Assembly (NCBI GenBank): GCA_958295905.1
Contig: OY282382.1
Location: forward strand, 1,202,001-1,266,000
Length of the DNA stretch: 64,000 nt
Source: an uncultured Vicinamibacterales bacterium
Lineage (GTDB): Bacteria > Acidobacteriota > Vicinamibacteria > Vicinamibacterales > UBA8438
Reading direction: 5' to 3'
Part shown: in pieces, positions 1 to 64,000 of the stretch
Position numbering within the stretch: the first letter of the stretch is position 1
Layout of the letters: each line of letters begins with the position of its first letter
Translations under genes and position numbers: made by a program
Notes under the pieces: model-generated
Database searches by the model: none
Seen by the model: only the letters and a program-made list of their open reading frames with translations
Told to the model about the DNA's origin: nothing

Positions 1-607
1 CCATGCCCTCGGACAGGTGGCGGGCGTCCGCCTCGACCTGCGCATCGATCCGGCGGCGCTGGCCCGCGCGGTGAACGCGCGGCTGCCCGAGGACGTTCGC
101 GTCGTCGACAGCGCGGTGGCCGCCGACACCTTCCACGCGCGCTTCGACGCCGTCGCCAAGTCCTACCGCTATCGCCTGCTGCACGGTCCGGTGACGAGCC
201 CCTTCCTCCGGCGGTACGCCTGGCACGTCCGCGAGCCGATCGACGTGGAGGCGATGACCGCGGCGGGCCGGCTGCTCGTCGGCGAGCACGACTTCGCCGC
301 GTTCCAGGCCGCCGGCAGCACGGTGCGGACCACCGTGCGCACGCTGTTCGACCTGACGGTGCGGCGGGTCCCTCCCGGCGACTGGATCGGCGCCCCCGGC
401 GCGGACGGCACCGTCATCGATGTGCGCGGCAGCGGCTTTCTCCGCCACATGGTCCGGACCATCGTGGGGACCCTCGTCGAGGTCGGCCGGGGCCGATGGG
501 GGCCGGCCGAGGTCGAACGGGCCTTGCGGGCCGCGGAGCGCAGCGCGGCGGGGCCGACCGCGCCGCCCCGGGGGCTGTTCCTGACCGGGGTCGGGTACCC
601 CCGGTGA
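1..607 (+). CDS. truA: tRNA pseudouridine synthase A, 3' part
   Basis: This is the C-terminal part of the enzyme that makes pseudouridine at positions 38-40 of the tRNA anticodon arm. The frame is open to the left edge and begins with HALGQV, the end of the GRTDAGVHALGQV active-site motif, so the catalytic Asp lies just outside the window. Visible family motifs are KSYRYRL, HDFAAF and GSGFLRHMVRTIVG, which ends the catalytic fold. About 200 residues are present, so only some 50 are missing. The stop is TGA at 605-607. A MITE-like repeat and uppS follow on the same strand. The identification is secure; the true start cannot be seen. Confidence 0.95.
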   Translation, partial: HALGQVAGVRLDLRIDPAALARAVNARLPEDVRVVDSAVAADTFHARFDAVAKSYRYRLLHGPVTSPFLRRYAWHVREPIDVEAMTAAGRLLVGEHDFAAFQAAGSTVRTTVRTLFDLTVRRVPPGDWIGAPGADGTVIDVRGSGFLRHMVRTIVGTLVEVGRGRWGPAEVERALRAAERSAAGPTAPPRGLFLTGVGYPR

Positions 608-926
608 CGGCGGCCCGGCCGGCGCGGGTGCGAGGTGCGGGACACTGTGCCGCCCCTCCGGCCGCCTCCGGTCCAGGAGCATCCCACGCTGACTGCGCGT
701 GACGGCCCGCCCCCGATTCGAGGGGTCGCCACCGTCTTGCCGGCGGGCCGGCGCCGCGTGAGACCCACGATTCCGCCCGTCCGGAGCCCCAGGACCCGCC
801 ACGATTCCGCCTGCGCACGGCGGTGGCGGAGCGTGGGATGGTCCTGCCTCCGGTCCAGGGGCGCTTGAACCGGACGCGTGCGGCCCATATCATCAGGGAT
901 TGCACGGTTGCGGCCCGCGGTCCGGC
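608..926. other. intergenic region truA-uppS
   Basis: No gene is apparent in these 319 bases. Most of the stretch is filled by the 173-bp inverted-repeat element at 674-846 and its flanking duplications. No convincing promoter for uppS was recognised. Confidence 0.6.
674..846. mobile_element. 173-bp MITE-like element, copy 1
   Basis: The element starts CAGGAGCATCCCACGCT and ends AGCGTGGGATGGTCCTG, which are reverse complements at 16 of 17 positions. It is flanked on both sides by CCTCCGGTC (665-673 and 847-855), which looks like a 9-bp target duplication. A second copy of identical length lies at 21619-21791, with about 9 differences over 173 bases and its own, different flanking duplication. 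There is no coding capacity, so it would need a transposase supplied elsewhere. I do not recognise the family. Confidence 0.8.
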
Positions 927-1742
927 ATGACCGTGCCCGCGCCTGCGAATACGCGGATGAGTCTCGAAGACCTGCTGACTTGGGCTCCGGCCGGTTCGCG
1001 CGAAGCGTCGCTCGCCCGACAGGTGGACTTCGATCGTCTGCCGGCGCATGTGGCCGTCATCATGGATGGCAACGGCCGTTGGGCGGCCCAGCGGCATCTG
1101 CCCCGGGCCGAGGGCCACCGGGCGGGTGTCGATTCGGTCCGGGACGTGGTGGAGGCGTCCGCCCGGCTGGGCATTCGGGTCCTGACCCTCTATGCGTTCT
1201 CGGTCGAGAACTGGAAGCGGCCCCCCGCCGAGGTGTCGGTGCTGATGGGGTTGTTGAAGAAGTACCTGTGGCTCGAGCTGGAGAGGCTCCACGACAACGA
1301 CGTCCGGCTTCACGTCATCGGATGCGAAGACGGGCTGCCGGCCGGCGTCCGGCGCGAGCTCGACGCGGGGCGGGAGCGCACCCGCGGCAACCGCGGCATG
1401 CTGTTCAACATCGCCCTCAACTACGGCGGGCGGGCGGAGATCGTCGAGGCGGCGCGGCGGGCCATGGAGAACGCCGTCCGTCCGTCGGACCTCGACGAGC
1501 GGCGCTTCGCCGAGTTCCTGCACACCGCCGGGCAGCCGGATCCCGACCTGCTGATTCGCACCAGCGGCGAGATGCGGGTCAGCAACTTCCTGCTGTGGCA
1601 GATCGCGTACTCGGAGATCTGGGTCACCGACACGCTGTGGCCCGACTTCCGCGCGCGGCATCTGCTCGAGGCGATCGTCAGCTACCAGAAACGCGATCGG
1701 CGCTACGGCGGGATCACCCGGCCGGTGGCGGCCGGAGGCTAG
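927..1742 (+). CDS. uppS: isoprenyl (undecaprenyl) diphosphate synthase
   Basis: This cis-prenyltransferase extends farnesyl diphosphate with isopentenyl units to make the C55 carrier lipid for cell-wall synthesis. Hallmarks are HVAVIMDGNGRWA near residue 40 (the catalytic Asp), the YAFSVENWKRP loop, FNIALNYGGRAEI, PDPDLLIRTSGEMRVSNF and the C-terminal dimer region ending in RRYGG. The start is uncertain. ATG 927 gives 271 residues, ATG 957 gives 261, and the frame also opens from TTG 900; none has a clear ribosome-binding site. cdsA follows 43 bases later, and uppS-cdsA-dxr-rseP is a classic envelope-precursor operon. Confidence 0.95.
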   Translation: MTVPAPANTRMSLEDLLTWAPAGSREASLARQVDFDRLPAHVAVIMDGNGRWAAQRHLPRAEGHRAGVDSVRDVVEASARLGIRVLTLYAFSVENWKRPPAEVSVLMGLLKKYLWLELERLHDNDVRLHVIGCEDGLPAGVRRELDAGRERTRGNRGMLFNIALNYGGRAEIVEAARRAMENAVRPSDLDERRFAEFLHTAGQPDPDLLIRTSGEMRVSNFLLWQIAYSEIWVTDTLWPDFRARHLLEAIVSYQKRDRRYGGITRPVAAGG

Positions 1743-1785
1743 TGGTCCGTCGACTCACGGGCTGCCGGGAGCGGTTGGCGGCGGG

Positions 1786-2571
1786 ATGAAGCGCGTCTTG
1801 AGCGCCCTGACGCTGCTGCCGGTGGTGATCGCGGTGATCCGGTTCCTGCCGCCGGCGGCCGCGGTGGTGCTGGCGGAGGTGGCGGCGCTGCTGGCGCTCC
1901 GCGAGTATACGGCGCTCGCCGCCGGTTTCGGCGCCCGGGTGCTCCGCGGGGTGGCGGCCGCCGGCGTCGCCGCCACCGTCGCCGCCGTCGCCTGGGACGC
2001 GGAAGCCGAGGTGCTGCTGGCGGCCCTGCTCGCCGTCGGCGGGGCGAGCCTGACGGCCGGCCGCCGCGGGGACCGGGTGCTGATCGACGTCGCCGCGTCG
2101 GTGTTCCCGTTGCTGTACCTCGGCCTGCCGCTGGGCGCGGTCGCGGCGGTGAGGACGTCGGCCGGCGCGGGGGCGGTCCTGCTGCTGCTCGGGCTGATCG
2201 TGGCCAGCGACACCGCGCAGTACTACGGGGGGCGGTGGTTCGGGCGCACCCCCCTCGCGGCCGCCATCAGCCCCGGCAAGACCGTCGAGGGGGCGCTGTT
2301 CGGGGTGGCGGCGGGGGCCGGGGTGATGGCCGCGGTGGGTCCGATCGTGTTCAGCGCCTTGAGCTTTTCGCCGATGGCGTTGTGCCTGTTGCTCGGGGCG
2401 GTCATCGCCGTTCTCGGCATCACCGGCGACCTGTTCGAGTCGCTGCTCAAGCGGGGGGCGGGCGTCAAGGACGCCTCGGCCCTCATCCCCGGGCACGGCG
2501 GGATGCTCGATCGCATCGACAGCCTGCTGTTCGCCGGCCCGGGCTTCTACCTCATGCTGCGTTTCCTATGA
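1786..2571 (+). CDS. cdsA: phosphatidate cytidylyltransferase
   Basis: This membrane enzyme makes CDP-diacylglycerol from CTP and phosphatidic acid, the branch point of phospholipid synthesis. The 261-residue protein has about seven hydrophobic segments. Near its C terminus it carries the CDP-alcohol signature: SLLKRGAGVKDAS followed by LIPGHGGMLDRID, with the metal-binding Asp residues. SDTAQYYGGRWFG and ISPGKTVEG are also family blocks. It sits between uppS and dxr, 103 bases upstream of the latter. Confidence 0.93.
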   Translation: MKRVLSALTLLPVVIAVIRFLPPAAAVVLAEVAALLALREYTALAAGFGARVLRGVAAAGVAATVAAVAWDAEAEVLLAALLAVGGASLTAGRRGDRVLIDVAASVFPLLYLGLPLGAVAAVRTSAGAGAVLLLLGLIVASDTAQYYGGRWFGRTPLAAAISPGKTVEGALFGVAAGAGVMAAVGPIVFSALSFSPMALCLLLGAVIAVLGITGDLFESLLKRGAGVKDASALIPGHGGMLDRIDSLLFAGPGFYLMLRFL

Positions 2572-2674
2572 TCAATCTCAAGATGATGCGCGTCGCCGGC
2601 GCGGCGGGCGGATTCGGCGGTTCGGGACCCGGCGGGGGCGGCGCCGGGCGGCCGCGGGCGGGGGAGCGGCGCGC

Positions 2675-3862
2675 GTGAGGCGCATCGCGATTCTCGGGTC
2701 GACCGGATCCATCGGCGTCAGCGCGCTGGCCGTCGCGGCCGCGCATCCCGATCGGATAGAGGTCGTCGGTCTCGCCGCCGGCGCCAATGCCTCCCGTCTC
2801 GCCGCCCAGGTCGAGCGCCATCGGCCGCGGGTGATCTCGCTCGCGGCCGACGACGGTCTCGCCGCGGCGCAGGCGGGGATGTCGTCGCCGGCGCGGGCGG
2901 GGATCGAGCACGCCGCGAGCGGCGCCGCCGGGCTGCGCGCGGTGGCCACCCACCCCGGGGTCGATCTCGTGCTGTGCGCGACCACCGGGACGACGGCGCT
3001 CGACGCGGTGCTCGCGGCGATCGAGGCGGGGAAGACCATCGCCCTCGCCAACAAGGAGGTCCTGGTCATGGCCGGCGGCCTCGTCATGGCGGCGGCGCGC
3101 CGGCGGGGGGTCGCGGTGCTGCCGGTCGACAGCGAGCACAACGCCATCCACCAGTGCCTCCACGGGCGTCCGGCCGGCGAGGTGCGGCGGTTGCTGCTGA
3201 CGGCGTCGGGGGGGCCGTTCCGCGGGTGGAGCGCGGAGCGGCTGGACGGCGTGCGGCCGGCCGACGCCTTGGCTCATCCGACTTGGCGCATGGGGCGCAA
3301 GATCACCGTCGACTCGGCGACGCTGATGAACAAGGGGCTCGAGGTCATCGAGGCGCGGTGGCTGTTCGGGATGCCGGCGGACCGGATCGACGTGGTCGTG
3401 CACCCGCAGTCGGTGGTGCACTCGCTGGTCGAGCTCTGCGACGGGTCGGTGATCGCCCAGATGGGGATCACCGACATGCGCCTGCCCATCCAGTACGCGT
3501 TCTCCTACCCCGACCGTTGGGACAGCCGCTTGCCGCCGCTCGATCTCGCCGCCTGCGGCCGTCTCGAGTTCAGCCCGCCGGACCCTGAGCGGTTCCCGTG
3601 CCTGGGGCTGGCCTACCGGGCGTTGCGCGGCGGGCCGGCGCTGCCGGCGGCCCTGAACGCCGCGAACGAGGTCGCGGTCGAGGCGTTTCTCGCCGAGCGG
3701 CTGGCGTTCACCGCGATCCCCGCCGTCATCGCGGAAGCGCTGGACGATGCCGAGGGGGAGGCGCCGGCGGACCCCGTGAGGCTTGACGACGTGCGGCGCG
3801 CGCATGCCCGCGCCATCCGGTGTTCCCGCCTCCGCATCACCGAGTTACAATCGAGACGATGA
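2675..3862 (+). CDS. dxr: 1-deoxy-D-xylulose 5-phosphate reductoisomerase
   Basis: This enzyme rearranges and reduces DXP to MEP with NADPH, the first committed step of the non-mevalonate isoprenoid pathway. The N terminus shows the nucleotide motif ILGSTGSIG. ANKEVLVMAGG, PVDSEHNAIHQ (metal ligands), KITVDSATLMNKGLEVIEA and HPQSVVHSLVE are all present. The protein has 395 residues, which is normal. The start is GTG 2675 with a purine-rich GGGGAG upstream. Its TGA overlaps the rseP start in an ATGA junction, so the two are probably translationally coupled. ispG, another enzyme of the same pathway, lies 4 kb downstream on the other strand. Confidence 0.96.
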   Translation: MRRIAILGSTGSIGVSALAVAAAHPDRIEVVGLAAGANASRLAAQVERHRPRVISLAADDGLAAAQAGMSSPARAGIEHAASGAAGLRAVATHPGVDLVLCATTGTTALDAVLAAIEAGKTIALANKEVLVMAGGLVMAAARRRGVAVLPVDSEHNAIHQCLHGRPAGEVRRLLLTASGGPFRGWSAERLDGVRPADALAHPTWRMGRKITVDSATLMNKGLEVIEARWLFGMPADRIDVVVHPQSVVHSLVELCDGSVIAQMGITDMRLPIQYAFSYPDRWDSRLPPLDLAACGRLEFSPPDPERFPCLGLAYRALRGGPALPAALNAANEVAVEAFLAERLAFTAIPAVIAEALDDAEGEAPADPVRLDDVRRAHARAIRCSRLRITELQSRR

Positions 3863-5178
3863 CCAGTATTCTCGCGTTCCTGTTCGTCCTGGGCGTGCTC
3901 GTCTTCGTGCACGAGCTGGGGCACTTCGTCGTCGCCCGGCATCACGGCGTCCGCTGCCTGACGTTCTCGCTCGGCTTCGGCCCGAAGATCCTCCAGACGA
4001 AGCGGGGCGACACGGTGTACTGCGTCAGCGCCATCCCGCTGGGCGGCTACGTCAAGATGGCCGGCGAGACCGTGGAGGACGTGCGCGAGGGCCGGGAAGA
4101 CGAGTTCCTGTCCAAGACCAAGTGGCAGCGTTTCCAGATCCTGATCGCCGGGCCCGCGATGAACGTGGTGCTCGCGGTCCTCGTCATGACCGTCGTGCTC
4201 CTGCAGGGGGCCCAGGTTCCGCTGTACGAAGAGGGTCCGCCGGTCATCGGGTCGGTGGTCGACGACTCCCCGGCCGCGGCGGCCGGCATCCTGCCCGGTG
4301 ATCGCGTCCTGAGCGTCGCCGGCCGGCCCGTCGACACCTGGGAAGACCTGATGTTCGTGATCAGCGCCCGGGCGGATCGCGAGGTCGAGATGGCCCTGCG
4401 GCGCGGCGGCGGCGTCCGGACGGTGCAGGTGACGCCGGTCGGCATGACCGAGTACAACCTCGGCGACGTCGGCGTCGGACCCGACGTCTCGCCCCAGGTG
4501 ACGGGGTGGTCCTCGCAGACGACGGCCGCCCGCGACGCCGGCGTCGAGATCGGCGACGCGATCGTGGCGGTCGACGGCCGGAGGGTCACGCGGCAGTCGT
4601 TGATCGAGGCGATCAACGCCAGCGCCGGCGCCCCGCTGGCGTTGCAGGTTCGGCGGGACGGCGCGACGCGGGAGATCACGCTGGCTCCGGAGCAGGTCGG
4701 CGATGCGTGGATGATCGGGGTCAGCCTCAGTCCGTTCGAGGTGCGTATCGTCGAGCCGGGCCTGTTCGGAGCGTTCACGCTGAGCCTCGAGCAGAACTAC
4801 GAATGGTCGCAGTTGATCTTCCGGACCTTGTGGGGACTGGTGACGCGGGAGACCCCGGCGTCGCAGCTCGTCGGACCGGTGGGCATCGCGCAACTGTCCG
4901 GCGACGCGGCCCAGGTCGGATGGGTGACGCTGCTCGGGCTGATGGCGATGATCAGCCTCAATCTGGGCATCCTGAACCTCCTGCCGATCCCGATCCTCGA
5001 CGGCGGCCACATCTTCGTCCTCGCGATGGAGGCCGTCGCCCGCCGCGATTTCAGCGTGCGGTTGAAGGAACGGATGCTCCTCGCGGGGTTCGTGGTTCTG
5101 ATGACCCTGATGGTGACGGTGATCTATAACGACCTGACACGCGTCGCCTGGATCGAACGCCTGATGATCTGGCGCTAG
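3859..5178 (+). CDS. rseP: RseP/site-2 intramembrane zinc metalloprotease
   Basis: This membrane protease of the S2P family cleaves anti-sigma factors and leftover signal peptides within the membrane. HELGH at residues 18-22 supplies the zinc ligands in the first transmembrane segment, and NLLPIPILDGGH near the C terminus gives the third ligand. Two PDZ-like domains lie between them (around VVDDSPAAAAGILPGD and AARDAGVEIGDAI). The length of 439 residues is normal. ATG 3859 overlaps the dxr stop by four bases. Its TAG stop (5176-5178) is formed by the CTAG that begins the hairpin repeat at 5175. No anti-sigma substrate is encoded nearby. Confidence 0.94.
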   Translation: MTSILAFLFVLGVLVFVHELGHFVVARHHGVRCLTFSLGFGPKILQTKRGDTVYCVSAIPLGGYVKMAGETVEDVREGREDEFLSKTKWQRFQILIAGPAMNVVLAVLVMTVVLLQGAQVPLYEEGPPVIGSVVDDSPAAAAGILPGDRVLSVAGRPVDTWEDLMFVISARADREVEMALRRGGGVRTVQVTPVGMTEYNLGDVGVGPDVSPQVTGWSSQTTAARDAGVEIGDAIVAVDGRRVTRQSLIEAINASAGAPLALQVRRDGATREITLAPEQVGDAWMIGVSLSPFEVRIVEPGLFGAFTLSLEQNYEWSQLIFRTLWGLVTRETPASQLVGPVGIAQLSGDAAQVGWVTLLGLMAMISLNLGILNLLPIPILDGGHIFVLAMEAVARRDFSVRLKERMLLAGFVVLMTLMVTVIYNDLTRVAWIERLMIWR

Positions 5179-5290
5179 GAGTCTGCGCCGTAGAACGATT
5201 TGGGTCCGAACTGGCACAATATGCAGTAGTCAATCGCCAGCGCTTGCGCAACATATGGTCGTCAGAATGTCCTGCGCCGCAGACTCCTAG
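5175..5290 (+). repeat. CTAG-bounded hairpin repeat, long form
   Basis: This 116-bp element is bounded by CTAG at both ends (5175-5178, 5287-5290). Its ends are inverted: CTAGGAGTCTGCGCCG on the left against CGCCGCAGACTCCTAG on the right. The left end is shared with the shorter copies at 15748, 18334 and 19284. The interior, about 80 bases of noticeably lower GC, is unique in this window. The left CTAG contains the rseP stop codon. It could be a MITE inserted at CTAG or an intercistronic structural element. Confidence 0.7.
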
Positions 5291-5395
5291 GCGCTGCGCA
5301 TCGACCTCCGCCGCCTGACGAGTCCGCATCCCACCCTTGGGCGCGCTTGCCGCGCCGCCGCCCGCGGCCCTCCGACTACCGCGAAGAGAGTACCT

Positions 5396-6883
5396 GTGCC
5401 GAGCCCGATCCGGACACGACCCGTGACGGCCGAACCGCCGCCGCCGGCCCGGGCGCCCGCGGCGCGGACGGCGTTTCGGGCGCTCCGCCGGGAGCTGCCT
5501 CCGACCGTCGGCCTCGCCGCGCCGATCGTGGTGGCCGAGCTCGGATGGATCGCGATGGGCATCGTCGACATTGCGATGGTGGGCCGCCTGGGGCCGGCCG
5601 CTATCGGGGCGGTGGGCGTGGGCAGCGTCCTCTGCTTCGCGGTGGTGGTGTTCGGCGTCGGCATGCTGCTGGGGCTCGATCCCCTGGTCGCGCGGGCCCA
5701 CGGCCGGCGGCGCCTCGACGCGTGCCGGCGGTGGCTCGTGCACGGGGCGGGTCTCGCGGTGGCGCTGGCGGCGCCGCTGACCCTCGCGGCCGGAGTGGCG
5801 GCCGCGACCCTCGACGCCTGGGGCATGGACCCCGCGGTCGAGCGGCTCGCCGCGCCGTACTTCGCGATCGTCCTGTGGAGCGTGCTGCCGCTGCTGCTCT
5901 ACACCGCGTTCCGCCGGTATCTGCAGGCCATCGGTCTCGCCACCGGGGTGATGGCGGCCCTGATCAGCGCGAACGCCATCAACGCCGCGGCCAACTGGCT
6001 GCTCGTCTTCGGCCACCTCGGCGCGCCGGCCCTCGGCGTCGACGGCGCCGCGTGGGCGACGGTCATCTCGCGCGTGTACCTCGCCCTGTTTCTCGCGGCG
6101 GCGATTCTGCGCCACGAGCGCCGCGCCGCCGCCCCCTGGCCGCGGCTGCGCTTCGAGCGCCGCCGCTTTCGCCGTCTCCTCGCGCTCGGCCTGCCGGCGG
6201 CGGGTCAGGTGACCCTCGAGTTCGGGGTGTTCGCGGTCGTCACCGTCCTCGCGGGCCGTCTCGAGGCGGCCACGCTGGCCGCCCATCAGATCATCCTCAA
6301 CGTCGCCAGCGCGACCTTCATGGTGCCGCACGGCGTCGGCGCGGCCGGCGCGGTGCGGGTGGGACACGCGGTAGGCCGTCGCGACCCGTCCGGGGCCGGG
6401 CGGGCGGGCTGGGCCGCGTTCGCCCTCGGCGGCGGCTTCATGAGCATCGCCGCCCTGTTCTTCGTGCTCGCGCCGCATCCCATCCTGCGGCTGTTCACCA
6501 CCGATCCGGCGGTGACCCGCGCCGGCGTGACGCTGCTGCTCGTGGCCGCGTTCTTCCAGCTCTTCGACGGGTTGCAGGCGGTGGCGACCGGGGTGCTCCG
6601 CGGGCTGGGGGATACGCGGACGCCGCTGGTCTGCAACCTCGCCGGTCACTGGCTCGTCGGCCTGCCGGCCGGGTACGTGCTCTGCTTCGTCGCGGGCTGG
6701 GGCATCGTCGGCCTCTGGGTGGGGTTGTCGATCGGGCTCATCCTCGTGGGGGCGGCCCTCGTGGCGGCGTGGTGGCGGCGTTCGCGCGCCTGGCGGGCGC
6801 GGTTCAGAGCGCCCGCTCCCGAATCGCGCGCGCCAGCCCCGCCTCGTCGTGGCCGGCCGTCAGCGGCCATCCGCGGCGCTTGA
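5396..6883 (+). CDS. MATE-family multidrug/sodium efflux transporter
   Basis: The protein is predicted to export drugs or other cationic or metabolic compounds in exchange for Na+ or H+. It has 495 residues with twelve hydrophobic segments in two similar halves. MATE blocks include MGIVDIAMVGRLGPAAIGAV in the first half and AAHQIILNVASATFMVPHGVGAAGAVRVGHAVGRRD in two adjoining pieces in the second. QAVATGVLRGLGDTRTPL is typical too. The start is GTG 5396; a slightly later GTG is possible. The last 80 bases overlap the 3' end of the convergent HAD gene, so the Arg/Pro-rich tail of the protein is encoded antisense to that gene. Substrate unknown. Confidence 0.88.
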   Translation: MPSPIRTRPVTAEPPPPARAPAARTAFRALRRELPPTVGLAAPIVVAELGWIAMGIVDIAMVGRLGPAAIGAVGVGSVLCFAVVVFGVGMLLGLDPLVARAHGRRRLDACRRWLVHGAGLAVALAAPLTLAAGVAAATLDAWGMDPAVERLAAPYFAIVLWSVLPLLLYTAFRRYLQAIGLATGVMAALISANAINAAANWLLVFGHLGAPALGVDGAAWATVISRVYLALFLAAAILRHERRAAAPWPRLRFERRRFRRLLALGLPAAGQVTLEFGVFAVVTVLAGRLEAATLAAHQIILNVASATFMVPHGVGAAGAVRVGHAVGRRDPSGAGRAGWAAFALGGGFMSIAALFFVLAPHPILRLFTTDPAVTRAGVTLLLVAAFFQLFDGLQAVATGVLRGLGDTRTPLVCNLAGHWLVGLPAGYVLCFVAGWGIVGLWVGLSIGLILVGAALVAAWWRRSRAWRARFRAPAPESRAPAPPRRGRPSAAIRGA

Positions 6884-7646
6884 GCGCCGCCACCGCGTTG
6901 CCCATCACGACGGGATGCCCGGCCAGCTCCAGCATGTCGAGGTCGTTGAGGTTGTCCCCGACCGCCATGATCCCGGCCGGGGGGACGCCGCGCCGGGCCG
7001 CCCAGTCCTCGAGCGCGGCGCCCTTGGAGCAGCCCTTCGCAGTGACGTCGAGGAGCGAGAAGTCGCGCTGCTCGTACTCGGTGAGGGTGACGGTGAGGTC
7101 GCCGGCGCTCGGCAGGGCGCGCACCCGGCCGGCCAGCGCGCGCATGTCGGCGACCCCGCCCGTGAACGCGACCTGCACCGGGTCGTCGTCGAGGGCCGTC
7201 TCGAGCGGCTCGACCTTCGTCATGTGGACGCGGTTGCGGTCGTAGTACCACTGCCGCTGCGGGTGTGACCAGTCGATCCGCTCATAGACGTACTGCCGGT
7301 CGTCGGGCCGGTCGAAGATCAGCGCGGCGCCGTCGCGGACCGATCGCGTGGCGGCGATCAGCGATCCGGCGAGGTCGCGCGGCACCGCGCGGCGGGCGAG
7401 CGTCTCGCCGTCCGGCGTCTTGACCAGCGCGCCGTTGTTGACGATCAACGTCACGGGGGCGGCCAGCCGTTCCGCGATGGGGCGGGCGTGGTGGAACGCG
7501 CGTCCGGTGGCCAGCACGACGTCGATGCCGCGCGCCACCGCCGCGTGGATCGCCTGCCGATTCGCAGCCGGCAGACGGCTCGCGGCGTCGAGCAGCGTGC
7601 CGTCGATGTCGACGGCGATAAGCCGAACCGGTTCGGGCGCCGGCAT
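6804..7646 (-). CDS. HAD superfamily hydrolase, Cof/sugar-phosphatase type
   Basis: This is a phosphatase of the Cof-like (type IIB cap) HAD group, likely acting on a small phosphorylated metabolite or nucleotide. Motif I is VDIDGTLL with the catalytic Asp residues 13 and 15. Motif II is LATGR. The C-terminal motif GDNLNDLDMLELAG holds the Mg ligands, preceded by the conserved Lys in KGCSKGAAL. There are 280 residues. Its ATG shares one base with the ispG stop (TGATG), so it is the second gene of an ispG-HAD pair. Substrate cannot be assigned; a role in isoprenoid phosphates is only suggested by the neighbour. Confidence 0.87.
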   Translation of the reverse strand: MPAPEPVRLIAVDIDGTLLDAASRLPAANRQAIHAAVARGIDVVLATGRAFHHARPIAERLAAPVTLIVNNGALVKTPDGETLARRAVPRDLAGSLIAATRSVRDGAALIFDRPDDRQYVYERIDWSHPQRQWYYDRNRVHMTKVEPLETALDDDPVQVAFTGGVADMRALAGRVRALPSAGDLTVTLTEYEQRDFSLLDVTAKGCSKGAALEDWAARRGVPPAGIMAVGDNLNDLDMLELAGHPVVMGNAVAALKRRGWPLTAGHDEAGLARAIRERAL

Positions 7647-8881
7647 CACCCCGCCGGCCGCTCCGGGTAGCGCCGCACGACGTAGTCGTCGACGAGTCGG
7701 CGGAACGCCGCGGCCAACTCGTCGTACGAGCCGCGCAGGGTCGTGGTGTGGCGTCCGTCGACGTAGACGGGACAGGTCGGCTCTTCGCCGGTGCCGGGCA
7801 GGCTGATGCCGATGTTCGCCGCCTTCGACTCGCCGGGGCCGTTGACCACGCAGCCCATCACCGCGACGCGCATCTCTTCGACCCCCGCGTGGCGGGTCTT
7901 CCAGACCGGCATGCTGTCGCGCACGTGCTGCTGAATCCGCTCGGCGAGCTCCTGGAACGTCGTGCTGGTGGTGCGGCCGCAGCCGGGACAGGCGGTGATG
8001 CTCGGGGCGAACGACCGCAGCCCCAGCGACTGCAGCAGCTCGCACGCCGCGTAGACTTCCTCGCGCCGGTCGCCGCCCGGCTGCGGGGTCAACGAGACCC
8101 GGACGGTGTCGCCGATGCCCGCGTCGAGGAGGACGCCCATCGCCGCCGCCGACCATATCTGTCCCTTCAGGCCCATGCCCGCCTCGGTCAGGCCGAGGTG
8201 CAGGGGCTGGGTGGTCTCGGCCGCGAGGCGGCGATAGATGGCGATCAGGTCGGGGGGGGACGACACCTTGCAGGAAATCACGATCCTGTCGGGGCCGAGC
8301 CCCGCGTCGATGGCCAGCGCCGTCGACTCCACCGCCGAGAGCACCATGCACTCGTTGACGATCTCCTGCGAGCTCAGACCCAGCTGCCGGTCGGTGTTCT
8401 CCTGCATCCGGGCCATCACCAGGTCCTGGTTCAGCGAGCCCCCATTCACGCCGATGCGCACCGGCTTGCCGTTGTCGCGGGCGATGCGGCAGATCGTCGT
8501 GAAGTGGTCGTCCCGCCGCGTCCCGGTGCCGACGTTGCCGGGGTTGATGCGGTACTTGTCGAGGGCCCGGGCGCACGCCGGATACCGAGACAGCAGGAGG
8601 TGGCCGTTGTAGTGGAAATCGCCGATGAGCGGCGCCCGGCAGCCGCGGTCCCGCATCCGGCGCTTGATCTCGGGAACCGCCCCCGCAGCGGCCGGGGTGT
8701 TGACGGTGACCCGCACCAGCTCTGAGCCGGCCTCGGCCAGCTCGACGCACTGCGCGGCCGTCGCCTCCGCGTCCGCGGTGTCGGTGATGGTCATCGACTG
8801 CACGACGATCGGGGCGCCGCCGCCAATCTGCACGTCGCCCACGAGAACCCCGGTGGTGCGGTGCAGTCTGACGGTGTTCAT
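7646..8881 (-). CDS. ispG: 4-hydroxy-3-methylbut-2-enyl diphosphate synthase (GcpE)
   Basis: This iron-sulfur enzyme of the MEP pathway reduces methylerythritol cyclodiphosphate to HMBPP. The sequence runs from VQSMTITDTADAEAT through GDFHYNGHLLL and KYRINPGNVG. The 4Fe-4S ligands are in CPGCGRTT and in GCVVNGPGES. From ATG 8881 the length is 411 residues, normal for the bacterial form. The open frame continues upstream to 9169, but that extension is low-complexity and not part of known family members. It is coupled to the HAD gene downstream. Confidence 0.95.
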   Translation of the reverse strand: MNTVRLHRTTGVLVGDVQIGGGAPIVVQSMTITDTADAEATAAQCVELAEAGSELVRVTVNTPAAAGAVPEIKRRMRDRGCRAPLIGDFHYNGHLLLSRYPACARALDKYRINPGNVGTGTRRDDHFTTICRIARDNGKPVRIGVNGGSLNQDLVMARMQENTDRQLGLSSQEIVNECMVLSAVESTALAIDAGLGPDRIVISCKVSSPPDLIAIYRRLAAETTQPLHLGLTEAGMGLKGQIWSAAAMGVLLDAGIGDTVRVSLTPQPGGDRREEVYAACELLQSLGLRSFAPSITACPGCGRTTSTTFQELAERIQQHVRDSMPVWKTRHAGVEEMRVAVMGCVVNGPGESKAANIGISLPGTGEEPTCPVYVDGRHTTTLRGSYDELAAAFRRLVDDYVVRRYPERPAG

Positions 8882-9651
8882 GGGGTCGCGTGATGGGCGG
8901 GGGACAGGCGCCGAACGGCTGCGTTGCGCGGTTCCGGGCCCGACATGCTCATCCGAACAGCCGGGGACGGCCGCCACCGCGCCGACGACGGCCCCCGCCT
9001 GAAGGAGCCTGGCGTGGCGCCTCGGGGCCTCCAGCGCGCCGACACGCGCATCCCGCCTCCCGCGCGTCACCGGGTCGCCGTGTTCGGCGGGCTGTCTGAT
9101 CGCGTCCGCCTCGTGCGGATCGATGCCGACCGCGATCGACTGACGAGCGATCGCCAAGGCGTCGAACATCAGGTGCGGGCGTAGCTAAGGGTCCGCGCAA
9201 AAACAACTTCCTTCAGAGGCCGCCATCACGCCGTCATGGGATCGACGCCAAATGCGACAGATGCGCAGCATGGAGGCGGCCGAAGTGAAACTGCGCCACG
9301 AAATCGATGCAGCGAACCGGGAGTTTATTCTCGGGCCGATCCTAAGCGTAGCACATGCCCCGGCCCGACCCGCGCCTCCTGGGCGGCGCCCGGTGGCTGG
9401 GTGCGCGTCAGAGTCGTGAGATGATTCTCCAGGCTGCCTTTGCGGCTCGTCGTTCCTGGAATCCTCGAAGCGGCCGCTGAGCTTGCGGCAGCGCAGGGCG
9501 ACGATGGCGTTGGCCCCCCACGAATCCGACGCGCCTCCCGGCGGCTTGCCCTGCGCGTTGCCGGCCGAGAAACACCGTCCGTCAACGCACCCCGCTCAAT
9601 CTCGGGCGACACTTCGACATCCCCCAGGAGGTCGAGATGCCGAACCGCCAA
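8882..9651. other. 770-base region without recognised genes
   Basis: The stretch lies between the start of ispG and the 3' end of hemL. Several open frames exist on both strands, for example 9325-9651 minus and 9440-9787 plus, but their translations are Arg/Pro/Ala-rich and match nothing I recognise. A slightly AT-richer patch lies near 9190-9215. No tRNA, riboswitch or repeat shared with the rest of the window was found. It presumably holds the ispG promoter. Confidence 0.5.
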
Positions 9652-10968
<1,317 letters not shown>

Positions 10969-11048
10969 TGGCGGGGAACGATATCACGAGCGGCCGGCGC
11001 TCCGGGTTGATCGGGTCGAGTGCGGAGTGCCAGAATGGCCTGTCTGGA

Positions 11049-11147
11049 TCAGGAGTCCGCGCCGTGGGACGATGCGGAATCCTGGAGGTTGGTTGGGCGG
11101 CGGCGCCGCATGGCGGCGTCGGAGCGGCCGGCGGCGATTGCCGGGCT
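11049..11147 (+). repeat. hairpin repeat, diverged copy upstream of cytochrome c
   Basis: This is a diverged copy of the family best seen at 15748. It keeps GGAGTCCGCGCCGT, then TCCTGGAGGTTGGTTGGGCG and the ending GCGATTGCCGGGCT, with an inserted GC-rich middle. The 5' part can still fold into a hairpin, with about 13 of 15 positions paired. It lacks a clean CTAG at either end. It ends 26 bases before the ATG of the cytochrome c gene and would be in its leader. Confidence 0.65.
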
Positions 11148-11173
11148 GCGGAGACTTCGACAGGAGACGACGG

Positions 11174-11647
11174 ATGAACAGGTGGTTGACCGTGTGGGGT
11201 TCGGCGGGGGCGTTGGCGTTCGGGCTGGTGGGCGGCGCGGCGGTCGAGACCGCGCCGGGCGTCGGGGCGGCGTTCCCCGCGGCGATGCAGGAGACCGCCA
11301 GCTCGACCCTCGACGGCGTGTTCACGTCCGCGCAGGCGCGCCGCGGGCGGCGCGTCTACAACCAGAACTGCGCGTCCTGCCACGGACAGGGCCTGCGGGG
11401 CGGCGAGATGGCGCCGGGCATCGCGGGCAGCGATTTCATCGTGTTCTGGACCGAGCTGCCGGTGGGGTCCCTGTTCGAGCGGATCCGGGTGTCGATGCCC
11501 GAGGACGGGCCGGGGCGGTTGTCGGACGAGGAGTACACCGACGTGGTGGCCTACATGCTCGACCGGAACGACTATCCGTCCGGCGACACCGAGCTTCCCG
11601 CGGACAAGGCGGCGCTCGACGAGATCATGATCGTGGCGGCCGAGTAG
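11174..11647 (+). CDS. secreted monoheme c-type cytochrome
   Basis: This is a small periplasmic electron carrier. The 157-residue protein begins with a signal-like N terminus (MNRWLTVWGSAGALAFGLVGG), then the heme attachment motif CASCH at residues 66-70, and a C-terminal helix DEEYTDVVAYMLDRN as in class I cytochromes. Met in VSMPED may be the axial ligand. A good ribosome-binding site (AGGAGA) lies 8 bases upstream. It is on the plus strand between hemL and hemB, which are both minus, and so looks inserted into the heme operon. A hairpin repeat precedes it. Electron partners are unknown. Confidence 0.9.
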   Translation: MNRWLTVWGSAGALAFGLVGGAAVETAPGVGAAFPAAMQETASSTLDGVFTSAQARRGRRVYNQNCASCHGQGLRGGEMAPGIAGSDFIVFWTELPVGSLFERIRVSMPEDGPGRLSDEEYTDVVAYMLDRNDYPSGDTELPADKAALDEIMIVAAE

Positions 11648-11659
11648 GCTCCGCCGGCC

Positions 11660-11693
11660 CCGCGCCCCGCGCCCCGCCGGCCGCGGGGCGCGG
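11660..11693. terminator. GC-rich hairpin between convergent cytochrome c and hemB
   Basis: CCGCGCCCCGC (11660-11670) pairs perfectly with GCGGGGCGCGG (11683-11693) across a 12-base loop, in the 50-base gap between two convergent genes. There is no T-run, so it is a structural candidate rather than a proven intrinsic terminator. It could act on both strands. Confidence 0.4.
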
Positions 11694-11697
11694 CCGC

Positions 11698-12744
11698 TCA
11701 CCCGTCCTGCCCCGCCAGCGTGCGGGCCGCCTCCCGGGCGTAGTAGGTGATGAGGATGTCGGCGCCCGCCCGGTGGATGGCGGTCAGGGTCTCCAGCATG
11801 ACCCGCGGCTCGTCTATCCAGCCGAGCCGCGCCGCCGCTTTCGCCATCGCGTACTCGCCGCTTACCTGATAGGCGGCGGTCGGCCGCTGGAAGCGGGCCT
11901 TCACCCGGTGAATCACGTCCAGGCAGGGCATCGCCGGCTTGACCATGACGATGTCCGCGCCTTCCTCCAGGTCGAGGGCCACCTCGCGCAGCGCCTCGTC
12001 GGTGTTGGCGGGGTCCATCTGGTGGGTCCGCCGGTCGCCGAACGCCGGCGCCGAGTCGGCGGCGTCCCGGAACGGACCGTAGAACGCCGAGCAGTACTTC
12101 GCGGCGTAGGACATGATGGACACGTCCTCGAAGCCCCGGGCGTCGAGTCCCGTCCGGATCGCTCCGATCCGTCCGTCCATCATGTCGGACGGGGCGACGA
12201 TATGGGCGCCGGCCTCGGCATGCGACACCGCCGCCTCCACGAGATGCGCGACGGTGACGTCGTTGAGAATCGTCTCGCCGTCGAGAACGCCGCAGTGGCC
12301 GTGCGACGTGTACTCGCACAGGCAGACGTCGGTGACGACCGCGACGTCGTCGAGGCGGCCGCGTATCGCGCGGACCGCGGTCTGGACGGGGGCCGCCGGG
12401 TCGGCGGCGGCGGTGCCCCGGTCGTCCTTGGAGGCGGGCAGCCCGAACAGCAGCACCGCCCGCACCCCGTCCGCCCGGGCGGCGGCGGCCTCGTCGACCG
12501 CTTCGTCGACCGACAACTGGCAGACCCCCGGCATCGACGGCACCTCGCGCCGCACCCCCGCGCCGTCGCACACGAACAACGGGTAGACGAGCATGTCGGC
12601 CGACAACCGGGTCTCGCGCACCAGATCGCGAATCGCGGCGGTGCGGCGCAGCCGGCGGGGCCGGTGTCTCAGTCCGCCGGCGTCCCCGCGCGTCGGGGGC
12701 CCGGCGGCGGGCGCGTCGAATACGCGGGTGTCGATGGTCGTCAT
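11698..12744 (-). CDS. hemB: delta-aminolevulinic acid dehydratase (porphobilinogen synthase)
   Basis: This enzyme condenses two 5-aminolevulinates to porphobilinogen. The 348-residue protein carries the cysteine-rich zinc site DVCLCEYTSHGHCG, which points to a Zn-dependent rather than Mg-only enzyme. The Schiff-base lysines are in SYAAKYCSAFYGPFRDA and MVKPAMPCLDVI. SDMMDGRIGAIR is also diagnostic. ATG 12744 overlaps the hemD stop in an ATGA junction, so hemD and hemB are translationally coupled. A short Pro/Arg-rich N-terminal extension precedes the conserved RRLRR region. Confidence 0.96.
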   Translation of the reverse strand: MTTIDTRVFDAPAAGPPTRGDAGGLRHRPRRLRRTAAIRDLVRETRLSADMLVYPLFVCDGAGVRREVPSMPGVCQLSVDEAVDEAAAARADGVRAVLLFGLPASKDDRGTAAADPAAPVQTAVRAIRGRLDDVAVVTDVCLCEYTSHGHCGVLDGETILNDVTVAHLVEAAVSHAEAGAHIVAPSDMMDGRIGAIRTGLDARGFEDVSIMSYAAKYCSAFYGPFRDAADSAPAFGDRRTHQMDPANTDEALREVALDLEEGADIVMVKPAMPCLDVIHRVKARFQRPTAAYQVSGEYAMAKAAARLGWIDEPRVMLETLTAIHRAGADILITYYAREAARTLAGQDG

Positions 12745-13616
12745 CGGGCTTCCTCCCCGGCGGTCTCGGCCCGGCTCGGGGTCCGGCCGCGGTCGGCGAA
12801 GCGGTCGGCGATCGCCTGCAGCATCGCCGGCACCGTGGACTGCGCCGGCATGATCGTGGCGGCGATGTCCAGCCGGCCCGCCGCCTCGGCGGTCACCGGA
12901 CCGATACACGCGATCTCCACCGGCCGCAGCAGCTCCGCCGCCTCCCCGCCGATCGCCCGCGCGAAGTTCCGGACGCCCGACCCGCTCGTGAACGTGACGA
13001 CGTCGACCGCACGTTCGCGCAGCATCCGGCGGATGTCCGGACCCCCGGGGTCGAGGCCCACCGGCACGGTGCGATAGGCGGTGACCGCGGTCACGTCGGC
13101 GCCGGCCCTCCGCAACGCCGCCGGCAGCACGTCCCGGGCCAGATTCGCGCGCGGCAGCAGCACCCGGACGCCCGCCAGATCCGCCTGCCCATGCAGGGCG
13201 CGGATGACGCCCTCGGCGCGGTACTCCTCCGGCACCAGATCGATCCGCAGTCCCCGGCCGGCGAGGGCCTCGGCGGTGGCGGCGCCGACCGCGCAGAGGC
13301 GCACGCCCCGGAGGGCGCGCACGCCCCCGGCGCCGTCCGGCAAGTGCCGCAGGAAGCGGGTCACCGCATTGACGCTCGTGAAGACCACCCAGTCGAACGT
13401 CCCGATCCGGGCGCACGCCGCGTCGATCGGTCCCGCGTCCTCGGGGGGGACGATCGCGATCGTCGGCACTTCAATGGCCTCGGCCCCCAGCGCCTCGAGC
13501 CGAGCCACCATCTCCGCCGCCTGGGCCTTCGCGCGGGTCACGACGACCCGCACCCCGGCGAGGGGCGGGGGGGCGAGCCGTGTGCGGGCCCGCGTCGTGC
13601 CGGCGTCCTGTCCCAT
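12741..13616 (-). CDS. hemD: uroporphyrinogen-III synthase
   Basis: The enzyme cyclises hydroxymethylbilane with inversion of ring D. The family is poorly conserved, but the 291-residue protein shows the expected two-lobed pattern: VVVTRAKAQAAEMVARLEALGAE at the N terminus in two contiguous pieces, DWVVFTSVNAVTRFL, then VLLPRANLARDVLPAALR and DVVTFTSGSGVRNF. IACIGPVTAEAA near the C terminus is typical. Position next to hemB supports the call. It starts at ATG 13616, only 39 bases after vapC on the same strand, so it may receive transcription from the toxin-antitoxin promoter. Confidence 0.9.
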   Translation of the reverse strand: MGQDAGTTRARTRLAPPPLAGVRVVVTRAKAQAAEMVARLEALGAEAIEVPTIAIVPPEDAGPIDAACARIGTFDWVVFTSVNAVTRFLRHLPDGAGGVRALRGVRLCAVGAATAEALAGRGLRIDLVPEEYRAEGVIRALHGQADLAGVRVLLPRANLARDVLPAALRRAGADVTAVTAYRTVPVGLDPGGPDIRRMLRERAVDVVTFTSGSGVRNFARAIGGEAAELLRPVEIACIGPVTAEAAGRLDIAATIMPAQSTVPAMLQAIADRFADRGRTPSRAETAGEEAR

Positions 13617-13655
13617 GACCAGGTTCGTGCGCGTCCGGGCCGCCCTCCCCGCGGA

Positions 13656-14093
13656 TCAGCCGTCCCGACCGGTGACGGGGTTGTGCCACTTCACGTGCGG
13701 AAAGCGGGCAAAATCGGCGTCGGCGGTGTGAATGACGGCGCGGTGCCGAATCCCCATCGCGGCGATCAGCGCATCGGTCGCCAGTCCGCCCGCTCCCGCG
13801 CCTTCGATGAGTGCGAGCGCCCTGTCCAGATCGAGACCGTCCGCCCCGAGCACCGTCACCATCGACCGGTCGAGCCAGCGGCGAACTTCCGCCGCCGCCT
13901 CGTCCGGCGTGAACGGATTGCCGAAGCCGGCCCTGCTCGTGCTCACCCGGACGAATGCGAGCACGACGACCGGGACCACCCCGATCGTTTCGTCCCCGTT
14001 CAGACAGTCCAACCACCATCCGGCGGCGACGCGGTGGAAGGGGCTCGACGAATCGCAGGCATACAGGAGAAGGTTCGCGTCCGGGATGATCAC
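13656..14093 (-). CDS. vapC: VapC-type PIN-domain ribonuclease toxin
   Basis: This is a probable toxin of a type II toxin-antitoxin pair, a Mg-dependent RNase with a PIN fold. The 145-residue protein opens with MIIPDANLLLYACD (first acidic residue Asp5). It continues with VVPVVVLAFVRVSTSR, typical of one VapC subgroup, and ends with GLATDALIAAMGIRHRA and IHTADADFARFP, which hold the other active-site Asp residues. It starts with GTG 14093, overlapping the antitoxin stop by four bases (GTGA). hemD lies 39 bases downstream. Whether it is active and which RNA it cuts cannot be told. Confidence 0.85.
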   Translation of the reverse strand: MIIPDANLLLYACDSSSPFHRVAAGWWLDCLNGDETIGVVPVVVLAFVRVSTSRAGFGNPFTPDEAAAEVRRWLDRSMVTVLGADGLDLDRALALIEGAGAGGLATDALIAAMGIRHRAVIHTADADFARFPHVKWHNPVTGRDG

Positions 14094-14374
14094 CGCGTCG
14101 TCTGCTCCCGTACGAGACGCACCGTCAGCGCCTTGAAGCGCTCGACCTCCAGCGCGGTGTCGAGGTCGTGCGCCCGGGTCGGATCGACTCCCGCCCGCAG
14201 ATGCATCGGCTTGGCCATGATCGTGAATCGTGGTTCGGCGCCCGCGCCGACGGAGATCCTGAGGCCCCGTCGAACGGCGTCGTTGAGCGCCGCCTTGAAG
14301 CTGAGGTTGTGCTCACGCATCGCACTGCGGAGCAGACGTTCCGTGTCGGCTTCAAGGGTGACCGTGGTTCTCAT
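14090..14374 (-). CDS. vapB: VapB-type ribbon-helix-helix antitoxin
   Basis: This is the antitoxin partner of the PIN toxin. The 94-residue protein has an N-terminal ribbon-helix-helix pattern, MRTTVTLEADTERLLRSAM followed by SFKAALNDAVRRGL, which should bind operator DNA as a dimer. The C-terminal half (MAKPMHLRAGVDPTRAHDLD) would wrap the toxin. A perfect inverted repeat overlaps its start codon and a promoter lies directly upstream, consistent with autoregulation. The module sits between hemC and hemD and breaks an otherwise conserved heme gene order. Confidence 0.82.
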   Translation of the reverse strand: MRTTVTLEADTERLLRSAMREHNLSFKAALNDAVRRGLRISVGAGAEPRFTIMAKPMHLRAGVDPTRAHDLDTALEVERFKALTVRLVREQTTR

Positions 14375-14411
14375 GATGAAGCATCATGATGCGGTTCGAT
14401 GGTGCTGTCAA
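14371..14411 (-). promoter_or_regulatory. vapBC promoter with overlapping palindromic operator
   Basis: On the minus strand TTGACA (14411-14406) is followed after 17 bases by CATGAT (14388-14383). A perfect inverted repeat, TCATGATG-AAG-CATCATGA (14371-14389), covers the -10 and the vapB ATG. The predicted transcript would begin only a few bases before the ATG, so the mRNA may be almost leaderless. Binding of the VapB dimer here would block the promoter. Confidence 0.6.
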
Positions 14412-14653
14412 GACTGCACGTGCGCGGGCCGGACCCGGCGCGACGTACCGGCGTCGCGGTCGTCAGCCGACGATCGCCTGCGCCGCCGCAGGGCCTCCAG
14501 ATGCCATCGTAGCATCGATTGCAGGTTAGAGTATGTAGAAGACTGGAAGTCCGGCCGGGGAGGCGCGCCGCAGAACGGCGCGGTTTCCAGGAGGGCCGCC
14601 GGGGGGAGCTCGGCGGCGCAACCAATTCCGGTTGCCGGTTCCCGGGGTATCTG
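14412..14653. other. intergenic region vapBC - Cache gene
   Basis: The region lies between divergent vapB and the Cache-like gene. It contains no gene I can support. A diverged hairpin repeat occupies its right part. Repeated GATCG- and CGATCG-like words occur near 14455-14520 without clear structure. Confidence 0.45.
14545..14645 (+). repeat. hairpin repeat, most diverged copy
   Basis: The core (14564-14595) reads CGCGCCGCAGAACGGCGCGG then TTTCCAGGAGGG, matching the family consensus at about 27 of 30 positions. The flanks are more divergent, though a TTGCCGGTTCCCGGGG ending resembles the family 3' end. It lies directly in front of the Cache-like gene, in the same orientation. Boundaries are approximate. 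Confidence 0.5.
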
Positions 14654-15655
14654 ATGATGGGCACTATCTCGCTGGCCACGGTGGCGCGCGCACTGGACAC
14701 GATGCTCGACGGCGAGATGACCGCGCAGGCGCGCATCGCCGCGCAACTCGTGGCGGCGGCGGAAGCGGCCGGGCACGACGCGGGGCGGCTGATCGAGACC
14801 CTCGACACCGTCGCCGCGGGGACGGTGCTCGACGAGATCTGGGTCTCCGACGATCGCGGCGTCGTCTATCTCACCAACGTCCGGGACGCAGCCGGGGCGC
14901 CGATGCCGTTCCGCTTCCAGGCCGATCCCGCGGTGCAGCCCCAAGCCTTCGCGTTCCATGGTCTGCTGGCGTGCCCCCTCGACGGAGACGACGTCGTCGC
15001 GCAGGCGGCGCAGGTGCGGGAGATCGACAACGAGGTCTACAAGTACGTGGGCGTCGGCGGCGTCGACCGGCATCGGATCGTGCAGGTCGGCAACGCCCTC
15101 GCCTTCGAGGAGCAGGGTCTGGGCGACGTCTATACCTCGCCGGTCATGACCGCGGTGCTGGCCGCGTTCGGCGAGCCCGAGCTGTTGAGCAACTCCCATA
15201 CCAACCGTCTCGCCGAGATCCGGGCCGTCTTCGAGGCGATTCTCGGCCGGCAGATGGTCGTGCAGGCCGTGCTCGTGGACGCCTTTGCCGGGGCGGCCGA
15301 GGCGGCGGGGTGGACCGCGGAGGAGATCGACGGCCGATTGCGGCGCATCGTGCGATCGAGCCCCGACGGCGAGATTCACGTCCTGGGGCCGGGAGGCGAT
15401 CCGGTCTACTCGAGCCGCCCCGAGACCCTCACCGGGGACCCGAGGGGGGCCGGGGACGACGCCCCGGGGCCGCTCGTGGACGAGACGCAGCGCGTCTGGG
15501 AACCCCCCATCGCGCCGCGCGCATCCGATGGCGCCCTCTGCAAGACCGTCACGGTGGCGGGGGCACGCATGGCCCGGGCCGTGCGGGTGGGGTTTCGGGT
15601 CGACGACGGTTCGCTCGTCTCCCCCCGGTTCCGGGCGGCCGCTTCGGCGGAGTGA
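14654..15655 (+). CDS. Cache-like sensor protein with internal duplication, no output domain
   Basis: I recognise the first half only by resemblance to Cache sensor domains of chemoreceptors: VLDEIWVSDDRGVVYLTN, QPQAFAFHGLL, then AQVREIDNEVYKYVGVGGVD and RIVQVG. The second half (from about residue 190) repeats the helix-then-strand layout: EIRAVFEAILGRQMVVQAV, AAEAAGWTAEEIDGRL, EIHVLGPGGDPVYSS. The protein thus looks like two degenerate copies of one domain in tandem. There are 333 residues, with no signal peptide, membrane segment, kinase, cyclase or methyl-accepting part. It starts at ATG 14654 (or 14657) and is bracketed by two hairpin repeats in direct orientation. Ligand and partners are unknown. 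Confidence 0.6.
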   Translation: MMGTISLATVARALDTMLDGEMTAQARIAAQLVAAAEAAGHDAGRLIETLDTVAAGTVLDEIWVSDDRGVVYLTNVRDAAGAPMPFRFQADPAVQPQAFAFHGLLACPLDGDDVVAQAAQVREIDNEVYKYVGVGGVDRHRIVQVGNALAFEEQGLGDVYTSPVMTAVLAAFGEPELLSNSHTNRLAEIRAVFEAILGRQMVVQAVLVDAFAGAAEAAGWTAEEIDGRLRRIVRSSPDGEIHVLGPGGDPVYSSRPETLTGDPRGAGDDAPGPLVDETQRVWEPPIAPRASDGALCKTVTVAGARMARAVRVGFRVDDGSLVSPRFRAAASAE

Positions 15656-16001
15656 TTCGGAGAGCGGCCCGCTGCCCCTTGCCGGCCCGTGGCGAACCCC
15701 GCGTCGCACGGAGAGCGGCGAGGGCGCTGAAGGACGCCCGTGTCGGACTAGGAGTCTGCGCCGTAGAACGGCGTGGATTCCTGGAGGGTTGGTTGGGCGG
15801 CAATCGGAGCCGCAGGCGACGATTTCCGGGCTGGGTGCGGGGAGGGCGCCTGGCGCGGTGAACAGGTCCCGACGTGTCGTGGCGGCGGGGTGATCGGCGT
15901 CCCCCGAGCATGACGGTTCCGGGCATGGGCAACCGGCGAACAACGCCGTCAGGCGGGATGCATCGCCGCTCGAAGGCAGCGCGCGCTTTCGCCGCGGGCG
16001 G
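15656..16001. other. intergenic region Cache gene - hemC
   Basis: The gap lies between a plus-strand gene end and the 3' end of hemC. It holds the hairpin repeat at 15748-15834. After it comes a GTGAACAGGT that resembles the start of the cytochrome c gene (ATGAACAGGT) at nearly the same distance from the repeat, but the frame closes after 11 codons. No other feature was recognised. Confidence 0.5.
15748..15834 (+). repeat. CTAG-bounded hairpin repeat, short form
   Basis: It begins CTAGGAGTCTGCGCCGTAG and ends GATTTCCGGGCTGG, where a CTAG is expected (one mismatch). The first 33 bases fold into a 15-bp stem with an AGA loop, including three G-U pairs. The tail TTGGTTGGGCGGCAATCGG with GCCGC can form a second short stem. 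The sequence is about 90 percent or more identical to the minus-strand copies at 18334 and 19284. It is not attached to a stop codon here. Confidence 0.75.
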
Positions 16002-16982
16002 TTACCGGGGGGCGCTTGCGTCGCCGTCCGCCGCCGCGCGTTGCGCGGCTTCCAGAATCGGGCCGGCGCCGTCCGCGAGCAGGTCGCGGGCGACGGCCTC
16101 GCCGAGCGCCTGCGCCGCATCGGCCGGCATCGCGGCGTCGCGGCGGAGGCGCCGCGAGCCGTCGAGGGAGGCCACCAGCGCCCGGAGGCGCAGGAGGTCT
16201 CCATCGGCCTCGGCGAGGGCGCCGATCGGCGTCTGACACCCGCCGCCGAGGGCGGTGACCACGGCGCGTTCCGCCGTGAACGCGGCCCGGGCCACCCGGT
16301 CGTCGAGGCCGGCGAGGGCGGCGCCGCTGTCCGCATCGTCGGCGCGGGTCTCGACGGCGACGATGCCCTGTCCGGGGGCGGGCAGGCAGACCTCCGCGTC
16401 GAGCGGCGTCGAGATGCGGTCCGCGAGGCCCAGGCGCTCCAATCCGGCGACGGCCAGCACGAGCAGGTCGTAGCCGCCCGCGTCCAGCTTGTGGAGCCGG
16501 GTTTCGACGTTGCCGCGCACGAGCCGGAACTGCGCGCGCGGCCACGCCCGGCGCAACTGCGCGACCCGCCGGACGCTCCCGCTGCCGACGCGGGGGGCGG
16601 CCGCCCCGTCCACGGCGTTCCCCGCCGTCGACAGCTCGGGCCGCCCGGCGGCTCCGGCCGGCAGCACGACGGCGTCGCGCGGATCCGCCCGCGGCAGCAC
16701 CGCGCCGATGGCGAGCCCGTCCGGCAGTTCGGCCGGCATGTCTTTGGCGCTGTGCACGGCGAGGTCGATGTCGCCGCGAATGAGCGCCTGCTCGATCTCC
16801 TTGACGAAGACGCGCTTGCCGCCGACGTGGGACAGATTGGCCTCGTGGAGCTGATCGCCGGTGGTGGTGATGATGGCCAGCTCGCACTCCCGCCCGCTCC
16901 GGCGCCGAACGCCGTCCGCCACCGCGTTGGCCTGCCAGAGGGCCAGCCTGCTCCCGCGGGTACCGAGTCTGAGCCGGTTCAC
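16002..16982 (-). CDS. hemC: porphobilinogen deaminase (hydroxymethylbilane synthase)
   Basis: The enzyme polymerises four porphobilinogens to hydroxymethylbilane. Motifs are LRLGTRGSRLALWQA, HSAKDMPAELPDGL, GSGSVRRVAQL, VRGNVETRLHKLD, LPAPGQGIVAVETR and GGGCQTPIGALAE, where the Cys binds the dipyrromethane cofactor. The length is 326 residues. Its GTG start (16982) overlaps the hemA stop in a GTGA junction, so hemA-hemC translation is coupled. In the ancestral order hemD would come next; here the Cache gene and vapBC intervene. Confidence 0.96.
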   Translation of the reverse strand: MNRLRLGTRGSRLALWQANAVADGVRRRSGRECELAIITTTGDQLHEANLSHVGGKRVFVKEIEQALIRGDIDLAVHSAKDMPAELPDGLAIGAVLPRADPRDAVVLPAGAAGRPELSTAGNAVDGAAAPRVGSGSVRRVAQLRRAWPRAQFRLVRGNVETRLHKLDAGGYDLLVLAVAGLERLGLADRISTPLDAEVCLPAPGQGIVAVETRADDADSGAALAGLDDRVARAAFTAERAVVTALGGGCQTPIGALAEADGDLLRLRALVASLDGSRRLRRDAAMPADAAQALGEAVARDLLADGAGPILEAAQRAAADGDASAPR

Positions 16983-18328
16983 GACGCCACCGGGGTCTTC
17001 GAGGTCGCGGCGGGTTCGCGGTCCTCCTCCATCCCGCCGGCGAGGGAGGAGGCGCCGGACCGGTTCTCTTCCAGATCGAAGAGCCGGGTCACCGCGTCGG
17101 CGTACTGGGCCGCGGTCGCCGCGTCGCGGGCCGACTTGAGGCGTTCGGTCGGCGTCAGAAGCAGCTTTTGGACCAGGACCCGCGTGATTTCCTCCACCCG
17201 GGCCCGGGCCTCGGGGGGGAACCGGTTCAGCTTCGGTTCGAGCCGCTCGAGCTCGGCCCGGCGCACCGCCTCGAACCGGCGGCGCAGGGCGACGACGGTC
17301 GGGATCGCCCCCCGCGAACGGAGCCAGACGAGGAATTCCTCCGTCGCATCCGAGACCATCGCTTCGGCCCGAGAGGTCTGTTCCTGCCGCCGCGCCAGAT
17401 TCTCGCTGACGATGGTCCGCAGGTCGTCGATGTTGTAGAGGAACACCTGCTCGAGGTCGCCGGACTCGGGGGCGACGTCCCGCGGCAGGCCGACGTCGAT
17501 GATGAACAGCGGCCGGTTCCGGCGCGCGTGCATGACCGGCTCGATCGACGCCCGGGTCAGGATCGGCGCGGGGGCGCCGGTGGCCGTCACCACGACGTCC
17601 ACCTGCAGCAGCGCCTCGTCGATGGCCGACCAGTCCACCGCCACGCCGTCGACCTTGCCGGCCAGCTCCGAGGCCCGGGCCAAGGTTCGGCTGGTGACCG
17701 TGATCCGCCGCACCTGTTGCGACCGCAGGTGCACCGCGGTCAACTCGGCCATTTCGCCGGCCCCGATGACCAGCACCGAGAGCCCCTTCAGGTTGCCGAA
17801 GATCTTCCGGGCCAGCGAAATCGCCGCGAAGCTGACGGACACCGCCCCTTCGCCCAGACCGGTGTCCGCCCGTACCTGCTTGCCGACCGCGAACGACCAC
17901 GGGAAGAGCTTGTTCAGCAACGTGCCGGTGCGCCGCTCGCCGGCCGCGGTGGCGTAGGCATCCTTGACCTGCCCGAATATCTGCGGCTCGCCGACGACCA
18001 GCGAATCGAGACCGGCCGCGACCCGGAACAGGTGCTGCGCGACGGCGCCCTCGGTCCGCGCGTACAAATGCGGGGCCAGCTCGCTTTCGGGGATGTCGTG
18101 AAACCGGCTCATGAAGCCCGCAAGATCGTCGCGCGCGCGCTCGGTGTCATCGCAGGCCACGTAGATCTCCGACCGGTTGCAGGTGGTCAGCACGACCGAC
18201 TCGGCCGGGGACGGACAGCGGGCCAGTTCCCGGAGCGCGGTGACGATGCCGCGTTTCGAGAAGTCGACCCGCTCGCGCAGATCGACCGGCGCCGTGTGGT
18301 GGCTCACGCCGAGCAACAACAGGTTCAT
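16979..18328 (-). CDS. hemA: glutamyl-tRNA reductase
   Basis: This NADPH enzyme reduces glutamyl-tRNA to glutamate-1-semialdehyde, the first and usually controlling step of C5-pathway heme synthesis. It starts MNLLLLGVSHHTAPVDLRE, with the catalytic Cys in LTTCNRSEIY, then GEPQIFGQVK, and the dinucleotide fold LSVLVIGAGEMAELTAVHL. IDVGLPRDV and a C-terminal dimerisation helix follow. The length is 449 residues. The start ATG (18328) lies 5 bases from the end of a hairpin repeat, so the leader and any ribosome-binding site lie in or next to the repeat; no good Shine-Dalgarno is visible. Confidence 0.96.
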   Translation of the reverse strand: MNLLLLGVSHHTAPVDLRERVDFSKRGIVTALRELARCPSPAESVVLTTCNRSEIYVACDDTERARDDLAGFMSRFHDIPESELAPHLYARTEGAVAQHLFRVAAGLDSLVVGEPQIFGQVKDAYATAAGERRTGTLLNKLFPWSFAVGKQVRADTGLGEGAVSVSFAAISLARKIFGNLKGLSVLVIGAGEMAELTAVHLRSQQVRRITVTSRTLARASELAGKVDGVAVDWSAIDEALLQVDVVVTATGAPAPILTRASIEPVMHARRNRPLFIIDVGLPRDVAPESGDLEQVFLYNIDDLRTIVSENLARRQEQTSRAEAMVSDATEEFLVWLRSRGAIPTVVALRRRFEAVRRAELERLEPKLNRFPPEARARVEEITRVLVQKLLLTPTERLKSARDAATAAQYADAVTRLFDLEENRSGASSLAGGMEEDREPAATSKTPVAS

Positions 18329-18333
18329 GCGGA

Positions 18334-18421
18334 CTAGCCCGGAAATCGTCGCCTGCGGCTCCGATTGCCGCCCAACCAACCCTCCAGGAATCCGCGCCGT
18401 TCTACGGCGGCAGATTCCTAG
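18334..18421 (-). repeat. CTAG-bounded hairpin repeat between hemX and hemA
   Basis: This is an 88-bp copy with perfect CTAG at both ends (18334-18337, 18418-18421). Read on the minus strand it begins with the TAG stop of hemX and ends five bases before the hemA ATG. The stem differs from other copies by an A-U pair in place of a G-U pair and by one bulged C, so pairing is kept. It fills the whole hemX-hemA gap. Confidence 0.8.
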
Positions 18422-19239
18422 AAGTTGTGGCTCTCCGTCAGGAAGTACCCCACCGGCACCAGGTTGACGAGGACGATGGAGAATCCCAGCGCCGACAGCC
18501 AGGCCGCGCGGCGGCCGCTCCATCCGATGGCCCGGCGCGCATAGAGCTCGAAGGAATAGATGGCCCAGCTCAGCAACACCACGAAGATCTTCGGGTCGGA
18601 GAACGACATCGCGAGCACCCGGGGGTCCGAGGTGTCGGGCTGGAGCCGCAGCGCCCAGGCCACGCCGACGGCCAGACCCGCCGTCAGAAACAGCCACCCG
18701 ATGCCGACCGCGCGTCCGTTCATCACGTCTATCACGTGCAGCGAGGGGAGCCGCGCGGCGAAGAACCCGAGCTGCTTCGACTTCAGCTCGCGGAACAGCA
18801 GGACGTAAGTGATGCCGACGACACAGGCGAGCGCGAACGCGGCGTAGGCGAAGAGCAGCGAAACCACGTGCGCGGCGAGCAGGGGGCTGTCGAGAATCGC
18901 GGCCGGCTCGCTCACGGTCCCGCTCACGGTCGAGATTGTCTGGAGCGCGACGAGCAACGGGGCGATGAAGACGCCGAGGGCGCGTTCGTCGGTGGTGACC
19001 TCCGTATAGAGATAGGCGACCGCCAGCATCCACACGAACGCGGAGATCGCCGAGGCGGTGCCGACGAGCGGGAGGTGGCCGACCTCCACCGTCCGCATCC
19101 CGATGACGAACGTGTGGATGAGGGCGGCGGCCGCCAGCGAGGCGGTCGCGAGCCGGCCCGCCCGGGAGTCCCGCCGCACGAAGAACACGGTGTAGACGAC
19201 GCCCGCGACGAGATACAGCAGAAGCGGGAGGAGGGTCAT
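18418..19239 (-). CDS. hemX: HemX/CcsA-family membrane protein
   Basis: This is a polytopic membrane protein (273 residues, about eight hydrophobic segments) of the cytochrome c assembly/CcsA superfamily. Position directly before hemA matches HemX of heme operons, which is thought to affect HemA level or heme handling. Conserved-looking histidines occur in HTFVIGMRTVEVGHLPLVGT, LAAHVVSLLFAYAAFALAC and SLHVIDVMN. The tryptophan-rich WWD heme-binding motif of true CcsA/CcmC is not apparent; FSDPKIFVVLLSWAIYSFEL occupies the place of the usual WDPKE block. HemX is therefore favoured over a complete cytochrome c synthetase. Its TAG stop lies in a hairpin repeat. Confidence 0.75.
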   Translation of the reverse strand: MTLLPLLLYLVAGVVYTVFFVRRDSRAGRLATASLAAAALIHTFVIGMRTVEVGHLPLVGTASAISAFVWMLAVAYLYTEVTTDERALGVFIAPLLVALQTISTVSGTVSEPAAILDSPLLAAHVVSLLFAYAAFALACVVGITYVLLFRELKSKQLGFFAARLPSLHVIDVMNGRAVGIGWLFLTAGLAVGVAWALRLQPDTSDPRVLAMSFSDPKIFVVLLSWAIYSFELYARRAIGWSGRRAAWLSALGFSIVLVNLVPVGYFLTESHNF

Positions 19240-19283
19240 GGGTTCGTGAACTGTTCGGCCGAGGGGGAACCCGACCGCCCGGG

Positions 19284-19357
19284 CGCCGCCTGCGGCTCCG
19301 ATTGCCGCCCAACCAACCCTCCAGGAATCCGCGCCGTTCTACGGCGCAGACTCCTAG
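19284..19357 (-). repeat. hairpin repeat, 3'-truncated, between VWA gene and hemX
   Basis: Read on the minus strand it begins CTAGGAGTCTGCGCCGTAG, whose TAG is the stop codon of the upstream VWA gene. The perfect 15-bp hairpin (two G-U pairs, AGA loop) is present. The last 13 or so bases of the family, including the second CTAG, are missing. It ends 44 bases before the hemX ATG. Confidence 0.78.
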
Positions 19358-20472
19358 TTCATGGTCGGCGCGTAGTAGCCCTGCTTCGTTCGTGCGGCGA
19401 CGTTCGGCTGGTCGATGCGGACGACGAGCCGCCGCCACTGGCCGTCCCGTAATGGGTTCTTCGAGCTGTACCCCAGCGTGTACTGGCTCGACAGCTCGTC
19501 CGATATCTGACCGTAGATCGCAGCGAGGTCGTCCACGCGCTGCGGGAAGAAGGCCCGGCCGCCGGTCTCCTGCGCGAGTTGGCGCAGCACGAAGTCGGCC
19601 TCGCGGAACCCGCGCCGCGTGCGGATGTCCCGTGAGCGCAACCCGATCGAATAGATGACGGTGTCGGAACGTTTCGCCAGCTCGAGAACCTCGTCGAAGT
19701 CGACGAGGCTCGACGTATCCTCGCCGTCCGAGAGCACGATGATGGCCTGGCGTCGGATGTCGCCGGCGGGAGTGGTCGCGATCTTGGTCAACTCCTTGAG
19801 CGAGATGTAGATGGCGTTGTAGAGCGAGGTCGAGCCCCCGGCGGACGTCCGCCGGATCGCCGTCGCCAGGTCGTCCACCGAGCCGGTGAACCCCTGGCGG
19901 ATCTCGACCCGGCTGTCGAAGTCAATGACGCTGGCCATGTCTTCCGCGCGCAGCCGTTCCGCGAATCCGATGGCGGCCTGCTGCGCCGTTTCCATCTTCT
20001 CGGTCATGCTCGCGCTCGTGTCCATCAGCAGCGACAGCGCGATGGGCAGTTGCGTGCGCGTGAAGAAAGTGATGTCCTGCAGCGCCCCGTCTTCATACAC
20101 CTGGAACCGATCGACGTCGATGTCGGTGACGTACCGGCTGTTCGGGTCGGTCACGGTGACGTTGAGGGAGACCAGATCGACGCCGGCGCGAAACGCCGGC
20201 TCCTGCGACGCCGGCTCCTGCGCGGCGGGGGCGGCGGCGATCAGGCCCGCCAGCGCCGCCGCGGCAGGGCCGCGGAGCGTCCGACGGCCGCGACGGCGAG
20301 CCTCGGAGCGGCGGCAGAGCGCCGGGAGGCGCGGCTGACCGGGATCCGGGCGAAGCTGCCTGTCGGGACCCTGGACACGACGTTGGCGGCCGGCGCGTTG
20401 CGCGTTGCGCGGGCACGGCGCCGCGGGGGCGGTACGACGGGAGGCGCCGGTCGCCGGTCGCAGCTCGGTCAT
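19354..20472 (-). CDS. acidobacterial VWFA-related secreted protein, gene 2 of pair
   Basis: This is a von Willebrand factor A protein of the VWFA-related group abundant in Acidobacteria. After a long basic N-terminal stretch there is a hydrophobic segment (AAAALAGLIAAAPAAQ, likely a signal) and FRAGVDLVSLNVTVTD. The metal-ion site DTSAS follows, then IVLSDGEDTSS. A C-terminal region GYYAPTMN closes the 372-residue protein. ATG 20472 overlaps the stop of the preceding VWA gene (ATGA). The first 70 residues look unlike protein, so the true start may be later. The TAG stop is provided by a hairpin repeat. Role unknown; ligand binding or adhesion is inferred. Confidence 0.82.
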   Translation of the reverse strand: MTELRPATGASRRTAPAAPCPRNAQRAGRQRRVQGPDRQLRPDPGQPRLPALCRRSEARRRGRRTLRGPAAAALAGLIAAAPAAQEPASQEPAFRAGVDLVSLNVTVTDPNSRYVTDIDVDRFQVYEDGALQDITFFTRTQLPIALSLLMDTSASMTEKMETAQQAAIGFAERLRAEDMASVIDFDSRVEIRQGFTGSVDDLATAIRRTSAGGSTSLYNAIYISLKELTKIATTPAGDIRRQAIIVLSDGEDTSSLVDFDEVLELAKRSDTVIYSIGLRSRDIRTRRGFREADFVLRQLAQETGGRAFFPQRVDDLAAIYGQISDELSSQYTLGYSSKNPLRDGQWRRLVVRIDQPNVAARTKQGYYAPTMN

Positions 20473-21431
20473 CGCGGGCCATCTCCTGTCCATCTCGCCG
20501 GCGTCCCGTGGGCCGCCAGATCGGCCCGCCGCATCCGCACCGAGATCGCCTCGGGGGGGACCAAGCTGGCCGGGCGCGAGTACACCAAGTGGTACTGATT
20601 CGCCAGAAGTTCGGTCAGCGCACCCATCGTATCGGGTAGTGCGGTGCTCAACAGCAGGTCGTACCGCTGGCCCCCGGTCGCTTCCGGCAACTCGGCGAGG
20701 GCCCGGTCGCGCTGGTAGAGATCGACGCCTCCGGGGAGGGCGAACCGATTCGCGCGGAGGGCGGTGTTCGCCCGCTCGACCAGCACGATCACGTGGGTGG
20801 CCACCGCGGACTCCTCGAGCGAGTTCTGGAGCCGCCGGGCGCCGTAGCGGCTGTAGTCGAGCCCTTCCGTGGCGACCACGACGATCACCGGCCGGGCCGA
20901 CCCGCGCCGTTCGAATCCGCGGGCCGTCTCCATCAGGGCGTCGAGAAGATAGGCGGCGCTGTCCGAAAACGAGAAGATCCGGCCGATGCCTTCGCGAAGG
21001 CGGTCCAGGCGCCGGGTCGATTCGACGAGGACGCGCGGCGCGCCGCCGAAAGAGACGAGGGCGACGTCGTTGCGTTCCGCGAGGACCGGAACCAGCCGCT
21101 CCAGGCCGTTCCGGATGTCCCGGATCGCGAACGCCGCGGACGCGCTCGTGTCCACGAGCACGGCCACCTGCATCGGTTGCCGGGCCGGCTCGACGCGCAG
21201 GACTTCGCGCTCGACGCCATCCTCTTCGACCACGAACTCCGCCGCAGCCAGATTCGACACCGGTGCGCCCTGCTCGTCAAGCACGCTCACGAACAGGGAC
21301 CGCTCGTTGTCCTGTCCGCGGAGGGGGGCCGCCAGAACCCCCAGCAGACAGGCCGCGGCCAGCGCCGGGAACGCCGGGCGAACCCCGGGCCGTCTGCGGC
21401 GGGCCGTCCGTCCGGGCGCTGGTCGGTGCAT
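20469..21431 (-). CDS. acidobacterial VWFA-related secreted protein, gene 1 of pair
   Basis: This is a second VWA protein of the same type, 320 residues. The chosen ATG 21431 is preceded by GGAGA and gives a basic start then a hydrophobic segment (FPALAAACLLGVLAAPLRGQ, a signal peptide). Next come SLFVSVLDEQGAPVSNL and EFVVEEDGVEREVLRVEP, the metal site DTSAS, and VATEGLDYSRYG. A weak -10 (TATACT at 21480-21475) lies upstream on this strand. It is coupled to the following VWA gene by ATGA. The two share order of motifs but are clearly diverged paralogs. Confidence 0.82.
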   Translation of the reverse strand: MHRPAPGRTARRRRPGVRPAFPALAAACLLGVLAAPLRGQDNERSLFVSVLDEQGAPVSNLAAAEFVVEEDGVEREVLRVEPARQPMQVAVLVDTSASAAFAIRDIRNGLERLVPVLAERNDVALVSFGGAPRVLVESTRRLDRLREGIGRIFSFSDSAAYLLDALMETARGFERRGSARPVIVVVATEGLDYSRYGARRLQNSLEESAVATHVIVLVERANTALRANRFALPGGVDLYQRDRALAELPEATGGQRYDLLLSTALPDTMGALTELLANQYHLVYSRPASLVPPEAISVRMRRADLAAHGTPARWTGDGPR

Positions 21432-21499
21432 GCGGACAATTCTCCAGACTGGCTCGACCCGGCAAGTATAGCCGGTTTTCGGGGGCGTGTGCGTGGGGG

Positions 21500-21598
21500 C
21501 CGTTCGATCGCAGGCGCGCGCGTCCGCACCGCCAGGCGCAGCCGGGTCCCGGTGAACCGCAGGAGCCGTTTCGATCGCAGGCGCGCGTCCGCACCGCC
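21500..21598. repeat. pair of 33-base direct repeats
   Basis: CGATCGCAGGCGCGCG at the heart of 21500-21533 recurs at 21566-21598 within a near-identical block from CCGTT to CACCGCC, with small indels. They lie upstream of the VWA pair. Possible roles are a duplicated protein-binding site or a recombination scar. Confidence 0.55.
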
Positions 21599-21618
21599 GC
21601 CGCCGGGCCGGCCCGAGG

Positions 21619-21791
21619 CAGGAGCATCCCACGCCGACGGCGCGTGACGGCCCGCCCCCGATTCGAGGGGTCGCCACCGTCTTGCCGACCGCCCGGCGCC
21701 GCGTGAGACCCGCGATTCCGCCCGTCCGGAGCCCCAGGACCCGCCACGATGCCGCCTGCCCACGGCGGTGGTGGAGCGTGGGATGGTCCTG
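21619..21791. mobile_element. 173-bp MITE-like element, copy 2
   Basis: It has the same length and ends as the copy at 674-846 (CAGGAGCATCCCACG... to ...GATGGTCCTG), with about 9 differences. CGGCCCGAGG flanks it on both sides (21609-21618 and 21792-21801), different from the duplication around copy 1, so each looks like an independent insertion. It ends 20 bases upstream of the nuoA -35 box. Confidence 0.82.
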
Positions 21792-21810
21792 CGGCCCGAG
21801 GCGTGGTTTC

Positions 21811-21839
21811 TTGACACCCCCGCGGGCGCATGCTATAAG
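21811..21839 (+). promoter_or_regulatory. sigma-70 promoter of the nuo operon
   Basis: TTGACA (21811-21816), a 17-base spacer, and TATAAG (21834-21839) with an upstream TGC (extended -10). Start of transcription would be near 21846, giving a leader of about 120 bases before nuoA. This is one of the closest matches to consensus in the window. Confidence 0.8.
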
Positions 21840-21966
21840 TTTGCGGCTTTCCGCGACCGACCCTGCCGCATCGAAGCTCTACCGGCAAATCGAGGCTCGC
21901 GCACACAGGAGGGAGCCGGTGTCGGTTCATCCGGCCGTCAACGGACTGTCCGCGGGGTGAGATGCC

Positions 21967-22323
21967 ATGATCGAGGCGTACGTTCCGATTCTGTTGTTCC
22001 TGCTCGTCGCGATCGGCTTCGCCATCTTCACCTTGATCGTCTCGTCGCTGATCCAATCGTCACGCTACAACAAGGTGAAACTCGAGCCCTACGAGTGCGG
22101 AATCGAGCCGGTCACCGACGCGCGCGATCGCTACAGCGTCCGCTATTACCTGATAGCGATGCTGTTCGTGATCTTCGACGTGGAGACCGTTTTCATGTTC
22201 CCGTGGGCCGTCATCATGGATGAGCTGGCCCTGTTCGGGCTCATCGAGATGCTCGTCTTCCTGTTCATCCTGGTGCTCGGCTACGTCTACGCGTGGCGCA
22301 AGGGTGCGTTGGAATGGGCTTGA
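21967..22323 (+). CDS. nuoA: NADH-quinone oxidoreductase subunit A
   Basis: This small membrane subunit lies at the junction of the peripheral and membrane arms of complex I. The 118-residue protein has three transmembrane segments. It carries the conserved loop KLEPYECGIEPVTDARDRYSVRYYL in two adjoining pieces and FVIFDVETVFMFPWAV. It opens the nuo operon directly behind a strong promoter. The next gene is nuoC; the 95-base gap has no room for nuoB, which normally lies here. Confidence 0.95.
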   Translation: MIEAYVPILLFLLVAIGFAIFTLIVSSLIQSSRYNKVKLEPYECGIEPVTDARDRYSVRYYLIAMLFVIFDVETVFMFPWAVIMDELALFGLIEMLVFLFILVLGYVYAWRKGALEWA

Positions 22324-22418
22324 ACCGCCGTCCGGACCGGTTCGTCGGGGCGGCCTCCGGCACGGCTGGAGCCGTTCCGCAACACGGTTTCGCGGGGTAA
22401 CGCGGAGTTTCCTGGACT

Positions 22419-23219
22419 ATGGCAGACGCACCGAAATCGGGTGAACCGGCCGCCGAGTCGTCGAGCGCGCAGCCGCCTGACGCCCGGCCGCCGGCCGGGA
22501 CGGACGGAGACGCCGCGGCGAAGCCGGTTGAACCGGCGGCCGAAGCGCCAGCCGGCAAGGGTGGGGCGTCGGGTGATACCGCCGCCGCGAAGCCGAAGCC
22601 GGCCGCCGCCGCGAAGCCGAGGCCCAAGCCGAAGCCGAAGGCGCCCCCCGAAGCGCCCAAGGGACCCGTCGATCCGCCGCCCCCCGAGGATCTCGAGAGG
22701 CCGGCGTTCCTGACCGCGCTCGAGGCCGCCCTGCCCGGCCGGATTCATGGGCTCGCCTACTGGGTCGGGGACTGGACGGTCATCGTCACGCCGGATGCGC
22801 TGCTCGATGTCGCCGCCTTCCTGAAGGACTCGGACGACGGGTCGTTCGACTACTGCTCCGACCTCACCGCCACGGACTGGCCGCCGCGCGGGAAGCGTTT
22901 CGATGTACTGTATTGCCTGTATTCCACCCGGCTCCGGCAACGCGTCCGGATCAAGGTGCAGGCGGGCGACGGCGAGTCCGTGCCGTCGGTGACGGGGTTG
23001 TGGCCGGCCGCGAACTGGCTGGAACGCGAAGTGTGGGACATGTTCGGCGTCGACTTCACCGGACATCCCGATTTGCGCCGGATTCTCATGCCGGACGGAT
23101 GGCAGGGGCACCCGCAGCGCAAGGACTATCCGCTCGAGGGTCCGGGCGAGCTGTTGCTGGAGAGCCCGATGGAGTGGTTGCGTCTGCGCAACGCCCGGGA
23201 CGAAGCCGAGATCGAGTAA
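22419..23219 (+). CDS. nuoC: NADH-quinone oxidoreductase subunit C with disordered N-terminal extension
   Basis: This peripheral-arm subunit lies next to NuoD. The conserved domain begins near residue 93 and includes [20 protein letters not shown] and the signature [20 protein letters not shown], then [10 protein letters not shown]. The first 90 or so residues are a Pro/Ala/Lys-rich low-complexity tail with AKPKP-like repeats, not part of the usual protein of 150-220 residues. The full length is 266. Whether the tail is translated as shown is uncertain, but no good start is evident inside the domain. Confidence 0.93.
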
Positions 23220-23226
23220 TCGCATC

Positions 23227-24354
23227 ATGACTGGCCAGGCAGCAGCAGCGCCCATCTTCGATACCGACGAGCTCGTCATCAACATGGGGCCGCAGCACCC
23301 CAGCACGCATGGCGTGCTCCGGGTGGTGCTGCGGCTCGACGGCGAGCGGGTGGTCGACGCCGACGTCGTCATCGGCTACATCCACCGCGGCATCGAGAAA
23401 TTGTGCGAGAACCGGGACTGGACGCAGATCATCCTGCTGACCGACCGGATGGACTACGTGGCGGCGGCCACGAACAATCTGGGCTACTGCGAGACCGTCG
23501 AGAAGCTGATGGAGATCGAGGTGCCCCGCCGCGCCCGCTACATCCGCACGATTCTTGCCGAGCTGCAGCGCATCGCGAGCCATTGTCTCTGGCTGGGCAC
23601 CCACGCCATGGACATCGGGGCGATGACCGTTTTCCTCTATGCGTTCCGCGAGCGCGAGCTCATTCTCGACCTGTTCGAGGAGTACTGCGGCGCGCGGCTG
23701 ACCTACAACTCCATGCGCATCGGCGGGCTTCCGCTGGACATTCCCACCGGCTGGGACGTCAAGGTCCGGGAGTTCTGCAAGGTCATGGATGAGAAGGTCC
23801 CCGAGTACGAGGAGCTCCTGACCAACAACCGGATCTGGCTGGAGCGCACGCGGGACATCGGCGTCATCTCGGCCGAGGACGCGATCGGACTGGGGCTCTG
23901 CGGCCCCCCGTTGCGCGGGTCCGGCGTCTATCGCGACGTCCGCAAGGACGAGCCGTACGCCGCCTACGACGAGCTGGAGTTCGACGTGCCGCTCGGCACG
24001 CGGGGCGACACCTACGACCGGTACCTGATCCGGCTCGAAGAGTTCCGGCAGTCGATCCGGCTCATCCGGCAGGCCCTCGACGGGTTGCCGGAGGGGCCCG
24101 TCATGGGCAAGGTGCCCCGGCTGATCAAGCCGAAGGCGGGCGAGACCTACCACGCCATCGAATCGCCCAAGGGCGAGCTCGGCTATTTCATCGTGAGCGA
24201 CGGGCGGGCCACCAACCCCTACCGCATGCGGGTCAGACCGCCGTCGTTCTGCAACCTGCAGGGTCTGCGGCCGCTGGTGGTCGGACACTTGGTGGCGGAC
24301 GTGGTTGCCCTGATCGGCACGATCGACATCGTGCTCGGCGAGGTCGACAGATAG
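23227..24354 (+). CDS. nuoD: NADH-quinone oxidoreductase subunit D
   Basis: This is the 49-kDa-type quinone-site subunit of complex I. The 375-residue protein shows [30 protein letters not shown], the RMDYVAA block, [30 protein letters not shown] and the C terminus [12 protein letters not shown]. Ligands to a NiFe centre are absent, as in all NuoD. It directly abuts nuoH. Its normal partner NuoB is not encoded in this operon. Confidence 0.97.
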
Positions 24355-25353
24355 ATGCTCGACACCATCGTCATCCCGTTGCTCAAGATTCTCGTGTTGC
24401 TGAACGCGGTGCTCGTGGCGGTGACGTTCATGACCCTGCTCGAGCGCAAGGTCATCGCCTGGGCGCAGTCGCGGCTGGGACCGATGCGGGTCGGACCCTA
24501 CGGGGTGCTGCAGGCCATCGCGGATCCCATCAAGCTGATCCTCAAGGAGGACATCACCCCGGCCCGGGCCGACCGGATGCTCTTCACCCTCGCCCCCATC
24601 CTGTCGCTGGTGCCGGCCCTGGTGGTGTTCTCGGTGGTGCCTTTCGGGGGCGACGAACTCTTTTATGTCACGGACATCAACGTCGGCCTGCTGTTCATCA
24701 TCTCGGTGACCTCCATCGGGGTCTACGGCATCATCCTGGCCGGCTGGGCGTCGAACAGCAAGTACCCCCTGCTCGCGAGCCTCCGCGCGTCGGCCCAGCT
24801 CATCAGTTACGAGATCGCGGTGACGATGACCCTCGTCAGCGTCATCCTGACCGCCGGCACCCTGAGCATGGTCGGCATCGTCGAGGCCCAGCAGGAGTCG
24901 GGGCTGTGGTTCGGGTTCGTCCAGCCGGTGGCCTTCGTGCTCGTGCTGATCGGCGGGCTGGCCGAGACGAACCGGGCCCCGTTCGACCTCCCCGAGGCGG
25001 AGCAGGAGCTGACCGGGGGCTTCCACACCGAGTACAGCGGCATGCGGTTCGCGCTGTTCTTCCTCGCCGAGTACGCCAACATGATCGTCATCACGGCGGT
25101 CGTGACGATCCTGTTCTGGGGCGGCTGGCTGCGGCCGTTCCCGAACGTCGAGGCACTGGCGTTCCTCGACCTCGTGCCCGGCTGGATCTGGTTCTTCGGG
25201 AAGATGTTCGTGTTCCTGTACCTCTTCATCTGGATCCGGGCCACGCTGCCGCGCTATCGCTACGACCAGTTGATGCGGCTCGGGTGGAAGGTCCTCATCC
25301 CGATCGCCATCGCCAACATCGTGGTGACCGGCGTCTTCAAGGTGCTGCTGTAG
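24355..25353 (+). CDS. nuoH: NADH-quinone oxidoreductase subunit H
   Basis: This membrane subunit forms the quinone tunnel and heel of complex I. The 332-residue protein has eight to nine membrane segments with LERKVIAWAQSRLGPMRVGP, ADPIKLILKEDITP, NRAPFDLPEAEQELTGGFHTEY (in adjoining blocks) and WIRATLPRYRYDQLM. It starts one base after the nuoD stop. In most operons nuoI follows; here nuoJ does, four bases later. Confidence 0.97.
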   Translation: MLDTIVIPLLKILVLLNAVLVAVTFMTLLERKVIAWAQSRLGPMRVGPYGVLQAIADPIKLILKEDITPARADRMLFTLAPILSLVPALVVFSVVPFGGDELFYVTDINVGLLFIISVTSIGVYGIILAGWASNSKYPLLASLRASAQLISYEIAVTMTLVSVILTAGTLSMVGIVEAQQESGLWFGFVQPVAFVLVLIGGLAETNRAPFDLPEAEQELTGGFHTEYSGMRFALFFLAEYANMIVITAVVTILFWGGWLRPFPNVEALAFLDLVPGWIWFFGKMFVFLYLFIWIRATLPRYRYDQLMRLGWKVLIPIAIANIVVTGVFKVLL

Positions 25354-25357
25354 AGCC

Positions 25358-25873
25358 ATGGCCGAAGCAATCGCCTTCTACACGCTCGCGGTCCTGATTC
25401 TCGGGTTGGGGGTGGCCGTCGTCACCACCCCGAAGACCGTGCACAGCGTGCTGTTCCTCGTGCTCAACTTCCTCTGCGTGGCGATACTCTACGTCGTGCT
25501 CCGCGCGGAGTTCCTGGCCGTCATCCAGGTGCTGGTCTACGCCGGCGGCATCGTCGTGCTGTATCTGTTCGTGGTCATGCTCGTCAATCTGAAGCGGGCC
25601 CCGGAAGCGCACGAGGACCCCCGGCGGCTGGCCCGGCTCGGGCTCGGGCTGTCGGGCGCGGTGCTGCTCGAACTGGCGGGCATCGTGGTGTACAGCTACG
25701 GCCGCGCCGCACCGTCCTCCGCCCCCGCGGCCCCGGTCGAGGGCATCGTGGGCAACACCGAGGAGCTCGGCTGGCTGCTCTACACCGACTACCTGATTCC
25801 GTTCGAGGTGGCGTCGGTGCTGCTGCTGGTCGCGATGGTCGGGGCCATCGTATTGGCGAGACGAGAGTCGTAA
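25358..25873 (+). CDS. nuoJ: NADH-quinone oxidoreductase subunit J
   Basis: This is an ND6-type membrane subunit, 171 residues with five hydrophobic segments. The diagnostic region is EFLAVIQVLVYAGGIVVLYLFVVML in two pieces, plus the closing VASVLLLVAMVGAIVLARRE. It is translated in the middle of the operon and abuts nuoK. Confidence 0.93.
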   Translation: MAEAIAFYTLAVLILGLGVAVVTTPKTVHSVLFLVLNFLCVAILYVVLRAEFLAVIQVLVYAGGIVVLYLFVVMLVNLKRAPEAHEDPRRLARLGLGLSGAVLLELAGIVVYSYGRAAPSSAPAAPVEGIVGNTEELGWLLYTDYLIPFEVASVLLLVAMVGAIVLARRES

Positions 25874-26182
25874 ATGATGGAAATCACGTCGGCGCACTAC
25901 ACGGTACTCTCGGCCGCGCTGTTCAGCATCGGGGTCATCGGCGTTCTCGTGCGGCGCAACGTCATCATCATCTTCATGGCGATAGAGCTGATGCTCAACG
26001 CCGTCAACATCAATCTGGTCGCGCATGCCCGGTACCTCGAGAATCTCATCGGGCAGGTCTTCGTCGTGTTCGTGATCGCGGTGGCGGCGGCCGAGGCCGC
26101 GGTCGGGCTGGGCATCCTCCTGGCGTTCTTCCGGAACAAGGAGACCGTGAACATCGACGAGATGAACATCATGCGCTGGTAG
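25874..26182 (+). CDS. nuoK: NADH-quinone oxidoreductase subunit K
   Basis: This is an ND4L-type subunit of 102 residues with three membrane segments and the conserved carboxylates in [16 protein letters not shown] and [18 protein letters not shown], which form part of the proton path. It starts directly after the nuoJ stop (ATG 25874 or 25877). Confidence 0.95.
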
Positions 26183-26225
26183 CGGCCGGACGCGCTTCCC
26201 CCCCGACACCCAATCACAGTAGACG

Positions 26226-28337
26226 ATGGAACTCATCTGGCTCATTCCGTTGCTGCCCGGTATCGGCGCCGCCCTGAACGGGGTGTTCGGCGTGCGCTAT
26301 TTCAGCAAGCAGACCGCGGCGGCCGTCGCGTGCGCCGCGATGGGCGGCGCGTTGCTGCTGTCCATCGTCGCGTTCGTGGAACTCCTGGGGGCGGAGCACC
26401 GGGAGCACCTGGTCGAGCTGGCGCAGTGGATTCCGCCGATCGCCCTTGAGACGGCGTCCGGCATCGGCGCGTTCGAGGCCCCGTGGGCGTTCCGGCTCGA
26501 TCCCCTGTCGGGGATGATGATTCTCGTCGTCACCGGCATCGGGTCGCTGATTCACGTGTACTCGGTCGCCTACATGGACCACGAGCCGCGGGGCGGCTAC
26601 GTCCGGTTCTTCTGCTACCTGAACCTCTTCTGCTTCTTCATGCTGACGCTGGTGCTCGGCAGCAACCTGCTCGTCATGTTCGTGGGGTGGGAGGGGGTCG
26701 GGCTCTGCTCGTATCTGCTCATCGGCTTCTGGTACCACAAGAAGAGCGCGTCCGACGCCGGCAAGAAGGCGTTCGTCGTCAACCGGATCGGCGACTTCGG
26801 GTTCATCCTCGGCATCTTCCTGGTGTTCTTCACGTTCGGGACCCTGGACTTCCGCGCGGTGGCCGAGGCGGCGGCGGGGATGCCGGTGGAAGAGGGGACG
26901 TTCGGGGTCATCTCGCTCATCTGCCTGCTGCTGTTCATCGGCGCCGTGGGCAAGAGCGCCCAGATTCCCCTCTACGTCTGGCTGCCGGACGCGATGGAGG
27001 GCCCGACCCCCGTCTCGGCCCTGATCCACGCCGCGACGATGGTCACGGCCGGCGTGTACATGGTCGGCCGCAACGCGGTGCTGTTCACCCATGCGCCGGA
27101 GATGATGCTGATCGTCGCCGTCATCGGGGCGCTGACGGCGCTGATGGCGGCCACCATCGGCCTCGTCCAGACCGACATCAAGCGGGTCCTCGCCTACTCG
27201 ACGGTCTCGCAGCTCGGCTACATGTTCCTGGCCACCGGGGTCGGCGCCTTCGCGGCCGGGGCGTTCCACCTCATGACCCACGCCTTCTTCAAGGCCCTCC
27301 TGTTCCTCGGCAGCGGCTCGGTCATCCATGCGATGAACGAAGAGCAGGACATGCGCAAGATGGGCAACATGAAGGCGTACATGCCGGTGACCTTCGCCAC
27401 GATGGGGATTGGGACCCTGGCCATCGCCGGCATACCGCCGTTCTCGGGATTCTTCAGCAAGGACGAGATTCTCTACCGGACCTTCCTCGACAACACCTGG
27501 CTTTGGGGACTCGCCGTCGTCACCGCGGGGATGACCGCGTTCTATATGGCCCGCTTGATGTTCATGACGTTCTACGGCGAGTACCGCGGTCCGTCGTGGG
27601 GCGCGGCCGGCCACGCCGACGGCGGGCAAGAGGCGCACGGCGGGCAAGGGGCGCACGCCCACGCCTGGCACGGACCGCACGAGTCGCCGCGGCTCATGAC
27701 CGCGCCGTTGCAGGCGCTCGCGGCCGGCGCGGTCATCGCCGGGTTCATCGGGGTGCCGGCCGCGCTGGGCGGCGGCAACCGGATCGAGCATTTCCTGGAG
27801 CCGAGCTTCGTGGCCGAGGCGGCGCACGCGGAAGAGGGCGGGCACGAGGAGGCGCACCTGTCCCATGCCGCCGAGCTGGGGCTCATGGGGCTGTCGGTGC
27901 TGATTGCGCTGGGCGGAATCGCGCTGGCCCACCGCTTGTACGTGCGCCGGCCCGACGAGTCGGAGCGGCTGGCCGCCGACTTCGCGGGCGCCCACCGCGT
28001 GCTGACCAACAAGTACTACGTGGACGAGCTGTACGACGCGACCGCCGTCAAGGGCACGATGAGCAGCGCGCGGGGGCTGTGGACCGTCGACCGCAACGTC
28101 GTCGACGGCGCCGTGAACGGCACCGGCTGGCTGACGCGGGCGTCGGCGTGGGTGTCGGACGTCGTCGACAAGTACGTCGTCGACGGGCTCGTGAACTTGG
28201 TGGGCAGGATCTGCACCGAGGGCAGCTACGCGTTCCGGCGCGCGCAGACCGGCCTGATACAGAACTACGCGGTCGCGACGCTCTTCGGCGTCTTCGCGTT
28301 CGTGACCTTCTATATCGCCGTCCGCTATTTCGGGTAG
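26226..28337 (+). CDS. nuoL: NADH-quinone oxidoreductase subunit L with His-rich loop
   Basis: This is an ND5-type antiporter-like proton-pumping subunit. The core shows FVGWEGVGLCSYLLIGFWY, PLYVWLPDAMEGPTPVSALI, HAATMVTAGVYMVGR and LMTHAFFKALLFLGSGSVIH (the functional Lys and His residues). At 703 residues it is longer than the usual 610-650. The excess includes a loop (about residues 460-490) and a later segment (about 535-555), both rich in His, Gly and Glu, such as AHGGQGAHAHAWHGPHE. They lie between the later membrane segments, before the lateral helix. The loops could bind metal; that is inference. Confidence 0.95.
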   Translation: MELIWLIPLLPGIGAALNGVFGVRYFSKQTAAAVACAAMGGALLLSIVAFVELLGAEHREHLVELAQWIPPIALETASGIGAFEAPWAFRLDPLSGMMILVVTGIGSLIHVYSVAYMDHEPRGGYVRFFCYLNLFCFFMLTLVLGSNLLVMFVGWEGVGLCSYLLIGFWYHKKSASDAGKKAFVVNRIGDFGFILGIFLVFFTFGTLDFRAVAEAAAGMPVEEGTFGVISLICLLLFIGAVGKSAQIPLYVWLPDAMEGPTPVSALIHAATMVTAGVYMVGRNAVLFTHAPEMMLIVAVIGALTALMAATIGLVQTDIKRVLAYSTVSQLGYMFLATGVGAFAAGAFHLMTHAFFKALLFLGSGSVIHAMNEEQDMRKMGNMKAYMPVTFATMGIGTLAIAGIPPFSGFFSKDEILYRTFLDNTWLWGLAVVTAGMTAFYMARLMFMTFYGEYRGPSWGAAGHADGGQEAHGGQGAHAHAWHGPHESPRLMTAPLQALAAGAVIAGFIGVPAALGGGNRIEHFLEPSFVAEAAHAEEGGHEEAHLSHAAELGLMGLSVLIALGGIALAHRLYVRRPDESERLAADFAGAHRVLTNKYYVDELYDATAVKGTMSSARGLWTVDRNVVDGAVNGTGWLTRASAWVSDVVDKYVVDGLVNLVGRICTEGSYAFRRAQTGLIQNYAVATLFGVFAFVTFYIAVRYFG

Positions 28338-28441
28338 TGAGCGCGGGCCGTCTGATCGCGTCCGGACGATCGACGAATTGAAGACCGAAGGCACCAACGA
28401 GCGAGGGCGCCGGGCCCCGAGACCGTATCGAGAATCCGCTC

Positions 28442-30046
28442 ATGAGCAACAACCTGGACTATCCGCTGTTGTCGCTGATCATGTTCACGCCGCTGGCCGG
28501 GGCCGTGATCCTGCTGTTCGTCAACAAGCGCAGCGAGGACATGATCCGCTGGATCGCGAACGTGACGGCCGGGATCGGCTTCCTGGTGTCGCTGCCGCTG
28601 TGGTTCTCGTTCGACGCCGCGAGTCCCGACTGGCAGTTCGTCCAGCGGCTGCCGTGGATTCCCTCGATCGGGGCCGAGTACTTCCTCGGAGTTGACGGGT
28701 TCAGCGCGCTCCTGGTGCTGCTGACGACCCTGATGGGGGTGATCGCGATCCTCTGCTCGTGGACCGCCATCACCGAGCGGGTCAAGGAGTACTACATCTT
28801 CATGCTGGTGCTTCAGACCGGCATGATCGGCGCCTTCGTCTCCCTCGACTTCCTGCTGTTCTTCGTGTTCTGGGAGGTCATGCTGGTGCCGATGTACTTC
28901 CTCATCGGCATCTGGGGCAGCGACAACCGCCTCTACTCGGCCATCAAGTTCTTCCTGTTCACCCTCGTCGGCAGCGTCGTCATGCTGCTCGGCATCCTCG
29001 CGGTCTATTTCTACCACCACGAGGTCACCGGGGTGTACACCTTCGACATCACCCAGTTCCACGCGCTGAACATGCCGTTCAGCCTGCAGTGGTGGGTCTT
29101 CCTCGCTTTCTTCCTCGGCTTCGCGGTCAAGGTGCCGATGTTCCCGTTCCACACCTGGCTGCCCGACGCCCACACCGACGCCCCCACTGCGGGCTCGGTC
29201 ATCCTGGCCGCGGTGCTCCTGAAGATGGGCACCTACGGGTTCATCCGGTTCTCGCTGCCGATCCTGCCCGAGGCGACGCAGGCGTTCGTGCCCTGGGTGG
29301 CGGGGCTGTCGATCATCGGCATCATCTACGGGGCGCTGGTGGCGATGGCGCAACACGACTGGAAGCGCTTGGTCGCGTACTCGAGCGTCAGCCACATGGG
29401 CATGGTCATGCTCGGCATGTTCGCCCTGACCCCGGTGGGCATCACCGGCAGCATCGTGCAGCAGTTGAACCACGGCATCTCGACCGGCGCCCTCTTCCTC
29501 CTCGTCGGGGTGGTGTACGAGCGTCGGCACACCCGGATGATCGCCGAGTACGGCGGCCTGTCGAAGATCATGCCCGCCTACGCGGCGGTGTTCCTGATCA
29601 TGACGATGTCGTCCATCGGGCTGCCGACCCTGAACGGGTTCATCGGCGAGGTGCTGATCCTGCAGGGCATCTTCGTCGTCAACAAGTGGTGGGCGGCCGC
29701 CGCGGCGACCGGCATTGTGCTCGGGGCCGCGTACATGCTGTGGCTCTATCAGCGCACCATGTTCGGCGCCGTCGACAACCCGAAGAACGAGAACCTGCCG
29801 GATCTGAGCATCCGCGAGTGGGCGACCTTCACGCCGCTGATCATTCTCGCGGTGTGGATCGGGCTCTACCCCAAGCCGTTCATCGACCGCCTCGACACCT
29901 CGGTCGATCGGGTGATGGTCCGCGTGAACAGCGCCTATGCGCCGGTCAACGTGGAGGACTCCGGGGCGGCGGCGTCGCCGGCGGCGCTCGTCCGGGACGG
30001 TGAGGTCGATGACGCCGCGACGCCGGTGCGCGGGGGCGCCCGATAA
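28442..30046 (+). CDS. nuoM: NADH-quinone oxidoreductase subunit M
   Basis: This is an ND4-type proton-pumping subunit of 534 residues with 13-14 membrane segments. Key blocks are FFVFWEVMLVPMYFLIGIWG (the conserved Glu), FAVKVPMFPFHTWLPDAHTD, APTAGSVILAAVLLKMGTYG and LVAYSSVSHMGMVMLG. A short disordered C-terminal tail follows. The stop shares one base with the nuoN ATG (TAATG). Confidence 0.97.
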   Translation: MSNNLDYPLLSLIMFTPLAGAVILLFVNKRSEDMIRWIANVTAGIGFLVSLPLWFSFDAASPDWQFVQRLPWIPSIGAEYFLGVDGFSALLVLLTTLMGVIAILCSWTAITERVKEYYIFMLVLQTGMIGAFVSLDFLLFFVFWEVMLVPMYFLIGIWGSDNRLYSAIKFFLFTLVGSVVMLLGILAVYFYHHEVTGVYTFDITQFHALNMPFSLQWWVFLAFFLGFAVKVPMFPFHTWLPDAHTDAPTAGSVILAAVLLKMGTYGFIRFSLPILPEATQAFVPWVAGLSIIGIIYGALVAMAQHDWKRLVAYSSVSHMGMVMLGMFALTPVGITGSIVQQLNHGISTGALFLLVGVVYERRHTRMIAEYGGLSKIMPAYAAVFLIMTMSSIGLPTLNGFIGEVLILQGIFVVNKWWAAAAATGIVLGAAYMLWLYQRTMFGAVDNPKNENLPDLSIREWATFTPLIILAVWIGLYPKPFIDRLDTSVDRVMVRVNSAYAPVNVEDSGAAASPAALVRDGEVDDAATPVRGGAR

Positions 30047-31521
30047 TGCCGCCAGGATTTTCCGCATCCGACTTCTACTACATCCTGCCCGAGCTGGTGC
30101 TCACCGGCGGGGCCCTCGTCGTCCTCCTGCTGTCGGTGGTGACGCCGCGCCGGGACGGCCTGCTGCTCGGCGTCTCCCTCGCCACGGTGGCCGCGACCCT
30201 GTTGGGGGTGGCGTCGTTCGCCGGCCTCGACGAGACCGTGTCGCGGGGGCTGCTCGCCATCGACGGCTTCGCCGCGTTCTTCAAGGTCGTGGTGCTCGTG
30301 TCGGCGGCGTTGACCCTGCTGATGTCGGCGCCCTACCTGCGCGTCGAGGGGCTCCGGGCCGGCGAGTACTACTTCCTGATTCTCTGCGCCACCCTCGGCA
30401 TGATGTTCATGGCGAGCGGGGTGGACCTGATCACCCTGTTCATCGGACTCGAGACGATGGCGGTGTCGTTCTACGTGCTCGCCGGTTATCTCAAGCCCAA
30501 TCCCCGATCCAACGAGGCCGCCGTCAAATACTTCCTTCTCGGGGCGTTCTCGCTGGGGGTCCTGCTCTACGGCATGTCGATCCTCTACGGGGTGACCGGC
30601 ACCACCAACCTCGCGGCGACGGCCGCCGCGCTGTCCGGGCAGGGGCCGAGCCTCGTCCTGGTGCTCGCGGTGGTCCTCGTGGGCGCGGGCATGGGCTTCA
30701 AGATCGCCGCGGTGCCGTTCCACATGTGGGCGCCCGACGTGTACGAGGGCGCGCCCACCCCGGTGACTGCGTTCCTCTCAGTGGGGTCGAAGGCGGCGTC
30801 GTTCGCGATGCTCATCCGGATCTTCCTGGAAGGGCTCCCGTCCCTCGGCGGCGAGTGGACGTTCCTGTTCTATCTGCTCGCCATCATCACCATGACGGTG
30901 GGGAACATCGCGGCGCTGACGCAGAGCAACCTGAAGCGGCTGCTCGCGTACTCGTCGATCGCCCACGCCGGCTATCTGCTGATGGGCGTCGTCGCCGGCA
31001 CCGAGCGCGGCGTGGCCGCGATGCTCGTCTACCTCGGCGTCTATCTCTTCATGCAGCTCGGCGCGTTCGCGGTCGTGGCCGCGATGCGGCGCAGCGACGT
31101 GGTCGGCGACGAGCTGAAGGACCTCACGGGGCTCTCCCGGCGCAGCCCGATGGCCGCCTTTGCCATGCTCTTCTTCATGCTGTCGCTGGGCGGCATTCCC
31201 CCCACCGCCGGGTTCATGGGGAAGATCTGGCTGTTCGGCGCCGCCATCGACGCCGGCTTCGTCTGGCTGGCCGTCATCGCGGTCGCCAACAGCGCGGTGT
31301 CGCTGTACTACTACCTGCGGGTCGTCGTGTTCATGTGGATCAACGACGAGACCGCGCCCGCCGCTTCGCCGCTCGTCATCGGGCCGGCGATGACCGTGGC
31401 CCTCGTGGTCGCGCTGTTCGGCACCGTCCTGTTCGGCCTCTATCCCCAGTTCCTCTTCGAGCACGCCGAGGCGGCGGCGCGGACCCTCGAGGGCATCGGC
31501 GCCGGCGTGGCCCTGCGCTGA
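30046..31521 (+). CDS. nuoN: NADH-quinone oxidoreductase subunit N
   Basis: This is an ND2-type antiporter-like subunit of 491 residues. Blocks are TLFIGLETMAVSFYVLAGYL, RSNEAAVKYFLLGAFSLG, GMGFKIAAVPFHMWAPDVYE, GAPTPVTAFLSVGSKAASFA, LKRLLAYSSIAHAGYLLMG and LSLGGIPPTAGFMGK. It is the last gene of the operon. No nuoE, F, G or I gene follows. Confidence 0.97.
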   Translation: MPPGFSASDFYYILPELVLTGGALVVLLLSVVTPRRDGLLLGVSLATVAATLLGVASFAGLDETVSRGLLAIDGFAAFFKVVVLVSAALTLLMSAPYLRVEGLRAGEYYFLILCATLGMMFMASGVDLITLFIGLETMAVSFYVLAGYLKPNPRSNEAAVKYFLLGAFSLGVLLYGMSILYGVTGTTNLAATAAALSGQGPSLVLVLAVVLVGAGMGFKIAAVPFHMWAPDVYEGAPTPVTAFLSVGSKAASFAMLIRIFLEGLPSLGGEWTFLFYLLAIITMTVGNIAALTQSNLKRLLAYSSIAHAGYLLMGVVAGTERGVAAMLVYLGVYLFMQLGAFAVVAAMRRSDVVGDELKDLTGLSRRSPMAAFAMLFFMLSLGGIPPTAGFMGKIWLFGAAIDAGFVWLAVIAVANSAVSLYYYLRVVVFMWINDETAPAASPLVIGPAMTVALVVALFGTVLFGLYPQFLFEHAEAAARTLEGIGAGVALR

Positions 31522-31574
31522 TGGCCCACATGGCCCACCTCTGAACGACCGTCCGCAGGGTCGCCATCGAGTCG

Positions 31575-32390
31575 TCAGGGTATTGAGGGATCACGGCGCT
31601 GGGATGACCGCCACACCGAATCGTCGAAGCTGAGCGTTCCCGACGACGCTTTCAGAGGCGCCCCCGCTTCGCGGTCGAGCTCTTCGAGACCCGCAAAGAA
31701 GACGTCGTCGTAGCGGGGCGGAGGGTCTGGAGCGGCCCGAGTGGATCGACGCTGGGCAACAAGCTGCTGGATCTTCGTCCGCCCGGCCTCCAGCGCGGCG
31801 GCTCGACGACGTTTCTCAGCCTTCGTGCGCCGAACGCGAGGCGCCGGTAGAACCGGTGGCTCGTCAGGTTCGATGGCGGACGTGAAGTCCAGGGGATCGT
31901 GCGGCCGTGCCGCGAGCATGGGTGGTGTCAGATAGACGTTCCTGAGCAGATCGGCCGTGTCGGACCCGTGCTCGCGTACGGCACGGGTAAGTACGCCGCT
32001 GACAGTGGGCGGAAGCCTCGGGCCGATGTCAGTCTCGATCTGATCGGCTTGTGATGTCGAGAATCGATAGCGAACGTAGTCGTCGCCGTAGCGCGAAGGG
32101 ATGGAACGTGTAGTAGCCCCAGCCTGCTCGACGAGCGCCGGCGTGATGCGGCGATGGACATCGGCCGACCACGGGCCGAAGTGATGGAACCGCCAGTCTG
32201 CGCCGGTGTACGTGGCCCCGTGGTTGCGTTTGGCGTACGCCAAGTCAGCCAGGTAGGCGTACTTCAGAAGGTGAATCGCTCCCAGGTCGCGATCGCGGAA
32301 ATCATCTGCGCAAGCAGCACGCGCAAGGGCGTACTGGAAGAGATGGTCGATTCGCTCGATTCGAGGAGCCGGTCCGGATTCGTCGCTCAC
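31575..32390 (-). CDS. Panacea/SocA-like (DUF4065-type) domain protein, orphan
   Basis: The N-terminal half has the look of the Panacea (formerly DUF4065) domain: GAIHLLKYAYLADLAYAKR, GATYTGADWRFHHFGPWSAD, then VHRRITPALVE. This domain occurs in antitoxins and in the proteolysis adaptor SocA. The C-terminal part is a basic segment (VRRTKAEKRRRAAALEAGR) and a polar tail. There are 271 residues; the start is GTG 32390. It stands alone between the convergent nuo and atp operons, with no small toxin-like frame beside it. Whether it is an antitoxin, an adaptor or neither cannot be told. Confidence 0.55.
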   Translation of the reverse strand: MSDESGPAPRIERIDHLFQYALARAACADDFRDRDLGAIHLLKYAYLADLAYAKRNHGATYTGADWRFHHFGPWSADVHRRITPALVEQAGATTRSIPSRYGDDYVRYRFSTSQADQIETDIGPRLPPTVSGVLTRAVREHGSDTADLLRNVYLTPPMLAARPHDPLDFTSAIEPDEPPVLPAPRVRRTKAEKRRRAAALEAGRTKIQQLVAQRRSTRAAPDPPPRYDDVFFAGLEELDREAGAPLKASSGTLSFDDSVWRSSQRRDPSIP

Positions 32391-32611
32391 GGTCTGAGAT
32401 CACCCGCGCACGGTGCCGAAGACGGTAGCACGTTGGCCCCAGGATCGACAACGATCGCGGTTCCGCTCAAGGGCTGCGGATGCGCTGACGGGCGTTGACC
32501 GGCGCCGACCGCCCGGGATTGTCCACCGAAGCAGCGGCCCGCACAGATTTGTAGATGTGTCGTCACACGAGCTCGGCCGAGTCCACGACCGGGGGGGACA
32601 CACCGCGCCCC

Positions 32612-33112
32612 TCAGTGCGGCGAGCCGATTTGGCCGAGCGATTCCCGTATCAGGGCGTCGTTGTCCTCGGGCGTCAGGTTCTTCCGGATAAGTTTCGAGG
32701 CGATCTGCAGGGACAGGTCGACGGTCTCCCGGCGGATCTCCTGCATCGCGCGTGCTGTCTCCTGTTGAATCTGCCGTTGGGCCGCCGCGACCAGGGCCTC
32801 GGCTTCGGCTTTGCCCTTCTGTCTCGACGCTTCCTGGAAGGCCTCGGCCGCTGCGCGGCTCTGGGCCAGGATGGACTGGCCCTCGGCCCGGGCGTCGGCG
32901 ATGACCTTCGCCGACGCCTGTTGCGCTTCCACCAGCGCCGCCCGGGCCTGCTCGGCGTCGTCCAGCGACTTGCGTATCGTTTCCTGGCGCGCGTCGAGCG
33001 CCCGCAGCAGGGGGCCCCACGCGAACCTGCGCAGGGCCCAGAGCAGAGCCAGAAAGGTGATGATGGTCCAGATGAACAGCCCGGGATCCGGCTGAACCAG
33101 CGGATTATCCAT
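32612..33112 (-). CDS. atpF: ATP synthase Fo subunit b
   Basis: This is the peripheral stalk subunit: one N-terminal membrane helix (FIWTIITFLALLWALRRFAW) followed by a long charged helix rich in Ala, Glu, Gln and Arg that dimerises and reaches F1. The length of 166 residues is typical. It ends the Fo gene group; atpH, A, G, D and C, which usually follow, are not present, and the Panacea gene comes next instead. Confidence 0.93.
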   Translation of the reverse strand: MDNPLVQPDPGLFIWTIITFLALLWALRRFAWGPLLRALDARQETIRKSLDDAEQARAALVEAQQASAKVIADARAEGQSILAQSRAAAEAFQEASRQKGKAEAEALVAAAQRQIQQETARAMQEIRRETVDLSLQIASKLIRKNLTPEDNDALIRESLGQIGSPH

Positions 33113-33163
33113 GACGCGCTCCCTCCGGCGATGTCACCCGTCGCGTTCCGGGGAATGCGGTGG

Positions 33164-33388
33164 TCACCGCGTCAGCACGACGACGAGGACGAACACTTCG
33201 GCGAGAACCGCCACGCCTTCGAGCAGGAAGAGCGGCAGTTGCACCGCCCCCGTGATCTGCGCGGCAGCCGACGGCTGGCGTGCGATGCTCTCGGCGGCGG
33301 CCGCCGTGAACCGGCCGATGCCCAGACCCGCGCCTATGACGATCAATCCGAGACCGATCGCAACGCCGGCGATGTACAACAGTTCCAT
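33164..33388 (-). CDS. atpE: ATP synthase Fo subunit c
   Basis: This is the rotor-ring subunit: a 74-residue helical hairpin with the polar loop ARQPSA and the ion-binding Glu in PLFLLEGVAVLAEVF. The Gln and the Glu-Ser pair that mark Na+-binding rings are replaced (Ile and Glu-Gly), so proton coupling is more likely. A strong GGAGG lies nine bases before ATG 33388. The gap to atpB (181 bases) is larger than usual. Confidence 0.95.
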   Translation of the reverse strand: MELLYIAGVAIGLGLIVIGAGLGIGRFTAAAAESIARQPSAAAQITGAVQLPLFLLEGVAVLAEVFVLVVVLTR

Positions 33389-33569
33389 GCAGTCAACCTC
33401 CGTAGGGTGTGAGTGTGTCGTTCAAAGTGGCGGCCTGGATTCCTTTGAGCCGCCGGGATCTTTGCCGTTGAGTCCAGTTCTGATCGTGTTGTATTCGCCG
33501 ACGGTGGACGGACCTGCGGTGCCAGCGATCACGGAACCTGCATGCTCGTCGGTCTGAGGCGGCGCCTCG

Positions 33570-34529
33570 CTAGTGATGAACATGGATGGCCATGCCGATG
33601 AACACCGACGTCAACAGCGTGAACACGTAGGCCTGGACCAGGATGACGATGATTTCGAGGGCGGAGACGCCGACGGCGAGGGGCACGCTGACGAGCGCGC
33701 CGACCCCGATGCCCAGCAGTTGGCTCTCGAACTGCTGGTTGAAGATGAAGACGAACGACAGGATCGCGAGGATCGCGATGTGTCCCCCGCTCATGTTGGC
33801 GGCGAGCCGCATCGTGAGCGCGAACGGCTTGACGAACATGCCCATGACCTCGATGGGAATGAGCAGGAAGTAGATCGGCCACGCCAGCCCGGACGGCACG
33901 AGGTTCTTCCAGTGCGTGATGAAGCCGTGGGCGAGACTGCCGGCCACGATGATCGCGAAGAAGGTGATCGTGGCGAGCGCCGCCGTCACGTTGTAGTTGG
34001 CGGTCGTGGTGGCGCCGCCGTGGAGCACGCTGTTGAGCAGCGACTCCTCGGACGTGTGCAGAACGAACCGGTCCAGCAGTCCGAACACCTCGAATATCGG
34101 AATCATGCCGACCGCGTTCGCGGTCAGGATGAAGACGAAGAGGGTCAGAATCAGCGGCGTCCACCTGTTCACCCACTTGGCGCCGACGTTCGGCAGGACC
34201 ATCGAGTCGCGGACGAACTGCACCACCGCTTCGAGCGCGTTCATGAACCCGGCGGGAATCGGACGCTCCTGCGCGAGAAACCGCCGGGTCGCGAGGGTGA
34301 TGACCACGAACAGGAAGCCCGCCACCAGCCACAGCATCATGACGTGCTTGGTGACCGAGAAGTCGATGCCCGCGAGGTGCGGCAGATGCAGAATCGGGTG
34401 GTCGATCGGGCTGTTCGCGATGTGCTCGATGATGACCTCGCCCGCGTCGAAAGCTTCACCGCCGTGATCGTCCGCGGCGTGGCCGGCGGCGGCGTGCGTG
34501 TCTTCGGCGTGCTGTGCGGCGCTCGTCAT
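33570..34529 (-). CDS. atpB: ATP synthase Fo subunit a
   Basis: This subunit forms the proton half-channels against the c ring. The 319-residue protein has a His/Asp-rich soluble N terminus (AEDTHAAAGHAADDHGGEAF), then the membrane segments. Conserved blocks are NPVGAKW-like LPNVGAKWVNRWTPLI, MFVKPFALTMRLAANMSGGH with the essential Arg, and EIIVILVQAYVFTLLTSVF. ATG 34529 was preferred; the frame is open 17 codons further up. Confidence 0.95.
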   Translation of the reverse strand: MTSAAQHAEDTHAAAGHAADDHGGEAFDAGEVIIEHIANSPIDHPILHLPHLAGIDFSVTKHVMMLWLVAGFLFVVITLATRRFLAQERPIPAGFMNALEAVVQFVRDSMVLPNVGAKWVNRWTPLILTLFVFILTANAVGMIPIFEVFGLLDRFVLHTSEESLLNSVLHGGATTTANYNVTAALATITFFAIIVAGSLAHGFITHWKNLVPSGLAWPIYFLLIPIEVMGMFVKPFALTMRLAANMSGGHIAILAILSFVFIFNQQFESQLLGIGVGALVSVPLAVGVSALEIIVILVQAYVFTLLTSVFIGMAIHVHH

Positions 34530-34554
34530 GATGTTCGAATCGCGGCGTCCGGCG

Positions 34555-34932
34555 TCAGTGGCCGCCCGACGCATGAGCATCGGCGTTCACCAGCAGGGTC
34601 CTGAAGTACAGCGCCTCGGCGATCTGGAGCGCTACGAAGTAGAGGGTGAAGCTGAGCGTGAAGGGCGCCAGCTCGACCTGAATCAACCCGATGACGACGG
34701 AGACGTACGCGGCGTAGAACACCAGCTTCACGGCGAAGGCGGCGGCCATCCGCGCCGTGAGCCGGCTGACGTCGGTGCGCACCGTCCGTTCGACGAGGCG
34801 TATCGTCGCCAACCCCACCACGAGCGGCGCGGCCATGCCGAGAAACGCCGGCGCGGCCGTCTCCGGCGCCAAGGCCGCCACCGCCCCGCAGGTGAGCACG
34901 CACGCCGCCGCCAGCGCGGCAGACAGCCTCAT
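34555..34932 (-). CDS. atpI: AtpI-like ATP synthase accessory membrane protein
   Basis: This is a 125-residue protein with four hydrophobic segments, located between atpZ and atpB, the usual site of AtpI, which helps assemble the c ring. Sequence conservation in this family is low; position and topology carry the call. ATG 34932 overlaps the atpZ stop (ATGA). Confidence 0.7.
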   Translation of the reverse strand: MRLSAALAAACVLTCGAVAALAPETAAPAFLGMAAPLVVGLATIRLVERTVRTDVSRLTARMAAAFAVKLVFYAAYVSVVIGLIQVELAPFTLSFTLYFVALQIAEALYFRTLLVNADAHASGGH

Positions 34933-35171
34933 GGTTTCCAGATCGTTTTCGCCAGTTCGTAGAACCCGACGACCATCCCCGTCAACAGGCCCGCGAGCAG
35001 GAACCATGGCGCGGTCCCCACCCACCGATCGACCAAGTGCCCCGCCCCACCCAGGAGCAAAATGGCACCGATCAACGTATACCCGGCGGTGGCGGCCGGA
35101 CCCGCACGACGCACGTTCTCCTGCAAGGCCTGAAGCGATCTCGCGAGAAAAGGGTCGTTGGGGTCGGGCAT
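34929..35171 (-). CDS. atpZ: AtpZ/AtpI-family small membrane protein
   Basis: This 80-residue protein has two membrane helices: GYTLIGAILLLGGAGHLVDR and FLLAGLLTGMVVGFYEL, a pattern typical of AtpZ (putative F1Fo-associated Mg/Ca channel or assembly factor). It is the first gene of the Fo operon, about 105 bases behind a readable promoter. Confidence 0.75.
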   Translation of the reverse strand: MPDPNDPFLARSLQALQENVRRAGPAATAGYTLIGAILLLGGAGHLVDRWVGTAPWFLLAGLLTGMVVGFYELAKTIWKP

Positions 35172-35570
35172 CGCGACCGGCCGGCGGCGAAGACGACGCT
35201 ACGGTGTTTCCAAGTCCGTCATCGCCGTCGGGTCACGGTTCATGCCCATAGGATGGCCGTTCCGCACCCTCGAAAAACGCATAATCATAGCAGGCGGAGC
35301 GTCCCCGTGGCAAGCCGCGGCGGGGCGCCGGGTGCACGTCAAGAAAGTGAGACGGCGCCGCCGGAGGTATCCGGCGCCGACGGCTCCGAGGCGCCCCATC
35401 GCGTCGAAGCCCGAAGGGTCCGTTCAGAGGGCATCGCGGCCGGGAACGGGATCGGAATCGCCAATCTGGCAGCGACCGGGGCGGTCGTCTCACAAATCTG
35501 ACGTGCACCCCTGCGGAACGGGGCGCCGGCCGCCGAGAGGACGGCCTGGCGTGCCGGGAGCCGGATCAGT
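35172..35570. other. intergenic region atpZ - E1 gene
   Basis: The region lies between the start of the Fo operon and the 3' end of the E1 fusion gene (same strand). It contains the atp promoter at 35284-35313 and GC-rich inverted stretches near 35350-35390. No gene was supported. Confidence 0.5.
35284..35313 (-). promoter_or_regulatory. promoter of the atp Fo operon
   Basis: On the minus strand TTGCCA (35313-35308), an 18-base spacer and TATGAT (35289-35284) preceded by TGC. The match is five of six for both boxes with an extended -10, like the nuoA promoter. Predicted start is near 35277. Confidence 0.65.
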
Positions 35571-37709
35571 TCAGTACGCGGCGGCGGCCGTGATCGCCTG
35601 CAGGACGTCGTCCGCCTGCGGCAGGATCGCTTCTTCGAGATCGGGATGATAGGCGACGGGGCAGTCGAGGGCGCCGACGCGCTTGACCGGCGCGTCGAGA
35701 TGGTCGAAGAGCTCGTCGGCGATGCGGGCGGCCAGCTCGGCCCCGAACCCGCACGTCAACTGATCTTCGTGCGCGACCACCACGCGGTTGGCGGCGGTCA
35801 CCGCCGCCGCGATCGACGCCCAGTCGTAGGGCGCCAGCGTCCGGAGGTCCATCACCTGCACGCCGACGCCCGCCTGCGCCGCCCGCTCCGCCGCCAGCAG
35901 CGAACGCTGCACCAGCGAGCCCCACGTGATCACCACGACGTCGGTCCCCTCGCGCCGGATGCCCGCCCGCGCGAACGGAAGCTGATGGTCCGGACCGTGA
36001 TAGGCGGCCTTGCTGTAGGTCTGACGATAGAGGTGCTTGGGTTCGAGAAACAGCACCGGGTCGTCGGCGCGCAGGGCGGTGCGGAGCAGGCCCGCCGCGT
36101 CGGCCGCATTCGACGGATAGGCGATGCGCAACCCCGGGCAGTGCGCGAAGATGCTCTCGCCCGACTGGCTGTGGTACAGCGAGCCCCCGCGCAGATAGCC
36201 GCCGATCGGGGCCCGGATCACGAGAGGACACGAGAAGGCGTTGTTCGACCGGTACCGCAGCATCGTCAACTCGTCGCGGATCTGCATCATCGCGGGCCAG
36301 ATGTAGTCGAAGAACTGAATCTCGACCACCGGCTTGAGCCCGCGGATGGCCATCCCCACGGCCCGGCCGACGATGTTGGCTTCGGCCAGCGGCGAGTTGA
36401 ACACGCGCTCTCTCCCGAAGATCCGCTGTAGCCCCAGGGTGGCCTTGAACACCCCTCCCTTGCCCTGTACCGCGGACAGCGCCTCGGCCCGGCTGCAGTC
36501 GGCCACATCCTCCCCGAACACCACGATTCGGGGGTTGCGCTCCATCTCGTCTTTGAGGGTGCGGTTGATGGCCGCCACCATCGTGATCGGCGGACCCTCG
36601 GGGGCGCCGGGGACGTCGAAGCGCTCGGCCGCGGGATCCACGTCGGGCGAGTACACGTGGTCCAGCACGGTCGCCGGGTCGGGCGGGGCGGCGGTCACGG
36701 CGCGGTCGGCCGCCGCCTGAATCTCGTCGCCGACGCTGGCCGCGATCCGGGCCAGCCCGTCGGCGTCCGCGAGCTGGCGGTCCGTCAGGAAGGCGGCGAA
36801 CCGTTCGATCGGATCGCGGGCCTGCTCGGCCTCGCGTTCCGCCTCGCTCTTGTACTGACCGTCGTCGTCCGACTCCGAATGCGAGTGCAGCCGCACCACG
36901 CCGGCCTTGATCAGGACCGGACCGCGGCCGCCGCGCGCGTAGGCGAGGGCCCGCCGCATCGCCGCCACGCTCGCGGGCACGTCGGTGCCGTCGACGCTGA
37001 TGACCTCGAGCCCCGGGAACGCCGACACCAGGCGGGCGATGTCGCCGCCCGGGGTCTGGATCTCGACCGGGACGGAGATGGCGTACCCGTTGTCCTCGAT
37101 CAGATAGATCACCGGGAGCCGCCGGGTGCAGGCGGTGTTCAGCGATTCCCAGAACTCGCCTTCGCTGGTGCCCCCGTCGCCGAGCGACACGTAGACGACG
37201 TCACCCTCCGAGCAGGCGCCGCCGGCGGACGTCACTTCCGGGAACCGCAGATGGAACTGACAGGCTTCGGCGCATCCGACGGCGTGGAGACACTGGGTCG
37301 ACACCGCGCTGGAGGGAGAGACCAGATTGAGGGCCGGCTTGCTCCAGTGCGCCGGCATCTGGCGTCCGCCCGAGGACGGGTCGGCGGCGGCGCCGACCGC
37401 CGCCAGCAGCATCTCGTAGGGCGTCAGGCCCAGCGCCAACGCCAGGGCCCGGTCCCGATAGTAGGGGAAGAACCAGTCGCGGCCCGCCGTCAGCAGCGTT
37501 CCCGCCGCAACCTGGATCGCTTCGTGGCCCGCGCCGCTGATCTGGAAGAAGCTCTTGCTCTGCGTCTTGAGCTGGAGCTCCTTGTCGTCCAGCCGGCGCG
37601 ACAGCAGCATCGTGCGGTAGAACCGCAGCAGATCATCCCGCGACAGCCCCTCGCACAGCCGCTGTGAGGCCGCGGCAGTCGCGTTCCCCGAGCCTGTCGA
37701 GCGCTTCAT
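35571..37709 (-). CDS. fused E1 alpha-beta 2-oxo acid dehydrogenase
   Basis: This is the ThDP-dependent E1 component of a pyruvate or branched-chain 2-oxo acid dehydrogenase, with alpha and beta subunits in one 712-residue chain. The alpha part (to about residue 360) has [10 protein letters not shown] and the thiamine motif [17 protein letters not shown] with EDNGYAIS. The beta part begins near [19 protein letters not shown] and has [42 protein letters not shown] and the closing [18 protein letters not shown]. The E2 and E3 genes are not nearby. ATG 37709 chosen. Branched-chain substrate is favoured by overall resemblance, but not proven. Confidence 0.88.
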
Positions 37710-37717
37710 GGTGCAAC

Positions 37718-37821
37718 CCTGCGTGCCGAAGGCGGGACCGGCCGCAACGTCTTCATGGCCGGCCGTCGGGGCCGGCCGCATCCCCGCAATCCTGCGTGCC
37801 GAAGGCGGGACCGGCTGCAAC
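37718..37821 (-). repeat. pair of 31-base direct repeats in the E1 5' leader
   Basis: 37718-37748 and 37791-37821 are identical at 30 of 31 positions; both contain CCGAAGGCGGGACCGG. On the coding strand each ends close to a GGTTGC or GATTGC word, the first only nine bases before the E1 ATG. They could be two binding sites, or two copies of a short dispersed repeat. Confidence 0.65.
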
Positions 37822-37840
37822 TGGCCCGCATCGAAAGTAG

Positions 37841-37849
37841 ATTATAGCA
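37841..37849 (-). promoter_or_regulatory. extended -10 promoter of the E1 gene
   Basis: On the minus strand TGCTATAAT is a perfect extended -10. No -35 resembling TTGACA is found at 16-18 bases. The leader would be about 125 bases and include both 31-base repeats. Confidence 0.55.
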
Positions 37850-37963
37850 TCGTGCCGGCGGGCCGGAGCCATGCCCCGCCACGCCCGGCCGGCCGCGCGG
37901 GCGGCCCGGCGCCCGTGGTGAAATCGCGGGGCCTTGCCGCGGCGGGCCCCGATCCACTGCCGA

Positions 37964-38335
37964 ATGAGAAACGAATTCGTCGGGACGGTGACGGCGTGGG
38001 ACGACTTGGCGCTCGAGAAGATCACGGCGCTGATCTCGCGGAAGCGGGTCCGCGGCGACCGCCAGATGCTGGCGCAGGTGTATCTGAAGCGCGGGGCTCT
38101 CGTGCCGCTCCATGCCCATGACGGCGAGCGGATGATCTACGTGCTCGACGGGATGCTGAAGCTGCGCGTGGCGGGCGAGGACGTCCTCGTGCGGGACGGC
38201 GGGGTGGTGCGCATTCCCGGGCGGGCCGCGCACCAGATCGAGGCCCTCGCGGATACCTTCGCACTCGATCTCTACAGTCAGGCCGGCTCCGATCGGGGGG
38301 CCGGTGGGCGCAAGGCGGCGGAGGAGGTGAGCTGA
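37964..38335 (+). CDS. small cupin-domain protein
   Basis: This is a 123-residue single-domain cupin. Cupin motif 1 is seen in PLHAHDGERMIYVLDGMLKL with the metal-ligand His and Glu pattern, and motif 2 in RIPGRAAHQIEALAD. Such proteins bind metals or small ligands or act as isomerases or dioxygenases; the specific role is unknown. It starts at ATG 37964, divergent from the E1 gene. The last codons (EEVS, stop) fall in a 108-base tandem duplication. Confidence 0.75.
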   Translation: MRNEFVGTVTAWDDLALEKITALISRKRVRGDRQMLAQVYLKRGALVPLHAHDGERMIYVLDGMLKLRVAGEDVLVRDGGVVRIPGRAAHQIEALADTFALDLYSQAGSDRGAGGRKAAEEVS

Positions 38336-38540
38336 CGCGCCGCCTTCCGCCCCGCGGGCGCCCGGCCGGCCCCGCCGGATGGCGTCAGTGGATCGTGCCG
38401 TCCCAGTCGTCGCGCCCCGGCAGGACGCGGAAGAGGTGAGCTGACGCGCCGCTTTCCGGCCCGCGGGCACCCGGGCGGCCCGCCGGATGGCGTCAGTGGA
38501 TCGTGCCGTCCCAGTCGTCGCGCCCCGGCAGGACGCGGAA
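38324..38540. repeat. 108-base tandem duplication at cupin/rhomboid 3' ends
   Basis: Unit 1 (38324-38432) and unit 2 (38433-38540) both run from GAGGTGAGCTGACGCGCCG to CAGGACGCGGAA with a few substitutions and one indel. Each unit carries the last codons of the cupin gene and, on the other strand, the last 15 or so codons of the rhomboid gene. Only the inner copy of each is joined to its gene, so a decayed extra 3' end of each gene lies in the gap. Confidence 0.8.
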
Positions 38541-39269
38541 CTTGCGGCGGAGGCGACCCATCTTCCACTGCAGATACCGGTACTTGATCTCCGCCCGCAC
38601 CCCGAATCGGCCGAACCGGGGCAGACCCGGCCCCCGGCCCCGCTGGAGATACAGGTAGCCGACGATCAGCCCGCTGAGGTGGGCGACGTGCGCGACGCCG
38701 GCGCTGCGCGGCACCGACAAGAACGCGATGGCCCCGATGATCATCACGAAGTACCGGGCCGGGATCGGGAACACGAAGAACACGAGAATCGGCGCGTTCG
38801 GATAGTAGACGGCGAACGCCATCAGCAGCCCGTAGATCGCCCCGGAAGCTCCGATGGTCACGCCGAGATACGTCGGGACGCTGAACGCGAACGGTGCGAG
38901 GCCCGCGATGATCGTCGCGACCCCGGCGCCGATGCCGGTCACGAAGTAGAAGCGCAGGAAGTAGGCGGGTCCCCAGAGGCGTTCGAGCTGGACGCCGAAC
39001 ATCCACAGGACCAGCATGTTGAACAGGATGTGGCTGATGCTCCCGTGCAGGAACAGGTAGGTGGCCGGTTGCCAGAACCGCAGCCCCGTCACCACCGCCT
39101 GCGGGCGCAGCCCGAACACCTCGATGAGCAGGTGGCCGAGGGGGGGGATCACGGTCCCGGCCACGAAGACGCCGACGTTGGCCCACAGCAGCATCTTCAC
39201 GGCCGGGGTCATCGGACCCGGACCGAACGCCATGCCCGACGGACCCTGCCGGTAGTAGTTGGGGCGCAT
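38493..39269 (-). CDS. rhomboid-family intramembrane serine protease
   Basis: The 258-residue protein has six membrane segments. The catalytic Ser is in GASGAIYGL and the His in HVAHLSGL; HGSISHILFNMLVLWMFG supplies the conserved His/Asn region. The C terminus is a basic cytoplasmic tail. Substrates unknown. ATG 39269 chosen. It is followed on its 3' side by a duplicated copy of its own end. Confidence 0.9.
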   Translation of the reverse strand: MRPNYYRQGPSGMAFGPGPMTPAVKMLLWANVGVFVAGTVIPPLGHLLIEVFGLRPQAVVTGLRFWQPATYLFLHGSISHILFNMLVLWMFGVQLERLWGPAYFLRFYFVTGIGAGVATIIAGLAPFAFSVPTYLGVTIGASGAIYGLLMAFAVYYPNAPILVFFVFPIPARYFVMIIGAIAFLSVPRSAGVAHVAHLSGLIVGYLYLQRGRGPGLPRFGRFGVRAEIKYRYLQWKMGRLRRKFRVLPGRDDWDGTIH

Positions 39270-39391
39270 CTTCCCGCGATCGTACCACGAGCGGCGGGCG
39301 CGGTGGATGCGATCCGATGCGATCCCCGGCAGCCCGCGGCAAAAACCCGCGGCGCACCGGAACCGGCCGGCGGCGGCGCGGCTCGGATCGA

Positions 39392-41026
39392 TCAAGACTT
39401 CGGCGATTCCGACCGCCGGTCGACCCGCAGCCGGCCCAGGATCTGATCGCGGGCCTGATCGAGCTCGGTGACGCCGAGGAGCCGGGCGGCAACCGCCAGC
39501 ACGACCAGTCCCAGCGCGATTTCGCCGCCGAGGATGAGGCCGCCGATTAGGAGGCCGCTGTCCGCCGCAACCTCCGCGACGACGCCGTCGGCCGAGGCGA
39601 CGGCCGCGCCCATGGCGCCGGCCGCGAGGCAGATGCGCCAGAAGCCGTCCGCGAGGCGGCGGGCCTCGATCCCCCCGAGCCGGCGATGGAGCAGCACGAG
39701 CAGGACGCCGGCGTTGAGCCAGGCCGCGATCGTCGTGCCCAGCGCGAGTCCGGGGTACCCCAGAATCCGCACGAGGACGAGATTCAGCACGATGTTCAGG
39801 CCGACGGTCAGGACGCTGACGAGGGCCGGGGTCAGGCTCGTGCCGAAGGCGTAGAACACCGGGGCGGTCAGCCGGACCGCCGCGTAGCCGACGATGCCCG
39901 GCGCGTAGAGCACCAGCGCGCGCGCCGTCGCCGGGGTGTCGGCCGGCGTGAACACGCCGTGCTCGAAGACGATTCGCACGATGGGGGTCGCCAGCACCGC
40001 GAGGCCGGCCGCCGCCGGCACCATCACCGCCGCCGTCAGGCGCAGTCCGTGCGAGACGGTCCGGCGCACCGCGGCCACGTCGCCGGCGGCGGCATGCCGG
40101 GACACCGCCGGCAGGGTCACCGTCGCGATCGACACCCCGAGCACCCCCAGGGGGAGATACATCAGCCGGAACGCCAGCGTGAGCCAGGTGACGGCGCCGG
40201 TCCCCTCGCCGGTGGCGAGGATGGTGTTGACGAGCAGGTTGACCTGCAGCGCGGCTCCCGCGACGGTCGCCGGTCCCATCAGTCCGACGATCTCGCGCAG
40301 ACCCCGGTCGGCCGGCTCCAGCACGGGCCGATAGCGGAACCCCTCCCGGCGGAGCGTCCACCACTGCACCGCGATCTGCCCCGCCCCGCCGGCCAGCACC
40401 CCGGCCGCGACCGCCACGATCGGGTCGTGCCCGGTCTCGGGCATCAGCGGCGCGACGGCGACGGCGCTCACGATGAGGCAGACGTTGTACGCGGCCGGCG
40501 ACACGGCGGGGATGAAGAACCGCCGCAGCGAGTTCAGCATGCCCATGCAGGCGGCGGCGATGGCCACCAGGGGGAGGAACGGCAGCACGATGCGGGTGAG
40601 CTGCACGGTCAGCTCGAACTTGCCCGGCACGGCCTGGTAATCGCCCGCGAACAGGCGGGTCAGGGGCTCGGCGAAGACGATGCCGGCCACGACGAGGCCG
40701 CCGGCGACGATCGCGAGGACGTTGATCAACTGGGCGCCCAGCCGCCAGGCCGCAGCGCGGCCGGCCTGCGTCAGGCGCCGCGTGAAGACGGGCACGAAGG
40801 CGGCGTTCATCGCCCCTTCGGCGAAAAGCTCGCGCAGGAGGTTCGGAATGCGCAGCGCCACCAGGAAGGCGTCCATCTGGTTGCCGGCGCCGAAGCGGTA
40901 GGCGAGCGCCTGGTCCCGCACCAGTCCCAGCACCCGGCTGGTCATGGTGGCGAGACCCACGATCCCGGCCGAGCGGGTCAGCCCGTCGGCGGCCGGGGCG
41001 GGGGGCGTCATCGCTCGGGGGCGCAT
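39392..41026 (-). CDS. murJ: lipid II flippase MurJ
   Basis: This MVF/MOP-family transporter moves the undecaprenyl-linked peptidoglycan precursor across the inner membrane. The 544-residue protein has 13-14 hydrophobic segments with TMTSRVLGLVRDQALAYRFG, DAFLVALRIPNLLRELFAEG, AFVPVFTR and an interior Arg-rich central cavity pattern. It may start at ATG 41026 or five codons later. It lies close to ychF on the same strand and back-to-back with the dcw cluster. Confidence 0.94.
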   Translation of the reverse strand: MRPRAMTPPAPAADGLTRSAGIVGLATMTSRVLGLVRDQALAYRFGAGNQMDAFLVALRIPNLLRELFAEGAMNAAFVPVFTRRLTQAGRAAAWRLGAQLINVLAIVAGGLVVAGIVFAEPLTRLFAGDYQAVPGKFELTVQLTRIVLPFLPLVAIAAACMGMLNSLRRFFIPAVSPAAYNVCLIVSAVAVAPLMPETGHDPIVAVAAGVLAGGAGQIAVQWWTLRREGFRYRPVLEPADRGLREIVGLMGPATVAGAALQVNLLVNTILATGEGTGAVTWLTLAFRLMYLPLGVLGVSIATVTLPAVSRHAAAGDVAAVRRTVSHGLRLTAAVMVPAAAGLAVLATPIVRIVFEHGVFTPADTPATARALVLYAPGIVGYAAVRLTAPVFYAFGTSLTPALVSVLTVGLNIVLNLVLVRILGYPGLALGTTIAAWLNAGVLLVLLHRRLGGIEARRLADGFWRICLAAGAMGAAVASADGVVAEVAADSGLLIGGLILGGEIALGLVVLAVAARLLGVTELDQARDQILGRLRVDRRSESPKS

Positions 41027-41035
41027 CGGGGCGGA

Positions 41036-42118
41036 TCAGGTGGCGAACCGGAAGTTGATGACGTCGCCGTCGCGGACCTCGTAATCCTTGCCCTCCAGCC
41101 GCACCTCGCCGTGCTCGCGGCAGGCGGCGTGCGAGCCGTCCCGCGCCGTCAGCGCATCGTAGTGGACCACTTCCGCGCGGATGAACCCCCGGGCGATGTC
41201 GCTGTGGATTCCGCCGGCCGCCTCCTGCGCCGCGGTGCCGCGCGGGACCGACCACGCCCGGCACTCGTCCTTGCCCACCGTGAAGAACGAGATGTACCCC
41301 AGCAGCCGGTAGCCCGCCCGCACCACCCGGTCGAGCCCCGGGTCGGTGAGGCCGATGTCGCCGAGAAACGCGGCCCGCTCCTCGGGCGGCAGCTCGGCAA
41401 TCTCCAGCTCGATCTTCGCGCAGATCGGAACCGTCTCGATCCCGCTGCCGGACAGGGCGTCGGCGAGACCGGCCCGTTCGATGGCCGGCTTCGGGTCCGC
41501 CACGTCCGATTCGTCGAGGTTGAGCACGATGAGCAGCGGCTTGGCGGACAGGAAGCTGAAGCCCCGCAGGCGTTTGGCGTCGGCCGCGTCGAGGGCGAGC
41601 GCGCGCAGCGGCAGGCCGTCCTCGAGGGCGGCCCGGCAGCGCTCGATCACCCGCAGCTCGTCGTCCAGCCCGCGGCTCCGGCTCTTCTTCATGTCCTGGT
41701 GGATTCTCTGCCGGCGCCGCTCGGCCACCCCGAGGTCGGCCAGGATCAGCTCGTCCTCCATCTGCCGGGCATCCCGGGCCGGGTCCAGGTCTCCGGCCGC
41801 GTGCGGGACCCGCTCGTCGGAGAACATCCGCAGCACGTGGAGCAGGGCGTCCGCGTTGCGGAACCCCGTCACGTCGAGCATCGCGGCGGCCGAGCCGTGG
41901 CCGGCGAGCTCGCTCACCTCGACGGTGGCGGGCACGCGCCGCCGCGGGTCGAACAACGCCGTCAACCGATCGAGACGCGGATCGGGCACCTGCGCGACGC
42001 CCACCTGTGACGCCTGCCGGCGCGGGGTCGGCGGCGCCTCGCCGGCCCCGCGGGTGAGCAGGTGGAGCAGGGTGGTCTTCCCCGTCGATGGCAGTCCGAT
42101 GAGCCCGGCCCGCAACAT
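41036..42118 (-). CDS. ychF: redox-regulated ATPase YchF (Ola1-type)
   Basis: This Obg-related P-loop ATPase has ribosome and stress roles. G1 is GLPSTGKTTLLHLL; a central coiled-coil region (MEDELILADLGVAERRRQRI) and the C-terminal TGS domain (ARGFIRAEVVHYDAL, RLEGKDYEVRDGDVINFRF) are present. The G4 motif is NLDESD in place of NKxD, as expected for an ATP-binding member. The length of 360 is normal. It starts at ATG 42118, divergent from mraZ. Confidence 0.94.
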   Translation of the reverse strand: MLRAGLIGLPSTGKTTLLHLLTRGAGEAPPTPRRQASQVGVAQVPDPRLDRLTALFDPRRRVPATVEVSELAGHGSAAAMLDVTGFRNADALLHVLRMFSDERVPHAAGDLDPARDARQMEDELILADLGVAERRRQRIHQDMKKSRSRGLDDELRVIERCRAALEDGLPLRALALDAADAKRLRGFSFLSAKPLLIVLNLDESDVADPKPAIERAGLADALSGSGIETVPICAKIELEIAELPPEERAAFLGDIGLTDPGLDRVVRAGYRLLGYISFFTVGKDECRAWSVPRGTAAQEAAGGIHSDIARGFIRAEVVHYDALTARDGSHAACREHGEVRLEGKDYEVRDGDVINFRFAT

Positions 42119-42252
42119 GGTTCCCGTCGTCCCCCTTCCGCGCGTCAGACCGGGACGCCGGCCCGCGTCCCCCGGGTCCGGGATCCCGGCCGCCGCGCCG
42201 CCTCAGATCAAAAACGAAAATAAAGCGTAAGTAAAAGATTCTACATGACTTG

Positions 42253-42281
42253 TTGACACGGCCGTGGTCGTTCTCTATAGT
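42253..42281 (+). promoter_or_regulatory. promoter of mraZ and the dcw cluster
   Basis: TTGACA (42253-42258), a 17-base spacer and TATAGT (42276-42281). An AT-rich tract (about 42210-42246) lies directly upstream and could act as an UP element. The leader would be about 30 bases. Confidence 0.8.
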
Positions 42282-42284
42282 TGG

Positions 42285-42319
42285 TGGACTGAATTGGACC
42301 TCAGTGGAGTTTTTTGGTG
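42285..42319 (+). promoter_or_regulatory. MraZ-box operator: four TGG repeats at 10-base spacing
   Basis: TGGAC, TGGAC, TGGAG and TGGTG occur at 42285, 42295, 42305 and 42315, exactly 10 bases apart. MraZ proteins are known to bind TGGGN-type repeats separated by five bases upstream of their own gene. The array runs from the predicted transcription start into the mraZ start codon, and its third repeat is also the ribosome-binding site, so binding would block both steps. Confidence 0.7.
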
Positions 42320-42763
42320 CTTCGTGGGAATTATTCAGTCAAGATCGACGAAAAGGGACGGCTGAAGATTCCCGCCGTGTTCCGCACCTCCATCCAAGAT
42401 CGGTATGGCAACCAAGTGTACGTGACCTCTCGCAAGGACAAGGGCGTGGTCGCCAACATCTATCCCATGCCGGTCTGGGAGGAGATGGAGCGCAAGATGG
42501 CGGCTCTCCCGCCGTCGCTGCCCGAGCTCGCGCGCTACGTCGACCTGGTGAACTACTACGGCCAGCCCGGCGAGATCGACAAGCAGGGCCGGGTGTCCAT
42601 TCACCCCCTGTTGCGGGAGTCGGCGGCGATGGTGGGCGACGTGGACGTTCTGGGGCAGCTCGACCATCTCGATGTCTGGAATCACGAACGGTTCGCCACG
42701 CGCATGTCGAACGAGCCGTTCACGGACGCCGATGCCCGGACGCTGTCGGAGTTGGGCATCTGA
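42317..42763 (+). CDS. mraZ: transcriptional regulator MraZ
   Basis: This is a ring-forming AbrB-fold DNA-binding protein that controls the dcw cluster. The 148-residue protein has two related halves: LRGNYSVKIDEKGRLKIP and IDKQGRVSIHPLLRE, each with the DxxGR signature. GTG 42317 was preferred over TTG 42314 because TGGAG sits at proper distance. Its stop shares a base with rsmH (TGATG). Confidence 0.93.
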   Translation: MLRGNYSVKIDEKGRLKIPAVFRTSIQDRYGNQVYVTSRKDKGVVANIYPMPVWEEMERKMAALPPSLPELARYVDLVNYYGQPGEIDKQGRVSIHPLLRESAAMVGDVDVLGQLDHLDVWNHERFATRMSNEPFTDADARTLSELGI

Positions 42764-43656
42764 TGTCGACCATCCTACACGAGCCGGTCCTGCGGGCGGA
42801 GACGCTCGATCTGCTCGATCCCGCGGATCGCGGGCTCGTGGTGGACTGCACGGTGGGGACCGGTGGACACGCGGCGGCGCTGCTCGAGGCGGGGGCGGCC
42901 CGGGTTCTCGGGCTCGATCGAGACGCCGACGTGCTCCCGCTGGCCCGCCGCCGTCTCGCCGCTTGGAAGGACCGCGTGGATCTGGTGCACGCCGACTATC
43001 GCCGCCTCGACGACGTGCTGGATCGGTTGGGGGTCGATCGGGTGGACGGGGCGCTGGCCGACCTCGGGTGCTCTTCGACGCAGCTCGGGACCGAGGGGCG
43101 CGGGTTCAGTTTCCGCCGCGACGATCCCTTGGACATGCGCATGGATCGGACGACCGGCCGGACGCTCGCCGAACTGCTCGCCGGGGCGACGCCCGAGGGG
43201 TTGGCGGACGTGATCTATCAGTACGGCGAGGAGCGGCATTCGCGCCGAATCGCCCGCGCCATCGTCACCGCGTGGGCCGGCGCCGGTATCAGGACCACGG
43301 CCGAGCTCGCGGGGATCGTCCGCCGCGCCGCGCGCTACCGCGGCCGGTCCCGCATCGACCCCGCGACCCGCACCTTTCAGGCGTTCCGCATCTGGGTCAA
43401 CCGGGAGCTCGACGGGCTCGACGCGTTCCTGCGTGCGGCGGCCGGGCGCCTGGAGGCCGGGGCCCGCCTCGCCGTCATCAGCTTCCACTCGCTCGAGGAT
43501 CGGATCGTGAAGCACACCCTGCGGGAGCTCGAGCGCGGGGGCGGGCTCGCGATCCGGATTCTGACCCGCAAACCGGTGCGGCCGGCCGGGGAAGAGCTGC
43601 GGCGCAACGCCCGCGCCCGCTCCGCCAAGCTGCGCGCGGCCCGGAGGGTGTCGTGA
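42763..43656 (+). CDS. rsmH: 16S rRNA (cytosine1402-N4)-methyltransferase
   Basis: This SAM-dependent methyltransferase modifies C1402 of 16S rRNA (older name mraW). The 297-residue protein has HEPVLRAETLDLL, DCTVGTGGHAAALLEAG (SAM site), LADLGCSSTQL, FSFRRDDPLDMRMD, QAFRIWVNRELDGLD and ISFHSLEDRIVK. Coupled on both sides (TGATG with mraZ, GTGA with ftsL). Confidence 0.96.
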   Translation: MSTILHEPVLRAETLDLLDPADRGLVVDCTVGTGGHAAALLEAGAARVLGLDRDADVLPLARRRLAAWKDRVDLVHADYRRLDDVLDRLGVDRVDGALADLGCSSTQLGTEGRGFSFRRDDPLDMRMDRTTGRTLAELLAGATPEGLADVIYQYGEERHSRRIARAIVTAWAGAGIRTTAELAGIVRRAARYRGRSRIDPATRTFQAFRIWVNRELDGLDAFLRAAAGRLEAGARLAVISFHSLEDRIVKHTLRELERGGGLAIRILTRKPVRPAGEELRRNARARSAKLRAARRVS

Positions 43657-44081
43657 ATCAGCAGAACCTGGACTTCCGCGTCACCGGCGACATCCGCAAC
43701 GCGCCGATCGTTCGGGAGATCGATCCGCGGCGGCAACGCGAGTTGTGGCGATCGCTCGCGGTCGGGGCCTGTTTCGTGGCCGTGCTCCTGTTCTCCGCGT
43801 GGCAGAACTTCGAATTGCTGCGATTCGGCTACGAGATCGAGCAGATGGAGCAGGAGCGATCGCAAGCGCTCGATCTGAATCGGCATCTGCGTCTGGAGAT
43901 CGAGACGCTGCGCGCGCCCCGGCGGATCGATCGCATCGCGACCACCGAGCTGGGTCTGGCGCCGCCCGCCGCGGGCGACGTGAAGGTGATCGAGCGGCAC
44001 GTGGCGTCGCCGCCGCCGGACCGTACCGTGATGGCCGATCGGGACACGGGCGCGCGGATCGTCCCGATGGCCGCGCATTGA
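43653..44081 (+). CDS. ftsL: cell division protein FtsL
   Basis: This is a small bitopic division protein that forms a complex with FtsB and FtsQ. The 142-residue protein has a cytoplasmic N terminus, one membrane helix (LAVGACFVAVLLFSAWQ) and a coiled coil with heptads (YEIEQMEQERSQALDLNRHL), then the typical RIDRIATTELGL. Sequence is poorly conserved, but position between rsmH and ftsI and topology fit. GTG 43653 overlaps the rsmH stop. Confidence 0.82.
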   Translation: MNQQNLDFRVTGDIRNAPIVREIDPRRQRELWRSLAVGACFVAVLLFSAWQNFELLRFGYEIEQMEQERSQALDLNRHLRLEIETLRAPRRIDRIATTELGLAPPAAGDVKVIERHVASPPPDRTVMADRDTGARIVPMAAH

Positions 44082-44088
44082 GAAGACG

Positions 44089-46089
44089 ATGGCAGTGAAC
44101 CCCGGCGCGGCGGGCGGCTGGCAGCGGGTCCTGCAGGCGCGGGCGCGGTTCGTCTTCTGCGTCATGGCGCTGTGGGGGGTCGCGATCGCGGGGCGGCTCG
44201 TGCAGCTCCAGGTCGTCGACTACGGCTTCTACGTCGAACGCGCCGAGAAACAGCACGAGCGCACGATCAAGACACCGGCCCGCCGCGGGGAGCTCCGCGA
44301 CCGCGACGGGCGGGTGCTCGCGTACGACGTGGCCGCCGACACCGTCATCGCCGATCCGCGGGACTTGGAGGACCCGCCGGGAACGGTCCGGCGCCTCTGT
44401 GCGGTGATGGCGTGCACGGCGGATCGGCGGAGGCGGTTGGAGTCGATTCTCGCCCGGGACAGCGCCTACGCTTACGTAGAGCGGCAGACGTCGCCGCGCG
44501 TGGCCGAGCGGATCCGGGCCCTCGGTCTCGACGGCATCGATCTTATCAAGGAGAACCGGCGCTACTACCCCAACGGAAGCCTCGCCGCGCACCTGCTGGG
44601 GCACGTCGGCGTCGACAACCAGGGGCTGAACGGCCTGGAATCGCTGCACGAGGAGACGCTCGCCGGCGAGCCGGGGAGAGTCCTGGTGCAGCGGGATGCG
44701 CAGCGGCAGGCGTTCCGCCGCGTCGAGCGGCGGCCGACGGCCGGAGTCTCCCTCGAGCTCGCCATCGACAGCTACATCCAGCACATCGCCGAACGGGAGC
44801 TTCGCGCCGCCGTCCGCGGGCACGATGCGGAGGGCGGCAGCGTCGTGATCCTCGACCCGCGCACCGGCGACGTGCTCGCGCTCGCGAACGAGCCCACGTT
44901 CAACCCGAACGCGTGGAGCGGCGCCGCCTCGGATGCGCGCAGGAACCGGGCGACGCAGGACGTCTACGAACCGGGATCGACGTTCAAGATCGTCACCGCC
45001 TCGGCCGCGCTCGAAGAGGAGGTGGTCCGTCCCGACGACCTCATCGACGTCAGCCCCGGCGTGATCCACTACGGGCGGAGACCGATCCGGGACATCCGCA
45101 ACTACGGGTCGCTCTCGTTCGCGGACGTCATCGTCAAGTCCAGCAACGTCGGGACCAGCCAGATCGGGGTGGCCCTGGGGGCGGCCCGGCTCAACCGCTA
45201 CGTGCGCCGATTCGGCTTCGGGCAGATGCTCTCCCCGGACTTCCCCGGCGAGAGCCGCGGGATCGTGCACGGCGCGTCGCGGCTTCCCGACGGGGACCTG
45301 GCCCGCGTGGCGATGGGCTACAACATTTCCGTCACGCCGCTGCAGATGGCGGTCGCGATGAACGCGGTCGCCAACGGCGGCGAGTTGCTGGCGCCCCGCC
45401 TCGTCCGGGCGGAGCTGCGCGGCGGCGCCCGCGAGGAGATCCCCGTGCGGGTCGTCGGGCGGGCGATCAAGGCGCGGACCGCCGCCATGCTGACCCGGAT
45501 CATGGAGGACGTCGTCACCCGGGGGACCGCCCCGGCGGCTCGGATACCGGGGTATACGGTGGCCGGCAAGACCGGCACGGCGGAGAAGCTCCTGCCCGGC
45601 GGCGGCTATTCCCGGACGAACCACGTCGCCTCGTTCGGGGGGTTCGTCCCGTCCACCCGCCCGGCGCTCACCATTCTGGTCGTGGTCGACGGCGTGGCCC
45701 AGTTCGGCGGTTCGGTTGCCGCCCCGGCGTTCCGGCGGATCGGGGAGGCGGTTCTCCCGCATCTCGGGGTCGCCCCCAATCTGGATGGGCCGCCCCCGAT
45801 GCTCGTGTCGGCGGAACCGGCGTCGTTCCCGGCCATGCGGCAGCGCCCGGTGCGCTGGGAAGAACCGGCCGTCGCGGCCGGATCGATCGCGGCGGCGTCC
45901 GGCGTGATGCCCGATCTGCACGGATTCAGCGCACGCGAGGCGGTTGCCGTCGCGACCGATCTGGGTCTGTCGACCCGGCTCGGCGGGCGGGGGGTCGTCG
46001 TGACGCAGGTCCCGGCGGCGGGCGATGCGATCACGCCCGGGCAGGCGTTGACGCTGACGCTGGATCGCCGCGCGGGGGCGGGGTCATGA
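44089..46089 (+). CDS. ftsI: septal transpeptidase FtsI (PBP) with PASTA domain
   Basis: This class B penicillin-binding protein crosslinks septal peptidoglycan. One N-terminal membrane helix is followed by the dimerisation domain (RRGELRDRDGRVLAYD). The transpeptidase domain has the active-site Ser in PGSTFKIV, the KSSN motif and GKTGTAEKL. At the C terminus (about residues 605-660) is one PASTA domain (GVMPDLHGFSAREAVAVA, VVVTQVPAAGDAITPGQ), a feature of Gram-positive PBP2x/SpoVD but also of several other phyla. The length is 666 residues. ATGA overlap with murE. Confidence 0.95.
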   Translation: MAVNPGAAGGWQRVLQARARFVFCVMALWGVAIAGRLVQLQVVDYGFYVERAEKQHERTIKTPARRGELRDRDGRVLAYDVAADTVIADPRDLEDPPGTVRRLCAVMACTADRRRRLESILARDSAYAYVERQTSPRVAERIRALGLDGIDLIKENRRYYPNGSLAAHLLGHVGVDNQGLNGLESLHEETLAGEPGRVLVQRDAQRQAFRRVERRPTAGVSLELAIDSYIQHIAERELRAAVRGHDAEGGSVVILDPRTGDVLALANEPTFNPNAWSGAASDARRNRATQDVYEPGSTFKIVTASAALEEEVVRPDDLIDVSPGVIHYGRRPIRDIRNYGSLSFADVIVKSSNVGTSQIGVALGAARLNRYVRRFGFGQMLSPDFPGESRGIVHGASRLPDGDLARVAMGYNISVTPLQMAVAMNAVANGGELLAPRLVRAELRGGAREEIPVRVVGRAIKARTAAMLTRIMEDVVTRGTAPAARIPGYTVAGKTGTAEKLLPGGGYSRTNHVASFGGFVPSTRPALTILVVVDGVAQFGGSVAAPAFRRIGEAVLPHLGVAPNLDGPPPMLVSAEPASFPAMRQRPVRWEEPAVAAGSIAAASGVMPDLHGFSAREAVAVATDLGLSTRLGGRGVVVTQVPAAGDAITPGQALTLTLDRRAGAGS

Positions 46090-47603
46090 CCGTCGGCGAG
46101 CTGATGCCGCGGCTGTCCGGCCGGGTGGAGACCGGCCCTCGGGTTCCGGCGGTCGACGCCGCCGTGCTGACGCGGGACGCGACGGCGATCGCCTTCGACT
46201 CGCGCCGGGTCGAGCCGGGGGCCATCTTCGTCGCGGTGAAGGGGCAGCACGTCGACGGCGCGGACTTCGCCGCCGAGGCGGCGCGGCGCGGCGCGGCCCT
46301 GGTGGTCGCGGAGTCGCCGGCGCGGTCCGAGGCCGAAGGGCGGTGGGTGCAGGTGACCGACGCCAGGCTCGCTCTGGCCGAGCTGGCGGCGGGGTTCTGC
46401 GGGGAACCGAGCCGCGACCTGACGGTGGTGGGGGTCACCGGCACCAACGGCAAGACCACCACGACCTACGTGCTGGCGGCCATCCTGGAGGCGGCGGGCC
46501 GGCGCTGCGGCCGCATCGGAACCGTGTCCTACCGGGCCGGCGGCGCCGAGGCGGCGGCCGCGCACACGACCCCCGAGGCGCCGGATCTGCAGGCGCTGTT
46601 GCGCCGGATGGTCGAGCATGGCCACGCCGCGTGCGTGATGGAGGTGTCCTCGCACGCGTTGTCGATGCGCCGGGTGGACCGGACCACGTTCGCGGCCGCG
46701 ATCTTCACCAATCTCACGCGGGATCATCTCGACTATCACGGCGACATGGCGCGCTACTTCGAAGCGAAGCGCCGCCTGTTCAACATGCTGCCCAACGGGG
46801 CGCCGTCGATCGTCAACCTCGACGACCCCGCCGGCCGCCGGCTCGCGGGCCTCGTCAGCCATCCCGTGACCTATGCCGTCGATGAGGCGGCCGCGGTGCG
46901 GCCCGGGCGGCTGGCGTCGACGCGGTCCGAAAACCGGCTCGACGTGATCACGCCCGGCGGGCGGCTGGAGCTCCGCTCGCCCATGCCCGGTCGGGTCAAC
47001 GTCTACAACCTGCTGGCCGCGGTCGCCGCCGCCGTCGCCCTCGACGTGCCCCTGTCCGCCATCGAGCAGGGGGTGGCCGGGCTCCACGGCGTGCCGGGGC
47101 GCTTCGAGGTCGTGTCCGCGCCGGACGACGACGTCTGGGTGCTGGTCGACTTCGCCCATACCGACGACGCGCTGCGGGCGGTGCTCGGGGCGGTGCGCGA
47201 GTTCCGCGTCGGCCGCCTCATCAGCGTCTTCGGGTGCGGCGGCGATCGCGACCGCCCCAAACGCCCGTTGATGGGGGCGGTGGCGGCCCGGCTCAGCGAT
47301 CTCGTGGTGCTGACCTCCGACAATCCGCGGTCCGAGGATCCGGATCGCATCATCGATGAGATTCGCCGCGGCGTCGTCTCGACGGGCGGCGGCCCGGCGG
47401 GATGCCGTCACCTCGAGATCGTCGATCGCCGCGCCGCGATCGAGCGCGCCATCGCCGAGGCCGAGCCCGGCGACGCCATCGTCATCGCCGGCAAGGGACA
47501 TGAGTGCGTGCAGGAGATCGGCGCCGCGCGGCTGCCGTTCGAGGACCGCGTGGTGGCCCGGGAAGCGCTCGCGGACCGGCGGATCCGGGTGCGGGCGTCG
47601 TGA
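46086..47603 (+). CDS. murE: UDP-MurNAc-tripeptide synthetase, meso-DAP adding
   Basis: The ligase adds the third amino acid to UDP-MurNAc-L-Ala-D-Glu. The ATP site is GVTGTNGKTTTTYVLA; EVSSHALSMRRVD, FTNLTRDHLDYHG and the C-terminal FGCGGDRDRPKRPLMG follow. TSDNPRSEDP contains DNPR, the signature for meso-diaminopimelate specificity, which indicates a DAP-type (Gram-negative-like) wall. The length is 505 residues. Confidence 0.96.
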   Translation: MTVGELMPRLSGRVETGPRVPAVDAAVLTRDATAIAFDSRRVEPGAIFVAVKGQHVDGADFAAEAARRGAALVVAESPARSEAEGRWVQVTDARLALAELAAGFCGEPSRDLTVVGVTGTNGKTTTTYVLAAILEAAGRRCGRIGTVSYRAGGAEAAAAHTTPEAPDLQALLRRMVEHGHAACVMEVSSHALSMRRVDRTTFAAAIFTNLTRDHLDYHGDMARYFEAKRRLFNMLPNGAPSIVNLDDPAGRRLAGLVSHPVTYAVDEAAAVRPGRLASTRSENRLDVITPGGRLELRSPMPGRVNVYNLLAAVAAAVALDVPLSAIEQGVAGLHGVPGRFEVVSAPDDDVWVLVDFAHTDDALRAVLGAVREFRVGRLISVFGCGGDRDRPKRPLMGAVAARLSDLVVLTSDNPRSEDPDRIIDEIRRGVVSTGGGPAGCRHLEIVDRRAAIERAIAEAEPGDAIVIAGKGHECVQEIGAARLPFEDRVVAREALADRRIRVRAS

Positions 47604-49087
47604 AGCTTGGAACGGAGATCACGTTGCGGCGGGTCGGGCCGGCGGGCCGGGACAGCCGGCGTGTGGCGCAGCAGATGGGCGAATCATGGTCGATGACGTT
47701 GGGCGATCTGGCCGGAGCCGTCGGCGGCCGGCGGATCGCCGGCGGGGGCGGGACCCGCGCCACCGGCGTCTCGATCGACTCCCGCTCGGTCTGCCGCGGC
47801 GATCTCTTCGTCGCGATCCGCGGGGCCCGTTTCGACGGACACCGCTTCGTGCCGAGCGCCCTGGAACGGGGAGCCGCCGCGGCCCTCGTGAGCGATGCGG
47901 CGGCGCTCGGAACGCCGCCGGCGCCGGGGATCGTCGTCGATGACACGTTGCGCGCGTTGCAGACGCTCGCCCGCCACGTCCGGCGAAGGTCGGGCGCCCG
48001 GGTGGTCGCGGTCACCGGCAGCGTCGGGAAGACCACGACCAAGGAGCTGGCGGCGGCGCTGCTCGCGACGCGCTACCGCGTGTTTCGGAATCGGGGCAAC
48101 CTGAACAACCACATCGGGTTGCCCTTGTCCTTGCTGGAATTGCGGGCCCGGCCGGAGATGGCGGTGGTGGAGCTCGGTATGAGCGGTCCCGGAGAGATTC
48201 GTCGCCTCGTGCGCATCGCCGAACCCGACGTGCGGGTGTGGACGAACGTCGCCGAGGCGCACGCCGCGTTCTTTCCGTCGATCGAGGCGATCGCCGATGC
48301 CAAGGCGGAGATCCTGACGGGGGCGGCGCGGGACACGGTGGTCGTGGCCAACGCGGCGGATCACCGGGTCATGCGCCGGGTGTCCGGTTTTCCGGGGCGG
48401 GTCGTCACGTTCGGAACCGAGGTCGAGGCGGACGTGACCGCAAGCGGGGTCGAGGACCTGGGGTTGGACGGCATGCGGGCGCGTCTTCGGAGCCCGGCCG
48501 GCGCTGCGACGGTGCGCACGCCGCTGCTCGGCCGCGGCAATCTCGCCAACGTCCTCGCGGCGATCGCGGTCGCGACCACCCTCGAGGTGCCGCTGGCCGC
48601 GGCGGTCGAGCGGGCGGCGACGGTGGAGGCGCCGCCCCATCGCGGGCGGATACACCGGCTGGCGGGCGGCGTGGTCGTGATCGACGACTCCTACAACGCC
48701 AGTCCGCTGGCGGTGGAGACGGCGCTGGCGGCCCTGCCGCCGGGGCCGGCCGCCGGCCGCCGGGTGGCGGTGCTCGGCGAGATGCTCGAGCTGGGCGGCC
48801 GTGCGGTCGATCTGCACCGGTCGGCGGGCCGGGCCGCGGCCGGATTGGGGCTGTTGTTGACGGTCGGCGGGGACCCTGCGCGGGCCCTCGGCCGGGCCGC
48901 CGTCGATGCCGGGGCCGCCGCCGCCAACGTGCTCCACTGCGACAGCAGCGAGGAGGCGGCGGCGCGCGCGGCGGCGCTGATCCGCGACGGCGACATCGTG
49001 CTCGTCAAGGGGTCGAGGGGCGTGCGGACCGATCTGATCGTGGCGCGGCTCTGCGCGGACCGGGCGGCCGGAACGGAGCGGGCGTGA
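47600..49087 (+). CDS. murF: UDP-MurNAc-pentapeptide synthetase (D-Ala-D-Ala adding)
   Basis: The ligase joins D-Ala-D-Ala to the UDP-MurNAc tripeptide. Motifs are TGVSIDSRSVCRGDLFVAIRG (adjoining blocks), the ATP loop VAVTGSVGKTTTKELAAALL, FRNRGNLNNHIGLPLSLL, VVELGMSGPGEI and VIDDSYNASPLAVETAL. GTG 47600 overlaps the murE stop and gives 495 residues. The usual family start corresponds to MTLGDLAGAVGG at 47693, so the first 31 residues may not be translated. It needs D-Ala-D-Ala, whose ligase (ddl) is not in this cluster. Confidence 0.94.
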   Translation: MKLGTEITLRRVGPAGRDSRRVAQQMGESWSMTLGDLAGAVGGRRIAGGGGTRATGVSIDSRSVCRGDLFVAIRGARFDGHRFVPSALERGAAAALVSDAAALGTPPAPGIVVDDTLRALQTLARHVRRRSGARVVAVTGSVGKTTTKELAAALLATRYRVFRNRGNLNNHIGLPLSLLELRARPEMAVVELGMSGPGEIRRLVRIAEPDVRVWTNVAEAHAAFFPSIEAIADAKAEILTGAARDTVVVANAADHRVMRRVSGFPGRVVTFGTEVEADVTASGVEDLGLDGMRARLRSPAGAATVRTPLLGRGNLANVLAAIAVATTLEVPLAAAVERAATVEAPPHRGRIHRLAGGVVVIDDSYNASPLAVETALAALPPGPAAGRRVAVLGEMLELGGRAVDLHRSAGRAAAGLGLLLTVGGDPARALGRAAVDAGAAAANVLHCDSSEEAAARAAALIRDGDIVLVKGSRGVRTDLIVARLCADRAAGTERA

Positions 49088-50151
49088 TGCTGTATCACCT
49101 GCTGTATCCGCCGGTGAACGTCGTCCAGTACATCACCGTCCGCACCGCCGCGGCCGGCACCACCGCGTTCGTGATCAGCCTCGTCGTGGGGCCGTGGCTG
49201 ATACGGACCCTCCGCGAGTTCCAGATCGGGCAGATCGTGCGGGACGACCTGACCGGGCACCAGTCCAAGGCGGGCACGCCGACGATGGGCGGCCTGCTCA
49301 TCCTGACCGCGGCGGCGGTCCCGACGCTGGCGTGGGGCGACCTCACCAACCCCTACGTGTGGATCGCCATCCTCTCCATGATCGCGTTCGGACTCGTCGG
49401 CTTCCTGGACGACTACCTGAAGATCGTCCGCCGCACCCACAACGGGCTCCGCCCACGCTACAAGCTCATCGGCCAGGCCGCCGTGGCCCTGGCCGTCGGC
49501 CTCGCCCTGCTGTGGATGAGCGGCCGCGAGCTCTACGGCACCGAGCTCATCCTGCCGTTCTTCAAGCAGCTCGCCCCGGACCTCGGGTGGCTGTACGTCC
49601 CCTTCGGGATGCTGGTGATGGTGTTCTTCTCGAACGCCGTCAACCTGACCGACGGGCTCGACGGTCTGGCCATCAGCCTCTTCATCGTCGCGGCGGCGGC
49701 GATGACCGCGCTCGCCTACGTGACCGGCCACGCGACCTTCGCCGAGTACCTGTTGCTGACCCACGTGGCGCCGGCGGCCGAGCTCACGGTGTTCTGCGGG
49801 GCGCTGGTCGGCGCCGGCCTCGGCTTCCTCTGGTACAACTCGCACCCCGCCGAGGTCTTCATGGGCGACGTCGGCTCCCTCGCGCTGGGCGGTGCCCTCG
49901 GGACCGTGGCCATCCTCATCAAGCAGGAGCTGCTGCTGCCGATCGTGGGCGCGGTGTTCGTCATCGAGGCTTTCTCCGTCGTGATTCAGGTCGGGTCGTT
50001 CAAGCTCACCGGCCAGCGCGTGTTCCGGATGGCCCCGCTCCACCATCACTGCGAGCTGATCGGGTGGAGCGAGCCGAAGGTGATCAGCCGGTTTCTGATC
50101 GCCGCCGTGGTCTTCGCCTGTTTCAGCCTCGCCACCCTGAAGCTGCGATGA
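49087..50151 (+). CDS. mraY: phospho-MurNAc-pentapeptide transferase
   Basis: This membrane enzyme makes lipid I from UDP-MurNAc-pentapeptide and the undecaprenyl phosphate supplied via uppS. The 354-residue protein has ten membrane segments, with HQSKAGTPTMGGLLILTAA, GFLDDYLKIVRR, NAVNLTDGLDGLA (catalytic Asp), FMGDVGSLALGGALG and PLHHHCELIGWSEPKVISRF. One-base overlap with murF (TGATG). Confidence 0.97.
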   Translation: MLYHLLYPPVNVVQYITVRTAAAGTTAFVISLVVGPWLIRTLREFQIGQIVRDDLTGHQSKAGTPTMGGLLILTAAAVPTLAWGDLTNPYVWIAILSMIAFGLVGFLDDYLKIVRRTHNGLRPRYKLIGQAAVALAVGLALLWMSGRELYGTELILPFFKQLAPDLGWLYVPFGMLVMVFFSNAVNLTDGLDGLAISLFIVAAAAMTALAYVTGHATFAEYLLLTHVAPAAELTVFCGALVGAGLGFLWYNSHPAEVFMGDVGSLALGGALGTVAILIKQELLLPIVGAVFVIEAFSVVIQVGSFKLTGQRVFRMAPLHHHCELIGWSEPKVISRFLIAAVVFACFSLATLKLR

Positions 50152-51527
50152 GCGCATTCTCCGTGCGGGGGGCGACGGTCGTGGTGGTGGGGGCGGCGCG
50201 CAGCGGCGTGGCGGCGGCGGAGCTCCTCGCGGCCCGCGGCGCGCGCGTGGTCCTGACCGAGCGGCGCCCCGACGTCGCCGGGCCGGTCCGGCGTCTCGAG
50301 GACGCCGGCATCGAGCTGGAGCTCGGCGGACACCGCGCCGCCACGCTGGCGCGGGCGGACCTCGTGGTGCTGAGCCCCGGCGTGCCCCCCGGGCTGGCGG
50401 CGTTCGACGAGGTCCGGCGGCGGGGCGTTCCCGTCATCGGCGAGCTCGAGCTGGCGTGCCGCTGGCTGCGGGGGCGGGTCGTGGCGGTGACCGGGACCAA
50501 GGGCAAGTCGACGACGGTGGTGCTGGCGGGGCGGATGATCGAAGCCGGCGGCCGGGACGTGCTGGTGGGGGGGAACGTGGGTACCGCGCTCAGCACGCAG
50601 GTGGACGAGTCCACGCCCGGGATGATCCACGTGGTCGAAGCGTCGAGCTTCCAGCTCGAGCTGACCCGGACGTTCCGGCCTTCGATCGCGGTGCTGCTCA
50701 ACCTGCACGGCGACCATCTCGACCGGCATGGGGGATACCCCGCCTACGCGGCGGCCAAGGCCCGCATCTTCGCCAACCAGACCGCGGCCGACACGCTGGT
50801 CGTCAACGCCGACGACCCCGAGGTCCTGCGCCTGGCGCGCGGGAGCCGGGCCCGGCGGGTCGCCTACGCCCTGACCGAGCCGATCGAGGTCGGCATCGCA
50901 GTGGCGGGCGGCACGATCGTCCGTCGAACCGCGGCCGGCGACGATCCCCTGGTGCCGCTCTCGGCGGTCCATCTGACGGGCCGGCATCTGCTGAGCGACG
51001 TCCTGGCCGCGAGCGCGGTGGCGAGCCTCGTCGGCGTGTCCGCGGGCGACATGACCCGCGCCGTGGATCGGTTCACCGGGCTCGACCACGCCCTGGAGCC
51101 GGCCGGCGAGGTGGCGGGGGTGCGGTTCGTCGACGATTCCAAGGCGACGAACGTCGCGGCGGCGCGGTGCGCCATCGAGAGCTGCGGCGATCGGCTCGTG
51201 GTCATCATGGGCGGGCGTTTCAAGGGGGGCGATCTCGCGTCGCTCGTCCCGTTGCTCGAGCGCCGCGCCGATGCGGTCGTCGCCATCGGCGAAATCCGCC
51301 GGCGAATCCGCGAGACGTTCGAGCCGGCGGTGCGGGTCGTCGAGGTCGGGTCGCTCGACGACGCCGTCCGCGCCGCCCATGGACTCGCGGTCCCCGGGGG
51401 CACGGTGCTGCTGGCGCCGGCGTGCGCCAGTCTCGACATGTTCCGGGACTACGCCGAACGCGGCCGGGTGTTCGTGCAGGCGGTGGCCCGCCTGCGGGAG
51501 GAGGTCGGAACGAAGCGTGAGCAGTGA
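50148..51527 (+). CDS. murD: UDP-MurNAc-L-alanine--D-glutamate ligase
   Basis: It adds D-Glu to UDP-MurNAc-L-Ala. It shows VVVVGAARSGVAAAELLAARG, LSPGVPP, the ATP loop VAVTGTKGKSTTVVLAG, EASSFQLELTRTFRPSIAVL, NLHGDHLDRHG and FVDDSKATNVAAARCAIES. The length is 459 residues. The last four codons and the TGA are in the left arm of an inverted-repeat element (51512-51648), so the native C terminus may have been replaced. ATGA overlap with mraY. Confidence 0.95.
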   Translation: MSAFSVRGATVVVVGAARSGVAAAELLAARGARVVLTERRPDVAGPVRRLEDAGIELELGGHRAATLARADLVVLSPGVPPGLAAFDEVRRRGVPVIGELELACRWLRGRVVAVTGTKGKSTTVVLAGRMIEAGGRDVLVGGNVGTALSTQVDESTPGMIHVVEASSFQLELTRTFRPSIAVLLNLHGDHLDRHGGYPAYAAAKARIFANQTAADTLVVNADDPEVLRLARGSRARRVAYALTEPIEVGIAVAGGTIVRRTAAGDDPLVPLSAVHLTGRHLLSDVLAASAVASLVGVSAGDMTRAVDRFTGLDHALEPAGEVAGVRFVDDSKATNVAAARCAIESCGDRLVVIMGGRFKGGDLASLVPLLERRADAVVAIGEIRRRIRETFEPAVRVVEVGSLDDAVRAAHGLAVPGGTVLLAPACASLDMFRDYAERGRVFVQAVARLREEVGTKREQ

Positions 51528-51648
51528 GCAGTCATCAGTCGTGTCGCGGCGGGGGAGAGTCGACCGCTGGGAACGCAGGCTGCCTCGGTCTGCGAGGTCG
51601 GTGTCTTCTCCTCGCGCGCGGCTGATGACTGCTGACCGCTCACGCTTC
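51512..51648. repeat. inverted-repeat element on the murD stop codon
   Basis: The left arm (51513-51538, starting AAGCGTGAGCAGTGAGC) and right arm (51622-51647, ending GACCGCTCACGCTT) are complementary at 24 of 26 positions, with an 83-base GC-rich spacer. The element fills most of the murD-ftsW gap. No flanking duplication was seen. Runs of GTGAGCAGT-type sequence look unlike the rest of the cluster. Confidence 0.75.
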
Positions 51649-51716
51649 TGGATGTCGGGTCGAAGCGGCCCCGACTTTAGGGCGGCGTCGGGAACCCGCC
51701 ATCGCGGGCTACGACT

Positions 51717-52841
51717 ATGGCGCGAAAGCTGAAATCAGACAAGGTGCTGTTTCTCGCCACCCTGCTGCTGGTGTGCGCCAGCGTGGTGATGGTCTACAGC
51801 GCTTCGGCGGTCCTCGCCATGGGCCGTTTCCAGCAGCCGCCGTACTTCTTTCTGCTCAAGCAGGTGCTCTGGGCCGTCCTCGGCATCGGGTTGCTCGGCA
51901 TTGCCATGCGGGTCGACTACCGCGTGTTGCGTCGGCCGATCGTGATCCGGAGCGCGCTGGCGGTCTCTGTCGCGGCCCTCATCGCCGTTTTTTTCGGACC
52001 CGAGATCAACGGGACGCGCCGGTGGTTCTCCATCGGGGGCGTCGGCATCCAGCCCTCGGAGCTCGCCAAGGTCGCGGTCATCCTGTTTGCCGCCGCCACC
52101 CTCGAGCGGCGCATGGAGTCGATGGACCGTGTCGTCCGGGGGTTGGGCCCGGTGGTCCTCGTCACCGGTGTCGTCTGCGGCCTCATCGTGCTCGAGCCCG
52201 ACTTCGGGACCGCGTTCACCCTGCTCACGATCGTCGGCATGATGGTGTTCGCGGCCGGCCTGCCCTATCGCTTTCTCGCGGGCGCGGCGCTGGTCCTCGC
52301 GCCGGCGTTGGCCGCGGTCCTGATCAGCGAGCCGTACCGGGTCCAGCGGCTGCTCACGTTCCTCGATCCCTGGGCCGATCCGTACGGCGACGGCTACCAG
52401 ATTATCCAGTCGCAGATCGCCGTGGCCACGGGGGGGGTGCTGGGGCAGGGGCTGATGGCCGGCGTGCAGAAGCTCTTCTACCTGCCGCATCCGCACACCG
52501 ATTTCATCTACGCCGTGATCGCCGAGGAAACCGGACTCGTCGGGGCGTTCGTCGTGCTGCTGTGCTTCGGGGTCATCCTGTGGCGCGGACTGGAGGTCGC
52601 GACGGCGGCGCCGGACCGGTTCGGGGCGTTCCTGGCCCTCGGGATCACGATGATGGTGTCGTTTCAGGCCTTCTTCAACATCAGCGTCGTGCTGGGGCTG
52701 TTGCCGACCAAGGGCATTCCGTTGCCGTTCGTCAGCGCGGGCGGTTCGTCCCTGCTCATCAACCTGTTGGCGATGGGCATTCTGCTGAACGTCTCGCAAC
52801 ACACGTCGCACCGGCGGGCGCCGGTGGCGCGGCCCGGATGA
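51717..52841 (+). CDS. ftsW: septal peptidoglycan polymerase FtsW
   Basis: This is a SEDS-family glycosyltransferase that polymerises lipid II at the septum with FtsI. The 374-residue protein has ten membrane segments, with VMVYSASAVLAM, the NGTRRWFSIGGVGIQPSELAK region, LLTFLDPWADPYGDGYQ, HTDFIYAVIAEETGLVG (including the catalytic Asp region) and GLLPTKGIPLPFVSAGGSSL. It starts at ATG 51717, after the inverted-repeat element, so its translation is not coupled to murD. Confidence 0.95.
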   Translation: MARKLKSDKVLFLATLLLVCASVVMVYSASAVLAMGRFQQPPYFFLLKQVLWAVLGIGLLGIAMRVDYRVLRRPIVIRSALAVSVAALIAVFFGPEINGTRRWFSIGGVGIQPSELAKVAVILFAAATLERRMESMDRVVRGLGPVVLVTGVVCGLIVLEPDFGTAFTLLTIVGMMVFAAGLPYRFLAGAALVLAPALAAVLISEPYRVQRLLTFLDPWADPYGDGYQIIQSQIAVATGGVLGQGLMAGVQKLFYLPHPHTDFIYAVIAEETGLVGAFVVLLCFGVILWRGLEVATAAPDRFGAFLALGITMMVSFQAFFNISVVLGLLPTKGIPLPFVSAGGSSLLINLLAMGILLNVSQHTSHRRAPVARPG

Positions 52842-52917
52842 CGCGGCGCGGCGGCGGACGGCGGGCGGGCGTAGGCCCGGCCGCGGTGGTGAGATGCGCG
52901 GGAGGCGCAGGGGGGCG

Positions 52918-54009
52918 ATGTCTGGACCGCGCGTGCTGATGAGCGGGGGCGGCACCGGCGGGCATCTCTATCCCGGCATTGCGGTGGCCCGGGAGATCCG
53001 GCGACGGCGCCCGGGGGCGCGGATCGTCTTCGCGGGCCCCGGCCGCGGCGCCGAGATCAAGACCGTGAACGGTCAGGGATTCGAGCACGTGCTGATTCGC
53101 AGCGCCGGGTTGAAGGGCACGTCCTGGCCGGCGCGGATCCGCGGGTTGTCCCTGCTGCCGCCGAGCGCCTGGGATGCGTGGCGGGCGATCGATCGGGTCG
53201 CTCCCCACCTCGTCATCGGGTTGGGCGGCTACTCGGCCGGGGCGGTCGTCCTGCTGGCGGCGTTGCGGCGGATTCCCACGATGGTGCTTGAACAGAACGT
53301 GACGCCCGGCATCACCAATCGGCTGTTGGCCCCGGTGGTCCGCGCCGCCGCGGTGTCGCACGACGTGACCCTGCCCCGGTTCCGCGGCAAGGGGTTCGTG
53401 GCGGGCAATCCGGTCCGGACGGAGTTCTTCGAGGCGGCCCCCGCGGCGCCGTCGCCGCGGCCCGCGCATCTGCTTGTGCTCGGGGGATCGCAGGGCGCCC
53501 ACGCCATCAACGTGGCGATGATGGAGGCGGCGCCGGCCCTCGCCGCGGCGGACGTCCCCCTCGCCGTCACGCATCAGACCGGCCGGCGCGATCAGGACGC
53601 GGTGCAGGAGGCGTACAGACGGGCGGGGGTGTCGGCGCGGGTGGCGCCGTTCTTCGAGGAGATGGCCGACGTCATGCGCCGGGCGGACCTCGTCGTCAGC
53701 CGCGCCGGCGCGACCACCCTCGCCGAGCTGGCGGCGGTGGGGCGTCCGGCCGTGCTCGTGCCGCTGCCCGGCGCCGCCGACGGCCACCAGCAGGCGAACG
53801 CCGAGCTGTTGGCGGCGCGGGGGGCGGCTGAGATGTTGCTGGAACCGGACCTGAGCGGAGGCCGGCTGGCGGCGCGGGTGCTCGCGCTCGTCATGGAGGA
53901 CGAACGGCGGCGGCGGATGGCGGCGGCGGCCGGGACTCTGGCCAAGCCGCGCGCGGTGTCCATCATCGTCGACCGGGCCGAGGGCCTGATCGGAGAGGCG
54001 GGCGCGTGA
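52918..54009 (+). CDS. murG: UDP-GlcNAc transferase MurG
   Basis: This peripheral membrane glycosyltransferase turns lipid I into lipid II. MSGGGTGGHLYPGIAVA is the N-terminal lipid-acceptor loop; GLGGYSAGAVVLLA, LEQNVTPGITNRLLA, GNPVRTEF, VLGGSQGAHAIN and VVSRAGATTLAELAAVGRPA follow, with the closing PLPGAADGHQQANAE. ATG 52918 follows AGGGGGG and gives 363 residues; an ATG eight codons earlier is possible. Confidence 0.96.
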   Translation: MSGPRVLMSGGGTGGHLYPGIAVAREIRRRRPGARIVFAGPGRGAEIKTVNGQGFEHVLIRSAGLKGTSWPARIRGLSLLPPSAWDAWRAIDRVAPHLVIGLGGYSAGAVVLLAALRRIPTMVLEQNVTPGITNRLLAPVVRAAAVSHDVTLPRFRGKGFVAGNPVRTEFFEAAPAAPSPRPAHLLVLGGSQGAHAINVAMMEAAPALAAADVPLAVTHQTGRRDQDAVQEAYRRAGVSARVAPFFEEMADVMRRADLVVSRAGATTLAELAAVGRPAVLVPLPGAADGHQQANAELLAARGAAEMLLEPDLSGGRLAARVLALVMEDERRRRMAAAAGTLAKPRAVSIIVDRAEGLIGEAGA

Positions 54010-54013
54010 GCGG

Positions 54014-55477
54014 GTGGAGAAACACCTTTCCGGGGAGAACCGGCGGGCGCAGTCGGCGGTCAGCCATGGTCTGCCCCCGGATACCCGCCGTGTGCACTTC
54101 GTCGGCGTGGGCGGTGTCGGCATGAGCGGTGTGGCTGAAATGATGTGCGGTCTCGGCTACGAGGTCAGCGGCTCGGACCTGACGGCGTCGGCCGCCACGG
54201 AGCGGTTGCGGGCGTGCGGGGCCGCCGTCGAGATCGGCCACGACGCCGGCCGCGTCGCCGGCGCGGACGTCGTGGTCGTTTCGGCCGCGGTGCCCGACGA
54301 CAACCCCGAGATCGCCGAGGCGCGGCGGCGTCACCTGCCCGTGTTGCGGCGCGGCGTCATGCTGGCCGGGCTTGCGGCTCCGCGATCCGCCATCGCGGTG
54401 ACCGGGACGCACGGCAAGAGCACCACCGCTTCGATGGTGGCGGTGATGCTGGCCGAGTGCGGATTGGATCCGGCGGTGGTCGTGGGGGCTCGGGTCGATG
54501 CCTTCGGCAGCAACGCGAGAATCGGGAACGGACCCCACTTCGTGGTCGAGGCGGATGAGAGCGAGCCGTCGCTGCTGGCCCTGCGGCCCCGGATCGCGGT
54601 CCTGACGAATCTCGAGGCGGAGCATCTCGACCACTACGGTACGTTCGACCGGTTGCAGGACACCCTCGCGCGTTTCGCCAACCACACCGACGAATCGGGC
54701 GCGGTCGTGGTCTGTGCGGACGACCCCGGCGTGGCCGGCCTGCGGGATCGCATCGACCGGCGGGTCGTGACCTACGCGCTCGAAGATGCCTCCGCCGACG
54801 TGGTCGGTCACGCACCGGTGTGCGGCGCCGCCGGGTCGCGCTGCGAGGTGCGGTACACCCGGCGGGGGCGGCGCGGAACGGCGCCGTTCGAGGTCCCGGC
54901 GCCGGGACCGCACAACCTGCTGAACGGGCTCGCCGCTTTCGCTGTCGGGCTGGAGGTCGGGCTTGATCCGGAGGCGATCGGGGCGGCGATCCGGCGTTTC
55001 ACCGGGGTCGGCCGGCGGTTCGAGGATCGCGGCACGGCGGCCGGCGTGCGGGTCGTCGACGACTACGGTCACCACCCGACCGAGATTGCCGTGGTGCTGG
55101 CGGCGGCCCGCCAGCAGCCGCACGACCGGCTGGTGGTGGTCTTCGAGCCTCATCGCTATTCGCGGACGGCCCGGTTCCTGGACCGGTTCGCCCAGGTGCT
55201 GGCGACCGCCGACGTCGTGGTCGTGGTCGACATCTTCGCCGCGGGCGAGCGTCCGCTTCCGGGCGTCACGGCCGAGCGGCTCGTCGGTGCGGTGCGCCGG
55301 GAGACGGATCGACCCGTGCACTACGTGCGCACCCTCGACGAGGTCGCGCCCCTGGTGGCGAATCTGTCGCAGCGCGGCGATCTGGTGCTCACGTTGGGGG
55401 CGGGGCCGATCGGCGGGGTCGGCTCCGGTCTGCTCGAGGCGATCGAGTCGGCGGCGGCAGGAGCCGGAGGGGGATGA
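54014..55477 (+). CDS. murC: UDP-MurNAc--L-alanine ligase
   Basis: This is the first Mur ligase, adding L-Ala to UDP-MurNAc. It shows HFVGVGGVGMSGVAEMM, GSDLTAS, the ATP loop AVTGTHGKSTTASMVAVML, EADESEPSLLALRP, NLEAEHLDHYG, VVDDYGHHPTEIAVVL and FEPHRYSRTARFLD. The length is 487 residues from GTG 54014. Its substrate needs MurB, which is not encoded between murC and ftsQ as in many clusters. Confidence 0.96.
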   Translation: MEKHLSGENRRAQSAVSHGLPPDTRRVHFVGVGGVGMSGVAEMMCGLGYEVSGSDLTASAATERLRACGAAVEIGHDAGRVAGADVVVVSAAVPDDNPEIAEARRRHLPVLRRGVMLAGLAAPRSAIAVTGTHGKSTTASMVAVMLAECGLDPAVVVGARVDAFGSNARIGNGPHFVVEADESEPSLLALRPRIAVLTNLEAEHLDHYGTFDRLQDTLARFANHTDESGAVVVCADDPGVAGLRDRIDRRVVTYALEDASADVVGHAPVCGAAGSRCEVRYTRRGRRGTAPFEVPAPGPHNLLNGLAAFAVGLEVGLDPEAIGAAIRRFTGVGRRFEDRGTAAGVRVVDDYGHHPTEIAVVLAAARQQPHDRLVVVFEPHRYSRTARFLDRFAQVLATADVVVVVDIFAAGERPLPGVTAERLVGAVRRETDRPVHYVRTLDEVAPLVANLSQRGDLVLTLGAGPIGGVGSGLLEAIESAAAGAGGG

Positions 55478-56394
55478 CCATCGTGCTCAGAAACGCCCTG
55501 TCCGTCCCGTCTGCTCCGAGCCGCACCGATCCGGGGCCCTCGGGCCTGAGGCGGCTCGCCGCCGGAGCCCGGCGGCGGTGGGTGCGAACGGTGCGGGGCC
55601 TGGTTCTCGCCGGCGGTTTGGGCTTCGGGGGGTGGATGGCGGCGGCGGAGTTGCCTGCGGCGCCGTTTCTGGCCGTCGACGACATCGTCGTGCGCGGCAA
55701 CGAGCAGTTGTCGGACGGCGAGGTGCTCGCGCTGCTGTCGGGCCTGCGAGGCGCCAGCATCCTGTCGGTCGATCTGGCCGCGCACCAGCGGCGGCTCGCC
55801 GCATCGCCGTGGCTGACCGGGGTCACCCTGCGCCGCCGATTGCCGTCGACGGTCGAGGTCCTCGTGAGCGAGCGGCGCCCGATCGCCCTCGCGCGGTTCG
55901 GCGGCCGGCTGTTCCTGCTGGATGCGTCCGGCGTGGTCGTCGACGGCTACGGCCCGCGCTTCGCGCGGTTCGACCTCCCCATCGTCGATGGCCTGGAGGG
56001 CGGGGAGGGGGATGCGGAGACCGCCGACCCGCGGCGCATGGCGCTGGCCGCCCGGCTGCTGGCGCAACTGGCGGGTGAGCCCGACGTGCTGAATGCCGTT
56101 TCCCAGATCGACGTCGCCGATCCCCGCGACGCGGTCGTGCTGCTCGACCGCGACGCGGCGTTGCTGCATCTGGGAACGGACCGGTTTGTGAAACGGCTGC
56201 GGCTCTACGCCGAGCTGGCGCCGGTGCTGCGCGAGCAGGTCCGGGACATCGACGAGGTCGATCTGCGGTTCGGCCCGCGCGTGTACGTGCGGCCGGCCGG
56301 TCAGGCGGCGCGGGCCCCGGGGCGGGTCGTCGATGGGGTCGCCGATGGGCCGGCGGCCGGGCGGCCGGGTGGCGCCTTTGCGTCGGGTCGATGA
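55474..56394 (+). CDS. ftsQ: cell division protein FtsQ
   Basis: This bitopic protein links FtsL/FtsB to the divisome. The 306-residue protein has a basic cytoplasmic part, a membrane helix (LVLAGGLGFGGWMAAAELP), the POTRA domain (VDDIVVRGNEQLSDGEVLAL, SPWLTGVTLRRRLPSTVEV) and the beta domain (VSERRPIALARFGG). The last 30 residues are Pro/Gly/Ala-rich. ATGA overlap with murC. Confidence 0.9.
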   Translation: MTIVLRNALSVPSAPSRTDPGPSGLRRLAAGARRRWVRTVRGLVLAGGLGFGGWMAAAELPAAPFLAVDDIVVRGNEQLSDGEVLALLSGLRGASILSVDLAAHQRRLAASPWLTGVTLRRRLPSTVEVLVSERRPIALARFGGRLFLLDASGVVVDGYGPRFARFDLPIVDGLEGGEGDAETADPRRMALAARLLAQLAGEPDVLNAVSQIDVADPRDAVVLLDRDAALLHLGTDRFVKRLRLYAELAPVLREQVRDIDEVDLRFGPRVYVRPAGQAARAPGRVVDGVADGPAAGRPGGAFASGR

Positions 56395-56404
56395 CGGGGG
56401 GGCC

Positions 56405-57664
56405 ATGGCACGGAAGGAAAATCATCTCGTCGGTCTCGATGTCGGCACGTCGAAGGTGGCGGCCATCGTGGCCGAACCCCTCGACGAAGGCCGCATCGAC
56501 ATCACCGGGGTCGGGGTCGTCGAGACGCAGGGCATCAAGCGCGGTGTCGTCGTCAACGTGGAAGCCGCGGTCGAATCGATCAAGAAGGCGATCGAGGAAG
56601 CCGAGCTCACCGCCGGCGTGGAGATCGATTCGGTGGCTCTGGGCCTCTCGGGGCCGCATCTCAAGGCGTTCAACAGCCGCGGCGTCGTGGCGGTGGCGGA
56701 CCGGCATCGCCAGATCACCCGCGGAGACGTCCGCCGTGCGATCGATGCCGCCAAGGCGGTGACGCTGCCGGCGGGACGCGAGATCGTGCACCTCCTGGCC
56801 CAGAACTTCATGGTCGACGGCGAGGACGGGATCAGCGCGCCGGTCGGCATGACCGGGTCCCGCCTCGAGGTCAACGTGCACGTGGTCACCGGCAGCATCT
56901 CGTCGACCCAGAACGTCATCGCCTGCGTGAACCGGGCGGGGGTGGAGGTCGCCGACATGTTCCTCGAGCAACTGGCCGCGAGCGAATCGGTGCTGACCAC
57001 CGCCGAACGGGATCTGGGAGTGGCGCTGGTCGACATCGGCGGCGGTACGAGCGACCTCGCCATCTTCGAGCGCGGCAGCCTGTGGCACACCGGTGTGGTG
57101 ACCCTGGGCGGCGATCACTTCACGAACGACATCGCGGTCGATCTGCGGATGCCGATTCCCGATGCGGAGAAGACCAAGCGCCTGAAGGGGTGTGCGCTCG
57201 ACTCGATGGTCGACGAGGAAGAGCGCATCGAGGTGGCGAGCGTCGGGGGGCGGCCGCCGCGGGAGATGTCCCGGCGGGTGCTGTCCGGGGTTCTGCAGCC
57301 GCGGGCCGAGCGGCTGTTCCACAAGCTGTGGGACGAGATACGGCGCGCCGGCTACGAGGATTCCCTGCATTCCGGCATCGTGCTGTGCGGCGGCGGGGCC
57401 CTCCTGGAGGGGATGGCGGAGATCGCCGAGCAGATCTTCGCTCTGCCGGTCCGTCGCGGGTGCCCGGTCAACGTCGGGGGGCTCACCGATCACGTCAGCA
57501 GCCCCGCGTTCGCAACCGGGGTGGGCCTGGTGCAGCACGCGCGCCGCCGCCAGATGCTGGAGCAGGTGCGCGAGAGTTGGTGGAACGGCGACCGGAGCCT
57601 CAACGGCCGCCTGAGAGGGTTGTTCCGGTTCCTGGGGCGGGCCCGAGGCCGCAGTTGGGCGTGA
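56405..57664 (+). CDS. ftsA: cell division protein FtsA
   Basis: This actin-like ATPase tethers FtsZ to the membrane. It begins LVGLDVGTSKVAAIVAE (phosphate 1); GIKRGVVVNVEAAVESIKKA is the domain 1C entry, DIGGGTSDLAIFERG is phosphate 2 and VLCGGGALLEGMAEIAEQIF the adenosine motif. The C-terminal membrane-targeting helix is seen in LRGLFRFLGRARGRSW. The length is 419 residues from ATG 56405. Confidence 0.96.
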   Translation: MARKENHLVGLDVGTSKVAAIVAEPLDEGRIDITGVGVVETQGIKRGVVVNVEAAVESIKKAIEEAELTAGVEIDSVALGLSGPHLKAFNSRGVVAVADRHRQITRGDVRRAIDAAKAVTLPAGREIVHLLAQNFMVDGEDGISAPVGMTGSRLEVNVHVVTGSISSTQNVIACVNRAGVEVADMFLEQLAASESVLTTAERDLGVALVDIGGGTSDLAIFERGSLWHTGVVTLGGDHFTNDIAVDLRMPIPDAEKTKRLKGCALDSMVDEEERIEVASVGGRPPREMSRRVLSGVLQPRAERLFHKLWDEIRRAGYEDSLHSGIVLCGGGALLEGMAEIAEQIFALPVRRGCPVNVGGLTDHVSSPAFATGVGLVQHARRRQMLEQVRESWWNGDRSLNGRLRGLFRFLGRARGRSWA

Positions 57665-57766
57665 CACCACGGTCGTTCGGAACGACGGCGGCTTCCGGAA
57701 TCCGCCGTTCGGCAGACGGTGCGGTGCCGGACCGGCGGCACGTTGGCGGAAGGACAAGGGGGGTAG

Positions 57767-59041
57767 ATGGAATCTTCTGGGCTGACAGATGCACGCGGTG
57801 ATGAGGTCGCTCGCCAGGAACGGGCATCCGGCAAACCGGGTCCGCGCCTGACGATCCACGACCCGGTCGAAGCGCTGGGAGCGCGGATCAAGGTCATCGG
57901 GGTCGGAGGCGGGGGAAGCAATGCAGTCAATCGCATGGTCCGCTCCGGGGTCTCCGCGGTCGAGTTCATCGTCGCCAACACCGATGCGCAGGCGTTGAGC
58001 CACAGCGAGGCGCCGCTGTGCATCCAGATCGGGGCCAAGCTGACGAAGGGGCTCGGGGCGGGGGCGGCGCCCACCGTCGGCCGGCAGGCGGCCCTGGAGG
58101 ACACCGATCAGATCATCTCGGCCCTCGACGGGGCGGACATGGTCTTCGTGACCACGGGCCTCGGCGGCGGCACCGGCACCGGGGCGGCGCCGGTCATCGC
58201 CAGCCTCGCGAGCGAGCTGGGGGCGCTGACGGTGGCCGTCGTCACCAAGCCCTTCAAGTTCGAGGGGCGCCGGCGGCAGTTCCAGGCGGAGCGCGGCATC
58301 GCGGAACTGCGCGAATGCGTGGACACGATGATCACGATTCCGAACGAGCGGCTGCTGACCACCACCGATCGTTCGACGACGTTGCCCGAGGCGTTCGCGA
58401 CCGCGGACGATGTGCTGCGCCAAGCCATTCAGGGCATCTCGGACCTCATTCTGAAGCCCGGACTCATCAACCTCGACTTCGCGGACGTCAAGGCGATCAT
58501 GTCCGGGGCGGGGCTGGCGGTCATGGGGACCGGCATCGGCCACGGCGAGACGAAGTCGATGGACGCGGCGAACCAGGCCATCTCCAGCCCCCTGCTTGAG
58601 GATGCGTCCGTCGACGGGTCCCGCGGGGTCATCATCAACATCACCGGCGGCAACGACCTGTCGCTGGCCGAGGTCCACGAGGCGACCTCCGTCATCCAGG
58701 AAACGGCGCACGAGGATGCCAACATCATCTTCGGGGTGGTCATCGATCACGACATGGAGGACGAGGTCAAGCTCACGGTCATCGCGACCGGCATCGATTC
58801 GCAGGACGCCCCGTCGAAGCTGGACCGGACCGCCGTTACGCCGGTCGATCTTCAGCAGTACGCGGACTGGAAGGACGATGCGGGCGTCGAGCCGCCCGCG
58901 GAGACGCCGTTGCGGCGCCGGCCGGTGATCACGCTGCCGACGCCGGACCGGACGGAGGCCGGCCGGAACGCCGACCCGCGGGAGCCGGCCGCCGATGCCG
59001 ACCTCGAGGTGCCCGTCTTTCTGCGCCGGCGCGCGGAGTAG
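57767..59041 (+). CDS. ftsZ: cell division GTPase FtsZ
   Basis: This is the tubulin-like protein of the Z ring. The N-terminal 40 residues are a polar extension; then [18 protein letters not shown], the GTP motif [25 protein letters not shown], and [20 protein letters not shown] (synergy loop). A variable linker (after about 360) leads to [13 protein letters not shown], the C-terminal peptide that binds FtsA. The length is 424. AAGGACAAGGGGGG precedes the ATG. A 102-base gap separates it from ftsA. Confidence 0.97.
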
Positions 59042-59058
59042 GCGGCAAGCCGGGGGCG

Positions 59059-59859
59059 TTAGCTGCGGTTTCCGGGAGGGCGCTCTCCGGGGGGGGCCGG
59101 GTCGTTCGCCGAGCCGTCCCCCGGCGGCTCCTCCGCGGGCCGCTCGGGGGCGCGGTTCGGGTCGTGATACAGCACGCGCAGGCAGCTTTCGCACCGAATC
59201 AGCTCGGTGTTGAGCAGGATCTGGTTGAAGACCTGCGGGCGCAGGCGCACGTTGCACACCGTGCAGTGCCCGTTCCTGGCCTCCACCACGGCCAGCCCCC
59301 GCCGCTGGCCGGCTATCGACTCGAAGAGCCGAAGACTCGCCGGGCCGATGCTCTCGGTGAGTCTGGCCCGTTCGACCGAGGCGCCGGTCAGCTCGGTTTC
59401 CATCCTGGCGCGCAGGGTCTCGAGCTCGGCGCGTTCACGCTCGACGGCCTCGGTCTCCCCGCGGTCTCCGCGTTCGGCCGCGTCGACGGCGGCATCAAGC
59501 TCGTCGGTCTGCAGCATCCGCTCGAGAATGGTGTCCTCCAGCCGGGCCACCTCCTCCTCGGCCGTGGCGATCTCGTGCTGCATGGCGGTGTATTCCTTGT
59601 TGGTCTTGACGCCCATGAGCTGGTCCCTGAACCGGGTCAGCCGGCTCTGAACCTCGCCGTGGCGCTTCTCGACTTCCCGCCGGCTCTTCTGCGTCTCCTC
59701 CCGTTCGCGCCGGGCGTCTTCCACCCGGGCCCGGCTTGCGTGCAGCCGGTCGTCGAGCGCGGTCATGCGTTCGGGGATGGCGGCGACCGTGCGCCGGGCT
59801 TCGACGGTTGCGTTGTCGAGGTGCTGCAGGCGTATCAACCGTTCGAGATCGGGCAGCAT
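59059..59859 (-). CDS. coiled-coil protein with C4-type zinc ribbon
   Basis: The 266-residue protein has a long Arg/Glu-rich coiled coil (residues 1-185) with [19 protein letters not shown], the hallmark of this family, and a zinc ribbon ([16 protein letters not shown] and [11 protein letters not shown], two CxxC pairs). A disordered Pro/Gly/Glu tail follows. It resembles DUF164/CT398-type proteins, some of which interact with sigma-54 or secretion parts. It converges on ftsZ with a 17-base gap. Confidence 0.82.
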
Positions 59860-59907
59860 CGCGTGTCACGTCTCCACGGAGGGTGTCGCCGGCACCGGGA
59901 CCCCGGC

Positions 59908-59934
59908 AAAAAAAACCCCGCCGTGAAGGCGGGG
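59908..59934 (-). terminator. intrinsic terminator after rpoD-tRNA
   Basis: Minus strand: stem CCCCGCC-TTCAC-GGCGGGG followed directly by eight T. It is a classic Rho-independent terminator, facing transcription coming from dnaG-rpoD and the tRNA gene. It lies just upstream of the zinc-ribbon gene and thus insulates it. Confidence 0.88.
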
Positions 59935-60012
59935 CGGGCACACCACGCGGCGCTCGTCGGGCGTGTTGGCGGGACGCGCAGCGTACCGGCGGGCATGGTC
60001 GACTCGTTCAGG

Positions 60013-60087
60013 TGGTGGGCCCACCAGGATTCGAACCTGGGACAGACCGGTTATGAGCCGGCGGCTCTACCGCTGAGCTATGGGCCC
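60013..60087 (-). tRNA. tRNA with CAU anticodon (Met, or Ile2)
   Basis: On the minus strand the 75-base gene begins GGGCCCATAGCTCAGCGG, has the anticodon loop CTCATAA, the T arm GGTTCGAATCC and an encoded CCA end. The acceptor stem GGGCCCA/TGGGCCC is fully paired. C1-A72 mismatch of initiator tRNA is absent, so it is elongator Met or, if lysidine-modified, Ile2. It lies 38 bases after rpoD and is probably cotranscribed with it. Confidence 0.93.
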
Positions 60088-60125
60088 GATCGGGGCGGCG
60101 CTTCCGCGGCCGCGGTGCTCGGCTC

Positions 60126-61814
<1,689 letters not shown>

Positions 61815-61832
61815 TCCTCCCTCGAAAGACCT

Positions 61833-63596
61833 TCAGGATCTCAGAGACTCCAGCTTCGCCGACAGGTCCTGCTTCTTCTGCAGGAGCAAATCGAGCTCGG
61901 CGAGGGCCGACGGGGTGCCGATCTGCTGGCAGCGGGCGATCTCGTCCTGGACCGCGGCCCGCCGGCGCCGGTACCCCAGAAGCTTGATCTCGTACCCGCA
62001 GTCGACGGCCGCCGCGGGCGGCCGTTCTCTGGCGCCGACCCGCGCCATCCAGTCTGCCTCTTCGGTAGTCAGACGCTCCCTGAGCGTGTCGAAGACGGCG
62101 TCGCCGGGCCAGCCGGCCAGCGATCGAGCGGCGGCGAGAATCGGCTCCGTCGCCAAGCCCGCGATATCGTCGTCGTCCAGCCCCGCGATGATCTCCATCG
62201 CCGCCGCCGTATCCCGCACCAAGGCCCAAATCAGGCCCTTCTCGAACGGCTTCGGCTTCCGCCCGAGCGCAATGCGGCGTTCGTCGACCGTCGTCCGCTT
62301 CGCCACCGCCGCTCTGCGGATCTCCCGGCGCACGACATCCTCGAGAATCCCCGCCCGATGCGCGACGCTGTCGGCGAAATGATCGGCCTCCGCCGCCTCC
62401 GGTATGCGGGCCGCCACCTCCAGCATCCGCTTCACGAACTCGCGCCGGTGATCGCCGCGGGTCAGATCGCGCTGCGACGCCTCGCGATCCAGCACATACT
62501 TCAGATACGGCCGAGACCCTCGGAGCGTTTCCCGGTACCGAGCGACCCCCCGGTTCCGGATGCAGGTGTCGGGGTCCTCGCCGTCCGGGAGCACCGCCAC
62601 GTTGACCTGCAGCCCCTGCGCGAGCAGCAGCTCGCCGGAGCGGGTCGCGGCCCCGGCGCCGGCCGGATCGGGGTCGAAGCTCACGATCACCTTCGACGTA
62701 AAGCGCCGGAGCAACCGAATCTGCTGTTCCCCCAAGGCGGTGCCGCAGCAGGCGACCACCGGGGCGACACCCGCCTGCACCGCCTGCGCGAGATCGAAGT
62801 ACCCCTCCACGAGGATCGCGTACCCGGCCTCGCGGATGGCGCGCTTGGACAGGTGAAGCCCATACAGTGTACGCGCTTTCGAGTAGATCGCGGTCTCCGG
62901 CGAGTTCAGGTACTTCGCCGGCTGGTCCGCCTGCAGGGCCCGTGCGCCGAAGGCGATGATCGTCCCGCTGTCCCGGGCGATCGGAATGACCAGCCGGTTC
63001 CGGAACCGGTCGACGGGCGGTCCTCCCTCCCGGGCGATCGCCACCCCGCTCCGCACGAGGAGCTCGTCCGACCAGCCGCGCGTGCGCAGATGCGCGGTCA
63101 GGCGGTCGCGGCCCGGCGGCGCGAAACCCAGCCCGAGCTGCGCGGCGGTGTCCGGGGTGATGTCCCGGGCCGCGAGATGGTCCCTGGCGGCCCGGCCCGC
63201 CGTCTCGGCCAGACACGTCGTGAAGAACTCCGCCGCCGCCTCGTGGACGGCGACGAGCGCCTCGCGTTCCGCGTCCGCCGCGGCGTCCCGATCCGTGGCG
63301 GGCTCGGGAGTCTGGACCCCGATGCGTTGCGCGAGGTGGCGCACCGCGTCCTGGAAACCGAACTTCTCCTGGAGCTCGAGGAACTTCAGGACGTCTCCGC
63401 CCACGCCGCATCCGAAGCAGTGAAAAAAGCCCTTGTCCTGATGGACGTGGAACGACGGGGTCTTCTCCGCGTGAAACGGACAGAGACCCTGGTGGCTGGT
63501 CCCTGCCCTCCGGAGCGGGACGTAGTCCTGCACGATCTGCACGATATCCGCTTGCGACTTCAGGTCGTCGATGAACGACTGGGGGAACAGGCCCAT
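61833..63596 (-). CDS. dnaG: DNA primase DnaG
   Basis: This enzyme makes RNA primers for replication. The N-terminal zinc finger is CPFHAEKTPSFHVHQDKGF followed by FHCFGCGVGGD (CHC2 type). The RNA polymerase core has LGFAPPGRD and the Toprim part with VEGYFDLAQA and SFDPDPAG (acidic metal ligands). The C-terminal 150 residues should bind DnaB helicase. The length is 587 from ATG 63596, eight bases after the mutS2 stop. mutS2-dnaG-rpoD-tRNA looks like one transcription unit. Confidence 0.96.
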   Translation of the reverse strand: MGLFPQSFIDDLKSQADIVQIVQDYVPLRRAGTSHQGLCPFHAEKTPSFHVHQDKGFFHCFGCGVGGDVLKFLELQEKFGFQDAVRHLAQRIGVQTPEPATDRDAAADAEREALVAVHEAAAEFFTTCLAETAGRAARDHLAARDITPDTAAQLGLGFAPPGRDRLTAHLRTRGWSDELLVRSGVAIAREGGPPVDRFRNRLVIPIARDSGTIIAFGARALQADQPAKYLNSPETAIYSKARTLYGLHLSKRAIREAGYAILVEGYFDLAQAVQAGVAPVVACCGTALGEQQIRLLRRFTSKVIVSFDPDPAGAGAATRSGELLLAQGLQVNVAVLPDGEDPDTCIRNRGVARYRETLRGSRPYLKYVLDREASQRDLTRGDHRREFVKRMLEVAARIPEAAEADHFADSVAHRAGILEDVVRREIRRAAVAKRTTVDERRIALGRKPKPFEKGLIWALVRDTAAAMEIIAGLDDDDIAGLATEPILAAARSLAGWPGDAVFDTLRERLTTEEADWMARVGARERPPAAAVDCGYEIKLLGYRRRRAAVQDEIARCQQIGTPSALAELDLLLQKKQDLSAKLESLRS

Positions 63597-63604
63597 GTCC
63601 GCGG

Positions 63605-64000
63605 TCAGTCCTTCAGCTCGGCAATCGTGACCGCGCCGCCCCCGTCCTCGGGTGCCGCCGCCGACACCCGCCGGACGCACGGGTGGGTATCGAGAAACCG
63701 GGTAATCGAGCGCCGCAACTGGCCGGTGCCGTGTCCGTGCACGAAGCGCACGGTACGGGTTTCGCTCATCAGGGCATGGTCGAGGTGCTTCTCGACCCGC
63801 GACAGGGCTTCATCGACCCGGCACCCGATGACGTTCAGCTCCTCGAGCGCCCCCGCCGGCTCCTCGACGTGAATGGCGACCTGGCTGCGGGGCCGGCGCG
63901 GCGCGGTCCGGCGTCCGCCCGCGGCCCGCAGCGAGGCGAGCGGCACCCGCAACCGCTTGCCGTTGACCTCCACGTCGGCGTCCTGACCGTGGAGCGACTG
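63605..64000 (-). CDS. mutS2: endonuclease MutS2, C-terminal part with Smr domain
   Basis: The frame is open to the right edge, so only the last 131 residues are seen. VEVNGKRLRVPLASLR is the KOW-like linker end. The Smr nuclease domain follows, with VRFVHGHGTGQLRRSITRFL and HPCVRRV. MutS2 acts in anti-recombination or on collided ribosomes. At the start of the Smr domain the usual LDLRG motif reads LNVIG, so two normally conserved residues are changed. The missing ATPase part lies outside the window. Confidence 0.85.
   Translation of the reverse strand, partial: QSLHGQDADVEVNGKRLRVPLASLRAAGGRRTAPRRPRSQVAIHVEEPAGALEELNVIGCRVDEALSRVEKHLDHALMSETRTVRFVHGHGTGQLRRSITRFLDTHPCVRRVSAAAPEDGGGAVTIAELKD

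Follow-up and report, generated by a model that had tools for sequence, protein, structure and literature searches.

Which promoter transcribes hemD and hemB when a toxin-antitoxin (TA) operon stands immediately in front of them? The question is raised by a locus in a stretch of 64,000 nucleotides (the window, G000:C1:1202001-1266000) of the 6.3-Mb genome G000. In the sequence and its open reading frames (ORFs), vapB, vapC, hemD and hemB were found consecutively on the minus strand. The full minus-strand order was hemA, hemC, then an inverted gene on the plus strand, and then vapB, vapC, hemD and hemB. The genes of the locus are as follows.

16979 to 18328, minus strand: hemA, glutamyl-tRNA reductase (TIGR01035, 436.8 bits for 16979-18340; start inferred)
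16002 to 16982, minus strand: hemC, hydroxymethylbilane synthase (TIGR00212, 269.2 bits for 16002-16940; start inferred from the reading frame)
14654 to 15655, plus strand: inverted gene encoding a 333-aa protein, between hemC and vapBC-hemDB; no family assignment
14090 to 14374, minus strand: vapB, antitoxin of 94 aa (ORF and homologs; ribbon-helix-helix N-terminus and long C-terminal helix predicted)
13656 to 14093, minus strand: vapC, PIN ribonuclease toxin of 145 aa (TIGR00028 above cut-off, PF01850)
13617 to 13655, minus strand: vapC-hemD gap of 39 bp, without terminator-like site or unusual fold
12741 to 13616, minus strand: hemD, uroporphyrinogen-III synthase (PF02602, 219.8 bits)
11698 to 12744, minus strand: hemB, porphobilinogen synthase (NF006762, 489.6 bits), overlapping the hemD stop

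HemB also matched PF00490 in Pfam, the hemD query had a single match in G000 at E up to 0.001, and cobA was located elsewhere in the genome (C1:5003092). The 333-aa protein had no match in Pfam, NCBIfam or PADLOC; its gene has an ortholog at the same place in the sister species G002 and homologs at other loci in the family. Fourteen of the 28 family genomes, the source genome among them (C1:4536493), also have stretches homologous to it inside longer reading frames, of 850-877 codons. The GC content of vapBC was 66-68% and that of the hem genes 70-77%, with GC3 of 0.81-0.84 versus 0.92-0.93; the lower GC of vapBC fits its later arrival.

VapC matched TIGR00028 (Mtu_PIN) with 102.4 bits (cut-off 73.6) and PF01850 (PIN) with 42.8 bits (cut-off 23.6), and its closest solved relative by sequence was VapC43 (7vwo, 2.2e-9). 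The gene starts with GTG and overlaps vapB by 4 bp, and the closest homologs are arranged alike. VapB matched no model in Pfam, NCBIfam or PADLOC, and none of the PADLOC defence families was found for VapB, VapC or the 333-aa protein. Among 20 aligned VapB homologs, PF01402 (RHH_1) was detected in three and PF09957 (VapB_antitoxin) in two, and neither in this VapB. A VapB profile searched against PDB sequences returned two designed helical-repeat proteins first (0.001), followed by NikR, a CopG-family protein and VapB26 at 0.017-0.072. The AlphaFold model (pLDDT 83.7, pTM 0.41) contained helices at residues 9-22, 26-43 and 65-93, and the N-terminal stretch before the first two had no assigned strand. 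Through Foldseek, the first six rows obtained with this model were VapB26 (twice), AtaR, CopG, YiiF and CopG; the matches to VapB26, AtaR and CopG had E values of 0.1-1.2 and none was below 0.09. A ribbon-helix-helix fold is plausible from the aligned homologs and the model. With dN/dS values of 0.16-0.42 against three homologs, both VapB and VapC look maintained.

The pair resembles the Mtu_PIN-type VapBC systems (VapC43 7vwo, VapB26 5x3t) in its PIN toxin above cut-off, its overlapping genes and a predicted ribbon-helix-helix antitoxin. It differs from them in that this VapB alone matches no Pfam or NCBIfam model, and in its presumed operator core, GCATCATGATGC. Our best reading is a TA operon of known kind, Mtu_PIN type, with a predicted leaderless promoter. 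The elements in front of vapB are listed below.

14383 to 14411, minus strand: promoter P_vapB, -35 TTGACA (14411-14406), 17-nt spacer, -10 CATGAT (14388-14383), 10 of 12 consensus matches
14371 to 14389, unstranded: inverted repeat TCATGATG-AAG-CATCATGA, exact, both arms perfect, spanning the -10 box and the start codon
14381 to 14392, unstranded: 12-bp palindrome GCATCATGATGC at the -10 box, the presumed operator core, shared with other vapB upstream regions

The -10 box lies only 8 nt before the vapB ATG (14374-14372), and a leaderless mRNA is therefore predicted. P_vapB was the only promoter-like site in 12600-16600, where 50 shuffles gave a mean of 0.0 (sd 0.2). On an approximate sigma-70 matrix, it scored 14.5, above the 99.99% quantile of the whole window (11.1), and it led the hemD strand by a wide margin, the next independent site scoring 7.3.

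Recurrence was examined in 21 distinct vapB upstream regions, including its own, taken from homologs whose match started in the first three residues; L170, L175 and L178, without the N-terminus, were left out. When the -10 box was sought 4 to 10 nt before the vapB start, the best -35/-10 pair had a mean of 9.1 of 12 consensus matches, compared with 5.2 for mononucleotide shuffles. At least 9 of 12 were reached in 14 of the 21 regions and in 0.3% of the mononucleotide shuffles. The box stood exactly 6 nt before the start in 16 regions, and 8 nt before it here and in the closest homolog. Poor fits were L157 (score 6, equalled by 51% of its shuffles) and L156 (score 8, 6%). An exact search of 28 genomes for TTGACA-N17-CATGATG plus 4-8 nt plus RTGMG found eight places in seven genomes, all of them starts of vapB homologs already found, and its reversed control found none; as this grammar was drawn from the same vapB genes, only its specificity is informative. 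The grammar may be of use in detecting antitoxins that lack annotation, this VapB being an example: no profile library searched names it.

Leaderless TA operons are known from transcript mapping: in Mycobacterium tuberculosis, 32 of the 37 TA gene pairs that have a primary start are leaderless (PMC3898074), and PMC8485053 also reports such operons. The likeness is a transcript beginning at the start codon, which is predicted in our case. The difference is that the M. tuberculosis starts were mapped by RNA sequencing and the start here is predicted from sequence, in a family to which Acidobacteria MAGs also belong.

The first-pass annotation had described a nearly leaderless vapB promoter covered by an inverted repeat that reaches the start codon. 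The promoter was borne out by its recurrence in the VapB family, and the repeat by its exactness at 14371-14389; the genome (6.3 Mb) contains no second exact copy, and the best other site has 2 mismatches. The whole repeat was not seen in the other vapB upstream regions compared. Only for the part on the -10 box can the idea that this repeat is an operator be kept, as a presumption. There, GCATCATGATGC was complete (12 of 12) in four of the 21 vapB upstream regions, namely its own and the three closest, and matched at 9-11 of 12 positions at the same place (-16) in nine of the other 17, these being raw match counts without shuffle control. The start-codon arm was absent from the closest homologs' vapB upstream regions and was ruled out as a shared operator. 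Judged by these homologs, only the -10 half of the repeat belongs to the shared palindrome, and the start-codon arm, in our view, either extends it by chance or refines it locally. The palindrome on the -10 box is presumed to be the operator for repression by VapBC.

Between vapC, which ends at 13656, and hemD, which starts at 13616, lie 39 bp. It had been noted that hemD follows vapC at this distance on the same strand with no visible terminator, and this held up: the scan of 12600-16600 for intrinsic-terminator-like sites was empty on either strand, although shuffles average 0.9 sites, so that this absence is weak evidence, and Rho-dependent ends are outside the reach of the scan. An RNA element between vapC and hemD was also considered and found no support, with a fold z-score of +1.4 for 13600-13665 and no match in the gap; the two RNA-family matches in 11000-20500 were both far below the gathering score, and neither was in the gap. 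In its gene order, with the shared strand, the short gap and the empty terminator scan, the locus has the layout expected of a TA read-through operon.

A dispersed hairpin-forming repeat around GCGCCGTAGAACGGCG was observed in the same neighbourhood, at 14550-14599, 15747-15835, 18337-18421 and 19332-19345 of the window, with 11047-11151 as a probable further part. The query 14480-14660 had at least 41 matches in this genome (itself included), at least nine in G001 and at least 19 in G002. Query positions within 11047-11151 matched many places, some of them beside matches of the repeat (for example G001:C506 and G002:C159), and may thus represent another part of the same repeat. Two copies folded better than shuffles (z -3.1 and -5.4), and Rfam gave no match at the copies in 11000-20500.

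TA promoters that feed other genes have been described. In Staphylococcus aureus, read-through of a weak terminator links the mazEF promoter to sigB, and full sigma-B activity requires that promoter (PMC3920265, PMC4428803). That promoter feeds a downstream non-TA operon, as we propose here; it differs in belonging to MazEF instead of VapBC, in having stress regulators downstream where heme enzymes stand here, and in the absence of autoregulation (as stated in PMC3920265), compared with a recurring palindrome on the promoter in our case. In Escherichia coli, mazG is co-transcribed with mazEF (PMC3920265), and the likeness to vapBC-hemDB is a metabolic enzyme gene behind a TA pair, co-transcribed there and presumably here. 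MazG is described as a further control level on MazF (PMC3920265). Neither HemD nor HemB is known to have a control role of the MazG kind. Among the papers listed by the literature searches, judged by titles and abstract openings, no description of vapBC driving hemD was found. As to other vapC copies, three of the five closest (L144, L145 and L147) were followed on the same strand, after 21-52 nt, by an ORF of more than 300 aa; these are ORF calls only, some with long ORFs on the opposite strand, and L143 and L146 were not counted. Read-through from this type of promoter may be common in the family.

We then compared the hem cluster among relatives. Forty-two hem loci were examined, namely the window's own (a cut copy) and those of 41 further genomes; a hemD match had been found in 92 genomes besides this one. 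Both hemC and hemD were present in 38 of them, G002 being one; the other four (L005, which is the window's own, L014, L017 and L033) were cut. With G002 set aside, hemC and hemD lay on one strand in all 37 relatives' loci, with 4-956 nt between the aligned ends. Between them we found cobA in 31 loci and no query gene in six, and in none of the 37 were vapB, vapC or the 333-aa gene found there. Most simply read, the inverted gene and vapBC opened the hem operon in this genus. A scenario in which vapBC inserted into a cobA-hemD fusion and cobA was lost was not favoured, given the six cobA-free loci and the cobA elsewhere in this genome. Close copies of vapBC were not seen in hem clusters elsewhere: the closest ones (72, 70 and 65%) were on contigs other than those with hemD in their draft genomes, and hem queries had no match in their 3.4-kb loci. 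The intact vapBC-hemDB arrangement was seen nowhere beyond this genome among the loci examined.

A separation of about 5.6 kb between hemD and hemB was observed in G017, G022 and G026 (L123, L125, L126 and L035). By this gene order, opening of the hem cluster was not a single event in the family.

The evidence on the sister species is one 5,991-base MAG contig that ends inside hemD (locus L115). The order hemA, hemC, inverted 333-aa gene, hemD was retained there, with 71-82% protein identity. At this locus, vapC and the vapB N-terminus were missing (other, more distant vapC genes exist in that genome), and the vapB tail alone remained, with 47% identity over residues 48-94 (residues 38-91, E 1.4e-7) and, at the DNA level, 75% over 97 nt (E 1.3e-12). 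Neither the vapB promoter nor the palindrome was found in the sequence of this locus inspected. The TGA that closes the relic frame of 62 codons (L115 496-308) overlaps GTGATC, and the GTG in this sequence (L115 311-309) corresponds to the start of vapC here. Since this GTG is the only ATG, GTG or TTG in the hemD frame between the preceding stop and the beginning of HemD homology, hemD of G002 presumably starts at the former vapC start codon. The relic (L115 308-496) has kept an open frame, and since its stop overlaps the start codon presumed for hemD, translation of hemD could be coupled to it. The other genome of the genus, G001, was uninformative, with no hemC or hemD match and only a longer paralog of the 333-aa protein. 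Most likely, vapBC predates the split of the two species and has since decayed in G002.

From these results we propose the following course. The inverted 333-aa gene and vapBC would have come between hemC and hemD in the ancestor of both sister species, and this rearrangement would have cut hemD-hemB off from the hemA-hemC transcript. Because the inverted gene and vapBC separate hemDB from hemC, hemDB probably needs a local promoter here. That promoter is most likely P_vapB, with read-through into hemDB, and VapBC presumably represses its own operon at the -10 palindrome. About 120 nt further upstream, a weaker promoter with its extended -10 at 14511-14506 probably contributes transcripts that also run through vapBC.

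14505 to 14540, minus strand: second promoter candidate, ACATACTCTAACC plus GATGCTACGATG, extended -10 TGC-TACGAT (TACGAT 14511-14506), kept in G002

How the two promoters share the work is where the explanations part. The upstream promoter might be older than the split of the sister species and mainly drive hemDB, with vapBC as a passenger and P_vapB adding little; this is the chief rival, which we consider unlikely. The upstream block, ACATACTCTAACC with GATGCTACGATG, contains identical runs of 13 and 12 bases in an intergenic alignment of 59% ungapped identity; both runs together were reached in 113 of 20,000 alignment column shuffles, but the 13-base run alone in 1672 of 20,000, and the spacing of the two halves differs by 2 nt between the species. 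TGC-TACGAT was the best hemD-strand site in G002 (6.84) and the second best here, where its 7.32 is just above the window 99.9% quantile of 7.04; the G002 score, however, falls below that quantile, and the match to a -35 box is poor. Another vapC of this genome is preceded by a similar site, TGATGCTATGATG, which ends 275 nt upstream of the gene. The block could instead serve the divergent 333-aa gene. Short exact pieces of it were not found within 330 nt upstream of seven homologs of the 333-aa gene at other loci (L129-L135). We regard the conservation of the block as moderate evidence. The possibility that hemD is driven by a weak promoter of its own inside vapC, or by hemA-hemC transcription passing through the inverted gene, seems to us very improbable. 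The site inside vapC, at 13989, scores 5.6 and is below the window 99.9% quantile; in the scanned region without terminator-like sites, transcription from hemC could pass, but about 2.4 kb of read-through would be needed, partly antisense to the 333-aa gene.

It has also to be asked whether the coupling, proposed in the first-pass annotation, is there by design, such that heme supply would rise under stress when VapB is degraded and vapBC-hemDB is freed from repression. The gene anatomy allows such coupling, and the mazEF promoter of S. aureus, which reads through into sigB and responds to stress (PMC3920265), is a precedent. The intact arrangement, however, was seen in this genome only, lost in the sister and missing in 37 relatives' loci. 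Activation of VapC, an RNase toxin, may reduce translation of its own transcript, hemDB included. We give a designed circuit little credence. As the sister species lost TA control and kept hemD, the link between the TA operon and heme genes is probably a lineage-specific consequence of gene order and not a selected heme-stress circuit.

Read-through from P_vapB, partly together with the upstream promoter, is thus what we hold to be the most likely main source of hemDB transcription here, a statement that we would rather defend than deny. Output of the heme genes would then follow VapB-VapC occupancy to some degree; repression by VapBC, co-transcription, the size of the effect and a rise of the heme genes under stress are steps that we infer. 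The proposal of the first-pass annotation that hemDB depends on the TA promoter therefore survived in part. It agrees with the separation of hemDB from hemC and with the highest score of P_vapB. A lasting link was not supported: hemD is in place in G002 without P_vapB and without the DNA-binding part of VapB. The TA promoter is thus dispensable for hemD, and both species have a second promoter candidate upstream of vapBC. The locus, whose known parts are arranged in a slightly unusual way, looks best read as lineage-specific promoter capture by a TA operon, a recent accident of gene order.

A further-reaching version may be offered tentatively, and we think it more doubtful than probable. After splitting the heme operon, the TA module would have become the main promoter of hemD-hemB, and could not have been lost without losing heme synthesis. 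The sister species would have escaped when vapC, P_vapB and the DNA-binding part of vapB were removed, hemD was placed on the vapC start codon and the neighbouring promoter took over. If true, this would be addiction by promoter capture, in which the module is kept whatever its toxin does. The persistence of chromosomal TA modules is still debated in the field; if such a module carries the promoter on which heme genes depend, its retention would have nothing to do with what its toxin does. The species pair, with the module intact here and decayed in G002, makes this idea of persistence testable.
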